Below are positions 1 through 64,000 of a DNA stretch of 64,000 nt, piece after piece. The position numbers and the translations under genes were made by a program. Position 1 is the stretch's first letter, and each line of letters begins with the position of its first letter. The stretch is from Nitrosovibrio sp. Nv6 (GTDB taxonomy: Bacteria; Pseudomonadota; Gammaproteobacteria; Burkholderiales; Nitrosomonadaceae). The stretch is from NCBI RefSeq assembly GCF_900110495.1, contig NZ_FODX01000003.1:1-64000 (forward strand), given 5' to 3'. The notes beneath the pieces were generated by a model, which did no database searches, was not told where the DNA came from, and saw nothing but the letters and a program-made list of their open reading frames with translations.

Positions 1-569
1 CCCCGCATGTCAGCGTCACCAGCCTAAGCCAAGGCTTGACTACCATTTTGCTCTCCTTTACTCCGTAATAATTGTTGTGCTTCGGTATCTGTGACTATAG
101 CCTGTCTGCACGCTGCTACCCGCAAATACAGGCCATCCCTCGCCACGATGCCGTTTTGTCTGATAAAACCCCAGGACAATCCCGGGCCCCTCCCTGAAAC
201 ACCGCGTAGCCTAAACTCATGACTACTTTGTGTCAAGAAAAATGAGGCGCGATGAGAGAACAAATAAGCTGTCCGATTGTCCGGATCTGTCAAAAATATG
301 TTCTGTCCGTTATAGCCGCTGATGAAGAGATAGAGAAAGGAAAGGATATAAAAGGCTATATATGACTACGACGAGATGGAAGAGATGCGCAGGATGAGAT
401 TTAAAGAACTGCGATTACTGGTATACCGGCAGCCGATGTTATTACCTGTGGCTGATGGTCGCGGCGGGAATGGGAAAGACAGCCGACAGCACTGCGGAGA
501 ACCTTAAAGCTATCGTCTGCTCATGTTCGACATTTGCTGGAATACCCATCGGCCCGGCTTTTAACTTGA
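1..569. other. Left-edge region without a confident gene
   Basis: No gene is convincing here. A minus-strand frame at 24-293 (89 codons, TTG start) is open but has no recognisable domain, no good ribosome binding site and no obvious partner. It could be the decayed end of a gene or chance. Bases 294-569 hold a purine-rich, A/T-richer stretch (about 325-365) and nothing else I can identify. Confidence 0.4.
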
Positions 570-950
570 TCAATTCGTCGCCAGCCAGAATACGACGCCA
601 GCAAGTACACAGACCAGTGAAATACAAGCAACAAGCAGAATCTTTACTCGAACTCGAAAAACTTCGATGGCTTGGATGATAAGCGCGTTTTGTTCAGCAA
701 GCGATTTGATCAGCTCAGCGGATGATCTTTGTTCATCACTCAATTCAACGATTTTTGCTTCTAGCAGACGAACTCGTTTATCCAGATTAATCGACCCGTC
801 GCTTGCCGACCAATTTGGAGCTGCTGAAAAATCACTTTTATCAGTCTTTGTTTCCGCAAAAAGATGCTTTGCTGCTTTGACAATTTGCGGCGCGGATTCC
901 AGTACGCTTCCCCATGGAATGATCTTTAATGCCGTCATCCAGATTGCCAT
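570..950 (-). CDS. Hypothetical protein with coiled coil and C-terminal membrane anchor
   Basis: I do not recognise a named family. The 126-residue product starts with ATG and opens with a hydrophobic/amphipathic stretch of about 20 residues. It continues through a polar region, then has a heptad-like charged segment (about residues 57-95, with KRVRLLEAKIVELSDEQ) typical of a coiled coil. It ends in one strong membrane helix (about residues 104-124) with almost nothing after it. That layout fits a tail-anchored inner-membrane protein that oligomerises through its coiled coil. It lies about 70 bp downstream of sucD on the same strand, so it may be the last gene of that operon. It is probably real because its composition is protein-like and its topology is coherent, but the function is unknown. 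Confidence 0.65.
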   Translation of the reverse strand: MAIWMTALKIIPWGSVLESAPQIVKAAKHLFAETKTDKSDFSAAPNWSASDGSINLDKRVRLLEAKIVELSDEQRSSAELIKSLAEQNALIIQAIEVFRVRVKILLVACISLVCVLAGVVFWLATN

Positions 951-1020
951 GTCTCAGCCTCCATTAATCACATCCGATAAATATCACGAGCAGCATAAAC
1001 TCCCATACGCTCACATAGGT

Positions 1021-1908
1021 TCACATCCTGGCCAATACCTCCGCAATGGTGTCGCCAATGGCCGAAGGGGTGGGACAGATCGTGACACCAAGATCTCTTA
1101 ACATGGATACTTTTTCCGCGGCACTTTCGCCTGCCGACGAAATGATCGCGCCTGCATGGCCCATCCGACGGCCTTCCGGTGCAGTTAAACCTGCGATATA
1201 AGCAATGACTGGTTTGGTCATGTGATCTTTGGCAAAAATACCCGCTTGAACTTCCTGCGGCCCGCCGATTTCGCCGATCATTACCACCACCTTCGTTTCA
1301 GCGTCCTCCTCGAATCTCTCCAGAATATCACGATGAGAACTGCCGATAATCGGATCTCCGCCAATACCTACCGATGTTGATATGCCGATACCCAGCATCC
1401 TCATCTGGTCGGCTGCTTCGTAGCCCAGCGTCCCGGAACGGCCAACAATCCCGACATCACCTTTCATAAAGATATGTCCGGGCATTATCCCCAGCATCGC
1501 CCGGCCCGGACTTATCGTACCCGCACAGTTCGGACCGGTCAGCACCATTCTTTCTTCGATAGGAAAGCGACGCAAAAAGTTCTTTACAGTCATCATGTCC
1601 TGCGTGGGAATACCATCAGTAATGGCTACACAGTATTTAATGCCCGCATCGGCCGCTTCCATGATTGAGTCCGCGGCAAATGCCGGCGGCACAAATACGA
1701 TACTGGCATCCGCATCGACTTGTTGCACAGCTTCTTTCACTGTATTGAAGACGGGGCGGCCCAAGTGTTGCTGACCCCCTTTGCCGGGAGTTACCCCCCC
1801 TACTACATTGGAACCATAGTTGATCATGTCCTGCGCGTGGAAAGTACCAATTTTGCCGGTAAAGCCCTGGACTATGATACGTGTACTCTCGTTAATCAAG
1901 ATCGCCAT
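1021..1908 (-). CDS. sucD: Succinate/malate-CoA ligase alpha subunit (SucD family, MtkB-like)
   Basis: This is the alpha subunit of an ADP-forming CoA ligase, which makes succinyl-CoA or malyl-CoA from the acid, CoA and ATP together with the adjacent beta subunit. The protein is 295 residues. The CoA-binding GFTG is at residues 15-18, and the phosphorylated histidine is in [10 protein letters not shown] at about residue 251. The start is the ATG at 1908, giving the usual MAILI N-terminus and a 17-bp overlap with the beta gene; an upstream TTG at 1935 is less likely. Several positions differ from E. coli SucD: GPNCAG rather than GPNCPG, IMPGHI rather than IQPGHI, and RSGTLGYEA rather than RSGTLTYEA. 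As I remember the families, these are the residues seen in malate-CoA ligase MtkB. The substrate is therefore uncertain; the family is certain. Confidence 0.95.
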
Positions 1909-3100
1909 TTGTTTTCCCTTCGCACTCTTTCGCAATTACTTCATTACGAGCCCGGACAACTTTGCCCGCCGCTTCCGCTAACGTTCCCGCCGTGATGATG
2001 GGCAGACGACTCTCGGCAATGATACGCTGACCCTCCTCGACATTTGTGCCCGATAGACGGACAACCAGCGGGACCTTTATATCGATGTTTTTTACTGCGT
2101 GCACGACGCCCTCGGCGATCCAGTCGCAGCGGTTAATTCCAGCAAATATATTCACCAATATTGCTTTAACGCCTTTATCAGCCAATACCAGACGAAATGC
2201 TTTTTCCGTGCGATCAGCGGAGGCCCCGCCACCCACGTCAAGAAAATTCGCGGGCTCGCCACCCGCCAGTTTGATCATATCCATGGTCGCCATCGCCAAA
2301 CCGGCGCCATTGATCATGCAGCCGATGTCCCCATTCAGACCGATATAACTCAAGCCATGATCGGTAGCTGCCATTTCACGTGGATCTCCCTGCGTTTTAT
2401 CGCGCAGTTCGGCAATCTCATGACGCCGAAATAGCGCGTTGTCATCAAAACTCAGTTTTGCGTCAAGTGCGATGAGTTCGCCGTTGCCGGTAATAACCAG
2501 CGGATTGATCTCCAGCATGTTCGCATCAAGATCACGTAAGGCGCGATAGCAACCTCTTATGGTTTTGACCGCATGACTTAATTGTGTGGCTTCCAACCCT
2601 AAAGCAAAAGCCATCTCCCGTGCCTGAAAATCCTGGAGACCGACAGCGGGTTCAATGTAAATTTTTTTTATCGCATCGGGATCTGTTTCAGCCAATTCCT
2701 CAATTTCCATTCCACCCTGTGCGGAACCCACCATGACGATGCCTTCGGAGCTCCGGTCAATCAGAAAGCAAAGATACATTTCCTTGACAATTTGCGTCCC
2801 TGCTTCCACATAAACCCTGGAACAGACTTTACCCATCGGGCCTGTTTGATGAGTTACCAGCTGTTTTCCCAACAGTTCTTCCGCAGCCGCTTTAACTTCG
2901 TCATGCGTTTTGCAGACCTTGATACCCCCGGCCTTGCCGCGCGCGCCTGAATGAATCTGTGCTTTTACTACCCAGACATTACCGTCGATTTCCCTGGCCC
3001 GCTGCACACTTTCCTCAGCACTGTAGGCCAAACCGCCTTCCGCAATCTTAACGCCATACTTCGTCAAAATCTCCTTCGCCTGATACTCGTGTATATCCAA
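1892..3100 (-). CDS. sucC: Succinate/malate-CoA ligase beta subunit (SucC family, MtkA-like)
   Basis: This is the ATP-grasp beta subunit (402 residues) of the CoA ligase, which binds nucleotide and carries the phosphate-transfer chemistry with SucD. The ATP-grasp domain fills about residues 1-230, with the nucleotide-binding run around [15 protein letters not shown]. The CoA-ligase domain follows, with [14 protein letters not shown] and [12 protein letters not shown]. The INRCDW wording and the 400-residue length resemble malate-CoA ligase MtkA more than E. coli SucC (388 residues, IVRCDL). The start is TTG at 3100, preceded by AAGGTG at a good distance and giving the family N-terminus [10 protein letters not shown]. 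The gene leads the operon sucC-sucD, and a malyl-CoA-lyase-like gene lies upstream on the same strand. Confidence 0.95.
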
Positions 3101-3516
3101 TGCATCACCTTATTTTGTTTATAAAATAGTTTATCCGGAACTCTCACGAATACCGTTGAGCCGGGGAACGGATCAAGTCACCTCAATGGAGAAATCCGGC
3201 CATCTCCACTCGCTGATCGCCGAACTGAAAATGGGATTATATTGCGGGGTTTGAGCCCCGTCATAATGCTGACCCTCAGCTGAAACAGACAGAAGCGTCT
3301 GATACCAACTCTTCTTCAGGCTGGCCGTGCCACTATCGAGAACCGGCTGTGTACTTCATGGATACCGCGACGCGATTGAATTTTCCGCAAATATTGTTTC
3401 CTGCATTTTTCCGTGAGTATTCCGACGATTCACCTTATTCTATCCCCTTATCTATCCCTGACCCATTCCGATGAGTCAAAAAACAAAAGGCCGCTGACGC
3501 GGCCGCGAGAAGCGAA
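3101..3516. other. Intergenic region upstream of the CoA-ligase operon
   Basis: This 416-bp gap separates the lyase-like gene from sucC. It carries the lyase terminator at its right end, and presumably the sucC promoter near 3110-3180, where the minus strand is A/T rich. I see no gene or RNA in the rest. Confidence 0.5.
3479..3504 (-). terminator. Rho-independent terminator after the CoA ester lyase gene
   Basis: Read on the minus strand, GGCCGC-GTCA-GCGGCC forms a 6-bp GC stem with a 4-base loop, followed directly by TTTTGTTTTTTG. It lies about 12 bases past the stop codon of the lyase gene. Confidence 0.75.
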
Positions 3517-4467
3517 CTATGCGCCTTTTGCGCCCATTGCTTCCGCCATTTTAACCACATTATTGGCCATTCTTGCGGAAGCGGCGTCGATCAGCCGGCC
3601 GTCCAGTGCCGCCGCGCCTTTACCTTGAGACGCCGCTTCTTTCAAGGCAGCCAGGATCCGTTGTGCTTTCTCGACTTCCGCAGCAGGCGGGGTAAATACT
3701 TCGTTCGCAAGTGCGATTTGTGATGGATGGATAGCCCATTTACCTTCGCAGCCTAAAGCGGCCGCTCTTCTAGCCGCCAGTTTGAAGCCGTCGGGATCCT
3801 TGATGTCCCCAAAAGGGCCATCGATGGGACGTAAACCGTAGGCACGACACGCTACAGTCATGCGACTGATGGCAGCATGCCACTGATCGCCTGGATAGTC
3901 TGGATTGAGTCCGCCTATATTTGTTGTTCTGGCCCGATTACTAGCGGCGTAATCGGCTACACCGAAATGTAGCGCTTCAAGTCGGCCGGATGCGCCATTT
4001 CGGGCGATATCTTCTACATTTGCCATACCTAAAGCTGTTTCGATCAATGCTTCAACACCGATTCTTTTTTTCAGTCCCTGTTGCATTTCCAATTGATTCA
4101 ACATGGCTTCAACCATATAGACATCAGCATAAACACCTACTTTCGGAATCAATATTGTGTCGATCCCATGACCAGCCTTTTCAACCAGATCCACTACATC
4201 ACGAACCATGAATTGTGTATCCAGCCCGTTTATACGTACAGAGATTGTTATGCCATGGCCTCTCCAATCCAGATCGTTGAGCGCTTCGATAACATTTTTG
4301 CGTGCAGTCAGTTTGTCGTCGGGCGCAACTGCATCTTCAAGATCGAGAAAGATGAAGTCCGCGCCGCTTTTCAGCGCTTTCTCAAACATCCCCGGATTCG
4401 AACCCGGAACAGCTAGTTCGCAGCGTTGCACGCGTAAAACTGACGCTTCATATAGAGTGTGGCTCAT
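3517..4467 (-). CDS. CitE-like CoA ester lyase, probably L-malyl-CoA / beta-methylmalyl-CoA lyase
   Basis: This is an HpcH/HpaI-CitE superfamily aldolase (316 residues) that cleaves or forms a CoA thioester such as malyl-CoA to acetyl-CoA and glyoxylate. The N-terminus has RCELAVPGSNPGMFEKA, followed by FIFLDLEDAVAPDDK with the acidic metal ligands, then VRINGLDT and IGVEALIETALGMANVEDIA with the second metal-binding glutamate. The C-terminal part has GKWAIHPSQI, typical of malyl-CoA lyases. The start chosen is the ATG at 4467, with AGGAAA just upstream; the frame stays open to 4569, but the extra residues are not family-like. The neighbouring CoA ligase pair is of the malate type by several residues, so ligase and lyase may act in sequence. 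Other CitE-like activities (citramalyl-CoA, for example) cannot be excluded. Confidence 0.88.
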   Translation of the reverse strand: MSHTLYEASVLRVQRCELAVPGSNPGMFEKALKSGADFIFLDLEDAVAPDDKLTARKNVIEALNDLDWRGHGITISVRINGLDTQFMVRDVVDLVEKAGHGIDTILIPKVGVYADVYMVEAMLNQLEMQQGLKKRIGVEALIETALGMANVEDIARNGASGRLEALHFGVADYAASNRARTTNIGGLNPDYPGDQWHAAISRMTVACRAYGLRPIDGPFGDIKDPDGFKLAARRAAALGCEGKWAIHPSQIALANEVFTPPAAEVEKAQRILAALKEAASQGKGAAALDGRLIDAASARMANNVVKMAEAMGAKGA

Positions 4468-4775
4468 TCGTTTTCCTGATTGAATTATTAAATGGGGGGC
4501 TAGTTGGTGTAGTTGGCTTGGAGGCGGCGGGGATACGATATATCCAGCCTCAGCTGAGCAAAGAAGCAACCCGGCCGGTTTTTTTTATTTATTCGATAAC
4601 ACTATTCTACTTTTGAAGACGTTAATGTTCAATTTTTACTTTTATCGGACGGAAAAGGTGGGCGGCAGGACGGGGATCTTGCGCTATTGAATGCGTAAAT
4701 ACGATCTACCGGGCGTGAATTTTTTTAACAGCCGCCAGCCAGCTATTCATTACGCATAAATGCCAATCATGCGTA
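4468..4775. other. Intergenic region between mltG and the lyase gene
   Basis: This gap of about 308 bp has an A/T-rich segment at 4579-4650 that is the likely promoter region of the downstream lyase gene on the minus strand. I see no gene or clear terminator. Confidence 0.4.
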
Positions 4776-5765
4776 CTATCGCTTCTGGTATTTGGATACT
4801 GCGCGATTGTGATCGATTAAATGACGGGAAAAGTGTGATTCCCCATTCCCTTTGGCAACAAAATACAGCGCATCGGTCTTGGCGGGGTTGAGTACCGCCA
4901 GGATGGAGGCAAGTCCCGGTAAAGCAATGGGGGTTGGCGGCAGGCCGCGGCGTGTGTAGGTATTGTATTCCTGATCGGTTAAAAGATCTTTTTTGCGAAG
5001 ATTGCCATCAAACTTGTTGCCAAGTCCATAAATGACAGTCGGATCGGTTTGCAGCAACATGCTGGATCGCAACCGGTTGATAAATACGCCTGCGACCATG
5101 CTACGGTCGCTCTCTCTGCCAGTTTCTTTTTCAACGATTGAAGCAAGAATCAAGGCCTGATATGGGTCTGCCAACGGCAAATCTGCGGCTCGCCCAGCCC
5201 AGGCGTTGTCAAGATGGTTCCGCATCACATGATAGGCCCGTTTCAATATCGCCGCGTCACTGCTGCCTCGCGCAAAAAAATAGGTATCGGGGAAAAACAA
5301 TCCTTCTGCTGCTGTTTCGGTGGCCCCGATCAGACGCAGAATCTCCAAATCAGTCAAATTGACGGTATCGTGCCGGAGGGCCGGGTGCTCATCCAGGGTT
5401 TGCCTGAGCTGGGAAAAAGTCCATCCTTCTGTGAATCTGATCTCGCTTTGGTTTATGTCGCCCTTGGTAATGCGCTCAAGCAACTGCAGGGGCGAAATGT
5501 TCGCAGCAATCTCATAATCACCCGCTTTGACTGACGATGCAACCCCCGTTACCCGCGACAGCAGGACAAACGACCAGGCGTCACGCAAAATGCCAGCGTC
5601 GGTTAATTGCGTTGCAATGCTTTTTAAGCTGCTGCCCGGCTTGATGGAAAATTCATACGGAACAACGGGAAGCTGAACGGCGGTATTGACATGATAAACA
5701 AGCCATGCGCCGAACAGAAAAAAACCGGCAAGGGCGAGATAGGTCAGACGTTTTAGCGTGCGCAT
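4776..5765 (-). CDS. mltG: Endolytic murein transglycosylase MltG (YceG)
   Basis: MltG is an inner-membrane lytic transglycosylase that cuts nascent glycan strands near the membrane and helps set strand length during peptidoglycan synthesis. The 329-residue protein has a basic N-terminus followed by a single membrane helix (about residues 8-28), a LysM-like segment, and the YceG domain with the catalytic glutamate in ASIVEKETG (about residue 210). It also has the family signatures LQTDPTVIYGLG and YNTYTRRGLPPTPIALPG. Its length matches the E. coli protein (340). It follows fabF by 18 bp on the same strand, the standard arrangement; tmk and holB, which often come next, are absent here. Confidence 0.95.
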   Translation of the reverse strand: MRTLKRLTYLALAGFFLFGAWLVYHVNTAVQLPVVPYEFSIKPGSSLKSIATQLTDAGILRDAWSFVLLSRVTGVASSVKAGDYEIAANISPLQLLERITKGDINQSEIRFTEGWTFSQLRQTLDEHPALRHDTVNLTDLEILRLIGATETAAEGLFFPDTYFFARGSSDAAILKRAYHVMRNHLDNAWAGRAADLPLADPYQALILASIVEKETGRESDRSMVAGVFINRLRSSMLLQTDPTVIYGLGNKFDGNLRKKDLLTDQEYNTYTRRGLPPTPIALPGLASILAVLNPAKTDALYFVAKGNGESHFSRHLIDHNRAVSKYQKR

Positions 5766-5783
5766 GCGCTATAACGGCAAAAA

Positions 5784-7031
5784 TCAGGTTTTACGGAAAA
5801 TCAGTGTACCATTCGTGCCGCCAAAGCCAAACGAATTTGACATCGCGACGTCGATTTTCATTTTCCGCGCAGTATTGGGAACATAATCCAGATCACATTG
5901 CGAATCCTGATCGAAGATATTGATAGTAGGTGGTGAGATCTGATGATATATCGCGAGAGCACTGAATATGGCTTCTATTCCACCGGCGGCGCCAAGCAAA
6001 TGACCGGTCATGGATTTGGTGGAGTTCACTACAAGCTTTTTCGCATGCTCACCAAAGCAGCGCTTCACGGCGACGGATTCCGAGATATCCCCCAGCGGAG
6101 TGGATGTGCCGTGAGCGTTAATATAATCCACTTCATCGGCATTCATCCCCGCGTTTCTAAGGGCGTTGGTCATGCAACGCGCGGCGCCCTCTCCGTCTTC
6201 CAGCGGTGCGGTCATATGGTAGGCGTCCGCACTCATGCCGAAGCCGGCCAGTTCAGCATAAATCTTCGCGCCGCGGCGTTTGGCGTGCTCCATTTCTTCC
6301 AGCACAAGAATACCGGCGCCTTCACCCAGAACAAAGCCGTCCCGACCCTCGTCCCACGGCCGACTGGCAGTCGCCGGGTCATCATTGCGGGTTGACAGGG
6401 CTCGCGCGGAGGCAAAGCCGCCAATGGCCAGTGGCGTTACGCAGGACTCTGCGCCACCGGCGACCATCACATCCACATCTCCATATTCAATCAGGCGGGC
6501 TGAGTCGCCTATGCAATGCGTAGCGGTGGTACAGGCTGTGACAATGGCAAGATTCGGCCCCCTGAAGCCAAACATGATCGACAGATTGCCTGCGATCATG
6601 TTAATGATCGTACTAGGAATAAAGAATGGAGAGATTTTGCGCGGACCGCCCGCATGATAAGCATCATGCGTGTTCTCGATCATGGGAAGACCGCCGATGC
6701 CGGAACCGATGTTGACACCGATACGTTCGGAATCAAGAGGAGTGCCAGCCAAATCCCCCAGCCCCGCGTCCCTGACCGCCTGAATACCTGCCGCCATGCC
6801 ATAGTGGATGAAGATATCCATCCGGCGTGCGTCTTTAGCAGAAAGATAATGCGTAATGTCAAAATCTTTGACTTCCCCAGCTATCTGGGAAGCAAACGCG
6901 GAAGCGTCGAAACGGGTTATTCGGGTGACGCCCGATTTCCCGGCGAGAACGTTGTCCCATGCATCTGGAACGGTGTTACCGACAGGCGAAATCATGCCCA
7001 ATCCGGTGATGACTACCCTACGTTTGGACAA
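5784..7031 (-). CDS. fabF: Beta-ketoacyl-ACP synthase II (FabF)
   Basis: FabF condenses malonyl-ACP with acyl-ACP in fatty-acid chain elongation and is the temperature-responsive enzyme for C16:1 to C18:1. The catalytic Cys-His-His set is visible: Cys in [13 protein letters not shown], His in [11 protein letters not shown] and His in [13 protein letters not shown]. The glycine-rich C-terminus [12 protein letters not shown] closes the thiolase fold. The chosen start is TTG at 7031, giving 415 residues beginning [12 protein letters not shown] and preceded by GGAG at a good distance. The longer open frame to 7145 would run into acpP and is not family-like. The gene is 32 bp downstream of acpP in the fab operon. 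Confidence 0.95.
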
Positions 7032-7063
7032 GATGGCTCCGATATGGGATTGCTTGAAGCAAA

Positions 7064-7300
7064 TTAGTTGGTGTGAGAATTGATGTAGTCTATTGCCTGT
7101 TGAACGGTGTTGATTTTCTCTGCCTGTTCGTCGGGGATTTCGCACTCGAATTCTTCTTCCAACGCCATGACCAGCTCTACGGTATCAAGCGAATCCGCGC
7201 CCAGATCATCGACAAAAGACGACTCGCTCTTGACGTCGGCCTCATTCACACCAAGCTGCTCAGCCACGATTTTTTTTATACGCTGTTCTACATTTTCCAT
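7064..7300 (-). CDS. acpP: Acyl carrier protein
   Basis: This is the 78-residue acidic four-helix carrier that holds growing acyl chains on a 4'-phosphopantetheine arm. The attachment site is Ser37 in [18 protein letters not shown]. The start is ATG with AGAGG upstream. A 178-bp gap separates it from fabG, larger than other gaps in the cluster and large enough for its own promoter, which would suit the high expression usual for ACP. The gap is A/T rich toward fabG. Confidence 0.97.
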
Positions 7301-7478
7301 CTAGGGACCTCTTCTCCGGTAAGAAAAACGCCGTCATTCTAGCAAGTTTTCGGTATTAATAAAATCCGAACGCTTGGAAGCTCAAAAGCAGACAAGCTGC
7401 TCGTGAACTCCACCTGTCGATTTATATTCGACATATTGAACGGCAAGAAATTTTTGAAAGTTATGACAATATTTTCCA

Positions 7479-8222
7479 TTAATCCATATACATTCCGCCA
7501 TTGACGTGAAGGGTCGCACCAGTAATATATCCTGCGGCTGGCGAGGCAATAAAGGCGACTGCCGATGCTATCTCCTCCGGGCGCCCCAATCTGCCCATCG
7601 GCACCTGCTGGAGCAAGAGTTGCTGTTGTTTCTCGGTAAGCGAACGAGTCATGTCCGTCGCTACGAAACCAGGCGCAATGCAATTGACCGTAATGTTGCG
7701 GCTGCCCACCTCGCGTGCCAGCGATTTGCTGAAACCGAATATTCCCGCCTTGGCAGCCGCATAATTGGACTGGCCCATATTACCGGTCGCGCCTACCACT
7801 GAGGAAATATTGATTATGCGTCCGTAACGGGCCCTCATCATTGCTCTCAGCACAGCACGGCTCAAACGGAATACGGATTTGAGATTGGTTTCCATGATTT
7901 CATCCCATTCCTCATCTTTCATGCGGAGAAGCAAATTGTCACGGGTGACGCCAGCATTATTCACCAATATTGCGATATCCCCGAATTCCTCCTCCACACT
8001 TTTAAGAACACTTTCAATCTGAGCGGTATTATTTACGTTCAGCGTCACGCCAGTACCTTTGAAGCCCGCCTCTTTCAGGTAGCGACTAATAAATTGGGCG
8101 CCACCCTCAGTGGTTGCAGTACCGATCACGGTAACGCCCTGCCTGCCCAACTCAAGCGTGATGGCCCGTCCGATACCGCGGCTGGCACCGGTTATGAATG
8201 CTATTTGATCTTGCAACATCAT
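7479..8222 (-). CDS. fabG: 3-oxoacyl-ACP reductase FabG
   Basis: FabG is the NADPH-dependent short-chain dehydrogenase that reduces beta-ketoacyl-ACP in each elongation cycle. The N-terminus has the nucleotide-binding GASRGIGRA, followed by NNAGVTRD. The catalytic Ser is in INISSVVG, and Tyr/Lys are in NYAAAKAG. The C-terminus ends GGMYMD. With the ATG at 8222 the product is 247 residues, close to the E. coli length of 244; the open frame continues to 8291, but those residues are not FabG-like. A second ATG follows immediately (8219). It lies about 90 bp after fabD on the same strand. Confidence 0.96.
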   Translation of the reverse strand: MMLQDQIAFITGASRGIGRAITLELGRQGVTVIGTATTEGGAQFISRYLKEAGFKGTGVTLNVNNTAQIESVLKSVEEEFGDIAILVNNAGVTRDNLLLRMKDEEWDEIMETNLKSVFRLSRAVLRAMMRARYGRIINISSVVGATGNMGQSNYAAAKAGIFGFSKSLAREVGSRNITVNCIAPGFVATDMTRSLTEKQQQLLLQQVPMGRLGRPEEIASAVAFIASPAAGYITGATLHVNGGMYMD

Positions 8223-8312
8223 TTTCCAGTTCGTTCGATCACGATAAACACGGATAAACTCTGCGCACCAGATGCGCCGAGCGATATCCATCCCATATCC
8301 TCATACATGCAA

Positions 8313-9275
8313 TTACACCAGTATGCTTGTAGCATGATGGAGCGCTGCCCCGTCCGCCAATGCCATGCTCTGCAAATTAGCGTCTATTCGCTTGTTGAGC
8401 CCCGTCAACACCTTGCCGGGCCCACATTCCACCACATGGGTAACGCCGGCAGCGGCAAAAGAACGAATGATTTCCGTCCAGCGAACCGGGCTGGACAACT
8501 GCTGTATCAGAATTTCCTTTATAACTTCCGGGTCTTCATGCTGCTGCACATCCGCGTTGTGCAACAACGGGATTTTTGGCGGCCGAAGCGCGACAACTTT
8601 CAACCGCTGTTGCATTTTGCCGGCCGCTTCACTCATCAGAGAGCAATGCGAGGGTATGCTCACAGGCAACATCAGCGTCCGTTTCGCGCCCTTTGACCTG
8701 GCCAGTTCCATCCCTTTCAGTACTGCGTTTTTATGACCCGCGATCACCATCTGCCCGGGCGAATTAAAATTGGCCGGTTCCAGTAATTCGCCATTTGAAT
8801 AATTTGTAACTTCATCGCAGACTGCTCGCAACACCTCGTCGTCAAGCCCCAGAATTGCCGCCATCGCACCGACGCCTTCCGGTACTGCCTGTTGCATTAC
8901 CTCGCCCCGAAAACGCACCAGTGGCAGTGCATCGGCAAAGGTCAAGGCTTCAGAGGCGACCAGCGCGGTATATTCGCCCAAACTGTGGCCAGCCATGAAT
9001 ACCGGTTTCATATCCCCAAGGCTTTGCCAGGCGCGATATACCGCCATGCCGGCAATCAGCATCAACGGTTGGGTATTGACCGTCAGATTAAGTTTATCGG
9101 TCGCGCCCTCATTAACCATCGCCCAGAAATCCTGCCCGAGAATATCAGATGCTTCGGTGAAGGTTTCACGCACAATGGAAAAATCGGAATATCCGTCCAT
9201 CATACCTGCCGCCTGCGATCCCTGGCCAGGAAAAACGCAGGCAAATTTTACGGGAGGGCGTATTGTTGATTGCAT
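8313..9275 (-). CDS. fabD: Malonyl-CoA:ACP transacylase FabD
   Basis: FabD moves malonyl groups from CoA to ACP, supplying the extender unit for FabH and FabF. The 320-residue protein shows the oxyanion-loop GQGSQ near residue 18, the nucleophilic Ser in GHSLGEYTALV, the carboxylate-binding Arg in VRFRGEVMQ and the catalytic His in SIPSHCSLM. The start is ATG at 9275. A 225-bp gap separates it from fabH upstream, larger than usual; I see no gene in that gap. Confidence 0.96.
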   Translation of the reverse strand: MQSTIRPPVKFACVFPGQGSQAAGMMDGYSDFSIVRETFTEASDILGQDFWAMVNEGATDKLNLTVNTQPLMLIAGMAVYRAWQSLGDMKPVFMAGHSLGEYTALVASEALTFADALPLVRFRGEVMQQAVPEGVGAMAAILGLDDEVLRAVCDEVTNYSNGELLEPANFNSPGQMVIAGHKNAVLKGMELARSKGAKRTLMLPVSIPSHCSLMSEAAGKMQQRLKVVALRPPKIPLLHNADVQQHEDPEVIKEILIQQLSSPVRWTEIIRSFAAAGVTHVVECGPGKVLTGLNKRIDANLQSMALADGAALHHATSILV

Positions 9276-9500
9276 ATTCTATTGACTGGAACCGACCCGT
9301 AATTCGCCAGCGTTATTCAATGTTGTAAAGGAGGATGAAAACGGGATAATGACGCCGCATCGGACTTTAAACGAAACCATGGCGCGCATTGAATAAGGAT
9401 CAGACATCTGCCATGCGAATGACGACAAAATATACGGGAGAGATGATCAGACCGCAAGATGGAGCGCCCCGGCGGGATTTGCCAAGGGACAGGATGTTGT

Positions 9501-10460
9501 TTACCAACAAACTAATACCGCTCCCCAGGTAAACCCTCCACCCACACCTTCCATAAGCACATGCTGACCGGATTTGATGCGCCCATCGCGTACGGCAGTA
9601 TCCAGCGCCAGTGGAATGGATGCAGCGGAAGTATTGCCATGCTTCTCTAAAGTAGCGACCACCTTTTCCATAGGTATGCCCAGTTTTTTTGCCGTGGAAA
9701 TAATGATGCGGATATTGGCCTGATGAGGAATCAGCCAATCAATATCGGAGGCCTTCAAATTATTTTCAGCCAGAGCCTCATGTACGACTTCTTCCAGAAC
9801 TTTTACCGCAAATTTGAAAACCGTGTTGCCTTCCATCATGACGAACGGCGTGCCTTGAACCTTGCCCCCACAGACGTTGCCGGGCGCTGTCAGGATATTT
9901 TTATAGCTGCCATCCGCGTGCAAGTGGCTCGAGATTATTCCCGGGCGATCGCTGCGGGAAAGTACGACCGCGCCCGCCCCGTCGCCAAACAGCACGCAAG
10001 TGCTGCGATCGCTCCAGTCGAGTATGCGTGAATAAACTTCCGTTCCAACCACCAGCGCCGTACGGTATTTACCAGCACGAATAAACATATCCGCGGTGGC
10101 AAGCGCATAGACAAAACCACTGCATACCGCCTGTACGTCAAATGCGGGACAGTCCTTCACCCCGAGCTTATCCTGCAAAATACAAGCGGTGCTGGGGAAG
10201 ATCACATCCGGGGTGGTAGTGGCGACAATAATCAGATCGATCTCTTCGGCGGAGACGCTCGCCGCCTTCATCGCTTCGCGGCTGGCATTGAGTGCCATAT
10301 CGCTCGCCATTTCGTTATCCGCAGCGATGTGTCGCTGTGCTATACCGGTGCGACTGCGTATCCACTCGTCGCTGGTATCCACCATCTGCTCGAGATCCTG
10401 ATTTGTGAGAATTTTTTCCGGCAGATAGCTGCCTGTTCCGATAACTCTCGAGTAAATCAT
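9501..10460 (-). CDS. fabH: Beta-ketoacyl-ACP synthase III (FabH)
   Basis: FabH starts fatty-acid synthesis by condensing acetyl-CoA with malonyl-ACP. The 319-residue protein has the Cys-His-Asn triad: Cys in [12 protein letters not shown], His in [10 protein letters not shown] and Asn in [12 protein letters not shown]. The N-terminal [14 protein letters not shown] and the WIRSRTGI segment are standard. Its ATG overlaps the plsX stop codon as ATGA, so the two genes are translationally coupled. Confidence 0.97.
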
Positions 10461-11518
10461 GCGGGGCTCTCTTCCGTCAGGGGCGGAGAATATTTGTCCG
10501 GATTTTTACCGGGATGCGGCAATTGCGCCACGCGCTCGCTTATATGACGCAGCATTCCGCCGCGAACTTCATCCACAGCACGCGCGATGGCGAAACCGAA
10601 CGCGTGACTGTCAGCCGAGCCATGGCTTTTGATGACAATGCCACGCAACCCCAGCAAACTGGCGCCATTGTATCGACGGTGATCCACCCGCCGCTTGAAT
10701 GCATTAATGACCGGCAAGGCGATCAGCCCCGCGAATTTAGTGAGAAGGTTGCGTCGGAATTCTTCGCGCAGGTAAGTGGAAAGCATCTGTGCCACTCCCT
10801 CAGAAGTTTTCAATGCTACATTTCCAACGAAGCCGTCACACACAACCACGTCCGTCGTTCCTTTATAGATATCGTTACCCTCGATATTGCCGTAGAAATT
10901 CAACCCGCTGCCGCGCAGCAGTTCCGCTGCCTGTTTCACCACTTCATTACCTTTGATCTCTTCCTCGCCTATATTCAGCAAGCCGATGCTGGGCTTCTCC
11001 TTGTTGTCCACTGTGGATACAAGAGTTGCCCCCATGACAGCGAATTGAAGCAGATGCTCCGCGCTACAATCCACGTTTGCGCCGAGATCAAGGACATAGG
11101 TGTGTCCCTTTATTGTCGGCAACACCACCGCAAGAGCCGGCCGGTCGATGCCGGGAAGCGTTTTCAGCACAAAACGTGAAGCAGCTATCAACGCGCCGGT
11201 ATTGCCCGCGCTGATGCAGGCCTGGGCGTCGCCGCTCTTTACAAGGTTGAGAGCAACGCGCATTGAGGAATTTTTCTTGCCGCGTAACGCCAGGGCAGGC
11301 GACTCGTCCATACCAACGACTTCGCTCGCGGCATGAACCCTCAACCGGGACCTGGGCGCAACCTTGACAGCCCGCAATTCCGATTCGATGACCTCGGGCA
11401 GCCCTACCAGAATGATATCGATTCCGGGGTTACGATGAAGATAATCGACGACTGCAGGAACTGTCACACGAGGGCCGTAATCGCCACCCATGCAGTCTAC
11501 AGCTACGGTAATATTCAA
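10457..11518 (-). CDS. plsX: Phosphate acyltransferase PlsX
   Basis: PlsX converts acyl-ACP to acyl-phosphate for PlsY, the first step feeding phospholipid synthesis at the inner membrane face. The N-terminus [18 protein letters not shown] is the family signature, and the protein (353 residues) has normal length. Only a TTG start fits this N-terminus; AAGGG lies about 12 bases upstream, so initiation may be modest. It follows rpmF on the same strand and overlaps fabH by 4 bp. The rpmF-plsX-fab order is widely conserved. Confidence 0.95.
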
Positions 11519-11578
11519 TTTTTTGAGGCCCTTGAGGCCGGGATCAACTTCGGCACCCCCAGAAAGATGGGGCGAAAT

Positions 11579-11758
11579 TTAATCTCCCTTTGTTTTGACG
11601 ACCTTCCTGCCGCGGTAATAACCGTTAGGACTGATGTGGTGACGCAAATGTACTTCACCGGTGCTGGAATCCAGCGTCAACGGCGGGTTGGTCAAAAAAT
11701 CGTGCGATCGATGCATGCCGCGCTTTGACGGGGATTTCTTGTTTTGTTGGACTGCCAT
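11579..11758 (-). CDS. rpmF: 50S ribosomal protein L32
   Basis: L32 is a small basic protein of the large ribosomal subunit. The 59-residue product begins [22 protein letters not shown] and ends with the basic tail [14 protein letters not shown]. It lacks the zinc-binding cysteines seen in some L32 proteins, so it is the Cys-less form. The start is the ATG at 11758 rather than the upstream TTG. It is 25 bp downstream of yceD and 60 bp upstream of plsX, the usual order. Confidence 0.96.
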
Positions 11759-11783
11759 AACATTCAACTCCTTAAATTATTTT

Positions 11784-12284
11784 TCAGTGCAGGTTTTTCA
11801 ACGCTGCCAGTGCGGCAAAGAGAGGTTTTTCCCCTGCTGCATCATTGCTATGGATATTGTCGACCAAGCATTCATTTTCTCCATGACGCGGGGAAATCGG
11901 CAAGCTCAGGATTATTTCGTCCTCGATCAGTGCCAGAGCATCCATATCCGATGTCGCTAGAATACAATCAACTGATTCATCCTCATCAAGGCTGGACAGC
12001 TCATTTTCATTTTGCGCCAGAAGCAGATCCGTTTGCAGATCCAGCGCATGTCCAATTTGGCCCAGGCAACGCTGGCACTGGAGGTTTATCGATCCCTGAA
12101 CTACGATTTGCAGGACCGGTCTGGCCTCTCTGTTCAGAGTACCCGTAACTGCATACTGTAACTCGCCGTCATTATCAGTCAGATAATCCTGCAAGCGCTC
12201 GAACTCGGAAAGCGCAATTTTACCATGATGCGCGCCAGCATTTCTGGCAAAATCAAGAGCGTCTATGATGAGCCGTACCGGCAT
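11784..12284 (-). CDS. yceD: DUF177 family protein YceD (23S rRNA accumulation protein)
   Basis: YceD proteins are small acidic proteins tied to 23S rRNA accumulation and almost always encoded just before rpmF. The 166-residue product has the family Cys pair in LQCQRCLGQIGHALDL and the acidic run ELSSLDEDESVDCI. The start is taken as the ATG at 12284 (MPVRLIIDALDFARNAG). A TTG at 12317 also keeps the frame open and cannot be ruled out, since neither has a strong ribosome binding site. It is the first gene of the rpmF-plsX-fab run; the 266-bp gap to the divergent maf gene should hold both promoters. Confidence 0.9.
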   Translation of the reverse strand: MPVRLIIDALDFARNAGAHHGKIALSEFERLQDYLTDNDGELQYAVTGTLNREARPVLQIVVQGSINLQCQRCLGQIGHALDLQTDLLLAQNENELSSLDEDESVDCILATSDMDALALIEDEIILSLPISPRHGENECLVDNIHSNDAAGEKPLFAALAALKNLH

Positions 12285-12550
12285 AAGGTGGAAGTCTTTT
12301 TTATAAAATCGAAGCAAAGTCCGGGGTATGCTTTGCGCATGCCTCGCTGTTCACTCATAATGTTTTTATCGCATACCGGAGAATTCAACTATCCTATCCA
12401 TAGTTCGTTCCTCGGCTATCCATATCGTTTCGCTCAATTAGCACTCAATTGATGAAAGTGCGCTTTTGGTATTAGAATCCCGGGGACACGTATACGGCGC
12501 GCATAATATATTTTTTGCCCCCCAGTGTCAAAAACCTCCAAGAATAAACC

Positions 12551-13147
12551 TTGAAAACACAACAAATTGGCCAGCAACTTGTATTGGGATCCAGTTCCGT
12601 TTATCGTCATGAACTACTTCAGCGCCTGCAAATTCCTTTTGAAGCCTGCAACCCGAAAGTAGATGAAACCCCGCTGGCTGGAGAGACTCCTGACGCTACC
12701 GCTCTCCGGCTGGCCGCGGCAAAGACTCAAGCGGTTGCGGTCACCCATCCCGATGCCTTGATTATCGGCGCCGATCAGGTAGCGATGCTGGAAGGCATAC
12801 AGCTCGGCAAACCATTAACCCGCATGAACGCGGTCCGCCAGCTCCGTGCCGTTCGGGGAAAGGAGGTTGTATTTCATACGGCATTGAGTCTTTTTAACAG
12901 TCGCACGGGCGATATGCAGACCCGGCTCGTCCCTTCCCTTGTCAAGTTTCGCAATTTAAGCAATCAGCAGATCGATAATTATCTCGATAGGGAACAGCCT
13001 TATCACTGCGCAGGAAGCGCCAAGGCCGAGGGATTGGGAATTGCCTTGATCGAACGCATCGTCAGCGATGATCCAAGTGCGCTGATTGGATTACCGCTGA
13101 TCGCGCTAGTGGAAATGCTATCGCGGGCAGGCCTCGAGGTAGTGTGA
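12551..13147 (+). CDS. Maf/YceF-type nucleotide pyrophosphatase
   Basis: Maf-fold enzymes hydrolyse modified nucleoside triphosphates. The YceF subgroup (7-methyl-GTP) is usually beside yceD, rpmF and rluC, as here. The 198-residue protein has the signature [15 protein letters not shown], then [18 protein letters not shown], and [10 protein letters not shown] with the catalytic aspartate. The C-terminus has [20 protein letters not shown]. No ATG is available; TTG at 12551 is the only sensible start. The stop overlaps the start of the next gene by 4 bp (GTGTGA). Confidence 0.9.
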
Positions 13148-13851
13148 ATTCGGGCATTCTCTATCTCATTCCCGCCCCCTTGGGCAAAGGTGATATTGCC
13201 TGGACAATTCCCGCTGCTGTCCGGCAATGCGTGGCGAGGCTTGATCGCTATATAGTAGAGCATCCAAAAACCGCGAGACAATTTTTAAAACAGATCGATT
13301 GCATCCTGCCGTTACAGAGGATCAGCATGCAGGTACTGGATGAACATACTCAAGCCAGGGAATTTGAAAATCTGCTTTCGCCCCTCCTCGCAGGGAGCGA
13401 CATTGGGCTATTATCGGAAGCCGGCTGCCCGGCAGTAGCAGACCCGGGGGCGGGTCTGGTCCGTCTTGCCCACCAAAAGAAAATTCGGGTGGTCCCATTG
13501 GTGGGACCATCCTCAATACTGCTGGCGCTGATGGCCTCCGGATTGAACGGTCAGCGCTTCGTGTTCCACGGCTATCTACCTGTGGAAACCAGCAAACGTG
13601 TCAAGAAAATCGTCGAGCTGGAAAAAGACTCGATAGTGCGTGATCAGACACAGATACTTATCGAAACCCCCTACCGCAACCAGAAACTGCTGGAGTCGAT
13701 TATTTCTTGCTGCCGCGATGACACCAGTCTCTGTATTGCATGCAACCTTACCCTGGCAGACGAATACATTTCAACCAGGGCAGTCAGGGAATGGAAGCAT
13801 GCCTTGCCCGATATCCATAATAAGCCCGCTATTTTTTTGCTCCAGGGCTAA
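13144..13851 (+). CDS. SAM-dependent methyltransferase, tetrapyrrole methylase fold (RsmI-like)
   Basis: This belongs to the tetrapyrrole-methylase superfamily that includes RsmI, the 16S rRNA 2'-O-methyltransferase. It is shorter (235 residues) than E. coli RsmI (286) and lacks the usual C-terminal extension. Recognisable parts are [11 protein letters not shown] at the N-terminus, [18 protein letters not shown] (the SAM-binding GxPxxxDPG-type loop), [18 protein letters not shown] and FHGYLP. This short form is common in betaproteobacteria beside maf and sppA; its substrate is not established by sequence. The start is GTG at 13144, translationally coupled to maf. It converges on sppA with 14 bp between stops. 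Confidence 0.85.
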
Positions 13852-13865
13852 CTGCCAAATCGCAA

Positions 13866-14816
13866 TCATCGCAACCCCCATCCAATTCCCGCGTCGATCA
13901 ACGCCTCTGCTGTTACCGCGCCAAAACGCCGCGCAAAGCGCTCGGCAAATCCTTCCCGAGTCGTGTAATCAACAATGGTTTCCGCCTTGATGACTTCACG
14001 CGCGACGTAGTCCGCGCTGCCCGTGGCGTCGGCAAGCCCCAGTTCTATACTTTGCTGACCGGTCCAGACCTTGCCGCTGAATATCTCCGACCCTTCCTTC
14101 AAGCGTTCACCTCTACCTTCCTGCACTACCTGAATAAATTGCTTGTGGATATCATCCAGCATTTTTTTTGCATATTTCTCCTGTTCGGCATTGGTTGGAG
14201 AGAACGGATCAAGAAAAGCCTTGTTTTCCCCTGCCGTGAGTAACCGCCGCTCGACTCCAAGCTTTTCCATTGCACCGGTAAAACCGAATCCGTTCATCAG
14301 CACCCCGATAGATCCGACAATACTGGCCTTGTCCACGTAAATCCTGTCGGCAGCGGCGGCAACATAATAACCACCTGAAGCGCAGACGTCCTCTATTACG
14401 GCATAAAGAGGGATTTCAGGATACTCGGCACGAAGACGGCGGATTTCGTCGTTGATATAGCCCGCCTGTACCGGGCTGCCGCCCGGACTGTTGATGCGCA
14501 GAATCACACCCTGTGTTTTTTCATCCTTGAATGCCTGCTGCAACCCTGCATTGATATTATCAGCACTGCTAAGGCTGTCCGGGGAAATTACGCCCCGCAG
14601 CTCGACCAGGGCGGTGTGTTTGCGGGACATGGAGATTTCATCGCCTCCAAGCCAGCCCAAGCCGAAAAATAAAAGAATAAACAGGTAGATAAAAGCAAGT
14701 GACTTGAAAAATATGCCCCACTGACGCGCTCTGCGTTGTTCCTGCAAGGAAGAAAAAGCTAATTTCTCAAGTACCTGCTTCTCCCAGTCCTCATTACGAT
14801 TTTCCGAATCAGCCAT
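13866..14816 (-). CDS. Signal peptide peptidase SppA-like S49 protease
   Basis: This is a membrane-anchored S49 serine protease of the short SppA type that degrades cleaved signal peptides. The 316-residue protein has a cytoplasmic N-terminus, one membrane helix (about residues 45-66) and the protease domain. In that domain lie INSPGGSPVQAGYI, the nucleophile Ser in CASGGYYVAAAADRIY, and the general-base Lys region DKASIVGSIGV. The C-terminal part keeps GKVWTGQQSIELGLAD. The start is ATG at 14816. In many betaproteobacteria a HAD phosphatase and a Rieske protein lie between sppA and rluC; here only 191 bp separate them. Confidence 0.92.
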   Translation of the reverse strand: MADSENRNEDWEKQVLEKLAFSSLQEQRRARQWGIFFKSLAFIYLFILLFFGLGWLGGDEISMSRKHTALVELRGVISPDSLSSADNINAGLQQAFKDEKTQGVILRINSPGGSPVQAGYINDEIRRLRAEYPEIPLYAVIEDVCASGGYYVAAAADRIYVDKASIVGSIGVLMNGFGFTGAMEKLGVERRLLTAGENKAFLDPFSPTNAEQEKYAKKMLDDIHKQFIQVVQEGRGERLKEGSEIFSGKVWTGQQSIELGLADATGSADYVAREVIKAETIVDYTTREGFAERFARRFGAVTAEALIDAGIGWGLR

Positions 14817-15007
14817 GGTTGTTTCAATCCTTCAAGTGAAATAAAGCAGAAAAGCGTATGGCGCGCCGCGCCGGCAACATTACGCTCCTCATCCATTTTC
14901 TCATACTGCGCGCTTTTCTCTTGCATGAGTCAGCGATGGAAAACCCGGTCCCTTCCGTGTATCCCGGGGGACGCGGGAGCCAGGCATACGACCTCCCATT
15001 GCTAACA

Positions 15008-16036
15008 TTATGAACGCACCCGCTTGTCAGCAGCGTCCAAACCGAGCAGAAATTCCGATAAATCGTTCGGTAGCGGTGCTTCAAGATGAAGCTTCTTGCC
15101 AGTAACGGGATGAGTCACCTCAACCTGGAACGCGTGCAGGAACATGCGTGCCAGAATTGGGCCGTTGGCGCGTTTGGCAAGTTCCTTGTTCAATGCGAAG
15201 TCGCCATACTTATCATCGCCCGCTATGGGGAAACCGAGATGAGCGAGATGCACGCGAATTTGATGAGTACGACCAGTTTTCAGTTCCGCTTCCAGCAGGC
15301 TGAAGTCCCGCCAGGATTTCTTCAGATTGAAAACGGTATGCGCTGTTACTCCTTCCTTTTTTTCCCTGGCATCGGCAATCACAGCTACGCGCCGCTCCCC
15401 TGTCGATGTTACGTATTTATTGAGAGACAGCTTCACGCTTTGTCGCGCATTGCGCCACTTGCCTTTGACGAGCGTCAGGTAACGCTTTTCCATCATGCCT
15501 TCGCGGATCTGCCGATGCAACTCAACCAGCGCGGCCCGGCTTTTGGCAAGGAGCAGGATTCCCGAGGTTTCCCTATCGAGACGATGGACCAGTTCCAGAA
15601 ATTTCCAGTCGGGATGCTGGGCACGCAATTGTTCGATGACGCCGAAGCTCACGCCGCTTCCACCGTGCACCGCAACACCGGAGGGCTTATTGATGACGAC
15701 AAGAGCTTCATCCTCAAACAACACATCGAACGGAATAAATCGGCTCTTACTCAGTTTCTTTCCAGGCGGAAAACTTCTTTCCACCGTCCTCACCGGCGGT
15801 ATGCGCACGGCATCGCCCGGTTGAAGATGATAGTCCGCGCCAATGCGCTTGCTGTTAAGCCGGACCTGCCCGCTGCGCAATAGTTGGTAGATATGACTTT
15901 TGGGCACATCTTTCAGGCGCTTGATCAGGAAATTGTCAATGCGCTGACCTTCGCTGTCCTCGCCTATAATTTCGGTAACCGCAGCACTTATAGGAAATTC
16001 TTTGCCTAAATGCCTAATTCTACTTATACTTACCAA
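15008..16036 (-). CDS. rluC: 23S rRNA pseudouridine synthase RluC
   Basis: RluC makes pseudouridines at positions 955, 2504 and 2580 of 23S rRNA (E. coli numbering). An N-terminal S4 domain (QRIDNFLIKRLKDVPKSHIYQLLRSGQVRLN) precedes the RluA-type catalytic domain, with the catalytic Asp in LVHRLDRETSGILLLAK and the late motif KTGRTHQIRVHLAHLGFPIAGDDKYGD. The start is uncertain: TTG at 16036 (342 residues, preceded by CTGGAA) is my choice, and a GTG at 16114 would add 26 residues with no family support. It is divergent from rne, as in most proteobacteria. Confidence 0.93.
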   Translation of the reverse strand: MVSISRIRHLGKEFPISAAVTEIIGEDSEGQRIDNFLIKRLKDVPKSHIYQLLRSGQVRLNSKRIGADYHLQPGDAVRIPPVRTVERSFPPGKKLSKSRFIPFDVLFEDEALVVINKPSGVAVHGGSGVSFGVIEQLRAQHPDWKFLELVHRLDRETSGILLLAKSRAALVELHRQIREGMMEKRYLTLVKGKWRNARQSVKLSLNKYVTSTGERRVAVIADAREKKEGVTAHTVFNLKKSWRDFSLLEAELKTGRTHQIRVHLAHLGFPIAGDDKYGDFALNKELAKRANGPILARMFLHAFQVEVTHPVTGKKLHLEAPLPNDLSEFLLGLDAADKRVRS

Positions 16037-16450
16037 TTGGGGTTCCAGCCTATCCTTTATCCGGTGCGTAAAACGGCGCTGTTGATGGGATTTTTGTCCG
16101 AGGGATAAGGGCACAACCCCGAATCTGGTTAACGTCGCTCACCAATAAAGTAGCGATAGTAATGGATACGCGCTCAAAGCACACGTCGATTTCAGTTTTC
16201 AGTTTCGTAGCGCCTGCTCGCGGGCAGCCGTAGTCGAAGCCTGATTGAAACTTAATTTTCTGGTTCTGCTTGCGAAAAAAGCAGGACCATAGTGACAAGC
16301 CAGAGAAATAGTCATCTTAAAGTCATTTTAGACAAAGCATTCCGACACCATGACCAAGTTACCTGACTAAAAGCTCTCGTATACGCGCGCAGGACGTCTT
16401 GTCCTCGCACGTAGGCTGTCTACCCGTGACCAGAGCGCGGGAGGCATAAA
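16037..16450. promoter_or_regulatory. Divergent rluC/rne control region with rne 5' leader
   Basis: This 414-bp intergenic region must hold both promoters and the leader of rne. A small hairpin AGGAC-GTCTT-GTCCT is at 16391-16405, and the rne ribosome binding site GCGGGAGG is at 16437-16444, seven bases before the ATG. In E. coli the long rne leader mediates autoregulation by RNase E itself; a leader of similar size could do so here (inference). Confidence 0.45.
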
Positions 16451-19390
16451 ATGAAACGCATGTTATTTAATGCGACACAGCCGGAGGAACTGCGTGTCGC
16501 CATTGTCGATGGTCAAAAACTTATTGATCTCGACATTGAATCCGCCGGCAAGGAACAACGCAAGAGCAACATCTATAAAGCAGTTATAACCCGTCTCGAG
16601 CCTAGCCTCGAAGCCGCTTTCGTCGAGTACGGCGGCGAGCGGCACGGCTTTCTGCCATTCAAGGAAATTTCCCGCTCTTATTTAAAGGAAAGTCCGGACT
16701 CAGCCCGTGTCCGCGTTCAGGACGCACTCCATGAAGGTCAGGAACTCATCGTTCAGGTCGATAAAGATGAACGTGGGACGAAGGGAGCCGCGCTCACGAC
16801 CTATATTTCCCTGGCCGGCCGTTATCTGGTTCTGATGCCCAACAATCCACGCGGCGGGGGTGTGTCACGCCGCATAGAGGGTGAAGACCGTGCGGAACTG
16901 CGCGATGTCATGTCGCAACTGACCATTCCTCCTGGCATGAGTATTATAGCCCGCACCGCCGGAATAGGACGTAGCGAAGAAGAGCTGCAGTGGGATTTGA
17001 ATTATTTGCTGCAACTGTGGCGTGCCATTGAAGATGCTTCCAGCAGTCAAAGTGGCGCTTTCCTGATTTATCAGGAAAGTAGTCTGGTAATACGCGCCAT
17101 ACGCGATTATTTTCATCAGGAGATTGGCGAAATCCTGATTGATACTGAAAGCATCTACGAACAGGCGTGCCAGTTCATGAGCCACGTAATGCCGGCTAAT
17201 GTCGGCCGCGTCAAGCTCTACCGCGACGACGTGCCACTATTCTCACGTTTTCAGATTGAGCATCAGATTGAGACTGCTTATTCACGCCAGGTAACGCTGC
17301 CTTCCGGCGGCGCCATCGTTATTGATCATACCGAAGCACTGGTGTCAGTTGATGTGAACTCGGCACGTGCCACGCGTGGTACCGATATCGAGCAAACCGC
17401 GTTGAACACGAATCTGGAAGCCGCTGAGGAAATCGCGCGGCAATTACGCCTGCGTGACCTGGGCGGGCTCGTTGTGATTGACTTTATCGATATGGAAATC
17501 GCTCGCAATCAGCGTGAGGTAGAGAACCGGCTGCATGACGCATTGCGTTACGACCGCGCACGTGTGCAAATGGGCAAGATTTCCCGGTTTGGTTTGCTGG
17601 AATTATCGCGCCAGCGCTTGCGCCCTTCGTTGGGCGAGAGCAGTTACATTTCCTGCCCGCGTTGTCACGGAACCGGTCACATTCGCGGCACTGATTCCTC
17701 TGCGTTGCATATCCTCAGGATTATTCAGGAGGAAGCGATGAAAGAGAATACTGCCGTGCTTCATGTCCAGGTACCGGTTGATGTGGCCACTTACTTATTA
17801 AACGAGAAACGTGCGGAGATTCATGCGATTGAAGCTCGGTTGAAGGTAAGTGTGGTACTGATTCCGAACGTCCATCTCGAAACGCCAAACTACAACATTA
17901 CCCGCCTGCGCCATGATGACGTGAAACTTGGCGAAATTCAGACCAGCTACCAGTTGGTTGAAAAGCCAGTACAGGAAATTTCATTGCCGTCAACTTCACA
18001 GGAAATCAAACCGGCCCGGCAACAAGCCGCAGTACGAGGCATTACGCCATCACAGCCCGCTCCGATACGTGAGCGAATCGCGCAGCATGAACCCGAGCAG
18101 GTCCCCCTTCTGGACAGGATTTTTAACTGGTTCAAGCAGATGGGAACAGCAGAAAAAAATGCGCGGCCGGAACAGATAACGGCTGCCCCGCAGCGTCCGG
18201 AGCGGGTACGCGGACGAAGGGATCGTGGACGGGAAGGACGCGATGGCGAATATGAAAAAACACCCCGTGTTGCCCAGCCTGGCCGGGACGACCGGGGCGA
18301 GCGTGGCGGCGAAGTCAGCGGTGCTACGGCCAAGGTTGCCGTTGGGTCTTTGAAACAGGCTCGGGAAGCTGCGCCTCAGCGCGCGGAACGTAGCGAAGCG
18401 AAGCCACAGAGTGAACGCTTCGCTCAAAAAAAACACGTGCGGCCGCCACGCGAAGAGAAAATCCGGACCGAACTCAAGCTATCGCCAGAAGAGCAGCAGC
18501 CTGCGACTGAAGATATCCTGCAACAGCAAGGTGAAGACAGCGGGCGCCGCCGTCGTCGTGGTGGAAGGCAGCGTGACCGGGGGGAACGTTCAGAGCGCCC
18601 TGCTCGCGAAAACAAGCTGGGAGTTTCCAAAGACGCCCATCTCCAGCAGGAAGCTGACCAGGTAATGCGTGACGAAAGCCCCGTATTGGAGGCGCCTTCC
18701 CCATCGATACAGGAAACATCGGCGCTTATCCTTACCCTCCCTCCGCTGCAGGCAGCAGAGGCATCTTTGGAAGCAACCGGTACGCCACCTTCTGAATCCT
18801 CGAAGGTAGATGAAACCGAGCCGGCAACTGTACAGCCATCACCGGCTAAAGCACCGGTAGTGCCAATATTAACTGAACCGGAAGCTGAGCCGGAAGCTGA
18901 ACTACTGAAGCGGCAACCGGTTCCGGAGCCCATTCAAGAGACCGCTCAGGAGTCCATCATGGAGCGCACTCAGGAGCACAATGAGGAGTTCGTCGAGAAA
19001 GCTGGCGAGGAGCCCCGCGAGGAAGTTGGCGAGAAACCCCAGGAGGAACCAGCGGTAAACCTGCCCGCCGCTATTACAAACGTACCAGGGCCGTCCGAGG
19101 AGGAAATTGATAAAACAAAAAGCGGGGTAGCCGTGGCTGAAATCGAAGCAGGCGTTTCTGTGCCCGAGCAGCCGGAGACCCAGCCGCTTCGGCCAACGCC
19201 CGTGATCGAACCGCTGAACCTGGCTGCAAGCGGTCTTATCATGATTGAAACCCTACCGGAAAAAGTAAAACCAGCCGAACCCGATGCAGGGGGAGAACCC
19301 ACACCGGCGCAGCGGCGGCGGAAAAGAACTCCTCCTCCGGCGGTAATGGAGCAGGATGAACCGCTGGTGCAGGTTGAGACACATAAGTAA
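16451..19390 (+). CDS. rne: Ribonuclease E
   Basis: RNase E is the endonuclease that starts mRNA decay and processes rRNA and tRNA precursors. The N-terminal catalytic half (about residues 1-500) contains the S1 RNA-binding domain with [20 protein letters not shown], the 5'-sensor and the DNase-I-like domain with [15 protein letters not shown] and the Mg-binding [13 protein letters not shown]. The zinc link CPRCHGTGH (about residue 404) joins protomers. The C-terminal half (about 520-979) is low-complexity, Arg/Glu/Pro-rich and probably disordered. It includes an amphipathic candidate membrane-binding patch ([12 protein letters not shown], about 554-565), [11 protein letters not shown]-type RNA-binding runs, and a Glu/Pro/Gln repeat tract. 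The start is ATG with a strong GGGAGG site; the gene is followed by an intrinsic terminator. Confidence 0.97.
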
Positions 19391-19402
19391 AACCAGCATC
19401 CT

Positions 19403-19434
19403 AAAAAAAGGCGGGTAATACCCCGCCTTTTTTT
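19403..19434 (+). terminator. Rho-independent terminator after rne
   Basis: A perfect inverted repeat AAAAAAAGGCGGG (19403-19415) and CCCGCCTTTTTTT (19422-19434) surrounds a 6-base loop. A-runs and T-runs on both sides make it usable from either direction, so it may also serve the convergent phosphatase gene. Confidence 0.9.
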
Positions 19435-19479
19435 AATACACTACACCATGGCCGCTCGTCCACGGTGATATAAGTTCCG

Positions 19480-19980
19480 CTATTTTTCGTTACAAATCCG
19501 GTTGAGCAATCCTCGCCCTGCTTCCTCCACCATGTTCAGCACGTGCTCGAAACCCTGGCTTCCTCCAAAGTAAGGATCAGGTACTTCTTCCATACCCTTG
19601 GAAAACCTTTCACTGTACTGCATCAGCAATCCCAGTTTATGGCTGTACTGAGGTGGGCATTCCCGTTCAAGTACGGCAAGATTGGCTCTATCCATCGCCA
19701 GGATGTAATGAAAAACCTCGAAATCCTTTTCGTGTACCTGGCGCGCGCGCAACTCCTTCGTATCATACCCTCGCCGCCCCGCCGCTTTCTGAGCCCTCTC
19801 GTCCGGCGGCTGACCAACGTGATAATCATGAGTACCTGCAGAATCGATGTGAATTGCTTTTTCGAAGCCTGCGGTCTTGACCTGTTGTCGGAACACAGCC
19901 TCCGCAGTGGGAGAACGACAGATGTTGCCCATGCAGACAAACAGAACGCTGGTTTTAGTATTTTCTCCCCAGTTCATCAT
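19480..19980 (-). CDS. Low-molecular-weight protein-tyrosine phosphatase
   Basis: This is a low-molecular-weight tyrosine phosphatase (166 residues). The P-loop CMGNICRS is at residues 16-23, with nucleophile Cys16 and Arg22, and the general-acid Asp lies in VPDPYFGGSQGF near residue 134. In polysaccharide clusters such enzymes (Wzb) dephosphorylate a tyrosine kinase, but no kinase is nearby. It is 106 bp downstream of the phosphomannomutase gene on the same strand, which hints at an envelope role without proving it. The start could be either of two adjacent ATGs (19980 or 19977). Confidence 0.92.
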   Translation of the reverse strand: MMNWGENTKTSVLFVCMGNICRSPTAEAVFRQQVKTAGFEKAIHIDSAGTHDYHVGQPPDERAQKAAGRRGYDTKELRARQVHEKDFEVFHYILAMDRANLAVLERECPPQYSHKLGLLMQYSERFSKGMEEVPDPYFGGSQGFEHVLNMVEEAGRGLLNRICNEK

Positions 19981-20086
19981 GATATTAATAAAGTCTCATT
20001 TTTAACGTATTACCCAACTTTCCAGAATACTCGATTTGATACTGCGCGACCTACTGACAGGCCGAAGCAGGACCTCCACGGTCTAT

Positions 20087-21463
20087 CTAGTATGGCAGTT
20101 TCGCATCCGGTTTGATCTGTAAAATAACCCGGCAAAAATCCCGCTGTATTCGGTTTAACGCTGCCTCATTGTCTGCTTCGAAGCGTAGCACAATCACCGG
20201 CATCGTATTGGATGAGCGCGCCAGGCCGAAGCCATCTTTGTATTCGACCCGCAATCCATCGGTCGTGATGACGCGTTCCGGACCATCAAAGCGCGCGGTT
20301 TTCAGTAATTCTGCGATAACCGCGTAGTTTTCCCCCTCTTCCAATTTGATCTGCAGCTCCGGTGTGCTAAGCGCGTCGGGAATTTCGTTTAGCGCAGCGT
20401 TGATATCGGCTTTGGAACTGAGCAGCTCCAGCAGACGTGCGCCTGCGTAAAGCCCATCATCGAATCCGAGCCAGCGTTCGTTGAAAAATATGTGACCGCT
20501 CATCTCCCCGGCAAGTAACGCACCAGTTTCTTTCAGTTTTCCCTTGATAAAGGAATGCCCTGTTTTCCACATGATAGGCTCACCGCCGTGCTGCTCGATC
20601 CAGGGCGCCAGGTTGCGGGTACACTTCACATCGAAAATAACCCGTCCTCCTGGATTTCGGGCCAATACATCGGCAGCGAACAGCATCAACTGGCGATCGG
20701 GATAGATAATACTGCCGCTCTTGGTAACCACGCCCACGCGATCACCATCACCGTCGAATGCAAGCCCTATTTCCGCATCGGTGGTTTTAAGGGCCTGGAT
20801 CAGGTCTCGCAGGTTTTCAGGTACGGAGGGATCGGGATGATGATGGGGAAAGGTCCCGTCGACTTCGCAAAACAATTCAGTGACCTCGCATCCCAGTCTG
20901 CGGTACAAGCTTGGCGCATAAGCACCGGGGACGCCGTTACCACAGTCGACAATAATCTTCATGGGCCGCATCAGCCTGACGTCGCCGGTGATGCGCTGAA
21001 GGTATGTTTCGGCAATATCATGCTTTTGGTAATCGCCATTCCCGTAAGCGAAGTCATCATTTTCGAGACGCCGACGCAAGGCCTGGATGGATTCCGCCGC
21101 AAGGGTTTCGCCGCCCAGCACCATTTTCAAGCCGTTATACTCAGGCGGATTATGGCTTCCGGTCACCATCACACCGGAATAATTGCACAGTGTATGCGCG
21201 GCAAAGTAGAGCATGGGGGTGGCCACCATCCCCACATCTATCACATTGACGCCGCTTTTTTGCAAACCCCTCGCCAGTGCCTGCGCCAGTTCCAAACCCG
21301 ACAATCTGCCGTCGCGGCCTATCGCTATCGCTGCAAGTCCGCGGGCCCGTGCTTCGGATCCAATAGCCTGACCAATGGCTTCGACGATATCGGCGGTCAG
21401 TGTTTTTCCGAAAATACCTCTGATATCGTAGGCCTTGAAAATTTCGTGCGGGAGTTTTTGCAT
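20087..21463 (-). CDS. Phosphomannomutase/phosphoglucomutase (AlgC/ManB type)
   Basis: This alpha-D-phosphohexomutase interconverts hexose 1- and 6-phosphates (mannose or glucose) for LPS and exopolysaccharide sugars. The 458-residue protein has FKAYDIRGIFG at the N-terminus, the phosphoserine loop in VMVTGSHNPPEYNGLK, the Mg-binding DGDGDR in AFDGDGDRVGVV, and the sugar-binding loop GEMSGHIFF. Its length is that of Pseudomonas AlgC (463). The start is taken as ATG at 21463; a TTG at 21505 would add 14 residues without family support. Confidence 0.94.
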   Translation of the reverse strand: MQKLPHEIFKAYDIRGIFGKTLTADIVEAIGQAIGSEARARGLAAIAIGRDGRLSGLELAQALARGLQKSGVNVIDVGMVATPMLYFAAHTLCNYSGVMVTGSHNPPEYNGLKMVLGGETLAAESIQALRRRLENDDFAYGNGDYQKHDIAETYLQRITGDVRLMRPMKIIVDCGNGVPGAYAPSLYRRLGCEVTELFCEVDGTFPHHHPDPSVPENLRDLIQALKTTDAEIGLAFDGDGDRVGVVTKSGSIIYPDRQLMLFAADVLARNPGGRVIFDVKCTRNLAPWIEQHGGEPIMWKTGHSFIKGKLKETGALLAGEMSGHIFFNERWLGFDDGLYAGARLLELLSSKADINAALNEIPDALSTPELQIKLEEGENYAVIAELLKTARFDGPERVITTDGLRVEYKDGFGLARSSNTMPVIVLRFEADNEAALNRIQRDFCRVILQIKPDAKLPY

Positions 21464-21575
21464 GAGATAAGCGTGAGGTTGGTACAATAATCCGGCGTAG
21501 CTCAATCAATACGAGCAAGCAGCAACTACGGCTCGTTTCGGCTTCCTTAAGTTCTGGTATTCAAATAATTGTTGG

Positions 21576-21782
21576 TCAGTGATGACCTGCCACTGCACCA
21601 CCCTTAAGCATGTAACGTGTTCCGCAGTAGGGGCACAGTGCCTCGCCTGTATCTTCTATCGGCAGGAATACACGGGGATGCGAATTCCATAAGAGCATGG
21701 ACGGCATTGGGCAATGAAGGGGCAAATCATCAGCAGCAATTTCGATTTGACGCTGTTTGTTATTGTTAGCCTGGTTCTGCAT
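21576..21782 (-). CDS. Small zinc-finger protein (zf-CHCC type)
   Basis: This 68-residue protein resembles the CHCC zinc-finger family that includes the mitochondrial NDUFS6-like subunit and a widely conserved betaproteobacterial protein beside ilvE. Candidate zinc ligands are Cys/His in LHCPMP, His in NSHPRVFLP and the pair CPYCGTRY, followed by a C-terminal His pair. The ATG at 21782 is preceded by GAGGAAA at a good distance; the frame is open upstream, but that part is not family-like. It lies 61 bp downstream of ilvE on the same strand, so the two are probably co-transcribed. Confidence 0.85.
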   Translation of the reverse strand: MQNQANNNKQRQIEIAADDLPLHCPMPSMLLWNSHPRVFLPIEDTGEALCPYCGTRYMLKGGAVAGHH

Positions 21783-21843
21783 CAGCTGTTTCCTCAGTGG
21801 TAATACCGGATATGGATCAGATGTCGATATGATCAGCCGCAGA

Positions 21844-22764
21844 TCAGACGTAAGTAAGCCAGTCGGCATGATTCTCGGTCTTGCCGCTGACACAGTCGAA
21901 AAACATGGCTTGCAGCCTGGCCGTGACCGGACCGCGCTTTCCCTCGCCTATCCTGCGATTATCAAGTTCACGAATCGGGGTCACTTCCGCTGCGGTACCG
22001 GTGAAAAACGCCTCGTCAGCACAATAAACCTCATCACGGGTGATTCTTTTTTCGATTACGGGAATTCCGATTTCTCCCGCAAACTCTATGATGGAAGCGC
22101 GCGTAATACCTTCCAGACAGGAAGTCATGTCGGGGGTATAAAGCTTGCCGCGCTTGACGATGAATATGTTTTCGCCTGCCCCTTCCGCCACGTAGCCGTC
22201 CACATCCAGTAACAGCGCTTCGTCATAGCCGTCATTGGCAACTTCCTGGTGGGCTAATATTGAATTAGCATAAGTGGTGACTGACTTGGCGCGACACATG
22301 TTAACGTTGACATGATGACGCGAAAATGAGGATGTCTTGACGCGAATGCCGTTTTCCAAGCCTTCGGTGCCCAGGTAAGCCCCCCATGACCAGGCAGCGA
22401 TAGCCACATGCACCGAAATCGTTCTGGCGGAAATTCCCATGGCTTCGGAGCCATAAAAAACAATCGGCCGGATATAACACGATTCCAGCTTGTTCTGCCT
22501 GACCATATCACGCTGGGCTTGCATCAGCGTCGCCTTGTCATAAGGCATTTTCATCATGAAAATATGCGCCGAATTGAACAGCCTATCGGTATGTTCCTGC
22601 AGACGGAAGATTGCGGGGCCCCGGGGCGTCTGGTAGGCCCGCAGGCCCTCGAATACACCGAGGCCGTAGTGGAGAGTGTGGGTAAGCACATGTGTGGTTG
22701 CGTCGCGCCACGGGATTATTTTTCCATCGCTCCAGATCACGCCGTCGCGGTCAGCCATTGACAT
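21844..22764 (-). CDS. ilvE: Branched-chain amino acid aminotransferase
   Basis: IlvE is the fold-type IV PLP enzyme that makes leucine, isoleucine and valine from their keto acids with glutamate. The protein is 306 residues. It has GVFEGLRAYQTPRGPAIFRL at the N-terminus, the PLP-binding Lys in CRAKSVTTYANSILAHQEV, and GENIFIVKRGKLYTP plus EVTPIRELDNRRIG near the C-terminus. The start is ATG at 22764 (MSMADRDG). Downstream are the small zinc-finger protein and then the sugar mutase. Confidence 0.96.
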   Translation of the reverse strand: MSMADRDGVIWSDGKIIPWRDATTHVLTHTLHYGLGVFEGLRAYQTPRGPAIFRLQEHTDRLFNSAHIFMMKMPYDKATLMQAQRDMVRQNKLESCYIRPIVFYGSEAMGISARTISVHVAIAAWSWGAYLGTEGLENGIRVKTSSFSRHHVNVNMCRAKSVTTYANSILAHQEVANDGYDEALLLDVDGYVAEGAGENIFIVKRGKLYTPDMTSCLEGITRASIIEFAGEIGIPVIEKRITRDEVYCADEAFFTGTAAEVTPIRELDNRRIGEGKRGPVTARLQAMFFDCVSGKTENHADWLTYV

Positions 22765-22917
22765 TCAGAGGACTCCGGAGAGAATTTAGATTCGCATATT
22801 CTAACCCATTTTTATGTGAAAAATGAGGCGCAGGTGCGCACTTCATATAAGTGAAGTGAACCCAACCATCTCTGTCGGCAACAAAACCCGGCGAGGGTAG
22901 ACGGGATGAACGAGTAA

Positions 22918-25740
22918 CTAAAAATGAGTTGTGCCAAACACCTCATCCCATAACCGCAACACTGCTGTAAAGCCCTCTCTCACATAATCTGTTTCAACCC
23001 GCGCAAACTTTTGTGATTTGCTGTCCGGTGGAGGTATTCCCGTCAGTCCCGAATCCCCACTTAATCTTAGCCGATGCTGCACGCGCCGGAATTCCCGATA
23101 GGCGCTGAGCGCGCGTTCGGCGGTACGCATCTGGATAAGTCCCAGTTTTCCCGCGAGTTTCAGCAGCGCAATGTTACCAAGATTGCTGGTCAATTCCGGA
23201 TATTTGAAAGCGTAGCCGAGAACCAGATATTGCACGATGAACTCAACATCAATAATGCCGCCACGGTCATGCTTGACATCGAACAGCCCACTCGAATTCG
23301 GGTGGGCATCGAGAATTTTTTGCCGCATCGCCAGGACCTCGCCCTTCAGTACCGCCAGTTCTCGCCGCTGGCAAAGAACTTCCTTGCGAATGCGCTCGAA
23401 AGCTTCTCCCACACGAGCATCCCCGACCACAAACCGGGCCCGCGTCAGCGCCTGATGCTCCCATACCCAGGCCTGGTTTCGCTGGTATTGCTCAAAAGCC
23501 TGGATGGAACTTACCAGCAATCCGCTACTCCCGTTAGGGCGCAAACGCAGGTCGGTTTCGTACAGCAGTCCGGCTGAGGTGTAACTGGTAAGCCAGGAAT
23601 TGATGCGCTGGCTCAGCCTGGCATATATCTCCGGTGCATCGGGATGAGTATCGTCATACAGAAAAATGATGTCGAGATCCGATGCATAGCCCAACTCCTT
23701 GCCGCCGAGCTTGCCGTAGCCGATGATGCCGAAAGCAGGTTTATCCCGATGCTTCCTTCTCAATCCGGACCAGGCGAGATGCAATACATTATCGAGTACC
23801 AGATCCGCCAACTCGGTCAAATGATCGCTCAAGGTCTCCAGCGGTAGCAATCCTTCGACATCCCTGGCCAGCAATTGAAATACCTGGGCGTGGTGAAAAT
23901 GCCGCAGCACGTCCATCTGCTGCTCGGTGTCATTGCCTCTGATACCGGCAGCATCATTTAATTGCTGAATTAATCTTGCTCTGCATCGGGACCAGTCGGG
24001 CGCGCTTTGAAAATCGCCGGGATTAAGCAACTCGTCCAGCAAAATCGGGTGCTGGCTCAGATATTCACTTGCCCATTCACTTGCGCTGACAAGTTTGGCC
24101 ACCCGTTCCAGGGCCTTGGGATACTCCCGCAGCAGCGCGAGATAGGCTGCGCGCCGGCTCACATTTTCCAGCAATTGCAATAAACGCTCCAGCGTGACAT
24201 CCGCGGGCGTAAACTTGGCCGACACCTCGATCAAGGCTGGTATAAGTGCATCAACTCGCTTCTTGCTGGATTCCGGCAATTGCCGATAGCGCGCACCTTT
24301 ACGAAATTCCTGTAAACGCCCAAGAATTGTCCGGGGACTGGAGAATCCCATTGAAATCAGCTGTGCAGCGGCCGCTGCGGATTCGGTCCCGCCATCGTCC
24401 CCGGCGTCCTCGCCATCTCCACCGTCCCCGCTGTCCCTATCCTGCCACAACCACGCAAGCCCGTTAGGGGCTTGCGATTCCCCCGGAGCCGCAAATACCC
24501 TCTCAAAATGACGCGCGGCATTGCCGCGATGGCTATCGAGCTGCTTCAGAAATTCGTAATAGCAGGAAAAACCCATGGAAGCGGCTATCAAGGACTGATC
24601 CGCTGGAATTTCCGGCAGCATCTGGGTTTGTTGATCGTCCAGATACTGTATGCGATGTTCCAGTTTGCGCAGGAAGCAATAAGCTTCCGAGAGTTCTGTT
24701 ACAGCTTTTTCCGATAGTTGCTGTTTTTCCCGCAGCCGACCCAATACGTCAAGTGTGGAGCGGATGCGTAAATCGGCGTCACGCCCGCCGCGGATCAATT
24801 GAAATAACTGGGCAATGAACTCGATCTCACGAATGCCGCCTGGTCCGAGCTTGATATTCCCGGACATCTCGCGGCGATTCACCTCCTGGCGTATTTGCGC
24901 GTGCAGACCCCGCATGGATTCGTAGGCGCCGAAATCGAGATATTTCCGGAACACGAACGGTTGCGTTACCTGTTCCATGAGGACGAGTCTTTCCGCATAC
25001 GGACCGGCTATTACACGGCTTTTGATCCAGGCGTAGCGCTCCCACTCGCGTCCCTGGGTAATGAAGTACTCTTCCAGCATGGCGAAGCTCATTGCCAACG
25101 GGCCGCTTTCGCCATAGGGGCGCAGCCGCATATCCACGCGAAAAACATAACCATCCGTCGTAATGTCGTTGAGGCTGGCAATCAGCTTGCGCCCCAGGCG
25201 AGCAAAAAAATCATGATTGGAAACAGATCTGTACCCCGTGGTTTCCCCGTCTTCCGGATATACGAAAATCAAGTCCACATCCGAGGAAACGTTGAGCTCG
25301 GCACCACCCAGCTTGCCCATCGCGACTACCAGCATTTCCTGAACCGTGTTTTCCGCGCTCCTGGGCTGGCCGTAGCGGGCGGGATCAGTCAACCAGGTCT
25401 GAAGATGCCCGAGTGCAAAGCTGATGGCGAGCTCTGCCAAGTCGGTCATAGTGGCCATAACCTCGACAAGACTGGCCAGTCCGCCAAGATCCCGCGTGGC
25501 CAGGCGCAGCATTACGCGCTTGCGCAAGCTCCGCAATACGCTGTGAAGGGCCTCTTCGTCATTTGCGATATTGCAGTCCGCATCCAGAAAGGCCTGCATT
25601 TCCTCTCGCAAGAAAGGCCGCTGCAAACCTTCCTTGAGCTCGGCCAGTAACTCGGGCTCGCTCTCCACCAGGCGCTGAATGTAACGGCTGAATGGCAGGA
25701 TTGACTCGATTATTGCTCCGGCTGGATGATCGCCATGCAT
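22918..25740 (-). CDS. glnE: Bifunctional glutamine synthetase adenylyltransferase/adenylyl-removing enzyme
   Basis: GlnE adds and removes AMP on glutamine synthetase in response to PII and glutamine, setting ammonium assimilation activity. The 940-residue protein keeps both nucleotidyltransferase domains: N-terminal MGKLGGAELNVSSDVDLIFVY and C-terminal GYGKLGGKELGYASDLDIIFLYDD, each followed by its metal-binding acidic residues. The linker between them carries an unusual acidic/glycine run (DSGDGGDGEDAGDDGG, coded near 24390-24445) followed by an alanine run. The start is ATG at 25740. The gene is divergent from yhdP, and the 227-bp gap between them holds both promoters. Confidence 0.97.
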   Translation of the reverse strand: MHGDHPAGAIIESILPFSRYIQRLVESEPELLAELKEGLQRPFLREEMQAFLDADCNIANDEEALHSVLRSLRKRVMLRLATRDLGGLASLVEVMATMTDLAELAISFALGHLQTWLTDPARYGQPRSAENTVQEMLVVAMGKLGGAELNVSSDVDLIFVYPEDGETTGYRSVSNHDFFARLGRKLIASLNDITTDGYVFRVDMRLRPYGESGPLAMSFAMLEEYFITQGREWERYAWIKSRVIAGPYAERLVLMEQVTQPFVFRKYLDFGAYESMRGLHAQIRQEVNRREMSGNIKLGPGGIREIEFIAQLFQLIRGGRDADLRIRSTLDVLGRLREKQQLSEKAVTELSEAYCFLRKLEHRIQYLDDQQTQMLPEIPADQSLIAASMGFSCYYEFLKQLDSHRGNAARHFERVFAAPGESQAPNGLAWLWQDRDSGDGGDGEDAGDDGGTESAAAAAQLISMGFSSPRTILGRLQEFRKGARYRQLPESSKKRVDALIPALIEVSAKFTPADVTLERLLQLLENVSRRAAYLALLREYPKALERVAKLVSASEWASEYLSQHPILLDELLNPGDFQSAPDWSRCRARLIQQLNDAAGIRGNDTEQQMDVLRHFHHAQVFQLLARDVEGLLPLETLSDHLTELADLVLDNVLHLAWSGLRRKHRDKPAFGIIGYGKLGGKELGYASDLDIIFLYDDTHPDAPEIYARLSQRINSWLTSYTSAGLLYETDLRLRPNGSSGLLVSSIQAFEQYQRNQAWVWEHQALTRARFVVGDARVGEAFERIRKEVLCQRRELAVLKGEVLAMRQKILDAHPNSSGLFDVKHDRGGIIDVEFIVQYLVLGYAFKYPELTSNLGNIALLKLAGKLGLIQMRTAERALSAYREFRRVQHRLRLSGDSGLTGIPPPDSKSQKFARVETDYVREGFTAVLRLWDEVFGTTHF

Positions 25741-25967
25741 GGTTGAGAATTCGGGTTACAATAAACTGAAAAACGGTATTCGAGTGGCATGTTTCCGCCT
25801 ATCCGCTTCGCCATCCGGCCTGTCCACAGGATTGAACAAAGACCGGGTGCCTGTATCTAAGCGTTTTATCGCTGCCGTTCGCTGTTTCGTACCCGGGCTT
25901 TGAACGGCTGTGCCGTCCGCAATGATAGAAGTCGCAGCGTCCAAAGTCTATAAACCGGAACTATTTA

Positions 25968-28900
25968 TTGAACCCATCAGTAATTTCACCTCTTGCACGG
26001 CGTGGCGGCTTTTTGTTCCGGTTGTTGACGTGGGTGCTGATCGCTGTCGCGGCCTGTTTTTCCCTGTTGCTGTTATCACTACGCTACTGGCTCCTGCCCG
26101 ACATAGAGCAGTACCGTGAAAACATCGCTTCCGCCATCAGCCAGGCTTCCGGGCAGCACATCACCATAGGTGAGATCACCGCGAACTGGGATGGATTTCG
26201 CCCTCATATGATGCTGGGCGCGGTAAAGATACATGATCGAGAGGGCGATATTACGCTGCTGCTGCATCGCCTGGAAGGCACAGTTTCGTGGCGCTCGGTA
26301 TTACACGGCGAACTGCTCTTTCGCGAAGTCGCGATCGAACAACCCGACCTGATCGTGCGCCGCGATGCCGCAGGTATGATCCATGTTGCCGGATTCGCGC
26401 TCAACAAGGAACTGACTGCAAGCGAAGACGGCTTTTCCGACTGGCTTTTGAATCAGAGACGAGTCACGATCAATAACGCCAGCATCCTCTGGCAGGACGA
26501 CCAGCGCGGCGCGGCCGAACTGGAACTGCTAGTCAACCTGCGCCTGGAGAATCGTGGCGATCGCCATCGGTTTGGTATGCGCGCCACCCCTCCCGCCGAG
26601 CTTGCCGCACAACTGGATATGCGCGGGGATTTTACTGGCGGGTCTTTAATCAACTCGGAATTATGGCGGGGCCGGCTGTTCATGCAAATAAATCGTGCCG
26701 ATATTGCCGCCTGGCGTATCTGGCTGCCCTTTCCCCCGGAAATCAAGTTGAATCGCGGCATTGGGGCACTACGTCTGTGGGCTGGAATTAACGGCGCAGA
26801 CATGACGAAATTGACGGTCGATATGCGCCTGCATGATGTTCAAGCCCAGTTGGCGCCGGATCTGCCCGAATTGAACCTTGTCCGCTTGCAAGGTAGAGTC
26901 GGGTGGAAAAAAATAAACGACGGAACGAAAAAAGGGGCAGAATTTTTCGCACAAAAATTGCGAACTTCCATACATGGAAGTCGGGAACGAGAATTACAGC
27001 CTGTAAGTTTTTTGCTGCAAACGATTCCCGCTTATGGTGAAAAATCGGGTAGCGGAAAGCTGATTATCGATGACTCAAGATTGGAAATTCTTGGAAGCCT
27101 GGCTCAATATCTGCCAATCGATGCATCATTGCGCGAACAACTTGGCCGAACCTCACCGCGTGGAGACATTCATTATCTGCGTGCCCAATGGAACGGTGAA
27201 TTGCCAAGGCCTTCATACTTCAGCACAAAAGGGAGTTTTACCAACCTGGGCCTGAGATTGGAGCGCCTGCCCGCATTCAGCGGTATTACCGGTAATATCG
27301 ACATTACCGAGCGAGGCGGCACACTGAACCTAAACTCTCAAAATGCCGTATTGGAACTGCCTGATGTATTTCGCGAGCCGCTGGCATTGGACACCTTCAC
27401 GGGCCAAGCCGACTGGAAGATCCTGCCCGATAAGGATTCAATCGCCTTCACCTTCAATAATATATCGTTTTCCAATACCCACGCTGCCGGGTTGGCTTAC
27501 GGAAATTACCGTACCACACCTGATGGACCCGGGATCATTGACCTGACAGGTCATGTGACGCGGGCGGATGCACGCTATCTACTGGACTATATGCCAATGG
27601 GCGTAGATCGACACTCTCGCGACCGGCTTGAGGAATCGATTGTCGAGGGGAGGTTTTTCGATACCCGGCTCCACCTCAAGGGCGACCTGGGGCGGTTTCC
27701 TTTTGGGGGTGATGATAATGGCGTTTTCAAGATGCATGCGAAAGCATCGGGAGTGACGCTCGATAACATCACCGGGTGGCCACGGATAGAAAACATGTCG
27801 GGAGACTTGCATTTTCACGGCAGCCGCATGGAATTCGATGCGTCGCAAGCCGATATCTTTGGCACGACCCTAAGCAAAGCGAAGTTGCGAATTGCCGACA
27901 TGACTGCCGCCGACGCAATGCTGAGAAGCGAAATTGAAGCGAACGGCCCCACTCGGCAGTTCCTCAAATTCGCTGCGGCGAGCACGGCCGACAGCTACGA
28001 TAACCGCCTTGTCGACAAAATCGGCATTACCGGAAATGGGAGGCTGCTGCTCAAGCTTGATATTCCCCTGCATCGTCCTGAAGCAGCCAGCCTGGCAGGT
28101 AATTATCAATTCACCGATAATCAGATTGACGCCAGCCCGAATATACCCAACCTGCATAGCATTAACGGCGTAATGACTTTTACCCGCGCCGGGATCAAGG
28201 TCGAAAATATAACCGCCCGGCTCCTCGGCGGACCCGTGCTCATCAGTTCCACGGATAAGCCGGACGGAAGCATGGAGTTATCAGCCATTGGCAGGATTAA
28301 CCTCGACAATCTATATCAACCGCCGCAGGAAAGGGTTACGGGCCCCGCACCGTTATGGGTACGTCATTTGCACGGCAGCACCGATTGGCGAGCTAACCTC
28401 CATATGCGCGACAAGTTGGTGAACGTATCCATCGAATCATCATTGCATGGCATTATGTCCGATCTGCCCGCGCCCCTCTCCAAGACCGCCAGCGATGCCG
28501 TACCTCTGCGTTTCGAAAGAAAAGCCAGCGGCCAGGATCTGGATGAACTGAATCTGAGTGTTGGCAGCCAGGTTACGGCCACAATTGAACGTATCCGGGA
28601 CGGCACGGGGGAATATCATGCAGAGCGGGGCACAGTCAATTTCGGCCCCACCCCTGTTGTTCTGTCCGAAAATTCGGGTATATCGGTGACCGGTGCAGTA
28701 CCGTTGCTGAATCTGGATCGCTGGCGTCGCTTGCTGAAGGAATTCAATAACGAACCGGGACCTTCTTTCGGTCTGACCGGCATCAACCTCCACATTGGTG
28801 CACTCGACTTTCTGGGCAGGCGCCTGAACGATGTCACGCTGAAAGCCGACAAGGAGGACATGTTCTGGTATTCCACCATAGCAAGCAATGAGATCAACGG

Positions 28901-29819
28901 TGGTGTCACCTGGGACCCGTCCGGTAATGGCAAGATCGTGGCCCGACTCAACAGACTGATCGTTCCCGCGGCCTCTCCTCGTCCTGATCCGGGCGTGACG
29001 GCACAAGCGCAGCAGTTAAAAAACCTGCCCGCGCTTGACGTCACAGCAGACCATTTCCTGGTCGACGAGATACAGTTGGGAAAACTGGAACTCATAGCTG
29101 ATCAGCATGGCAGGAATTGGCAAATCGAGAAATTGCACATAACGAATCCGGACAGCTCAATAATGATCCGAGGCGTATGGCGGAATCGAACGGTACCACC
29201 CCGCGTAGAGGCTACTCTCACGCTGCAAGCGGACGATATTGGCAAGTTCTTGACGCGCCTCGGCCATCCTGATCGCGTAAAACGCGGCAGCGGAAGCCTT
29301 GAGGGCATGTTGTCGTGGCATGGCGGCCCTCAGTCGATAGATTACGCTACCTTGTCCGGGAACTTCAAGCTGAACGCCAGACGAGGACAGTTTCCCAAAT
29401 TCGAGCCCGGGATCGGCAGATTATTCGGCATTTTCAGCCTTCGGGCCCTGCCGCGAAGGATCACATTGGACTTTCATGATGTGTTCAGCGAGGGTTTCGG
29501 GTTTGACGACATCTCCGGGGACGTAAAAATTACCCGAGGCGTGGCATTTACCGAGGATCTCCGAATCGAAGGACCGGCTGCAAAGGTCATTATGAACGGC
29601 GAGATGAATCTTGAAGCGGAAACGCAAAAACTTCATATCAGAGTCACACCGTCATTCGGCTTGGCCACTCCGGTTGTCGGCATGGCGACTGTGATTGCAA
29701 GCACGGCATTGCAAAACCCGACCACATCCAACGAATACAATATTACTGGTACCTGGGCCGATCCGGTCGTAACCAAAATCCCACGGCATGCGCATGAGTC
29801 CATCGAACACGCGCCCTGA
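25968..29819 (+). CDS. yhdP: YhdP family AsmA-like envelope protein
   Basis: This is a very large AsmA-like protein (1283 residues) with an N-terminal membrane helix (about residues 16-41) and a long periplasmic beta-rich body. It matches the YhdP family, which takes part in phospholipid transport to the outer membrane and envelope barrier function. The N-terminal RYWLLPDIEQYRENIASAISQASGQHITIGEI is typical, and the C-terminal domain has LEGMLSWHGGPQSIDYATLSG and RGQFPKFEPGIGRLFGIFSLRALPRR. Only a TTG start at 25968 gives the full membrane anchor. It is followed by nit and tldD, as in many proteobacteria. Confidence 0.9.
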   Translation: MNPSVISPLARRGGFLFRLLTWVLIAVAACFSLLLLSLRYWLLPDIEQYRENIASAISQASGQHITIGEITANWDGFRPHMMLGAVKIHDREGDITLLLHRLEGTVSWRSVLHGELLFREVAIEQPDLIVRRDAAGMIHVAGFALNKELTASEDGFSDWLLNQRRVTINNASILWQDDQRGAAELELLVNLRLENRGDRHRFGMRATPPAELAAQLDMRGDFTGGSLINSELWRGRLFMQINRADIAAWRIWLPFPPEIKLNRGIGALRLWAGINGADMTKLTVDMRLHDVQAQLAPDLPELNLVRLQGRVGWKKINDGTKKGAEFFAQKLRTSIHGSRERELQPVSFLLQTIPAYGEKSGSGKLIIDDSRLEILGSLAQYLPIDASLREQLGRTSPRGDIHYLRAQWNGELPRPSYFSTKGSFTNLGLRLERLPAFSGITGNIDITERGGTLNLNSQNAVLELPDVFREPLALDTFTGQADWKILPDKDSIAFTFNNISFSNTHAAGLAYGNYRTTPDGPGIIDLTGHVTRADARYLLDYMPMGVDRHSRDRLEESIVEGRFFDTRLHLKGDLGRFPFGGDDNGVFKMHAKASGVTLDNITGWPRIENMSGDLHFHGSRMEFDASQADIFGTTLSKAKLRIADMTAADAMLRSEIEANGPTRQFLKFAAASTADSYDNRLVDKIGITGNGRLLLKLDIPLHRPEAASLAGNYQFTDNQIDASPNIPNLHSINGVMTFTRAGIKVENITARLLGGPVLISSTDKPDGSMELSAIGRINLDNLYQPPQERVTGPAPLWVRHLHGSTDWRANLHMRDKLVNVSIESSLHGIMSDLPAPLSKTASDAVPLRFERKASGQDLDELNLSVGSQVTATIERIRDGTGEYHAERGTVNFGPTPVVLSENSGISVTGAVPLLNLDRWRRLLKEFNNEPGPSFGLTGINLHIGALDFLGRRLNDVTLKADKEDMFWYSTIASNEINGGVTWDPSGNGKIVARLNRLIVPAASPRPDPGVTAQAQQLKNLPALDVTADHFLVDEIQLGKLELIADQHGRNWQIEKLHITNPDSSIMIRGVWRNRTVPPRVEATLTLQADDIGKFLTRLGHPDRVKRGSGSLEGMLSWHGGPQSIDYATLSGNFKLNARRGQFPKFEPGIGRLFGIFSLRALPRRITLDFHDVFSEGFGFDDISGDVKITRGVAFTEDLRIEGPAAKVIMNGEMNLEAETQKLHIRVTPSFGLATPVVGMATVIASTALQNPTTSNEYNITGTWADPVVTKIPRHAHESIEHAP

Positions 29820-30099
29820 TGTCTACAGCCAGGCACCGGCATTACAATTGGATGCAGTTCTCGGAAGGGACACTCGAAATCGGGATTCGATTCATTTGCA
29901 ACGGGCACTCAGGCAAAGACAACGGATTCAAAAATGGTGGTGAAGGATATCAATGCCATAATGCTTTAAGGGTTTATATGATCATCATTTTAAGTTACTC
30001 TGTTTTCCTGCGTTCAGCGCACCTTTTACGTAGCGCCGAGTATAGGTATATAAGTGGCTTGGCGCTTATTATCGCTGCCCATGAATCTTTGTCATAAAT

Positions 30100-30945
30100 A
30101 TGCTTGAGAACCCAAATACTTGTCAGGCCCCCGACGGTTCTATTCGTGTTGCCGCCATTCAGATGTCGGCGGGGCCCAATATACCCGGCAATTTGGAGGA
30201 AGCCGCCCGGCTGCTTGCCGTCGCCGCCGCTCAGGGGGCGAAGCTGGCCGCACTGCCGGAATATTTTTGCATTATGGGCATGAAGGATGCCGACAGGGTG
30301 GCGGCGCGTGAGCAGGTTAATAGCGGACCCATACAGCAATTCCTGAGCAATATTGCGAAACGTCTCGGAATCTGGCTGGTGGGCGGTTCCGTACCCCTGG
30401 AGTCCTCGAATCCGGACAAGGTACGAAATAGCTGCCTCGTGTATGATGACAAAGGACAGCAGGTTGCTCGCTACGACAAGATACATCTATTTGGCCTGGA
30501 GCTTGGGAACGAACGCTACGCGGAGGAAGAAACGATCGAAGCGGGTTGCAGCGTCGTTGCCCTGGACTCGCCGTTTGGCCGTATCGGCCTTTCCATTTGT
30601 TATGATTTGCGGTTTCCCGAGCTCTACCGCTCCATGGGTAAAGTGGATATTATTTTCGCTCCAGCGGCTTTCACCGCAACAACCGGCAAGGCTCACTGGG
30701 AAACCCTGATTCGTGCCCGCGCTATTGAAAATCTCGCCTATGTCGTTGCGCCCGCTCAGGGAGGTTATCATATCAATGGACGGGAAACCCATGGAGACAG
30801 CATGATCGTCGACCCCTGGGGCGTCGTGCTCAATCGCCTTCCGCGCGGATCAGGAGTCGTGATCGCGGATATCAATCCGGAATACCAGGCCAGCTTGCGC
30901 AATAGCCTGCCGGCATTGAGTCACCGTACCTTGCATCACTGTTGA
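30100..30945 (+). CDS. Carbon-nitrogen hydrolase (Nit1/deaminated glutathione amidase-like)
   Basis: This is a nitrilase-superfamily amidase of 281 residues with the Glu-Lys-Cys triad: Glu in AALPEYFCIMG, Lys in RYDKIHLFGLELG and Cys in LSICYDLRFPELYR. The DLRFPELYR wording fits the Nit1/Nit2 branch, which removes the amide from deaminated glutathione or related omega-amides. The start is ATG at 30100, although its ribosome binding site is weak. It is followed 33 bp later by tldD in the same orientation. Its exact substrate is not shown by sequence. Confidence 0.9.
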   Translation: MLENPNTCQAPDGSIRVAAIQMSAGPNIPGNLEEAARLLAVAAAQGAKLAALPEYFCIMGMKDADRVAAREQVNSGPIQQFLSNIAKRLGIWLVGGSVPLESSNPDKVRNSCLVYDDKGQQVARYDKIHLFGLELGNERYAEEETIEAGCSVVALDSPFGRIGLSICYDLRFPELYRSMGKVDIIFAPAAFTATTGKAHWETLIRARAIENLAYVVAPAQGGYHINGRETHGDSMIVDPWGVVLNRLPRGSGVVIADINPEYQASLRNSLPALSHRTLHHC

Positions 30946-30978
30946 ATCTATCGCCGTTTTTTTTGTCTACCGGATATC

Positions 30979-32439
30979 ATGATTACAGAATCCCTCATCC
31001 AGCCCAACGATCTCTTCGCCACCGCCAATAATTGTTTACTCGCGCCCCACCAGATAGATGCCGCCGGGTTACAAAAGGTATTTGGCCAGATGCTTACGCA
31101 CCATGTCGAGTACGCCGATCTGTATTTTCAATATAGCCGTGCCGAAGGCTGGGCGCTGGAAGAAGGCATAGTCAAATCCGGCAGCTTTAATATTGATCAG
31201 GGTGTTGGCGTCCGCGCCGTAAGTGGCGACAAGACTGCGTTCGCCTATTCAGACGATATCAGCATGCCCGCCCTTGCCTCGGCAGCCCAGGCAACCCGTG
31301 CCATTGCCCGTCACGGTGTAGAACAATCGGTACAAGCGGTCAGACGCAGCAAAGGGCGTGAACTTTACCTTCCAGAGGACCCTATCGCGAGCCTGAGAGA
31401 CACGGACAAGGTGGCGTTGCTCGAAAAGCTGGAAGGTTATGCGCGTGCCATGGACAAGCGTGTTATCCAGGTTATGGCATCTCTGGCGGGAGAATACGAA
31501 GTGGTGCTGGTGGCGCGCAGTGACGGTCTCCTGGCGGCGGATGTGCGGCCTCTTGTGCGAATCTCGGTGCAAGTCATCGCCGAAGAAAACGGGAATCGTG
31601 AGCAGGGGGTGGCGGGCGGTGGCGGACGTTTCGATTACGCTTATTTTACCGACGACGTACTGCGCGACTATGCCGCCAAGGCAGTGCATCAGGCTATTGT
31701 CAATCTGGGCGCAAAACCCGCGCCCGCTGGAACCATGGCTGTAGTACTTGGTGCCGGCTGGCCCGGCATACTGTTGCATGAGGCGATCGGCCATGGACTT
31801 GAAGGGGATTTCAACCGCAAGGGAAGTTCCGCATTCGCTGGCCGTATCGGTGAACGCGTTGCTGCAACAGGCGTTACGGTAGTGGATGATGGCACGATTG
31901 CGCGACGGCGCGGTTCGCTTAATATTGATGACGAGGGAAATCCCACGCAATGCACAGTGTTGATCGAAAACGGGATACTCAAGGGTTATTTGCAGGATAG
32001 CCTGAATGCGCGGCTCATGAATGTGCCCGTGACGGGCAACGCCAGACGTGAGTCGTTTGCTCATATCCCGATGCCGCGTATGACCAACACCTATATGCTG
32101 AACGGCGACAAAAGCCCTGAAGAGATCATTGCTTCAGTAAAACATGGTTTATATGCGGTGAATTTTGGCGGGGGCCAAGTGGATATCACCAGTGGAAAAT
32201 TCGTGTTTTCCGCAGCGGAAGCATACATGATCGAAAACGGGAAGATTTCCTATCCGGTGAAAGGCGCCACCCTTATAGGCAACGGTCCCGATGTACTTAC
32301 GCGCGTTTCGATGATTGGCAATGATATGTCGCTGGACCCAGGCGTCGGTACCTGCGGTAAAGAAGGCCAGAGCGTGCCGGTGGGCGTTGGTCAGCCTACG
32401 CTGCGCATAGATGGATTAACGGTAGGAGGAACTGCTTAA
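30979..32439 (+). CDS. tldD: Metalloprotease TldD
   Basis: TldD forms a heterodimeric zinc protease with TldE (PmbA) that trims unfolded peptides and matures some modified peptides, such as microcin B17. The 486-residue protein carries the HExxxH site in [22 protein letters not shown]. Further conserved parts are [19 protein letters not shown] and the C-terminal [21 protein letters not shown]. The partner TldE is not in this window. The start is ATG at 30979. Confidence 0.96.
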
Positions 32440-32531
32440 GGAGCGTTCGAATAAATCCGGGTCACCGCGCCGGACTTGCCGGGAAATGCTCAAAAAATTC
32501 TACCTGCGCTATCTACAAGCACAGCCAGGGA

Positions 32532-32553
32532 GGAAGCTGAAGCTTCAGTTTCC
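32532..32553. terminator. Possible bidirectional hairpin between tldD and the RDD gene
   Basis: An 11-bp near-perfect palindrome GGAAGCTGAAG/CTTCAGTTTCC lies between the convergent ends of tldD and the RDD gene, flanked by CCAGGGA and CCAGG. It lacks a real T-run, so it is a weak terminator candidate. Confidence 0.4.
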
Positions 32554-32575
32554 CAGGCCTGATCCCGGTTCCATC

Positions 32576-32995
32576 TCATCCCTCAATTCTCACGATCCTG
32601 GTGCCTGCGAGCCGGTCGTGCAGGAATAGACCATCCCGGTCGAATAATGCCCAAAGTATTCCGCCGCCGAAGAAAAAAATCCCGATTACTGCAAATAAAT
32701 AACGCGCAAGCGCCTGCTTCAGATGAAGCCGTTCCCCGGCGGCGGTGACCACACGGAGCTTCCAGGTCTGCATGGGCAGTGTTTGTCCACCGTGGGTCCA
32801 GAACCAGGTGAAATAAATACCGGCTATCAGCAGGAGGTAAAGCTGGAATGCTGGGCGAAAAAAAACAGAACCAGTATCCCGGAATACAAGATGAAAAGCG
32901 AAACTGGCGATAAATAAAACCGCAATCAGAATCAGTAATTCATAAAGCATGCTCAGCAACCGCCGCCACAATCCAGGTGCGGAGGTTTTTACCAT
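32576..32995 (-). CDS. RDD family membrane protein
   Basis: This 139-residue integral membrane protein of the RDD family has three predicted helices (about residues 16-36, 45-62 and 96-115). The family Arg-Asp-Asp region appears as LWRRLLSMLYELL near the N-terminus and LFDRDGLFLHDRLAGTRIV near the C-terminus. RDD proteins are mostly of unknown role; a few act in ion transport. It is the last gene of the sigma factor-DUF3619-DUF3106-RDD run, a common betaproteobacterial block. Confidence 0.85.
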   Translation of the reverse strand: MVKTSAPGLWRRLLSMLYELLILIAVLFIASFAFHLVFRDTGSVFFRPAFQLYLLLIAGIYFTWFWTHGGQTLPMQTWKLRVVTAAGERLHLKQALARYLFAVIGIFFFGGGILWALFDRDGLFLHDRLAGTRIVRIEG

Positions 32996-33127
32996 TTCAG
33001 AGGATTCATTCAGAAGCGCTTTCGTCTTTTCTTATTATGGTGCTCAAATGACAGAGAACGGCGGGAAGGCACAGAGAGCTCACTGCTCCCCGGCTATTGC
33101 CCCTCCGGCCGATGGCCTTTTCCGGGC

Positions 33128-33511
33128 CTATTGCCCCTTTCCGGCTTCGGGCAGTTGCTCATATTCACGCCACTTCTGCTTTATTTCGCGACGCTTGTCC
33201 GGCGGCAATTTTTTGATCGTCTTATACTTCTCACGCACCAGCTCGCGCTGTTCGGGAGTCAGCGAATACCAGTCGCGCATCCGCAACTGGGCACGCTGCT
33301 GCTCCGAAGGTGTCATTTCCGGATAGCGTTTGGCAATGCCAAGCCACTTCTTCTTTTTTGCGGAGTCCATGTCGTTCCACTCTTCAGCAAGCGGAGCCAG
33401 GACCTCCCGTTGCTGAGGCTTCAGCTTCTCCCATGAAGGCTGGCCGGCTTCAGACAGGGCAGATAATGACAAGCATGACCAGAACACTGCCGCTGCTAAT
33501 GATCTAGCCAT
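33128..33511 (-). CDS. DUF3106 family secreted protein
   Basis: This is a 127-residue protein with a signal peptide (about residues 1-22). The mature part is rich in charged and aromatic repeats of the form WxxLxPxQRxxLxPLxxxW, seen as SWEKLKPQQREVLAPLAEEWN and LTPEQRELVREKYK, which is diagnostic of DUF3106. The function is unknown; location in the periplasm is inferred. Its ATG lies inside the end of the DUF3619 gene (16-bp overlap), so the two are translationally coupled downstream of the ECF sigma factor. Confidence 0.85.
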   Translation of the reverse strand: MARSLAAAVFWSCLSLSALSEAGQPSWEKLKPQQREVLAPLAEEWNDMDSAKKKKWLGIAKRYPEMTPSEQQRAQLRMRDWYSLTPEQRELVREKYKTIKKLPPDKRREIKQKWREYEQLPEAGKGQ

Positions 33512-33876
33512 TCATCGAACTCATCGTCGAGATAGGCGTCTATAGGCAGATCATCGACAAGTAGCATTATGTCAATATCCTCATTTTCATCACTCTGCTG
33601 GAGAGCCTGCCAATAGGCGACACCTCCCAGGGCAAACAGTAGCGCGATCGCTGATAGCAGCTTGGCGGTTCTGGAATGCCACTCGTGCCCACTCCTCGCA
33701 GAGGCGCCCTGCCCGCCATGCCCGTGACCGACACCAACCACTGTCTCTCTCATGTGGTAATTCTCAAGGGAAGCTCGGCGCGCAGACTCAAGGCGGTTTA
33801 AGGTACCCTGCTTCATGTCATCCAGACCGCGATCCAGTAGCCGCGCAATTTTTGTCCCTATTTCCGGCTCACTCAT
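33496..33876 (-). CDS. DUF3619 family membrane protein
   Basis: This 126-residue protein has a cytoplasmic N-terminal helical part (EIGTKIARLLDRGLDDM), a His/Gly-rich patch (VGVGHGHGGQGASARSGH), one membrane helix (about residues 73-91) and an acidic C-terminus that should face the periplasm. DUF3619 genes regularly follow an ECF sigma factor in betaproteobacteria, as here with a 4-bp overlap. An anti-sigma or sensory role is therefore a reasonable inference, but it is not shown by motif. Confidence 0.8.
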   Translation of the reverse strand: MSEPEIGTKIARLLDRGLDDMKQGTLNRLESARRASLENYHMRETVVGVGHGHGGQGASARSGHEWHSRTAKLLSAIALLFALGGVAYWQALQQSDENEDIDIMLLVDDLPIDAYLDDEFDEWLDH

Positions 33877-34427
33877 AGCTCAATTCCATCTTTTTTCAGC
33901 ATGGTAGCAAGAGCATGGGCCGCACGCGAGCAGTGAGTCTTCACGCTTCCTTCAGAACATCCCATAATCTTTGCCGTTTCTGTAACATTCATCTCCTCCC
34001 AGTAACGCAGGAGAAAAGCTTCTCGTTGACGCACGGGAAGGGTTTTAATTGCCTTCTCCAGCAGGCCAATAAGTTGTGATTGTTCTAATTGTTCATGCGG
34101 TTTGCCAAAATTAGACGCCCCGTCCGATTGCAAAGTTTCGAGTAGATCGTATTCGTCGCTTTCCGTTTCCCGGTTGCGAGGCATGAACGATGAAAACAGG
34201 GTAGTCCATAAGGAGCGAGTTTTCTGCCGCCGGTAAAAGTCGCGTATGGTATTTTGCAGAATCCGCTGAAACAGGAGAGGCAGCTCTTCCAATGGCTTGG
34301 CGGCATATTTCTCGACGAGCTTGGTCATGGAGTCCTGAACAATATCCAGCGCCAGATGTTCGTCTCGTACCGCGAACAATGCCTGCTTATAGGCGCGCCG
34401 TTCGGCTTCAGCCAGAAAATTGGACAA
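33873..34427 (-). CDS. ECF RNA polymerase sigma factor (RpoE-like)
   Basis: This extracytoplasmic-function sigma factor has region 2 (DEHLALDIVQDSMTKLVEKY, LLFQRILQNTIRDFYRRQKTR) and region 4 (LPVRQREAFLLRYWEEMNVTETAKIMGCSEGSVKTHCSRA) joined by an acidic linker. There is no ATG start. TTG at 34427 gives 184 residues but has AGGA only two bases upstream. An in-frame CTG at 34445 would give (M)ATQQELSNFLAEAERRA, closely matching the usual N-terminus of this subfamily; the true start may be that CTG. It heads the DUF3619-DUF3106-RDD operon. The target regulon is not visible from sequence. Confidence 0.9.
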   Translation of the reverse strand: MSNFLAEAERRAYKQALFAVRDEHLALDIVQDSMTKLVEKYAAKPLEELPLLFQRILQNTIRDFYRRQKTRSLWTTLFSSFMPRNRETESDEYDLLETLQSDGASNFGKPHEQLEQSQLIGLLEKAIKTLPVRQREAFLLRYWEEMNVTETAKIMGCSEGSVKTHCSRAAHALATMLKKDGIEL

Positions 34428-34445
34428 TTCCTGTTGAGTAGCCAG

Positions 34446-35114
34446 GACAATTTGCCTATGGGAAGAAAAAAAAGCAGAGGCTCCGCGCCCCGCCGCAATG
34501 TTAGCAAATTTTTTTCGGTTTGCCGGAACAGTTTGCCAAAAAGCAGGGTCATTACGGCTGCTGGCATACCGGTAGCAGAGACTGAATTTTACGAGATTAG
34601 AATGCTATGGCGCTACCTGTCAACTCCAGCAATGCGACTGGTCTAGCGACCTCGTTTTGCTGTAAGACGAATCAGTGTTAGAGAAATGGCAATTATCTAT
34701 TTGTTTCATGAGTTGATTTTTGCAATCCCTGCTATGGAGTGCGAACCATGCCGGAATTTTGCAGCACCGTTTCAAGTGTTGATTTCCACTTGGACATGCG
34801 ACAATTTGTCGCATTGATACGACAACTTTTCCCACTTATCATGATAATTGGCGCTAATGGAGGATCTGGCCAAAAGGGAAAAACCCCCGGTATGACGAAT
34901 ATTACTATACGTAGATTTGCGGGTTAGTGGTAAAATTTTAACTTGGATTGCGACTGATTCTTAATTAGATTTACATTACTAGTGTGTTCGGTATTTTCAA
35001 ATCCAGGTTCAGGCTGCTCGCCAACCGATTATGAAGCGCGCAGCCTTTTCGCCATTTATTCCTGGCCAACGCGGACATACCGTTTTGCATAGTCGATCCA
35101 GTGGAGGCAGTCCT
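34446..35114. promoter_or_regulatory. Long divergent control region upstream of the thioredoxin-TonB operon
   Basis: The 669 bp between the sigma factor and the thioredoxin-like gene hold no convincing gene. Two operator-like palindromes are present: TGCGACAA-T-TTGTCGCA at 34797-34813, with a further half site TACGACAA just downstream, and TTATCATGATAA at 34836-34847. The second resembles a partial Fur site (CTTATC/GATAAT), which would suit a TonB operon. They lie about 270-320 bp before the first gene of that operon, so a promoter near 34870-35000 and a long leader are implied. Confidence 0.4.
34797..34813. promoter_or_regulatory. Operator-like 17-bp palindrome
   Basis: Eight-base arms TGCGACAA and TTGTCGCA are a perfect inverted repeat around a single T, lying outside any credible gene. 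This is the size and form of a dimeric regulator site; which regulator is unknown. Confidence 0.4.
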
Positions 35115-35600
35115 ATGATACGTCGTTTAGCCTTAGTGCTGATGCTGATTTTCATGAATGCCGCCGGCGCAGCCGAGAGCGTTCGTCCTTTTACGGCAGG
35201 CAGCCTGCAGCAGGTGCTTGCGCCTCGTGAAGGCAAGCCTTTCGTTCTCGTTTTGTGGTCGCTCGAATGTCAATATTGTCCGACTGAACTTAAAATGCTT
35301 AGCGAACTCAAACGCAGCCATCCCAGGCTGGACGTCGTGCTGATCGCTACCGATGCGGTAAGCGATACGCCGCAACTCGCCGCCCGAATGGAAAGCTACG
35401 GGATGAGCAAGGCCGAGCAATGGGTCTTTGCAGATGAGATGCCGGAACGTTTGCGCCTGGAAATTGACGGCCGCTGGTACGGGGAGGTGCCGCGGACTTA
35501 TTTTTATGACCAGAAACACCAGCGCGAGGTCAAGACCGGCTTGGTCAACAGGAAATTTGTCGAAGAGTGGCTGGCCCGCAATGCCATACCTGACTCATGA
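35115..35600 (+). CDS. Periplasmic thioredoxin-like protein with CxxC
   Basis: This 161-residue protein has a cleavable signal peptide (about residues 1-20, IRRLALVLMLIFMNAAGA) and a thioredoxin-like fold with a redox pair CQYC in WSLECQYCPTELKML. The later VPRTYFYD contains the cis-proline region. It probably acts as a thiol-disulphide or TlpA-like protein in the periplasm. The ATG at 35115 is preceded by GGAGGCAG at a good distance; longer frames upstream are not protein-like. It is the first gene of the run with tonB, exbB and exbD (16-bp gap to tonB), an unusual partnership. Confidence 0.82.
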   Translation: MIRRLALVLMLIFMNAAGAAESVRPFTAGSLQQVLAPREGKPFVLVLWSLECQYCPTELKMLSELKRSHPRLDVVLIATDAVSDTPQLAARMESYGMSKAEQWVFADEMPERLRLEIDGRWYGEVPRTYFYDQKHQREVKTGLVNRKFVEEWLARNAIPDS

Positions 35601-35616
35601 CATTGAACGCGAAGCA

Positions 35617-36273
35617 ATGAAGTACAATCCAGCCTTTTTGCCTGGCCTGATTTTCGTCCTTGCGATTCATGGGGCGCTGCTTTACTACCTGTTCAAGCAG
35701 GAGATAATTCCCCCGCCAAAACAGCTGGTGACACTGATGGTCGATTTCATCCCTTCAGCCAGGCCGAAGGAAGAATCCAAGCCTGAGCCGCCTCCTCCCG
35801 TACCCAAGCCTCAACCGGTGAAGAAGCCAAAATCACGCCAATTGGTGGCGGAAACACCGGTATTGTCCAAGAGCGAACCTGTTGCTCCCCCTCCCCCGGT
35901 AGAACCGGATCCCGAACCAGATCCAGAACCGGTGCGGGAAGCGCCTGTGGCACCCCCTGCTCCGCAAATGCCGGCAGGACCAGTCACGCTGTCCTCCGAA
36001 TTATCTGTCGGATGCCCGCAACTGAACGCACCTGCTTATCCCGCGCTTTCCCGCCGGCTTGGCGAAGAGGGAAAGCTGGTGTTACGAGTGGAACTGGATG
36101 AAAAAGGTCATGTTAGCGTGGCACAAGTAGCCAATAGCAGTGGTTTCAAACGTCTCGATGAGGCTGCCATGGCCGCAGTGAAAACCTGGCGCTGCAATCC
36201 GCCCATGCGCAATGGCCAGCCGGTCCGCGCCATTGCGCTGCAACCCTTCAACTTTGTACTCCAAGGAGATTGA
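35617..36273 (+). CDS. tonB: Energy transducer TonB
   Basis: TonB couples the proton motive force at the inner membrane to outer-membrane receptors. The 218-residue protein has an N-terminal membrane helix (about residues 8-25) and a long Pro/Glu/Lys-rich periplasmic spacer (EPPPPVPKPQPVKKPKSRQ and PEPDPEPVREAP). It ends in a TonB C-terminal domain with APAYPALSRRLGEEGKLVLRV and the closing WRCNPPMRNGQPVRA. The start is taken as the ATG at 35617, because the frame upstream of it is a shadow of the thioredoxin gene. ExbB follows after 5 bp. Confidence 0.93.
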   Translation: MKYNPAFLPGLIFVLAIHGALLYYLFKQEIIPPPKQLVTLMVDFIPSARPKEESKPEPPPPVPKPQPVKKPKSRQLVAETPVLSKSEPVAPPPPVEPDPEPDPEPVREAPVAPPAPQMPAGPVTLSSELSVGCPQLNAPAYPALSRRLGEEGKLVLRVELDEKGHVSVAQVANSSGFKRLDEAAMAAVKTWRCNPPMRNGQPVRAIALQPFNFVLQGD

Positions 36274-36278
36274 TTCAA

Positions 36279-37043
36279 ATGGAAAAAGGTCTCGGTTTCT
36301 CGAATTTTCTCGCCCAACTCGATGGCGTAGGCATCAGTGTGCTTTTACTGCTGCTTGCGCTATCGGTAGCGAGCTGGTACCTCATACTCACCAAAGGCAT
36401 TTCCAATTTTCTGGCGGGAAGGCGCGCAGACGCCTTTCTCAAGCGTTTCTGGAGCGCGAGTTCTCTACAGGAGGTGAACTCCACGCTGAAGGAAGGGTCC
36501 GACGATAATGCGTTTGCGCAACTCGCCCAACAGGCGATGGACGCGGCGGTCGACTCTGAAAAGCACGGGTTGCAGAAACTGGCCGCTGCGGGCGGTGCCA
36601 GCGAGTTCATCACACGTGTATTACGCAACGGGCTCGACCAGGAAGCCACCCGCGTGGAAAATGGACTCACAGTGATTGCCTCAGCCGGTTCGGCCGCACC
36701 GTATATTGGCTTGTTCGGGACGGTATGGGGTATTTACCACGCGCTTGTGCAGATCGGACTGTCCGGCCAGGGAACACTGGACAAAGTAGCCGGTCCGGTA
36801 GGGGAAGCGCTGATAATGACGGCGCTGGGACTGGCTGTTGCGATTCCGGCGGTATTGGCATATAACACATTTGTGCGGCGTAATCGAATATGGCTGGCGC
36901 GCCTTGACGCGTTTGCACATGATCTTTTCGTCTTGATCGCAGTTGGGACCAAAACCAATAGCTCCGCGGGGGATGAACGGTCGTTGCGGGTAGTGGCACC
37001 TATAGTTTCCCCCGCAGTTGCTCCCACTGAACGGAGGTCGTAA
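36279..37043 (+). CDS. exbB: ExbB/TolQ-type proton channel subunit (TonB system)
   Basis: ExbB is the pentameric scaffold of the TonB motor. The 254-residue protein has three membrane helices (about residues 16-36, 130-152 and 172-194). The signature GLFGTVWGIYHALVQIG lies between helices 2 and 3, followed by VGEALIMTALGLAVAIPAVLAYN. The start is the ATG at 36279, with a strong AAGGAGAT site at 36263-36270; the TTG at 36270 lies within that site and is unlikely. Its stop overlaps the exbD start as TAATG. Confidence 0.94.
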   Translation: MEKGLGFSNFLAQLDGVGISVLLLLLALSVASWYLILTKGISNFLAGRRADAFLKRFWSASSLQEVNSTLKEGSDDNAFAQLAQQAMDAAVDSEKHGLQKLAAAGGASEFITRVLRNGLDQEATRVENGLTVIASAGSAAPYIGLFGTVWGIYHALVQIGLSGQGTLDKVAGPVGEALIMTALGLAVAIPAVLAYNTFVRRNRIWLARLDAFAHDLFVLIAVGTKTNSSAGDERSLRVVAPIVSPAVAPTERRS

Positions 37044-37462
37044 TGGCATTTGGCAGCATGAACAGTAGCAATCGTCAGGCACCGATGTCCGAAATCAACG
37101 TGGTGCCGCTGGTTGACGTAATGCTGGTATTGCTGGTGATCTTCATCATCACGGCGCCATTGCTGACGCACTCGGTTAAAGTCGATTTACCGAAAGCATC
37201 CAGCAGTCCGAATATCACGCAACCAGACCATATCGAATTCGCGCTTCGCGAAGATGCCAGCCTTTACTGGAATGGTGAAACGACCACCGTCGACCAATTG
37301 GCGCCGCGCTTTACCGAAGCGGCGCAACAGAATCCCAATATCGAACTGCATATTCGGGCCGACGGGCGCGTAGACTACGAACATGTGGCGCGGGTGATGT
37401 CTATTGCAGCAAAAGCCGGCTTAGTACGAATCGGGTTTGTTACCGATCCCTCAAAACAGTAA
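37043..37462 (+). CDS. exbD: ExbD/TolR-type proton channel subunit (TonB system)
   Basis: ExbD carries the proton-binding aspartate in its single membrane helix. The 139-residue protein shows SEINVVPLVDVMLVLLVIFIITAP, with Asp near residue 25, and a periplasmic domain with ELHIRADGRVDYEHVARVMSIAAKAGL. The start is ATG overlapping the exbB stop (TAATG). With tonB, exbB and the upstream thioredoxin-like gene it forms one operon; fecR-like DNA follows 107 bp later. Confidence 0.94.
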   Translation: MAFGSMNSSNRQAPMSEINVVPLVDVMLVLLVIFIITAPLLTHSVKVDLPKASSSPNITQPDHIEFALREDASLYWNGETTTVDQLAPRFTEAAQQNPNIELHIRADGRVDYEHVARVMSIAAKAGLVRIGFVTDPSKQ

Positions 37463-37569
37463 CGCTGGCCGGAGTATGGTGAGAATTGGAGCATGATGTC
37501 AATCGCGGGAAGTTCAGGCATGGGCATACAATGTGACAAGCGCTATGTGACCTCAAGGGCAAGGATTAT

Positions 37570-38088
37570 ATGGCTCTAGCTGCTCGCACCCGATGGCGAA
37601 GCTTCCTGCTGCATGGTTCCATTGCTACCACGGCTCTCGGTCTTGGTTTAATGTCATGGTTCATTGCCAAACCGTTGGCAACCCGCATCCACCAGACCAT
37701 ACCAGGAGAACGGTTGACCGTTACCGCCACGCCGGGGATCGACATCAGTCTGGATGCCGACAGCAGCGTTACCGTCAGCAACGCCGAGCCTCCCCAGATC
37801 GAATTGCTGCGAGGTAATGCTTATTTTGACGCCAAGGGCCAAGGTGCCGGTAAGCTGCAGCTGAAAGTGGGCACAACATACATCAGGGATATCGGAACCC
37901 GCTTCAGTGTCCGCAAATCCGCGAACGGCGGCACCGTTGCCGTGGCTAATGGACAGGTAGAAATCCTGGTAGAGAGCGGAACATACCTCATTGGGGCTCA
38001 CGAAGGAGCGGACTTTGATGGCGTACGCGTTACCGGTCAACGCATGATTGCGGATGCAGATGTGGCGCCATGGAAGCCTGGCCTATAG
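37570..38088 (+). CDS. FecR domain protein lacking the N-terminal anti-sigma domain
   Basis: This 172-residue protein has a short basic N-terminus, one membrane helix (about residues 14-34) and a periplasmic FecR domain recognisable from TPGIDISLDADSSVTV, IELLRGNAYFDAKGQG, LKVGTTYIRDIGTRFSVRKSANGGTVAVANGQVEI. Ordinary FecR sensors begin with a cytoplasmic domain of about 80 residues (DUF4880) that binds the FecI sigma factor; it is absent, and no upstream frame supplies it. The C-terminal STN-interacting part is also short. ATG at 37570 has AAGGAT just upstream. It follows tonB-exbB-exbD, suggesting a link to iron uptake signalling or a remnant of one. Confidence 0.8.
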   Translation: MALAARTRWRSFLLHGSIATTALGLGLMSWFIAKPLATRIHQTIPGERLTVTATPGIDISLDADSSVTVSNAEPPQIELLRGNAYFDAKGQGAGKLQLKVGTTYIRDIGTRFSVRKSANGGTVAVANGQVEILVESGTYLIGAHEGADFDGVRVTGQRMIADADVAPWKPGL

Positions 38089-38266
38089 TATCCTGCATTC
38101 GCCGGGTCCGCCGGTCTGCTGGGTCCGGGCAATTTTCTAATCCTTCCTATCCGTTGTTGACATGCGCTCAGTCCGGAACAAGCGCCATCCCTATGACCTA
38201 CTCCTGCCGACGCCGAGAATCGGAGGGCTGCCAGCAAGTGCGTAAACTGAAAGCCGGCGCATTTCA

Positions 38267-38968
38267 ATGAAACCCGTTGCAATTTTCAGGCATTTTCCCA
38301 TCGAAGGTCCGGGATATCTGGCCACTTTCCTCGATTCTCATTCTATCCCTTGGCAGCTCGTCAAGATCGATGCTGGTGAGATGCCCCCTGCCAGTATCGA
38401 TCATTTTAGCGGACTGGTATTCATGGGCGGCCCCATGAGCGTCAACGACGGTTTGCCATGGATCGAGCCGGCGCTTGCATTAATTCATCGGGCCGTGACG
38501 AATGATATTCCTGTGTTAGGCCATTGTCTTGGCGGGCAATTGATGTCGAAGGCCTTGGGAGGGATCGTCAGGAGAAGCGCAGTCAAGGAAATCGGTTGGG
38601 GTGAGGTTAGCGTCGCAGATAATCATGTCGCCCGCATGTGGTTTGGAGAGCTGCCGGTATTTGAGGCGTTCCATTGGCATGGCGAAGAGTTTACCGTTCC
38701 GGAGAACGCCACCCTTCTGCTTTCCAGCCCCTATTGCGAAAACCAGGCATTCGCTATGGATAGCCACCTGGCGCTGCAATGCCATGTGGAAATGACTGAA
38801 GAGATGATGAAAGCCTGGTGCAAAACAGGCGCCGCGGAAATCGCCGCTGGTTCGGGGCCATCGGTGGAATCGATAGAAGCAATCCAAACGAGTCTGGCTG
38901 AGCGAGTATCGGCGCTGAACCGGATCGCTTGTCGCTTATATGAGAAGTGGATTTCGGGTCTGGGGTGA
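38267..38968 (+). CDS. Class I glutamine amidotransferase-like protein (GMP synthase-type domain)
   Basis: This 233-residue stand-alone class I glutamine amidotransferase domain has the nucleophile Cys87 in VLGHCLGGQLMSKALGG and the His/Glu pair in LQCHVEMTEEM (about residue 173). Stand-alone domains like this resemble GMP synthase amidotransferase homologues annotated as putative glutamine amidotransferases, some of which act as gamma-glutamyl hydrolases. No synthetase partner is adjacent. The start is ATG at 38267 after a 178-bp gap from the FecR gene. Confidence 0.85.
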   Translation: MKPVAIFRHFPIEGPGYLATFLDSHSIPWQLVKIDAGEMPPASIDHFSGLVFMGGPMSVNDGLPWIEPALALIHRAVTNDIPVLGHCLGGQLMSKALGGIVRRSAVKEIGWGEVSVADNHVARMWFGELPVFEAFHWHGEEFTVPENATLLLSSPYCENQAFAMDSHLALQCHVEMTEEMMKAWCKTGAAEIAAGSGPSVESIEAIQTSLAERVSALNRIACRLYEKWISGLG

Positions 38969-39013
38969 CAAAACCAGGGGTGACAAAACTTATCGCAAGG
39001 GAAATGTAGCCTG

Positions 39014-39499
39014 TCATTCGCGGAAATTCTGGAACTGAAGCGGAAATTCAGTAACGGATTTCTTGACCAGCTGTATTGCTTCCTGCAACGTGTCGCGCTT
39101 GGCGCCCGAGACGCGTACCGCCTCTCCCTGAATGCTGCCCTGCACCTTGAGCTTGCTGTCCTTGATGAGCCTGATGATTTTTTTTGCCAGTTCGCTTTCC
39201 ACTCCCGTTTTAACGGTGACCTGCTGTTTGACTTTGTTACCGCTGATTTTTTCCGACTGCGCTTTGTCCAGACAGCGGACATCAACGTTGCGCTTGGCGA
39301 GCTTGGCCGTCAAAATGTCCAGCACCTGGCTCAGTTTGAATTCATCATCGGCAAAGATAGTAAGTATGTAATCAGCCTGTTCCACGCGCGCATCCGATCC
39401 CTTGAAGTCGAACCGAGTGCTGACTTCCTTATTCGTCTGGTCAACTGCGTTTCTGATTTCCTGCTTGTCAACTTCGGAAACAATGTCAAATGATGGCAT
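39014..39499 (-). CDS. yajQ: YajQ family nucleotide/c-di-GMP-binding protein
   Basis: YajQ proteins are small double-ferredoxin-fold nucleotide-binding proteins; in Xanthomonas a YajQ homologue binds cyclic di-GMP. The 161-residue product opens [21 protein letters not shown] and contains [17 protein letters not shown] and [18 protein letters not shown]. All of these are family signatures, and the length is normal. It converges with the amidotransferase gene, with 45 bp between stops, and is 93 bp downstream of argG. Confidence 0.95.
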
Positions 39500-39592
39500 G
39501 CGTACTCTCCTTGATTGGCTGAAGACATGCTTGGCTTAATTCCTTGCGAATGCGAATAAGGTTATCCGGTTATCCCAATCGCGGTCCGATGG

Positions 39593-40834
39593 TCATTTGC
39601 TATTTTTCAAATTTGCGGCAATACGCATTCGCAGCGCATTCAACTTGATGAAACCCGCCGCATCCGTCTGGTTGTACGCACCCTGGTCGTCCTCAAAGGT
39701 AGCGATATTGGGATCGAACAGTGAATCCGTTTTGGAGTCTCGCCCGACCACTATCACATTTCCCTTGTAGAGTTTCACTCGTACCCAGCCGTTTACATGG
39801 GTCTGGGATGCATCAATCATGGTTTGCATCATTTTACGCTCCGGGCTCCACCAGTAACCGTTGTAAATAAGCTCTGCGTAGCGCGGCATCAGCTCGTCTT
39901 TCAGATGAGCCACTTCCCGGTCGAGGGTAATAGATTCTATTGCACGATGGGCGCGCAGCATAATGGTGCCGCCAGGGGTCTCGTAACACCCGCGGGACTT
40001 CATGCCAACGTAGCGGTTCTCGACCAGATCCAGGCGGCCGATGCCGTGCTTGCCGCCCAACTGGTTCAGTTTGGCAAGTACGCAAGCCGGGGAGAGGTCT
40101 TCACCGTTCAAGGCCGCAATATCGCCCTGCCTGAATTCCAGATCAACGTATTCCGCCTTGTCTGGCGCATTTTCAGGCGCTACACTCCAGCGCCACATGG
40201 ACTCCTCAGGTTCCTGCGCTGGGTCTTCCAGGATACGGCCTTCATAGGAAATATGAAGCAGATTGGCGTCCATGCTGTATGGAGAGCCGTCCTTTTTCTT
40301 CATCTCCACCGGGATGCCGTGCTCTTCAGCATAACTCAGCAGCTTTTCGCGGGACGTGAGATCCCATTCGCGCCATGGCGCGATTACACGGATACTGGGT
40401 TCAAGTGCGTAATAGCCGAGCTCAAAACGCACCTGGTCATTGCCTTTTCCGGTGGCGCCATGAGAAACCGCGTTTGCACCGGTTTGGTGGGCGATTTCAA
40501 TCTGCCGCTTGGCAATCAGCGGACGGGCGATACTGGTGCCAAGCAGATATTCACCCTCATAAACAGCATTGGCGCGAAACATGGGGAAAACGAAATCACG
40601 CACAAATTCTTCACGCAGATCCTCGATGAAAATCTCCTTCACGCCTAGTTGCCGGGCTTTTGCGCGAGCAGGTTCCACCTCTTCACCTTGTCCAATATCC
40701 GCGGTGAAGGTGACAACTTCGCACTGATAGGTATCTTGTAGCCACTTCAAAATCACCGACGTATCCAGTCCGCCGGAAAATGCCAGGACAACCTTGTTAA
40801 TTTCGGACGCATCAGCTTTGTTCATTTTTTCCAT
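39593..40834 (-). CDS. argG: Argininosuccinate synthase
   Basis: ArgG joins citrulline and aspartate with ATP to argininosuccinate. The 413-residue protein has the ATP-binding loop [17 protein letters not shown] at the N-terminus. It also has [15 protein letters not shown] and [42 protein letters not shown]. The start is ATG at 40834 ([16 protein letters not shown]). It is the third arginine gene in a row (argD, argF, argG) on the minus strand; argJ lies 20 kb away. Confidence 0.97.
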
Positions 40835-41005
40835 ACTTGGCTCGTAGACATAAATTCGAAGAGGATGACGGGTGATTCATCATTTTGTCGTCTCAGTGAA
40901 GTTTTGCGAAGACTCTGTTCTCATTTTGAATCTGTTTGGTCCGGGTTGACTGCTTATCCTGCGGAGCAGGAGAGTGAAATGGAAGCTGCTGGATATTTTG
41001 GGAGA

Positions 41006-41929
41006 TCAGGTTTCTTCCAATCTTCCAAGCAACAAATATTCAATCAGCGCCTTTTGGGTATGCAGCCTGTTCTCAGCCTCTTCCCACACTATCGACTGCG
41101 GGCCATCGATGACCTCCGCCGCCACCTCTTCACCGCGGTGAGCAGGCAGGCAGTGCATGAACAGCGTGTCTTTCCTGGTGCAGGACATCATTTCCGCGTC
41201 TACCCGAAACTCCGCAAAATCTTTCTTCCGCTCCTCGGTTTCCGCCTCGAACCCCATACTGGTCCAGACGTCCGTGGTAACAAGATCAGCCTCTCTCACC
41301 GCGTCATGCGGATCGGCGAACTCCTCGTAGTGGTCAGTGCCATACAGCCCTGCCCGTTCCGGCTCCACTTCGTAGCCTCGGGGAGTCGAGACATGCACGT
41401 TGAAACCGAACACCTCAGCCGCTTGAAGCCACGTATTGCAAACGTTATTCGAATCTCCTATCCACGCCACCGTCTTGCCCGAGATACTTCCACGCTGCTC
41501 GATAAAAGTAAAAATATCGCCAAGGATCTGGCATGGGTGATATTCATCCGTCAGCCCGTTGATGACGGGCACCCGTGAATGTGCTGCGAAACGCCGGATA
41601 ATGTCGTGTTCATAGGTCCGGATCATGACTATATCCACCATGCGGGACATCACGCGCGCCGCGTCTTCTACTGGCTCGCCCCGGCCCAACTGCGTATCCC
41701 GCGTGGAGAGATAGATCGCCGCGCCGCCCAGCTGATGCATACCCGCCTCAAACGAAAGCCGTGTACGGGTCGAATGCTTGTCGAAAATCATTGCCAGAGT
41801 ACGGTCCTGCAATGGCCAATAGCGCCGGTATTGCTTGAACTCATGCTTGATCCAGCGTGTACGCTCAAACAGATACTCGAATTCCTCAAGGGAAAAATCG
41901 TTGAACTGTAGAAAATGCTTGATCTGCAT
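41006..41929 (-). CDS. argF: Ornithine carbamoyltransferase
   Basis: ArgF makes citrulline from ornithine and carbamoyl phosphate. The 307-residue protein has the carbamoyl-phosphate loop STRTRLSFEAGMHQLGG, the ornithine-side motif DEYHPCQILGDIFT and HCLPAHRGEEV near the C-terminus. The start is ATG at 41929. It lies 90 bp after argD and 171 bp before argG, all on the minus strand. Confidence 0.97.
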   Translation of the reverse strand: MQIKHFLQFNDFSLEEFEYLFERTRWIKHEFKQYRRYWPLQDRTLAMIFDKHSTRTRLSFEAGMHQLGGAAIYLSTRDTQLGRGEPVEDAARVMSRMVDIVMIRTYEHDIIRRFAAHSRVPVINGLTDEYHPCQILGDIFTFIEQRGSISGKTVAWIGDSNNVCNTWLQAAEVFGFNVHVSTPRGYEVEPERAGLYGTDHYEEFADPHDAVREADLVTTDVWTSMGFEAETEERKKDFAEFRVDAEMMSCTRKDTLFMHCLPAHRGEEVAAEVIDGPQSIVWEEAENRLHTQKALIEYLLLGRLEET

Positions 41930-42019
41930 AATATTCCGAGCCGTAAAGTGAATCGAATCGCCGAAAACATAAACCCGGGGTGCCTTTCACGGCTCACTTT
42001 GGGGGTTTGCAAGCTGCTG

Positions 42020-43192
42020 TCACGCCGCCAGGAATTCCTTCATGATGTCGGACAATATTGTTACCACCTGCTCCGCCTCGCTCCGCTGGATTACCAGGGG
42101 CGGTAGCAGACGCACTACCTTATCTGAGGTCACGTTGATGAGAAGCCCTTTTTTGAACGCTTCTTTTACGAGATCGCCACACGGTCTGGAAAGCTCGATA
42201 CCAATCATCAATCCCTGCCCGCGAATCTGCACGACATCGGGCAGGCCGGCTAATTGCGCTTTGAACATACTTCGCATGAAGTCGCCCTGTTCCATCGCGT
42301 TTCCCAGCAAGTCCTGTTCTTCGATGACTTTGAGCGTTGTCAGCGCAGCCGCACAGGCTAGCGGGTTGCCGCCGAAAGTGGATGCGTGATTGCCGGGCTT
42401 GAATACTTTCGCCGCCGTGCCTTTGGCGAGGCAAGCGCCGATGGGTACACCCGACCCCAAGCCCTTGGCGAGCGTTATCACATCAGGAGTAATGCCGCTG
42501 TGCTGAAACGCGAACCAGTTGCCGCTTCGGCCGATCCCGCATTGCACTTCGTCCAGCATCAGAAGCCAGCCGTTTTGATCGCACAGATGGCGCAGGCCTT
42601 GCAGATAGTTTGCCTGGGGCACATTGACGCCCCCTTCTCCCTGGTAGGGTTCAACCAGTATGGCTACAATATTCTTGTTATGCACGCCTACTTGCGCCAC
42701 TGCTTCCAGGTCGTTGTACGGCACTCGCGCAAAACCCGTGAGCAGCGGTTCAAAACCCGCCTGTACCTTTCGGTTGCCACTTGCTGTCAGGGTTGCCATG
42801 GTGCGTCCGTGAAAGGATTTTTCCATCACGACGATGGTAGGCAAATCTATATCTTTGCCATGTCCGTATAACCTTGCCAGCTTGATCGCGGCTTCGTTCG
42901 CTTCCGCGCCCGAATTGCAGAAGAAACCGTTATCCATGCCCGACAACAGGGCCAGCCTGCTGGCCAGCTGTTCCTGTCTCCCAATATGATAAAGATTGGA
43001 CGTATGGATAAGCGTACCGGCCTGGTTGCAAATTGCCTTCACAAGCTCCGGATGACAATGTCCCAGCCCGCATACCGCCACGCCGGCAAGCGCGTCCAGA
43101 TAGCGCCTGCCCTCTTCGTCCCACAGCCAGACGCCTTCCCCTCTTACAAATGTAACAGGTAGCTGCAGATAGGTGTTCATCAAATTGGACAT
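42020..43192 (-). CDS. argD: Acetylornithine aminotransferase
   Basis: ArgD is the class III PLP aminotransferase that turns N-acetylglutamate semialdehyde into N-acetylornithine; many also act in lysine synthesis. The protein is 390 residues. It has FCNSGAEANEAAIKLAR, the cofactor-binding LDEVQCGIGRSGNWFAFQ, the PLP Lys in ITLAKGLGSGVPIGACLA and TFGGNPLACAA. The start is the ATG at 43192 (MSNLMNTYLQLP); the frame is open to 43231. It is the first gene of the argD-argF-argG run. Confidence 0.95.
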   Translation of the reverse strand: MSNLMNTYLQLPVTFVRGEGVWLWDEEGRRYLDALAGVAVCGLGHCHPELVKAICNQAGTLIHTSNLYHIGRQEQLASRLALLSGMDNGFFCNSGAEANEAAIKLARLYGHGKDIDLPTIVVMEKSFHGRTMATLTASGNRKVQAGFEPLLTGFARVPYNDLEAVAQVGVHNKNIVAILVEPYQGEGGVNVPQANYLQGLRHLCDQNGWLLMLDEVQCGIGRSGNWFAFQHSGITPDVITLAKGLGSGVPIGACLAKGTAAKVFKPGNHASTFGGNPLACAAALTTLKVIEEQDLLGNAMEQGDFMRSMFKAQLAGLPDVVQIRGQGLMIGIELSRPCGDLVKEAFKKGLLINVTSDKVVRLLPPLVIQRSEAEQVVTILSDIMKEFLAA

Positions 43193-43527
43193 ATAAGAAG
43201 TCTCTGAATGAATGTTCTGTGGAGCGATCAATTAAAAATCGAGTTGCCAGTGGCGCTGACAACTGAGCCGGAAATTGGCAAAATTGATGGTCAAAAAGGA
43301 GTCGGGGGGGTCGGCAAAGATCGCGGCCCCGTCCATGACGCCAGAGAGTGCAACGTAGCGAACGTCCGGTTTTGCTGTAGCTCGCACGGGATGCTGCTGC
43401 GTCCGAGGGGACTTGTTCAGGGGTTCCATAGGTAATGCCCGCGTTTGTCAGGGGTCGGAAAGCGGCACGGCGGCATAAGCCGCCGTGCGCGTGATGGATA
43501 GCTTGTCGTGCAACTCGTTATGTTTAC
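43193..43527. other. Intergenic region between argD and the decarboxylase
   Basis: This 335-bp gap has the argD promoter side on the left and the decarboxylase 3' end on the right. A perfect 10-bp hairpin lies at 43465-43488. The rest shows no gene; a few short frames here are not protein-like. Confidence 0.4.
43465..43488 (-). terminator. GC-rich hairpin downstream of the decarboxylase
   Basis: GCACGGCGGC-ATAA-GCCGCCGTGC is a perfect 10-bp stem with a 4-base loop, about 40 bases past the decarboxylase stop on the minus strand. The following bases (CGCTTTCC) are only slightly T-rich, so termination may need a factor. Confidence 0.55.
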
Positions 43528-45507
43528 CTATTTAACCAGCTTTTTCAAGCCTTTTTCCTCAGCGGCGGTTAACAGCCTCAAACAGGGCAGATAGCCGTCG
43601 TAAACAATTCCGTGCACTTCCACGCGTTTTTGTGAGCGCAGCATGCTAACCAGGTACTGCACGATCTCGTGCGTAATGGTTTGCCCTGGCACCAGGACAG
43701 GAATACCGGGAGGGTAGGGAGTAATCTGGTCCGCACAAATCCTCCCTTTCAAATCATCATTTATGCGCTCCTGTTCATCCAGCAGTGGCACCCGTTCGCC
43801 GCCGGAATAAAATGCGTCGCGCGGCAGGTATTTGAGATCGGTAAAAACGGGAAGCTCCGGGGTCTGGTAGAGACGTCTGGGCGCACGGCCTTCCCGCGCA
43901 ATGCGCATCAGCGCATCATAAAGACGTGAAACCTTGCTACGGGTAGTGCCAATGGTAAGAAGCAGAGTGAGAGTATTGAAGGTGGATTTCTCCACTTGAA
44001 TATTGTATCGCTCGAACAATTCCCGGATTAAATCCTCCACAGTAAAGCCGCAACGGGAAATATCGACGGTAACCTTGGTGGAATCGAGTTGAATGTTGTC
44101 TTGCTTCACCTCATCAGGCAGTAGATCAGCGAGCTCCAGCACGCGAAATACGCCGGTAGAATTGACCTGGGCACGCACTTCCTTTGCCAGCTCCAGGGTG
44201 CGCGACAGCAGCTTGTAGCCTTCCAGCGTCGCTTGTTTGCGCGCTACATCAAGGCTTGCAATCATGCTGTACTGCGGACTGGTGGAAGTATGCATGTTGA
44301 AATTCTCGCGAAACAGATGCTCGTTGAACTCGGGATCATTGACGTGGATCATGCTGGACTGTGAGAAAGCCGATAGTACTTTATGTGTGCTTTGGGTGGC
44401 ATAGTCCGCACCCGCCTCCAGCGCGGTCGGGCGGAACGCAGGGTGAAAGCGGGCGAATCCATACCAGGCTTCGTCGATGATCACTTTTATGCCTTTGGCA
44501 TGGGCTGCCTCGATAATCGGGCGCAAGTCATAACGCAGCCCATCGTAAGTGCAACTGGTGAGTATCAGGGCTTGTGCATCGGAATGTTCATCGATGGCAT
44601 TGAACAGGGTCTGTTTGGGTACCGGACCGTAAACGCCGAATTTCTTGTTTACCGATGAGTCGAGATAGATTGGATTAGCGCCCGATAATACAACTCCGTG
44701 ATGTACGGATTTGTGGCAGTTCCGGTCCAGCAACAGTTTTTCGCCGGGGGCGAGCAGGGTCTGGAATATCACCTTGTTGGCGGTGGAAGTACCGTTTGTA
44801 GCGAAGAATGTGCGCCGCGCCCCGAATGCTTTTGCTGCGATCTTCTGCGCTTCTGCGATGACGCCGGTTGGCTCCATCAGCGAATCGAGCACCGGCACCG
44901 ACACGGACAGGTCAGCGCGGAAAATATGCTCACCTATAAACTCGTAAAAATCACTGGCCCAGGGACTGTCGCGCAGCGAATCGCCTGAGGAGTGCCCCGG
45001 TGTGTGCCAGGCATCCTTTGCCATCAGCACATAATTTTTGAGCTGGTCATAAAAAGGTGTGCGTGCTTTTTCCTGAAGCTGGGCGTTGAGAATGCGATAC
45101 ATGCCTCGATAGTCGCGTTCCTCGCGGTAGAAATAGCCGTCAACGGTTTCCGAGAAGAGCGCATCCACCACCTCATCCTCTTTTTCCTGCGCGATCAGGA
45201 TGTAGATATCAAGTTCAGGACGAAAACGGGTAATTTCCTGCACCAGCTTCAAGGCTGTCATTTGCAGGTTACGGGAACCCTTTTCCCCATTTTTCAGGGT
45301 ATAGAGCGTATCGTCCACCAATACCGACTGGATGTCGCCGTCATCCTCGATGGCTTGCAGCGCTTCGCGCGCAGTGGTAACGCCTGCGAAAGTAATGCCT
45401 AATGGGTTCTCGAGGGATTTGGCAGCAGCATTCAGGCCCTTGATCAGTTCCTTCAGTATCAGTTTCTCATCGTTGATAATGAGAATTCGGCTTATCGGTC
45501 GCTTCAT
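43528..45507 (-). CDS. Orn/Lys/Arg decarboxylase (PLP fold type I)
   Basis: This is a large PLP decarboxylase of the LdcI/AdiA family (659 residues) that converts arginine, lysine or ornithine to agmatine, cadaverine or putrescine. The N-terminal wing domain (about residues 1-130) has the receiver-like fold seen in these enzymes. The PLP domain has AWHTPGH and FFATNGTSTANKVIFQ, IIDEAWYGFARFHP, and the cofactor Lys in TQSTHKVLSAFSQSSMIH. The C-terminal domain ends GYLPCLRLLTAAEEKGLKKLVK. It is shorter than E. coli LdcI (715) or AdiA (756). Its position next to argD-argF-argG suggests arginine or ornithine as substrate and polyamine synthesis as the purpose, but sequence alone does not decide. 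Confidence 0.92.
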   Translation of the reverse strand: MKRPISRILIINDEKLILKELIKGLNAAAKSLENPLGITFAGVTTAREALQAIEDDGDIQSVLVDDTLYTLKNGEKGSRNLQMTALKLVQEITRFRPELDIYILIAQEKEDEVVDALFSETVDGYFYREERDYRGMYRILNAQLQEKARTPFYDQLKNYVLMAKDAWHTPGHSSGDSLRDSPWASDFYEFIGEHIFRADLSVSVPVLDSLMEPTGVIAEAQKIAAKAFGARRTFFATNGTSTANKVIFQTLLAPGEKLLLDRNCHKSVHHGVVLSGANPIYLDSSVNKKFGVYGPVPKQTLFNAIDEHSDAQALILTSCTYDGLRYDLRPIIEAAHAKGIKVIIDEAWYGFARFHPAFRPTALEAGADYATQSTHKVLSAFSQSSMIHVNDPEFNEHLFRENFNMHTSTSPQYSMIASLDVARKQATLEGYKLLSRTLELAKEVRAQVNSTGVFRVLELADLLPDEVKQDNIQLDSTKVTVDISRCGFTVEDLIRELFERYNIQVEKSTFNTLTLLLTIGTTRSKVSRLYDALMRIAREGRAPRRLYQTPELPVFTDLKYLPRDAFYSGGERVPLLDEQERINDDLKGRICADQITPYPPGIPVLVPGQTITHEIVQYLVSMLRSQKRVEVHGIVYDGYLPCLRLLTAAEEKGLKKLVK

Positions 45508-45653
45508 GAGCGCTGCTTCTTGATAGAAAAATCGCTTTATGCGCTAAAACAACGTTGATTGCAAGTCTCGGAACCGCCGAATAAGTCAATAAACCAGTGG
45601 ATCGTATTGTTTAGCTGAACGCGGGCGAGATTGAAACCGTCTATAGTAAAACA

Positions 45654-47069
45654 ATGAAACCATTTGTCCCTACTCTGACTAATAGCGTGAGCGTGGTGGC
45701 GTTTCTGCTTCTGTTGCCGACGCTGGTTCTGGCTGCACCAGTCATAGTACTGAAAGTAGATGGTCCAATTGCTCCGGCCAGCGCTGACTTCATTCAGCGC
45801 GGTCTCCAACGCGCTGCCGACGAGCGAGCGTCACTCATCGTATTGCAGTTGGATACACCAGGCGGTCTCGATACTTCAATGCGGCAGATCATACGCGGCA
45901 TACTGGCTTCGTCCGTGCCGGTGGCGGTTTTCATCGCGCCGAGCGGAGCTCGGGCGGCCAGTGCCGGAACTTATATTCTCTATGCCAGCCACATCGCCGC
46001 GATGGCGCCCGGCACCAATCTGGGTGCGGCCACACCTGTACAGATCGGGGGCTTGCCGGAGCCTGCGCCGGAGCCGGAGCCTGAGCCTGGAACCAGACCG
46101 AAGTCATCACCCGATTCGCCTGCAACGCAGCCTGACGAGCATCCCGGGCGGAAGGTAACCAAAGACGAGAAGGCGTCAAAAAAAGATGCAATGTCCCACA
46201 AAATGATTCAGGACGCTGCCGCATACATCCGCTCGCTTGCACAGATGCGCGGGCGCAATGCGGAATGGGCCGAGCGCGCCGTGCATGAAGCAGTAAGTCT
46301 ATCAGCGACAGAAGCGCTGAATCTCAAGGTCATCGATTATGTCGCCACTGATGTGCCGGATTTGCTAAAGCAGATGAACGGCAGGCAAGTGAATGTACTT
46401 GGTCAGGCCCTTGTTCTCGATACCGTTTCAGCCACAGTGGAGATCGTCGAGCCGGACTGGCGGACACGGCTTCTGGCTATCATCACCAATCCGAGCGTGG
46501 CATATATACTGATGCTAATCGGTATTTACGGATTGTTCTTCGAATTTTCCAATCCCGGCTTCGTGTTGCCCGGCGTGGCAGGCGCTATCTGCCTGCTCAT
46601 TGCCATGTATGCATTCCAGTTGCTGCCGGTGAGCTATGCCGGTCTTGCCCTGATCCTGCTCGGTATCGCATTCATGGTGGCGGAAGCCTTTCTACCCAGC
46701 TTCGGCGCGCTCGGTATCGGCGGCGTTATTGCTTTTGCTTTCGGCTCACTGATGCTGATCGACAGCGATATTCCCGGCTATGGTATTCCCTGGCCCATGA
46801 TTGCCATAATCTCCATAGCCAGTGCATTATTCCTGATTTCTGTCATTGGTATGGCACTGAAGTCGCGGCACAAACCCATTGTCAGCGGACGAGAAGAGTT
46901 GATCGGCGCCGTGGGAGAGATGCTGGAGGATACGCCGAATGAAGGTATGGCGCGTATTCATGGTGAACTGTGGAGCGTGCGGTGCGCCCAGCCTCTGGTC
47001 CGCGGGCAGAAAGTGCGTGTAACAGGAATCGAGGGTCTGGTTTTACATGTAACCCTGGTGGAGAATTAA
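45654..47069 (+). CDS. NfeD family membrane serine protease (long form)
   Basis: This is a long-form NfeD protein (471 residues): signal peptide, ClpP-class serine protease domain, membrane helices and a C-terminal OB-fold domain. The protease has LQLDTPGGLDTSMRQII and the nucleophile Ser in GARAASAGTYILYAS. A Pro/Glu-rich insert (about residues 130-165, EPAPEPEPEPGTRPKSS) precedes the region with the general-base Lys. Four to five helices occupy about 280-405, and the OB-fold is near the end. Long NfeD proteases pair with stomatin-like proteins and cleave them at their C-termini; the slipin gene follows after 15 bp, an operon. Confidence 0.92.
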   Translation: MKPFVPTLTNSVSVVAFLLLLPTLVLAAPVIVLKVDGPIAPASADFIQRGLQRAADERASLIVLQLDTPGGLDTSMRQIIRGILASSVPVAVFIAPSGARAASAGTYILYASHIAAMAPGTNLGAATPVQIGGLPEPAPEPEPEPGTRPKSSPDSPATQPDEHPGRKVTKDEKASKKDAMSHKMIQDAAAYIRSLAQMRGRNAEWAERAVHEAVSLSATEALNLKVIDYVATDVPDLLKQMNGRQVNVLGQALVLDTVSATVEIVEPDWRTRLLAIITNPSVAYILMLIGIYGLFFEFSNPGFVLPGVAGAICLLIAMYAFQLLPVSYAGLALILLGIAFMVAEAFLPSFGALGIGGVIAFAFGSLMLIDSDIPGYGIPWPMIAIISIASALFLISVIGMALKSRHKPIVSGREELIGAVGEMLEDTPNEGMARIHGELWSVRCAQPLVRGQKVRVTGIEGLVLHVTLVEN

Positions 47070-47084
47070 CCAAAGGAGATGATC

Positions 47085-47852
47085 ATGCTCAATTTAGGTT
47101 TTGGTGCCCTCGTCATTATCCTCCTGGCATTGTTCACGATATTTCGCATCCTGCGTGAATATGAGCGCGGCGTGGTGTTCCTGCTTGGCCGCTTCTACAA
47201 GGTAAAAGGCCCGGGCCTGATCGTGATAATTCCGGGCATTCAGAAAATGGTGCGCGTTGACCTGCGCACGGTGGTTATGGATGTGCCCAGCCAGGACGTT
47301 ATTTCACGCGACAACGTCTCGGTGAAAGTCAACGCCGTGGTGTACTTTCGCGTGGTCGATCCGCAAAAAGCCATCATTCAGGTGGAGAACTTCCTTGCAG
47401 CGACCAGCCAGTTCGCGCAGACTACCCTGCGCTCGGTATTGGGCAAGCATGAGCTTGATGAAATGCTGGCGGAACGTGAGAAACTCAATATGGACATTCA
47501 AAAGGCCCTTGACATTCAGACTGATGCATGGGGTATCAAGATCTCCAACGTCGAGATCAAGCATGTGGATATCGATGAATCGATGATCCGGGCCATCGCC
47601 CGCCAGGCGGAGGCAGAACGCGAGCGGCGCGCAAAGGTGATTCATGCCGAAGGCGAATTGCAGGCATCGGACAAATTGATGCAGGCGGCGCAGATTCTGT
47701 CCCAGCAAACGGGAGCAATGCAACTGCGCTACCTTCAGACGCTCACGTCTATCTCTAGTGACAAATCCAATACCATCATTTTTCCAATCCCGATGGATTT
47801 GGTAGTGGCGCTAACGGATGCCGTCAAGAATCGCAATCCCAGCGCGTCCTGA
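47085..47852 (+). CDS. Slipin / stomatin-like SPFH protein
   Basis: This is a membrane-bound SPFH-domain protein (255 residues) with an N-terminal hydrophobic anchor (about residues 4-24), then [39 protein letters not shown] and the coiled-coil [28 protein letters not shown]. Stomatins form ring-like scaffolds in membrane microdomains and are substrates of the long NfeD protease encoded just upstream. The ATG at 47085 has AAAGGAG six bases before it; an ATG at 47079 is too close to that site. Confidence 0.94.
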
Positions 47853-47899
47853 AGTTGTTGTGCGATCTTACCGGATTATATGAAGAGATCAGGAGTAAT

Positions 47900-47930
47900 A
47901 AAAAAGCCCGGGGAGTGCCCGGGCTTTTTT
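47900..47930. terminator. Bidirectional rho-independent terminator between slipin and rpsT
   Basis: A perfect 12-bp inverted repeat AAAAAGCCCGGG (47901-47912) and CCCGGGCTTTTT (47918-47929) with a 5-base loop has A and T runs on both sides. It sits between the convergent ends of the slipin and S20 genes and should serve both. Confidence 0.92.
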
Positions 47931-47946
47931 ATTGAGATGTAGATGA

Positions 47947-48210
47947 TCAGGCCATCGCCTTGATGGCGGCGGACAGTCGGCTTTTATGACGGGCTGCCTT
48001 ATTCTTGTGGATGATGCCCCTGTCGGCAATGGAATCTATGGTGCCGACGGATGCCTGGAATGCAGCTTGTGCAGTCGCTTTGTCGGTAGATTCGATACCC
48101 TTTCTTACATGCTTGATCGCCGTCCGCAACTGGGAGCGCAAACTCGTGTTACGGTCGCGTTGACTGACGTTCTGTCTTGCACGTTTTCTGGCTTGTGCAC
48201 TATTGGCCAT
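47947..48210 (-). CDS. rpsT: 30S ribosomal protein S20
   Basis: S20 is a basic helical protein of the small ribosomal subunit. The 87-residue product begins [21 protein letters not shown] and contains [16 protein letters not shown] and [20 protein letters not shown]. The ATG at 48210 has GAGGAA at the proper distance; the open frame upstream to 48300 is leader. It is divergent from murJ, the common betaproteobacterial order. Confidence 0.97.
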
Positions 48211-48519
48211 GAAAATTCCTCGAATTAACTGTTTCGCAAATTTTTTGAATGATACGGATGTTTCCGGCATATTGCAAGAATAACCGGGAGTATTCCGCAT
48301 CGTGGATGATTCGGAAACACCTGCCAGAGCGCTTTCTTGCGGTATCGCCGGCTTTCATGCCCACCAACTCAGGCATTGGTCTCAGTCATTGATACGCCTC
48401 CTTATAATTATCCCGATTCCGAGGAGAATTTATTCAAGTCCTCAAGTCCTTATGGCAGCTATTCAAATTTTCACCTGTTGACCAAACCAATAGCACTATT
48501 CAGGTTAACATACTCATCC
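48211..48519. promoter_or_regulatory. rpsT/murJ divergent promoter region
   Basis: This 309-bp gap contains the S20 leader (GAGGAA ribosome binding site and A/T-rich bases to about 48260) and the murJ promoter side. I see no gene. Confidence 0.4.
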
Positions 48520-50058
48520 ATGAATCTGCTTAACGCCCTCGCTACTGTCAGCGGAATGACGCTGATTTCCCGTATCCTGGGATTCGTGCGAGATGTGTTC
48601 ATCGCGCGCATCTTTGGCGCAGGCATCGCAACCGATGCCTTTTTCGTGGCCTTTCGCATTCCCAACCTGCTGCGCCGCCTTTTTGCGGAGGGTGCGTTTT
48701 CCCAGGCATTCGTGCCCATACTCGCGGAATATAAAAACCGCCGCACGTTCGAAGAAACAGGCGAGCTGATCAACCACGTTACAACATTGCTTTCGATCGC
48801 TTTATTTTTGGTTACTCTCATCGGAGTCCTTGCTGCACCGCTGGTAATCTACGTGAGTGCGCCCGGTTTTACGGGCAGTCCTCAGAAATTTGCGCTGACA
48901 GTCGAACTGCTGCGCATCACATTTCCCTACATTCTGTTTATCTCGCTTGTATCGCTGGCAGGAGGCATCCTCAACACCTACGGCAAATTTTCCATACCCG
49001 CGTTAACCCCGGCGTTGCTGAATCTGTCATTCATCGGCTGTTCGCTGTGGCTTGCGCCGCTACTGGACCCGCCGGTACTGGCACTTGCGTGGGCAGTATT
49101 CATCGGCGGCGTGCTCCAGCTCGCCTTCCAGGCGCCATTCCTCATGCGCCTCAAGTTAATGCCGCGGCCACGCCTCAAATCTGCGGATACTGGCGCGTGG
49201 CGCGTTATCAGGCAAATGGGGCCGGCGGTGTTCGGCGTATCGATCGGCCAGATCAGTTTGCTCATCAACACTATATTCGCGTCCTTTCTCATCAGCGGGA
49301 GCGTGTCCTGGCTCTACTATGCGGACCGGCTGATGGAGTTTCCCGCTGGCCTGTTAGGCGTGGCGCTTGGGACGATATTGCTGCCGTCACTGGCCCGGCA
49401 TTATGCCGACAACAGCAATGAGGAGTATTCCCGCCTGCTGGACTGGGGCTTACGCCTGACCGTGCTGCTAACGCTGCCCGCGGCGCTGGCATTGGCGCTG
49501 CTTGCGACTCCGCTCATTACCACTCTCTTTTATCACGGTGAATTTTCGGTCAACGACGTATGGATGACGCGCAATGCGTTAGTGGCTTATAGTCTGGGGC
49601 TGCTGGGGCTAATTCTGGTAAAAGTGCTGGCCCCCGGATTTTATGCGCGGCAGAACATCCGTACACCAGTGAAAATCGCGGCCATCACGCTCGTCGCCAC
49701 CCAACTGATGAACCTCGCGTTCATTATACCGCTGCGCCACGCGGGACTGGCGCTAGCCATCGGCCTGGGCGCATGCCTCAACGCTGGACTGCTCTACTAC
49801 AAGTTACGCAGCCATAAAATTTATCACCCACAGCCGGGCTGGTTGATTTTCATGGCAAAAATATTGATGGCGCTGGCAACGATGGGCGGCGCCCTGTGGT
49901 TTGCCTCTGGCAGCGACGCATCATGGCTCACACACTCTGCTTTCGAACGCGCAACGCGGCTGACAGGGGTGGTGGCGATCGGCGCGATAAGTTATTTCGG
50001 CATGTTATGGCTGCTCGGTTTCCGCCTGAAGAATTTTGCGGGGCGCGGCGAACTATAA
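48520..50058 (+). CDS. murJ: Lipid II flippase MurJ
   Basis: MurJ is the MOP-superfamily transporter that moves lipid II to the periplasmic face for peptidoglycan synthesis. The 512-residue protein has about 14 membrane helices. It has the signature N-terminus TVSGMTLISRILGFVRDVFIARIFGAG, the catalytic Arg loop in FFVAFRIPNLLRRLFAEGAFSQAFVP, and PAGLLGVALGTILLPSLARHY. The ATG at 48520 gives family length (E. coli 511); the frame open upstream to 48337 is not part of the family. Divergent from rpsT. Confidence 0.96.
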   Translation: MNLLNALATVSGMTLISRILGFVRDVFIARIFGAGIATDAFFVAFRIPNLLRRLFAEGAFSQAFVPILAEYKNRRTFEETGELINHVTTLLSIALFLVTLIGVLAAPLVIYVSAPGFTGSPQKFALTVELLRITFPYILFISLVSLAGGILNTYGKFSIPALTPALLNLSFIGCSLWLAPLLDPPVLALAWAVFIGGVLQLAFQAPFLMRLKLMPRPRLKSADTGAWRVIRQMGPAVFGVSIGQISLLINTIFASFLISGSVSWLYYADRLMEFPAGLLGVALGTILLPSLARHYADNSNEEYSRLLDWGLRLTVLLTLPAALALALLATPLITTLFYHGEFSVNDVWMTRNALVAYSLGLLGLILVKVLAPGFYARQNIRTPVKIAAITLVATQLMNLAFIIPLRHAGLALAIGLGACLNAGLLYYKLRSHKIYHPQPGWLIFMAKILMALATMGGALWFASGSDASWLTHSAFERATRLTGVVAIGAISYFGMLWLLGFRLKNFAGRGEL

Positions 50059-50364
50059 CCGACAGTGGTAATTTGAGCATGAATGTTGGAACGGCGTCTT
50101 GTCTCGGAAACAGGTTCCATCAGCATTCATCCAGACCCGGTGCCCGCTTCCCGCGCTAACGCCCCACTCAATCAGGGCGAAAACGTCGTTAAATGGATTC
50201 GGGCTCACGGTAGTCAGGTTTTTGAGGACCGGCGGCAAGTGAAAAGAAACGTAAGAGAAACAATGTTTCCTGCCAGAAAAAATTTGCGCGGTCAGTAGGG
50301 ATTAGCCATATAATGGCGGCACCTTATTCACACCATCAACTGCAAAACCATTTATCTTTCGACC
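50059..50364. other. Intergenic region between murJ and mlaA
   Basis: This 306-bp gap holds the mlaA promoter. A TATAAT -10 box is at 50309-50314, with a weak TTGCGC -35 candidate 19 bp upstream. An imperfect inverted repeat (AATGTTGGAAC ... GTTCCATCAGCATT) is near 50091-50135. No gene is seen. Confidence 0.4.
50309..50314 (+). promoter_or_regulatory. Candidate -10 element for mlaA
   Basis: A perfect TATAAT lies about 50 bases before the mlaA ATG. The -35 partner TTGCGC (50285-50290, 19-bp spacing of T/G-rich DNA) is imperfect. Confidence 0.4.
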
Positions 50365-51408
50365 ATGGCTCGCTTCCTCAGACCTTCTGCATTATCACTG
50401 ATACTCCTGGGATTTTTTCTTAACGGCTGCGCCACGACCAACAAAAACACCACGACTGATACGAACACCGCGGCGAATACCGGCACTAGTGAAAACCCGG
50501 GCACTTCGGTAGACAAGAGCGCTACGACCGACACCACGACTACCACCCCTACCACGACCACCACGGCGACCACGTCTACGGCGAGCGCAGGCGCCTCGGC
50601 TGAAACGAGCGCGATGGCCAACACGAGTACCAGCGCTCCCCCTGATCCGGTCGCGCCGGCCAGTAATAGCGGCACAATCAATAATGGAAAAGAAGAACGG
50701 GAATCGCTTAACGGGCCAGTATTCAAGAATGCAGCGCCGCCCGCTACTTATCCGGCTTACAGTAAAAGAGATCCGTGGGAACCAATGAACCGCTCGGTAT
50801 TCGAGTTCAACGAGTCGGTTGACGACTATGTATTCAGGCCGATAGCAAAAGGCTACAAGTGGGTGATGCCGGATCCGCTCCAAGCCGCAGTAGGGAATGT
50901 CTTTTCCAATTTGAACGATATTCCCGTGACCATCAACAACCTGCTGCAACTCAAATTCAGCAATGCCTTGACGAGCAGTACGCGGCTGTTGCTCAACAGC
51001 ACTTTCGGCCTGGCTGGCATCGTCGATCTGGCCAGTGACATCGGTTTTGAAAAGCACGATGAGGATTTCGGACAAACTTTAGGGCATTACGGCGTCGCGA
51101 GCGGCCCTTATGTAGTACTGCCTTTTCTCGGCCCCAGCTCGACCAGAGATGCGGGTGGACGTGTGCTGGACGTAGCCACCGATCCTGTTTTTGTAGGCAG
51201 CTTCTTCGTCGCTCCTTTTATAGGCCCGATAGTCGGGAGCAGCAGAGCTGCCGATACCCGCGCGGGTTTGCTTAAATCCGAGAAAACGCTGGATGAAGCG
51301 GCGTTGGATAAATACGAGTTTATACGCGATGCCTACCTTCAGCGGCGACGCAATCTGGTGTATGACGGCAATCCGCCCAAGAGCGAAGAGGATGAAGATA
51401 TCGACTGA
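50365..51408 (+). CDS. mlaA: MlaA (VacJ) family outer-membrane lipoprotein
   Basis: MlaA is the outer-membrane lipoprotein of the Mla system that removes phospholipids from the outer leaflet. The 347-residue protein has a signal peptide with lipobox LNGC (Cys22). A very long Thr/Ser/Ala-rich linker runs over about residues 23-130. The MlaA core DPWEPMNRSVFEFNESVDDYVFRPIAKGY starts near residue 136, with SNLNDIPVTINNLLQ, TRLLLNSTFGLAGIVDLA and DFGQTLGHYGVASGPYVVLPFLGPS. The linker is much longer than in E. coli MlaA (251 residues in all). No mlaBCDEF genes are nearby. Confidence 0.95.
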   Translation: MARFLRPSALSLILLGFFLNGCATTNKNTTTDTNTAANTGTSENPGTSVDKSATTDTTTTTPTTTTTATTSTASAGASAETSAMANTSTSAPPDPVAPASNSGTINNGKEERESLNGPVFKNAAPPATYPAYSKRDPWEPMNRSVFEFNESVDDYVFRPIAKGYKWVMPDPLQAAVGNVFSNLNDIPVTINNLLQLKFSNALTSSTRLLLNSTFGLAGIVDLASDIGFEKHDEDFGQTLGHYGVASGPYVVLPFLGPSSTRDAGGRVLDVATDPVFVGSFFVAPFIGPIVGSSRAADTRAGLLKSEKTLDEAALDKYEFIRDAYLQRRRNLVYDGNPPKSEEDEDID

Positions 51409-51501
51409 TTGGAAGTTGAGTGATTGATAGTTCTCTCTTCAATAAATTCGGTCAAGTTTTCAGCTTGCACTGAGTATAACGGGCTGAGTAATTAGCACGA
51501 A

Positions 51502-51536
51502 AAAAAGGCGGGAGCATATACTGCTCCCGCCTTTTT
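51502..51536. terminator. Bidirectional rho-independent terminator between mlaA and htpX
   Basis: AAAAAGGCGGGAGCA (51502-51516) and TGCTCCCGCCTTTTT (51522-51536) form a perfect 15-bp stem with a 5-base loop and A/T runs both sides. It sits between the convergent genes mlaA and htpX. Confidence 0.95.
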
Positions 51537-51570
51537 GACTTACAGAATCCCGATACCACCTGATATCCGA

Positions 51571-52449
51571 TCAGGTCATCTCACGCAATGCCGCGATGCG
51601 TACCTCAAGTGGCGGATGCGACATGAACAGGCTCTTGACGCCACCGCCTCCTCCCGAAATTCCAAATGCCGCCAGCCGATCCGGCAACTGTGTGGGTTCG
51701 TGTCGTTGTTTAAGGCGCTCCAGCGCGGCAATCATCTTGTTACGGCCGGCCAATTGCGCCCCGCCTGCATCAGCGCGGAACTCACGCTGTCGGCTGAACC
51801 ACATGACTATCATGCTGGCAAGTATTCCCAGCACCATCTGGGCCACCAGCGTCGTGATCAGGAAAGCCGGACCATGTTCCCTTTCGGTTTTGAATACCAC
51901 CCTATCCACAAAATGCCCGATTACCCTGGACAGAAAAATCACGAAGGTATTGACCACGCCCTGAATCAGAGCAAGCGTCACCATATCGCCGTTAGCGACA
52001 TGACTTATTTCATGTGCCAGTACACCTTCAATTTCATCCTTTTGCATATTCTGAAGCAGGCCAGTGCTTACCGCCACCAAAGCCTCATTTCGGTTCATCC
52101 CGGTAGCAAAGGCATTAACGTCGGGCGCATCATAAATTGCCACTTCCGGCATACCAATACCGACAAGCTCAGCCTGGCGCCGGACGGTTTCCACTAACCA
52201 CCGCTCAGTCGGATCGGAAGGCTGCTCGATCACCACGGCGCCTGTCATCCGTTTCGCGCTCCATTTGGACATCGCGAGCGAAATCAACGAACCGCCAAAA
52301 CCAATCACTGCAGACATGATCAGCAATGAATTGAAATCTATACCGCCCTGTTCGTCCAGCATGCGGTCCACGCCCAATATCCGCAGCGTAATGCTCAGCA
52401 CCAGCAAAATTGCCAGGTTGGTTACTATAAATAGAAAAATCCGTTTCAT
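51571..52449 (-). CDS. htpX: Membrane protease HtpX
   Basis: HtpX is an inner-membrane zinc metalloprotease in membrane protein quality control. The 292-residue protein has two N-terminal helices (about residues 4-24 and 39-57), the zinc site in [15 protein letters not shown], two further helices (about 158-178 and 195-215) and the third ligand Glu in [14 protein letters not shown]. The C-terminus has [18 protein letters not shown]. The start is ATG at 52449. It converges with mlaA over a strong terminator. Confidence 0.96.
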
Positions 52450-52601
52450 AGGGGTTAATTCCGTTCTCTCGTATCAAAGGTAGATCATAAGTATGGGCGG
52501 GATGTTCAATTTTCAAGAACCCGACAATCTCTTCCGAACAAATAGCTCTCCATTCGCGTTTTCCAGCACTTATTGTCAAATTCCCGATGTAGTGTATCCA
52601 G

Positions 52602-53117
52602 TCACTTCATTAGGCGCCTATTGCGGCTGGCAAGCATGACGCAAATCGCAAGACCACCAAAGACCATGAAAAAAATTGCCGACCAATCCGGAAGAGTGAG
52701 TGATGCGAACTTCCAGGTTACATCGGCGCAGTCTCCATTTGCTTCAAACATGCCGGGCCACCATTGCGCAAGCGGCAAGGCGTTCAAGAATGCTTCTTCC
52801 GGGCTGATACCGCATTCGAATGCCTCCGGATAGCGAACCAGCCAGGCATGACGCAATGCCACTGCCGCCCCCGAGAAGGCAAAGATTGCAATCAGGCCGC
52901 TGTAAATCCGACGTCCTATTGCATCGGGTGAGTGGAAAAATGCCAAGAGCGCCGTTAAACCCACTAGCCAGTATGCGATGCGTTGCACGACACAAAGCGG
53001 GCAGGGCAAAAGATTTTTTACTAATTGAAGATAAAGCGCGTAACCAACCAGGCTCGTACAGCCCAGAAATACCAATAGAAATATTGCTCTTGTTCCTGAC
53101 TTCGTCGGATTAACCAT
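52602..53117 (-). CDS. dsbB: Disulphide bond formation protein DsbB
   Basis: DsbB is the four-helix quinone-linked membrane enzyme that reoxidises DsbA. The 171-residue protein has the first redox pair CPLC in LLPCPLCVVQRIAYW (about residue 39-42) and the second in the periplasmic loop (CGIS and DCADV, about residues 103 and 130). The quinone-binding Arg follows the first pair. It starts inside the end of the upstream methyltransferase gene (8-bp overlap), so the two are co-translated. No dsbA is in the window. Confidence 0.93.
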   Translation of the reverse strand: MVNPTKSGTRAIFLLVFLGCTSLVGYALYLQLVKNLLPCPLCVVQRIAYWLVGLTALLAFFHSPDAIGRRIYSGLIAIFAFSGAAVALRHAWLVRYPEAFECGISPEEAFLNALPLAQWWPGMFEANGDCADVTWKFASLTLPDWSAIFFMVFGGLAICVMLASRNRRLMK

Positions 53118-54324
53118 GCCTGCTTTTGACAGTCTGATCCAGAGGCGTCATTATGTCCTTCGTAACGTCGGCTTTTCTCACTCTGCGCATTCCACCCGCA
53201 ACCATTTTATACTCCAGTAGGCGGCATTCCAGCGCGCCATTAAACAGGGGGATACGGCGCGTAGGCGTTAAACGGATGGATTTTGGAAGAAGCGGGTCGG
53301 CAGTGATGATATAAACAGTCCATCCACTGAATTTTTTCTTCAGCGCATCCCCCAGTTTCGGGTAAAACTCGATAAGCTGTTGCTGTTCACCTATGCGTAC
53401 GCCATAAGGGGGATTGGTCACAAGAAAACCGGAAGACGCAGGAGCGGATACCTCGAGCACGTTCGCCTGCTTGAGGGTAACCAGTTCAGAAAATCCCGCG
53501 TCGGATAAATTTGCGCGGGCGATAGCCAAAACATCACCGTACAAGTCGCTGCCGAATATTGGCTGAGGCATTCTCGGCTTTTGCCGAGCTGTCGCTGCTT
53601 CCTTAACCTGATCCCATCGGTCTTTATCAAAATTCGCCAGCTTTTCAAAAGCGAAACTACGCCCCGCTCCAAGCGCGATATTCAGCGCGATCTGTGCTGC
53701 CTCAAGCAGGAATGTGCCACTGCCGCACATGGGGTCAAGCAGCGGAATGCCCGGCTGCCAGCCTGTCAGCGATAAAATTCCGGCTGCGAGATTTTCTCTT
53801 ATCGGAGCCTCTCCAGCATTTTTCCGAAGACCACGCTTGAATAACGCATCTCCGGAAGTATCAAGATACAAAGAAAATCTTTGGGCATTGAGAAAGCCGT
53901 GAATGCGGATATCCGGCTGCACGGTATTCACGCTGGGGCGACAACCCGCCGTCTCCCGGAATTTATCGCAGACCGCATCCTTGATCTTGAGCGTGACAAA
54001 CTCCAGACTGCGCAATGGGCATTTGATGGCAGCCACGTTAACGCGGATGGTAAGCGCCGGACCGAACCATTCTTTCCAGGGTAATGCGCGAGTTGTTTCG
54101 TACACATCGGCTTCGCTGGAATACAGTTCGCTCGCGACCTGCCAGAGAATGCGACTGGCAATGCGGCTTTCCAGATTAGCCCGGTAGCAGATGGTCCAGT
54201 CGCCCTGAAACTGCACCCCGCCGTCGCGCCCCGTTGCGAAAGAGGCGCCAAGCCGCTCCAGCTCGGAGACGAGTGCGGACTCCAGGCCGCGCGGACAGGG
54301 AGCGAAAAATTGGTGGAGCGTCAC
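53110..54324 (-). CDS. THUMP-domain SAM-dependent RNA methyltransferase (RlmL N-terminal-half type)
   Basis: This is a class I RNA methyltransferase (404 residues) with an N-terminal ferredoxin-like/THUMP RNA-binding part (FFAPCPRGLESALVSELERLG) and a C-terminal Rossmann domain. The latter has LLDPMCGSGTFLLEAAQIALN for SAM and the catalytic NPPY in LVTNPPYGVRIG. In E. coli the same unit is the N-terminal half of RlmL, which makes m2G2445 of 23S rRNA. The GTG at 54324 gives the family N-terminus MTLHQFFAPCPRG; an ATG at 54387 would overlap the DUF423 gene. It overlaps dsbB by 8 bp. Confidence 0.9.
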   Translation of the reverse strand: MTLHQFFAPCPRGLESALVSELERLGASFATGRDGGVQFQGDWTICYRANLESRIASRILWQVASELYSSEADVYETTRALPWKEWFGPALTIRVNVAAIKCPLRSLEFVTLKIKDAVCDKFRETAGCRPSVNTVQPDIRIHGFLNAQRFSLYLDTSGDALFKRGLRKNAGEAPIRENLAAGILSLTGWQPGIPLLDPMCGSGTFLLEAAQIALNIALGAGRSFAFEKLANFDKDRWDQVKEAATARQKPRMPQPIFGSDLYGDVLAIARANLSDAGFSELVTLKQANVLEVSAPASSGFLVTNPPYGVRIGEQQQLIEFYPKLGDALKKKFSGWTVYIITADPLLPKSIRLTPTRRIPLFNGALECRLLEYKMVAGGMRRVRKADVTKDIMTPLDQTVKSRHG

Positions 54325-54364
54325 AACGATCCCGGTATGACAACAGTGACCATCGAGCCGGTAG

Positions 54365-54739
54365 CTATTTCGCAGCCCATGCTCCATAGGCGAGCAACGC
54401 CCAACCGCTCAGGAATGCAACTCCGCCCAACGGCGTGATCGCGCCAAGTCCGCGTATTCCCGTCAGACTCAGGGCATAAAGACTCACGGAAAATAGAACA
54501 ATTCCCGTAAGCATCAGCCAGCCCGACAATACTATTGGTTTGGATGCTGGAAAGTGCAACAGCATGAGACCAACCAGGACAAGACCCAACGCGTGATAAA
54601 AATGATACTGCACGCCCGTTTGGTATACGGCAAGCATGTCGGCAGCGAGTCTTTGTTTCAAACCATGCGCACCGAACGCGCCGAAAGCGACACATAGAAA
54701 CGCATTGACAGCGCCTAGCATGATGAAGGTTCTTGACAT
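54365..54739 (-). CDS. DUF423 family membrane protein
   Basis: This is a 124-residue membrane protein with four helices and the DUF423 signatures GAVNAFLCVAFGAFGAHGLKQRL and LGAITPLGGVAFLSGWALLAYGAW. The function is unknown. The ATG at 54739 is clear. It lies just upstream of the methyltransferase and dsbB on the same strand, so the three likely form one operon. Confidence 0.92.
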   Translation of the reverse strand: MSRTFIMLGAVNAFLCVAFGAFGAHGLKQRLAADMLAVYQTGVQYHFYHALGLVLVGLMLLHFPASKPIVLSGWLMLTGIVLFSVSLYALSLTGIRGLGAITPLGGVAFLSGWALLAYGAWAAK

Positions 54740-54975
54740 AGGGATACACGTTCCTGATGAGAGAGCTAAATAAAAGCTCGATGGACCCGCAAAGGCCGCA
54801 TGAGCTTAACGGACTTAACGGATGCGAGCATGACGCACGCGGCTTGTGCCAGCGAACACCCGTGATCCATATGGTACTTGAGAAGCAGATACAGATGGTC
54901 TGTCGAATTCCAAGTCTGCATCACCGTTGTCTAAATGTCCACAATGATCGCGGGTTTTTTGGGATCAATCAGAAG

Positions 54976-56319
54976 TTACTCACCTTTCTCTATTACGGAC
55001 GCCTTGCTCCAACCTTTGGCAAAAACCACTTGAATGGTATCGCCAGCATTGATCTCATCGCTTTTTCGGAGCACCGTCCCGTCAACCGAATAGGCAATGC
55101 TGTAACCGCGCTCTAACACCGATTTCGGGTTAAGGTGAGCAAGGTCTGCCTGCCGGCGCTGCAAGCTCATCATGAGCGTTTCCATTCGAACGGCAACAGC
55201 CCGGCGCAAACGGAGGCTGAGCTCGCGTTGGCGTTCGTCCAGACGCGAAATGTCCGGCCCGGCCGCAATCATGCGCTGTTCAAGGTCACGCAAATGCCAC
55301 TTTCTGCTCTCGGAAATCCGCAGCCATGAGTCAGCAAGCCGCTTGCGTAAACGCTGAAGGTGCGCAATCCGGTCATCAATTTGCCTTCCCGGGTGTATCA
55401 GGCGGAATTCGAGCATATCCACATACTGCATGCGGCCTTCAATATCTCGTTGCGTAGCGCGCTGGATGCGGCCCCAAAGAATTTCGCCAAGACGGACCAA
55501 TTCTTCACGATCCGGGCAGACGAGCTGAGACGCACCGGTAGGCGTGGGTGCACGGACGTCAGCCACAAAATCAGCAATGGTGAAATCAGTCTCGTGACCT
55601 ACCCCACTGACGATGGGAACGAGACAAGCAGCGATTGCGCGTGCCACCACCTCCTCATTAAACGCCCACAAATCTTCGATAGAGCCGCCGCCGCGGCATA
55701 GAATCAGAACATCGCATTCAGCGCGGTTTGCAGCGTTTTGAATAGCCGCCGCTATTTTTACAGAAGCGCCCGCGCCTTGCACCGGTGTGGGATAAACGAT
55801 TACGGGCACAGAAGGCATACGCCGCTGCAGGGTGGATAGTACATCGTGCAGTGCAGCGGCGGCTGGAGATGTAACGACACCGATCTGCTTCGGGAATAGC
55901 GGTAGCGGCTTTTTGCGGTCGGAGTCGAACAGCCCTTCGTTTCCGAGTCTGGCCTTGAGTTGCTCGAAAGCTTCGAACAAAGCACCTTGCCCGGCGCGGC
56001 GAATGTGTTCGACACTCAGCTGAAAATCCCCGCGCGCAGGATACAACGTCACCAGTGCGCGCACCTCCACTCGCATGCCGTCCCTGGGCTGCCAGTCGAG
56101 ATACTGATTCTTATCCCTGAACATAACGCAGCGCACCTGGGCATCCGCATCTTTGAGTGAAAAATACCAATGGCCCGAACCGTAGCGTTTGATATTCGAA
56201 ATTTCGCCGGCTACCCATAACAACGGAAAAGCCTGCTCCAGCAAGTCCTTGGCGCTGCGGTTTAATTCGCTCACGCTCAGGACCGGCTGGGCAAACTCCA
56301 TTTCCATAATGAGATTCAT
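54976..56319 (-). CDS. xseA: Exodeoxyribonuclease VII large subunit
   Basis: XseA is the catalytic subunit of exonuclease VII, which degrades single-stranded DNA into short oligonucleotides. The 447-residue protein has an N-terminal OB-fold (SVSELNRSAKDLLEQAFPLLWVAGEISNIKR ... GHWYFSLKDADAQVRCVMF). The catalytic core has GVVTSPAAAALHDVL, ILCRGGGSIEDLWAFNEE and GVGHETDFTIADFVADVRAPTPTGAS, and a long coiled-coil C-terminal part binds XseB. The start is ATG at 56319 (another ATG is 6 codons on). XseB is not in the window. Confidence 0.96.
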   Translation of the reverse strand: MNLIMEMEFAQPVLSVSELNRSAKDLLEQAFPLLWVAGEISNIKRYGSGHWYFSLKDADAQVRCVMFRDKNQYLDWQPRDGMRVEVRALVTLYPARGDFQLSVEHIRRAGQGALFEAFEQLKARLGNEGLFDSDRKKPLPLFPKQIGVVTSPAAAALHDVLSTLQRRMPSVPVIVYPTPVQGAGASVKIAAAIQNAANRAECDVLILCRGGGSIEDLWAFNEEVVARAIAACLVPIVSGVGHETDFTIADFVADVRAPTPTGASQLVCPDREELVRLGEILWGRIQRATQRDIEGRMQYVDMLEFRLIHPGRQIDDRIAHLQRLRKRLADSWLRISESRKWHLRDLEQRMIAAGPDISRLDERQRELSLRLRRAVAVRMETLMMSLQRRQADLAHLNPKSVLERGYSIAYSVDGTVLRKSDEINAGDTIQVVFAKGWSKASVIEKGE

Positions 56320-56500
56320 CTTGACATTCTACAATAATCCACACTTGTCACGAAAAATGCATAATTGCAGCGGGCAAACCCGCATGAACGCTAGGGTTGC
56401 GATCAAGTGTTTGTTTTTTAAAGGTTTTACTCAAGTTCAAAAATTAATCTAATCAGAAAAAGTTGTTATGGCAGGGCGACTTAATGCTTCTATTTGCAAA

Positions 56501-56535
56501 TTACCCACAAACTTATCCACAGCTATTGTGGACAA
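56501..56535. promoter_or_regulatory. Cluster of three DnaA boxes
   Basis: TTATCCACA at 56513-56521 is a perfect DnaA box. TTACCCACA at 56501-56509 (same strand) and TTGTCCACA read on the minus strand at 56527-56535 each differ at one base. Three boxes in 35 bp beside an A/T-rich stretch is unusual outside a replication origin or a DnaA-controlled promoter. It could control xseA or exbB, titrate DnaA, or be a chance cluster. Confidence 0.55.
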
Positions 56536-56595
56536 GAAAAACGATCCTATCCTTGCCGAAATCATGGAGGCAAGCTACATTACGGCTCTGATTTA

Positions 56596-57007
56596 AGGAA
56601 CCTCTGAATGAGTCCTATGGGGACGCGACGGCGGCTTTGCGGGATGGGATGCGCGAAAGGCGACGACGCGAATGGTGCGCCCGCGTATGGTGGAGCAGTG
56701 CCTTCCAGAGGAAGGTGCGACCCCGCAGCGGGATGCAGGCACCACAGACTTGCTCGGGGGCGCCTCCACGCTGTCCGATCCCGCTTTGCGGGAACCTTCG
56801 TGCAACGCTTTGGGGCGGCCCCTTCGCTAGGAGCCTGACAAAGCAGACCGCCCGCAAAGCCGCCGTCCCTTCGGGTTGCGGAAAACCGGGCGTTCACCGC
56901 GTTGCACTCCTCCGCGTCGTAGAATAAGCTACAGCCTTCGTCGTGCGCCTTGCGATCATCCCGATTTACCGCAACGCGCTCCACGGAGGGCTCATTCAGA
57001 GGTTCCT
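56596..57007. repeat. 412-bp structured element with 17-bp terminal inverted repeats
   Basis: The left end AGGAACCTCTGAATGAG (56596-56612) is the exact complement of the right end CTCATTCAGAGGTTCCT (56991-57007). Inside, GACGGCGGCTTTGCGGG (56627-56643) pairs exactly with CCCGCAAAGCCGCCGTC (56851-56867). Shorter hairpins lie at 56701-56715 (CCTTCC/GGAAGG) and 56779-56793 (TCCCGC/GCGGGA). No transposase-like frame and no clear target duplication is seen. It looks like a MITE-type or other small non-autonomous repeated element. Confidence 0.6.
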
Positions 57008-57021
57008 ATAGGGGGTTATTG

Positions 57022-57657
57022 GTGTTCGCTTTGATTCAAGCTGCCGGTTGGCCGATCTGGCCGATCATTTTAGCTTCCGTCGTCGCTGTCGGCATTATTG
57101 GCGAACGCATGTGGGCTTTGCGCCTGAGTATGGTAACACCCAGAGATCTGTTGTCCAAAGTCGTACAAGAATATCGGAAAAGCGGCGTCAGTACCGATAT
57201 GCTGGCGCGCCTGCAGAAACACTCTCCTCTGGGCCAGATTTTTGCCGCAGGGTTGAGGAATGACAAAAGCACGCGTGAAGTCATGAAAGAATCCATTGAG
57301 GAAGCCGGCCGTGCTGTCGCTCACGATCTTGAACGATATCTCACCACGTTAGGAACCATTGCCTCCCTGAGCCCGCTGATGGGTCTGTTTGGGACGCTGG
57401 TTGGCATGATTGAAATCTTTGGCGCGAATTCCCCTACTGGCGGCAGCAATCCGGCACAACTCGCTCACGGTATTTCCGTAGCGCTCTACAACGCGGCATT
57501 CGGCATTCTGGTTGCCATCCCCAGCATCATGTTTTACCGTTACTTCCGTGCTAAAGTGGATGCGCTGGTGATAGAAATGGAATTGCAGGCGTTGAAACTG
57601 GTAGAAATCGTTCATGGCGAGCGCCAGGTGGATTTCCGGCCCGGCAAGGAAGGTTAA
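57022..57657 (+). CDS. Second ExbB/TolQ-type proton channel subunit
   Basis: This is a MotA/TolQ/ExbB family protein (211 residues) with three membrane helices and the signature SLSPLMGLFGTLVGMIEIFGANSPTGG. It is followed by LAHGISVALYNAAFGILVAIPSIMFYRYF. In betaproteobacteria this paralogue forms a pair with an ExbD upstream of lpxK and Trm112. The start is the GTG at 57022 (MFALIQAAGWPIWPI), with GGGGGTT 5-11 bases before it. Its 5' side abuts the 412-bp inverted-repeat element, so its promoter must lie in or beyond that element. Confidence 0.92.
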   Translation: MFALIQAAGWPIWPIILASVVAVGIIGERMWALRLSMVTPRDLLSKVVQEYRKSGVSTDMLARLQKHSPLGQIFAAGLRNDKSTREVMKESIEEAGRAVAHDLERYLTTLGTIASLSPLMGLFGTLVGMIEIFGANSPTGGSNPAQLAHGISVALYNAAFGILVAIPSIMFYRYFRAKVDALVIEMELQALKLVEIVHGERQVDFRPGKEG

Positions 57658-57827
57658 CGCTGCGGCACCGTTTACAGGGCAAGCATTTTTATCAATATCC
57701 CGTCCGGGGACGAACGGGTTAATTTGCACAACTGCAAAACCGAAGCAGAACTGGCAGCTCAACTTTTCGGTTTTCAGATATAGCCTTATTTCTTTTACGT
57801 TCATCTATCGCCATACAGCTAAACAGC

Positions 57828-58241
57828 ATGAATTTCCAGCGCGGCAGACAAAAAGAAGAACCCGAAATCAATCTGGTGCCAATGATCGACGTATTGCTGG
57901 TAATTCTGATTTTTCTCATGATTACCACCACTTACTCGAAATTCTCCGAACTGGAAATCAGTCTGCCACAGGCTACATCCGACAAGCCCAGTGAGCGTCC
58001 GAATATCATCGATATCTCGATAAGCGCCGCCGGGAACTATACAGTCAACCGTACAGCCGTCGAATCCAGTACCGAACGGCTTAGTGAGGAATTACGTGCA
58101 GCAGCAGGCGACCGGCCCGACCCGGTAATCGTCATCAATGCGGATGCGCAGGCCACACACCAGTCCGTTATAACTGTGATGGAGGCCGCACGGCTGGCGG
58201 GATACAATCACATCACTTTCACAACCGAGAACCCCAGGTAG
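57828..58241 (+). CDS. Second ExbD/TolR-type proton channel subunit
   Basis: This is a 137-residue ExbD/TolR protein with EPEINLVPMIDVLLVILIFLMITTTYSKFSELEIS carrying the proton-binding Asp in the membrane helix, and a periplasmic domain ending DAQATHQSVITVMEAARLAGYNHITF. It follows the second exbB after a 170-bp gap, which is wide for such a pair and holds no gene. It lacks a neighbouring TonB. Confidence 0.93.
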   Translation: MNFQRGRQKEEPEINLVPMIDVLLVILIFLMITTTYSKFSELEISLPQATSDKPSERPNIIDISISAAGNYTVNRTAVESSTERLSEELRAAAGDRPDPVIVINADAQATHQSVITVMEAARLAGYNHITFTTENPR

Positions 58242-58474
58242 AGCTCCCGCTAGCAATATTTGCGCGCCAGTTTCATCCAGATAAGGGATCAGGCGGTGCG
58301 GGGCGAAGTACAACAATTCTGTAACCGCGGGAAGCAAGCGATAGAATGGAGGCATGGGAAGCAAATTCTGCGCTTACGGGAGTTACATCAGCGGTTTGCA
58401 TCATAATGTCTGCTGCCGGTTTGCGCGAAGCAGGACTATGGATTGAAATAACGTATAAAAGCTGAGGAAAACTT

Positions 58475-58654
58475 ATGGATTCGAAATTGCTCGATATTTT
58501 GGTGTGCCCCCTGTGCAAGGCGCCGCTACTTTACAGGAAATCCGAAAATGAACTGATCTGCAAGGGGGATCGGCTGGCTTTCCCAATCCGGGATGGTATT
58601 CCCGTAATGCTGGAAGACGAAGCGCGAAGGCTGCCAGTGGAAGAAGAAATTTAG
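58475..58654 (+). CDS. Trm112 family protein
   Basis: This short gene (59 residues) encodes a Trm112/YcaR-type protein, [20 protein letters not shown], with the CPLC pair, a third Cys in [25 protein letters not shown] and the family C-terminus. Trm112 proteins activate methyltransferases in eukaryotes; the bacterial role is less clear. GAGG lies 8 bases before the ATG. In many betaproteobacteria lpxK lies between exbD and this gene and kdsB after it. Here a 233-bp gap without a gene precedes it and an ADP-ribosylglycohydrolase follows. Confidence 0.93.
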
Positions 58655-58736
58655 TCTCAAAAGCAGTTTCGTAAAAGTATTTGACCAGGTAATGTAAACC
58701 AACTGACTGCCTCTGCGGCAGGAAAGGAATTTGAAA

Positions 58737-59690
58737 ATGAAGAACGCAAATACCGCTGCCGTTCTTGGCGCACTTGTCGCCGATTCCGCCGCGCTGGGTC
58801 TGCATTGGCTTTACGATCAAACGCGCATTGCAGAGATTGAAGCAGTCAAAGGATTAGCTTTTCTTCAGCCCGAGGCAGTCCACTATGCTGAAAAAAGAGG
58901 CTACCTCGCGCATGGTCGAAAAGCGCCCGGTGAGTCCACCGGCTATGGTGAGGTTTGCTTATTGATGCTGAAGCACCTGGCAAAGCACGGCAACTTCAAC
59001 CGCATTGAGTATCAGACCGAATACCGCGCACACTTTGGGCCTGGTGGAGAATTTATCGGTTACATCGACTCCCCTACCCGCCTGACATTGCGCAAATTGC
59101 TGTTCCTTGAACCCGCCGAGTTTCCAGCCGTATCAGGCGCGGATGACGACCAGCATCCGGCTCTGTCAGCGCTTCCGGCACTCGTCGCAACGCATGGCGG
59201 GACCTTGGAAGACCTGATGAAGCGTACCGAGGAAGTGGTGCGCGTGACAAATAACAATGAACTGGCAGTCGCCGCTGCACAATGTTCCTCCGCGGCATTG
59301 TTCAAGCTGCTGAACGGCATTCCCATGACGCAGGCTTTGACGGATGCATTGCCATTTGCGGGAAACACGCTTCAACCGCTGCTGGAACAGGCCTTGGCCA
59401 TGCCAAAACTGGATGGCGTTGCGGCTGCCGAGCGTTTTGGCCTTGCTTGTCATGTCACGGAAGGCTTGCCGGTTATTTTTCATATTGCGCAACAAGCAAC
59501 CGACTATCGTACGGCAGTCGAATCCAATATACGTGCCGGGGGAGATAGCTGCGGCCGCGCAATCATGCTGGGCGCGATGGCCGCCGCACATAGAGCGATG
59601 CAGGACAATTCTGAATTTCCTGTTCCGCTATCGTGGTTGGGACGATACCGGAATCTGGCCGCAGCTGCCGACGCATGCACAGCGCTTTGA
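58737..59690 (+). CDS. ADP-ribosylglycohydrolase-like protein with altered metal site
   Basis: The fold is that of the DraG/ARH family (317 residues, all-helical), with GALVADSAALGLHWLYD at residues 11-27 and IRAGGDSCGRAIMLGAMAAAHRAM near residue 265. In ordinary family members the N-terminal part carries TDDT-type and the C-terminal part GGDTD-type metal ligands. Here the first is replaced by PGESTGYGEVCLLML (residues 64-78), and the second has GGDS followed by Cys-Gly-Arg instead of a second Asp. Activity on ADP-ribose is therefore doubtful, and it resembles the crystallin-J1-like branch. The ATG at 58737 has AAAGGA at a good distance. It is 82 bp after the Trm112 gene. Confidence 0.85.
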   Translation: MKNANTAAVLGALVADSAALGLHWLYDQTRIAEIEAVKGLAFLQPEAVHYAEKRGYLAHGRKAPGESTGYGEVCLLMLKHLAKHGNFNRIEYQTEYRAHFGPGGEFIGYIDSPTRLTLRKLLFLEPAEFPAVSGADDDQHPALSALPALVATHGGTLEDLMKRTEEVVRVTNNNELAVAAAQCSSAALFKLLNGIPMTQALTDALPFAGNTLQPLLEQALAMPKLDGVAAAERFGLACHVTEGLPVIFHIAQQATDYRTAVESNIRAGGDSCGRAIMLGAMAAAHRAMQDNSEFPVPLSWLGRYRNLAAAADACTAL

Positions 59691-59782
59691 TTATATCCTC
59701 GTCTACCAGAGCGCCCCGGCTTCAGACTTGCATACCGCAGATTCGATCACTTTAAGCATCGCGGGCCAGAGACCATGATCCA

Positions 59783-60010
59783 TCATTTCTTCTTCATGTA
59801 AAACGTGAATTCTCCAGCTGCTTCCAACAAAGAGAGCAACTCGTTGCCCGTCTGATCGGCAAAGACCTGAAAGTCGATCACCGAGCCGGGATCGGTCGCC
59901 ATAATTTTCAATACTTGCCCGGTCGTCATGTCCATCAGGGATTTTTTGGTGCGCAGAATAGGCAAGGGACAGTTCAAGCCCCGCACGTCCAGCTCTTTAT
60001 CGCAATTCAT
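59783..60010 (-). CDS. TusA-type sulphurtransferase
   Basis: This is a 75-residue TusA/SirA-like protein that passes persulphide sulphur for tRNA thiolation or other thiolation. The catalytic Cys is in DVRGLNCPLPILRTKKSL, followed by GQVLKIMATDPGSVIDFQVF, and the fold is complete. The ATG at 60010 has GGAGG seven bases before it; an ATG at 60025 also opens the frame but sits before that site. It converges with the glycohydrolase gene, 92 bp apart. Confidence 0.93.
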   Translation of the reverse strand: MNCDKELDVRGLNCPLPILRTKKSLMDMTTGQVLKIMATDPGSVIDFQVFADQTGNELLSLLEAAGEFTFYMKKK

Positions 60011-60361
60011 GGGTTTTCCTCCCATTCCTGATCAATGCGCAGTTATCATGTCTGCCGCGAATGCGGCAAGTGAATTTCCGGAATGGATTTATATCCTGCA
60101 AGAAACTCAAACAGGAAACTGACAAGCAACTATTTATTGCAGAGCGAAGAATTGTGTCTGTTACGTTAATGTTGATAGTCATCGGGCCTGAAAAATGAGG
60201 AAAATCGGCGGAGGATATTAAAGATGAGTTAGCATATTGTGCTATTTCTATTTCCATCGCATGTCCTTTCGAGTTCAAAGGCAACGGTGAAAGATAATAC
60301 CATCATGCTGTTTTGATTGAGACCCATTACAGGTCCTTAAATTATTACCGGTTGCATTATT
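60011..60361. other. Intergenic region between tusA and argJ
   Basis: This 351-bp divergent gap holds the tusA and argJ promoters. The argJ side is A/T rich (60300-60355). I see no gene or operator that I can name. Confidence 0.35.
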
Positions 60362-61600
60362 ATGCCAGTCAACTTCACACCTCCACTACCCGAGCAACTG
60401 CTGCCAATAAAAGGCGTCGCCCTGGGCACTGCCGAAGCTGGCATAAAAAAACCGGACCGCAAGGACCTGCTTGTGATCACTTTGGATGAATGTACAAAGG
60501 TCGCCGGCGTTTTTACACGAAACGATTTCTGTGCCGCGCCCGTAATAGTCGCTAAAGAACATCTTTTGAGTCTCAACTCGTTATGTTCAATCCGTGCATT
60601 GGTGGTGAATACCGGTAATGCCAATGCAGGCACAGGCGAAGGAGGAATTACGAGCGCTCGCGCTACTTGCGCCGAACTGGCGCGATTGCTCGGTTGTAAC
60701 ACCCACCAGGTGCTGCCATTTTCGACCGGGGTGATTATGGAACCCCTTCCGCTGGAAAGGATTATTGCCGGGTTACCCGCAGCGGTAGCCGACCTCAAGA
60801 CGGATAACTGGTTTGCTGCCTCGCAGGCAATCATGACAACCGATATCGTATCCAAGGCGGCATCGAAGCAGGTTTCTCTCAATGGCGCAACCGCGACCAT
60901 TACCGGCATTGCCAAGGGCTCGGGGATGATTCATCCAAATATGGCGACAATGTTGAGTTATATCGCAACCGATGCCGCCTTGAGTCAGCCGCTGCTGGAA
61001 GAAATCGTGCGATACGCAGCAGAAAATTCGTTTAACCGCATCACAGTGGACGGCGATACGTCAACGAATGACGCTTTCATTGTGATCGGAACGGGCCGTG
61101 CCGGCAATTCAGCAATCACGGATAACGAAAGCGCTGAATTTGCCCAGCTGCGAGATGCAATAACCGAGGTTGCGGCGCAGCTTGCACAAGCTATCATACG
61201 CGACGGGGAAGGCGCGACCAAGTTCATCACCATACAGGTCGAAGGCGGCAAGACACGGGATGAATGCCTTAAGGTTGCGTACGCCATTGCACATTCACCG
61301 CTGGTTAAAACCGCTTTTTTCGCATCTGATCCAAATCTTGGCCGAATACTCGCAGCCATTGGTTATGCGGGCATAGAGAGGCTTGATGTCAACAGATTGC
61401 GACTCTATCTGGATAATGTGCTGGTCGCAGAAAAGGGTGGCAGGGCTGAGGGCTACCTGGAACAGGATGGCCAGCGGGTGATGAAGCAACCTGAAATCAC
61501 CGTGCGCGTCGTCCTGAACAGAGGGCACGCATCCACCACAGTTTGGACATGTGATCTGTCCTACGATTACGTGAAGATTAATGCGGATTACCGAAGCTAA
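60362..61600 (+). CDS. argJ: Bifunctional ornithine acetyltransferase/N-acetylglutamate synthase
   Basis: ArgJ recycles the acetyl group from acetylornithine to glutamate; bifunctional forms also use acetyl-CoA. The 412-residue precursor self-cleaves before the catalytic Thr in [16 protein letters not shown]. Other conserved parts are [39 protein letters not shown] and the ending [13 protein letters not shown]. Together with argD, argF and argG it completes most of the cyclic arginine route. The start is ATG at 60362. Confidence 0.96.
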
Positions 61601-61663
61601 CCCAAGGAACCTTCAGCAGGACACCCGGAAGCGCTATAAGCAGCAAACGCAACAGCAGCGGTT

Positions 61664-61691
61664 GCGAGTTGCGCACCAACGCGCAACTCGC
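61664..61691. terminator. Hairpin pair between argJ and the EF-hand gene
   Basis: GCGAGTTGCGC (61664-61674) and GCGCAACTCGC (61681-61691) form a perfect 11-bp stem with a 6-base loop. An overlapping smaller stem CGCAAC/GTTGCG (61648-61653 and 61661-61666) would compete with it, and a further GCGCAAC lies at 61731-61737. There is no T-run. Confidence 0.45.
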
Positions 61692-61752
61692 CTGATTCAA
61701 CACAAGGCCCAGCTTATTAAATCAGTTGGCGCAACCGCTGACCAGTGTTTTC

Positions 61753-62283
61753 TTACTGACCCATGGGCCTCATGTGAGGCAGGTCGCGATCTACTGTTTC
61801 GCCCGCTCCGTATTCGCGCTCACGATACACGTCCACGCCGCCACGATCACCACGATCACCCGAACCATATCTGTCACCGGACCGATGCCGGTCGCCGTGG
61901 CCATGCTTCTTTCTCATCTTGCTTGCCTCGTCCTTATCGATATACCCATCCATATTGGTATCCATCCGTTCGAACATTGTTTCAGCATGGCGCGCATGTT
62001 CATCCTTGCTGACTCGACCATCATTGTCGGTATCCGCCATGGACATTCCACATCGGCCCTCGCCGTACTTCTTGTCGCCCTTCTTTTCGCCGTACCCATC
62101 CTTCTTGTCGCCATATGGGTCCTTGTCGTGATAATGAGACTCGGCCACCATGTAACCTTTATCCAGGGATTGCGCAGTGAAGGGGTTCTCGGCCGCGGAC
62201 GCAATCGATGCAGTACCGAAGGTTGCGGCAACAGCGGATCCTATGGCGAGAGAAATAATTGATTTTTTACTGGGCATATTCAT
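61753..62283 (-). CDS. Secreted EF-hand protein with HvfA/BufA-like leader
   Basis: The 176-residue product has a signal peptide (about residues 1-30, ending ASA-AEN), then NPFTAQSLDKGYMVAESHYHDKD, and one cysteine in YGEGRCGMS (Cys78). Two canonical EF-hand loops follow: DTDNDGRVSKDE at 84-95 and DTNMDGYIDKDE at 108-119. The tail is rich in Gly-Asp-Arg, His and Tyr. The leader and the NPF...GYMVA / GEGxCG elements resemble, as I recall them, HvfA-type precursors whose EGKCG units are modified by MNIO (DUF692) enzymes. No DUF692 or DUF2063 gene is nearby. GGAG is eight bases before the ATG at 62283. Calcium binding is likely; the rest is inference. Confidence 0.78.
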   Translation of the reverse strand: MNMPSKKSIISLAIGSAVAATFGTASIASAAENPFTAQSLDKGYMVAESHYHDKDPYGDKKDGYGEKKGDKKYGEGRCGMSMADTDNDGRVSKDEHARHAETMFERMDTNMDGYIDKDEASKMRKKHGHGDRHRSGDRYGSGDRGDRGGVDVYREREYGAGETVDRDLPHMRPMGQ

Positions 62284-62680
62284 GATGTCTTCTCCTAAAT
62301 GTTTTGCTTCATTTAAAGGAAACCTCCGGGAAAGCACGCACTAACCAATCGCCGCGTCCCAACAAAGATTCTATCTTCCTTGTTTCTATTTATTACAGTC
62401 TGTTACGATAGGAACCCAAACCGCAGCACCTCGCATACGCTTAACGTAACACGCCAAATTGTGACGTTTTCAGCTGAGCGGTTCCGTTCGATAGCACACA
62501 TAATGACGCGCACTTGGGCGCTACCAATCCAGGCTCTGTAGTCATCGCCGCTAATAGCAGAGGATCGAAAAGGCGAAACACCGATAGGAATAAACTGTAT
62601 TGCCGGGGCGATGCGATTACCAGCGCAGGCCTTTATGGTCGGCCTCCGTTTGTTGCAATACGATATTAGAATGGGTACTC
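62284..62680. other. Intergenic region upstream of the DUF815 ATPase gene
   Basis: This 397-bp divergent gap holds the promoters of the EF-hand gene (minus) and the ATPase gene (plus). The frame of the latter is open from 62600 but without protein-like content before 62681. I see no clear operator or RNA. Confidence 0.35.
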
Positions 62681-63586
62681 ATGAAAGATTGGGACAAGCT
62701 ATATGATCGCACCGAAACATTACTTTCCCGTATGGAGGAGTTGCTCGCGGTTGGCCAGCCCGAGCCTGACTGGAACGCAGCTAAAGCTTTCCGCTGGCGA
62801 AAAAGCGGCGGTACCGGCTTTATTCAGCCTGTCATCCACGCTCATCACATTGCGTTCGACGCCTTGCAGGGTATCGAACGGCAAAAAAAACTCATAGATC
62901 AGAATACGCATCAGTTTGTACGAGGCCATCCCGCCAACAATGTGCTACTTACGGGCGCGCGTGGAACAGGAAAGTCATCGTTAGTGAAGGCAATGCTGAA
63001 CAAGTATGCGGCAATGGGACTACGTTTAATAGAAGTGGAAAAGCATCATCTCACCGATTTGCACGACATCGTCGAAAAGATACACCGGCGTCCGGAACGC
63101 TTCATTCTGTATTGTGACGACCTCTCGTTCGAGGCTGGCGAGCCTGGCTACAAGGCATTAAAGGTAGTACTCGACGGTTCCATCGCCACGGCTTCTGAAA
63201 ACGTCCTTGTCTATGCGACTTCCAATCGCCGCCATCTGATACCCGAATCCATGCGGGACAATCTGGACGCAAGGCATATAGGAGAAGAAATCCACCCCAG
63301 TGAAGCGGTCGAGGAAAAAATTTCGTTATCGGAACGTTTCGGACTGTGGGTATCGTTCTACCCATTCGATCAGGAGCAATACCTGACTATTCTTGAGCAT
63401 TGGCTGACCTATTTCGGTTTGGAAAAAACGGCTCCTTCAATACGTGAAGCGGCGCTGCAGTGGGCGCTGGCACGCGGATCCCGAAGCGGACGCGTAGCGT
63501 GGCAGTTTGCACGAGACTGGGCGGGAAAACAGAAAACAGATGGAACGGATGGAATAGACGGGAAAAAGTGGCAATGGGAGCCGTAA
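62681..63586 (+). CDS. DUF815 AAA-type ATPase
   Basis: This 301-residue ATPase of the DUF815 family has a Walker A loop in LLTGARGTGKSSLVKAML, a Walker B segment in FILYCDDLSFEAG, a sensor segment VYATSNRRHLIPESMRDN, and an arginine-rich end (GSRSGRVAWQFARDW). The role of the family is not defined. The ATG at 62681 (MKDWDKLYDRTETLLSRMEELL) begins the conserved part. A Nudix gene follows 15 bp later, a common pair in betaproteobacteria. Confidence 0.93.
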   Translation: MKDWDKLYDRTETLLSRMEELLAVGQPEPDWNAAKAFRWRKSGGTGFIQPVIHAHHIAFDALQGIERQKKLIDQNTHQFVRGHPANNVLLTGARGTGKSSLVKAMLNKYAAMGLRLIEVEKHHLTDLHDIVEKIHRRPERFILYCDDLSFEAGEPGYKALKVVLDGSIATASENVLVYATSNRRHLIPESMRDNLDARHIGEEIHPSEAVEEKISLSERFGLWVSFYPFDQEQYLTILEHWLTYFGLEKTAPSIREAALQWALARGSRSGRVAWQFARDWAGKQKTDGTDGIDGKKWQWEP

Positions 63587-63601
63587 ATAATTCCGTTCGG
63601 C

Positions 63602-64000
63602 ATGTTTCATCCCTCCGACATCGTTGAAGTCGCTGCCGGGGTCATCACCCGGCCCGACGGCGCTTTTCTTCTGGCGCGCCGGCCCCAAGGCAAGCCCTAT
63701 GCGGGCTACTGGGAGTTTCCGGGCGGGAAGGTGACCCCCGATGAGCCACTGCTACATGCGCTCAGACGCGAGTTGCTGGAAGAACTGGGTATATATGTCG
63801 AGCATGCCTATCCCTGGATCACTCGCACGTTTACCTATCCGCACGCCACCGTACGCCTCTGCTTTTATCGTGTCGTAGAATGGCATGGCGATCCACAGCC
63901 TTGTGAAGACCAAGAGTTGTCATGGCAATTTGCAAACAATACCGGCGTTGAACCGATGCTGCCGGCGAACGCACCTGTCTTGCGCGCACTCGATCTGCCA
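63602..64000 (+). CDS. Nudix hydrolase, MutT-like (partial, cut by window end)
   Basis: This is the N-terminal 133 codons of a MutT-like Nudix hydrolase, probably removing oxidised dGTP. The Nudix box is intact from GGKVTPDEPLLHALRRELLEELGI, with the GX5EX7REUXEEXGU pattern, preceded by VAAGVITRPDGAFLLARRP. The frame is open to the last base and the end is missing. In betaproteobacteria the full-length protein often continues into a thiamine-phosphate-synthase-like domain, which cannot be judged here. The ATG at 63602 lacks a strong ribosome binding site. Confidence 0.88.
   Translation, partial: MFHPSDIVEVAAGVITRPDGAFLLARRPQGKPYAGYWEFPGGKVTPDEPLLHALRRELLEELGIYVEHAYPWITRTFTYPHATVRLCFYRVVEWHGDPQPCEDQELSWQFANNTGVEPMLPANAPVLRALDLP

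Follow-up and report, generated by a model that had tools for sequence, protein, structure and literature searches.

A composite IS5-type MITE in the putative 5′ leader of an exbB-like gene of Nitrosovibrio and its relatives

Overview

The 412-bp inverted-repeat sequence that lies directly in front of an exbB/tolQ-like gene at positions 56,596–57,007 of the stretch of Nitrosovibrio sp. Nv6 DNA analyzed here (64,000 nucleotides; hereafter the window) is, by comparison with its many relatives, a non-coding and non-autonomous mobile repeat of an IS5-type MITE family (family A), in whose copy a second, separate repeat (module B) is lodged. The account that we favor, with a probability of roughly 0.8, is that an A element with B inside it entered the leader of the exbB-like gene in an ancestor, landing 3′ of the promoter and 5′ of the ribosome-binding site, and that it would since have been tolerated there with the native promoter still in use. 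The IS5-type ends, the family-wide YTAR duplications, the co-occurrence of B-less and B-bearing copies, the element-free leaders and the retained promoter motif come from direct comparison; to these we add, by inference, mobilization in trans, the order in which B and A were nested, transcription from the gene's own promoter and a tolerated leader. The open-licence literature that we searched yielded no description of this composite family, and we class the element as a new family of composite MITEs with IS5-type ends.

Structure of the element

The composite, A with B inside, lies on the forward strand and is bounded by perfect 17-bp terminal inverted repeats, the left at 56,596–56,612 (AGGAACCTCTGAATGAG, with the IS5-type end GGAACCTCTGAATGAG) and the right, on the opposite strand, at 56,991–57,007. 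A further perfect 17-bp inverted pair, with its first arm at 56,627–56,643 and its second, on the opposite strand, at 56,851–56,867, makes up the stem that encloses B. Both pairs had been reported in the earlier note, and their coordinates are exact; they exceed every one of 200 dinucleotide shuffles of 56,400–57,200, in which perfect inverted repeats with loops of 20 or more never exceeded 14 (mean of the longest per shuffle, 8.9). Comparison across the family sets the ends of the transposon proper at 56,597–57,006 (410 bp, GGAACC...GGTTCC), leaving the outermost A/T of the 412 bp to the flank. Comparison with B-less copies further divides the element into a left arm of A at 56,596–56,675 (positions 1–80 of the element as query, or q1–80), module B at site 1 of A (56,676–56,818, about 143 bp), and a right arm of A at 56,819–57,007 (q224–412), all on the forward strand.

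The element is GC-rich, as had been remarked earlier, at 64% GC, where the window as a whole has 53% and the 500 bases 5′ of the element have 44%. The accompanying remark that it is without a protein-like frame holds insofar as its longest ORF, the one scanned (134 aa, minus strand), has no match in Pfam; mechanical ORFs are present. Elsewhere in the window, single A-type ends occur at 43,412–43,427 and 45,570–45,585 (GGAACCCCTGAACAAG and GGAACCGCCGAATAAG), without a facing partner in it.

Family A: distribution, ends and B content

The further copies that the earlier note had proposed to look for are abundant. The genome of Nitrosovibrio sp. Nv6 (G000) has 13 matches to the element, namely the window copy and 12 partial ones, and a genus-level search among genomes that are apparently those of Nitrosospira/Nitrosovibrio found matches in at least 22 of 23 genomes, its own included. 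Across a sample of 120 genomes from the family, matches occur in at least 34 and in three of the four genera, a lower bound set by the scoring of up to five candidates per genome. These matches are interrupted at positions 80 and 224 of the query, and in copies such as G000:C6:1332622-1332894 q1–80 is joined to q224–412 via just four bases. The form of A without B is thus about 272 bp long and has the same ends as the composite; an alignment of 11 such copies gave a mean column identity of 85%.

The A-type ends (GGAACCTCTGAATRAG) recur as inverted pairs. We collected 52 distinct A copies from the loci at hand, which are not a census and in which orthologous copies in different species are counted separately. 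Both ends were found in 48 of them, with identical 4-bp flanks in 16 and YTAR on both sides in 22 of the 48; a YTAR target duplication is the pattern of the IS5 group. The window copy itself is flanked by TTAA and TATA and has no clean target duplication, nor does the element-free leader of the relative G021 (in all likelihood Nitrosovibrio sp. Nv4) show the target.

The same 52 copies vary widely in their B content: 18 are without B and 34 carry one to three B units in several arrangements. B is at site 1 only in eight copies, as in the window, at site 2 only (near q297) in six, and at both sites in five. A further 15 have B and are missing the stretch between the two sites, which is what recombination between two B copies would leave. 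In the genomes G029, G032, G035 and G038 of genus-g2, for which few candidates were scored, the matches listed fall in q1–80 and q225–412 and none in B; on this account the B-less form of A is probably the older one.

A candidate mover of family A

A parent-type transposon with the same ends, another of the checks proposed earlier, is indeed present in a relative. The genome G010 has a complete 1159-bp insertion sequence with the ends GGAAGCTCTGAATAAGTC, flanked by CTAG on both sides, and the 321-aa product of its gene matches the whole of the NCBIfam IS5-family transposase model NF033581 (1.5e-95; 319.8 bits against a cut-off of 140). Its terminal 18 bp agree with those of a B-less A copy at 17 of 18 positions and with the left end of the window copy at 16 of 18. 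We infer from the ends alone that A has been moved in trans by an IS5-family transposase, because A and the G010 insertion sequence share nothing else above chance. An origin of A as an internal-deletion derivative of this insertion sequence was considered and rejected: outside the terminal 18 bp, such similarities as exist between the two are short and no better than chance.

Judging from the genomes compared, the supposed mover of A is today mostly missing. Relatives of the IS5 transposase piece found in the Nv6 genome turned up in six of the 23 genomes and not in G011 or G015, both of them A-rich with about 50 element matches each among the matches listed. Three of seven genomes with A copies (G022, G018 and G017) gave no match to PF01609. 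In the Nv6 genome itself the IS5-family gene is truncated and has one A-type end only (GGAAGCGCTGAACAAA plus TTAA). Among 21 PF01609 loci from seven genomes, one (L128) is an apparent IS5-type remnant with an A-like end, and at another (L144) an A-like end adjoins a short transposase fragment. In the list for eight genomes no pairs of terminal inverted repeats at the spacing of a full insertion sequence were evident by eye.

Module B

Module B, a repeat distinct from A, measures about 145–150 bp and has a mean column identity of 75% in an alignment that took 42 of its 68 units. Two sites in A harbor it, as does an unrelated MITE (family C), and it also forms tandem arrays; one such array, in G022 (presumably N. 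tenuis Nv1), consists of three units with a 149-bp period. Family C has the ends CCTAAATCCGG...CCGGATTTAGG and likewise comprises copies with and without B; in the empty copies a perfect 7-bp hairpin has its five-base loop at the site, and B replaces that loop. In local DNA folding this hairpin did better than most shuffles in both sequences tried, with 6 and 2 of 200 shuffles doing as well. For A, a consensus fold of the whole element places site 1 in an apical and site 2 in an internal loop. Local folding favored a loop at site 1 in one of three sequences (9 of 200 shuffles as good; 119 and 124 of 200 in the other two) and gave no signal at site 2 (74 of 200 as good), and on these predictions the loop position of B in family A is weakly supported. 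A consensus fold of the 42 B units comprises 20 pairs, three of which have both bases changed in one or more sequences, and its covariation term is small.

No protein gene was recognized in B, and a distant-mode search of plasmids returned no match. Its core hairpin extends further: nine of the 54 stretches that match it lie outside Nitrosospira/Nitrosovibrio, in Sulfuricella, Thiobacillus, Gallionellaceae, Hydrogenophilaceae and metagenome-assembled genomes (MAGs) named only to class or phylum. We tentatively raise the possibility, to which we give clearly less than even odds, that B is itself a mobile GC-rich hairpin element. It would lodge at unpaired points of palindromic elements (the apical loop of C; the apical and the internal loop of A), amplify in tandem, have its core hairpin in common with other Nitrosomonadales (Sulfuricella, Thiobacillus, Gallionellaceae), and be without a recognized transposase. 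A RAYT-type protein was tried as its mover and rejected, with B nearby in one of the 30 Y1_Tnp loci examined (of 51 matches), that one in the B-rich G011.

Several loci show B-derived sequence in other settings. On contig C18 of the Nv6 genome (L268:214-667), 4.6 tandem units of 99 bp, derived from B and with 99% matches, adjoin a truncated A-type end. In Sulfuricella sp. T08, Gallionellaceae and other MAG records (L161, L165, L167, L187, L190, L199) the core hairpin stands within a different short element. At all of these except L161 it comes after GGCATGAGCAGGGAG or a near variant of it, at apparent gene junctions where it overlaps stop or start codons; one of these junctions we take to be like rsmH–ftsL. 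In a Thiobacillus denitrificans MAG (L181) and a Hydrogenophilaceae MAG (L186) the hairpin is located at the end of a gene, presumably rho, and part of the gene end is repeated on both sides of it.

The exbB leader and its promoter

The exbB/tolQ-like gene (PF01618) occupies 57,022–57,657 on the forward strand and begins with GTG; an RBS-like AGGGGG at 57,010–57,015 on the same strand lies 3′ of the insertion, and the element ends 15 bp before the start codon, just as had been described. The exbB gene was found in 22 of the 23 genomes, and by a reading of the 22 Nitrosospira/Nitrosovibrio leaders by eye the composite is present in two of them, that of the window and that of G002 (putatively N. 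briensis Nsp8), at the same site and in the same orientation. This shared placement is what one would expect of a native, conserved exbB leader structure that arose without any insertion, and the earlier note had named such a leader as the alternative should there be no other copy and the sequence be conserved at this locus in all relatives. The other 20 leaders are without it, and copies with transposon ends stand at other sites throughout the genus, so that we regard this alternative as scarcely credible.

The same note had also held that the element replaces the natural promoter region and may supply a promoter. The former claim is contradicted by the native promoter-like sequence TTGCCG-N17-TACATT, which is intact upstream of the insertion (56,553–56,581, forward strand) and is kept in the leaders of relatives. 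In a comparison of 21 of the 22 leaders, G019 being left out for want of an xseA-start match, TTGC[CT]G-N17-TACATT is retained in all, both element-bearing ones included; the motif also occurs in G019. Because it stands intact upstream, the element lies in the 5′ leader of exbB, whose mRNA it probably lengthens rather than depriving the gene of its promoter. The distance from motif to start codon is 29–42 bases in 11 leaders and 71–73 in five, 106, 107 and 219 in G007, G003 and G010, respectively, where a C-like sequence is present, and 439 and 451 in the two element-bearing leaders.

That the element supplies a promoter to exbB has a precedent in the BrickBuilt MITEs, whose ends are IS5-like and for which promoter activity in lacZ assays in E. 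coli is given in the excerpted text of PMC4596501. Here, by contrast, the native motif is kept and conserved, and a scan for consensus promoters detected nothing promoter-like within the element, which is weak evidence in that the scan also misses the native motif. We consider such a role improbable, more so than any other alternative weighed except a native leader. On the reading we prefer, exbB would still be transcribed from its own promoter and through the element.

As read by eye, the C-like MITE sequence in the leaders of G003, G007 and G010 (L076, L074 and L079, respectively) starts directly after TACATTA, which would mean that the exbB leader has received MITEs of more than one kind. 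In G011 an A-like fragment is visible, again by eye, farther upstream of exbB. The exbB frame of the window extends without a stop upstream into the element, as far as a TTG at 56,950 (56,950–57,657); in the relatives the start codon is at the position of the window's GTG (57,022), and the longer frame is probably fortuitous.

Predicted fold and effect on exbB

The RNA of the element is predicted to fold very stably on both strands, better than 100 of 100 shuffles in each case (z −7.4 and −6.8). Of the earlier suggestion that it may supply RNA structure to exbB, the strong fold is thus borne out as a prediction; between the orthologous copies its preservation is weak at best, and the predicted accessibility of the ribosome-binding site is hardly altered. 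The mean predicted unpaired probability of RBS and start codon is 0.38 with the element, 0.40 with the flanks joined and 0.34 in G021. When the G000 fold is imposed on G002, 129 of 145 pairs are still paired, 16 are broken and four are compensated, a paired count reached by 2.3% and a compensated count reached by 0.44% of 5000 permutations. Conversely, 124 of the 146 pairs of the G002 fold stay paired in G000, with 22 unpaired and three compensated, counts that 42% and 16% of the permutations reach. Taken together these models suggest weak or no selection on the fold, with the G000-fold test leaning the other way and hinting at some constraint.

These data bear on the alternative that the element now serves exbB as a co-opted RNA regulator or attenuator, its leader hairpin controlling translation or read-through. 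The stability of the fold on both strands, the G000-fold permutations and the sequence like that of an unrelated MITE seen by eye in the leaders of G003, G007 and G010 would all fit with it. Set against these are the pairs broken or unpaired between the two copies, the failure of the G002 fold to rise above the permutations on either measure, a divergence of the element about that of its upstream flank, the lack of the element in the closest relative, and the absence of any Rfam covariance-model match in 56,300–57,300 up to E = 1. We judge co-option unlikely, if marginally less so than promoter supply. Our best reading of the models remains that the insertion is tolerated in the leader and attenuates mildly if at all: the roughly 410-nt hairpin would add a long stretch of structure to the leader, and the RBS would stay accessible.

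History of the insertion

The G000 and G002 copies have their site, orientation and an ATGAG variant in both ends in common, and match at 350 of the 411 bases aligned (85%, with 15 gap columns set aside). Since they agree in all these respects, a single insertion most likely lies behind both; B was presumably already inside A when it reached exbB. The orthologous copies have diverged about as much as the upstream flanks of these two genomes (85% versus 84%). The upstream flank of G021, the closest relative, is 96% identical to that of the window genome, and G021 is without the element; under one insertion its absence there would require loss, recombination or lineage sorting. In appearance the G021 leader is closer to those of element-free relatives than to a clean excision.

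Significance and comparison with known systems

The family offers a naturally replicated case of composite bacterial repeat assembly, in which empty, single, double and tandem states can be compared. If the single insertion is true, a hairpin of about 410 nt has persisted in the leader of a transport-energizer gene across the divergence of two species without the promoter being removed. In practical terms, such elements can cause annotation errors and strain-level variation of leaders in ammonia oxidizers. The unusual part is B, which is separate from A, occurs in two unrelated MITEs as well as alone, and has no link to a RAYT.

REPIN/RAYT systems consist of short GC-rich hairpins dispersed in many copies, and B is like them in each of these respects; unlike in those systems, the RAYT-type (Y1_Tnp) loci are not linked to B, apart from the one locus in 30 noted above. 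The insertion sequences IS1397, ISKpn1, IS621 and ISPsy8 insert into REP palindromes, ISPsy8 at the symmetry axis of a predicted hairpin (PMC1525189, in excerpt). Much in the same manner B in family C occupies the apical loop of a 7-bp hairpin, but it differs from the insertion sequences of that excerpt in having neither a recognized protein gene nor a known mover, and its loop position in A is weakly supported.

The BOX elements of Streptococcus pneumoniae and S. suis are modular, with fixed ends and a variable number of middle modules, and in S. suis one and the same boxB is found within two different pairs of ends (PMC3049150, in excerpt). Family A parallels them in its fixed ends and variable middle-module number (zero to three B across the 52 copies). 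It departs from BOX as there described in that the module sits at two sites of A and in stand-alone arrays and in that the ends are IS5-type; the likeness drawn here is one of architecture. BrickBuilt of Porphyromonas gingivalis is a MITE with ends of the IS5-family type and a trapped 23-nt repeat whose number varies between copies (PMC4596501, in excerpt). It shares with the present family the IS5-type MITE nature, the varying number of the trapped repeat and the intergenic location. On the same partial account its end sequences differ from those here, and in place of a 23-nt repeat the trapped unit is here a GC-rich multi-hairpin module of about 145 bp that also occurs in another MITE and alone. 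By analogy, then, the composite would work like BOX and resemble BrickBuilt most.
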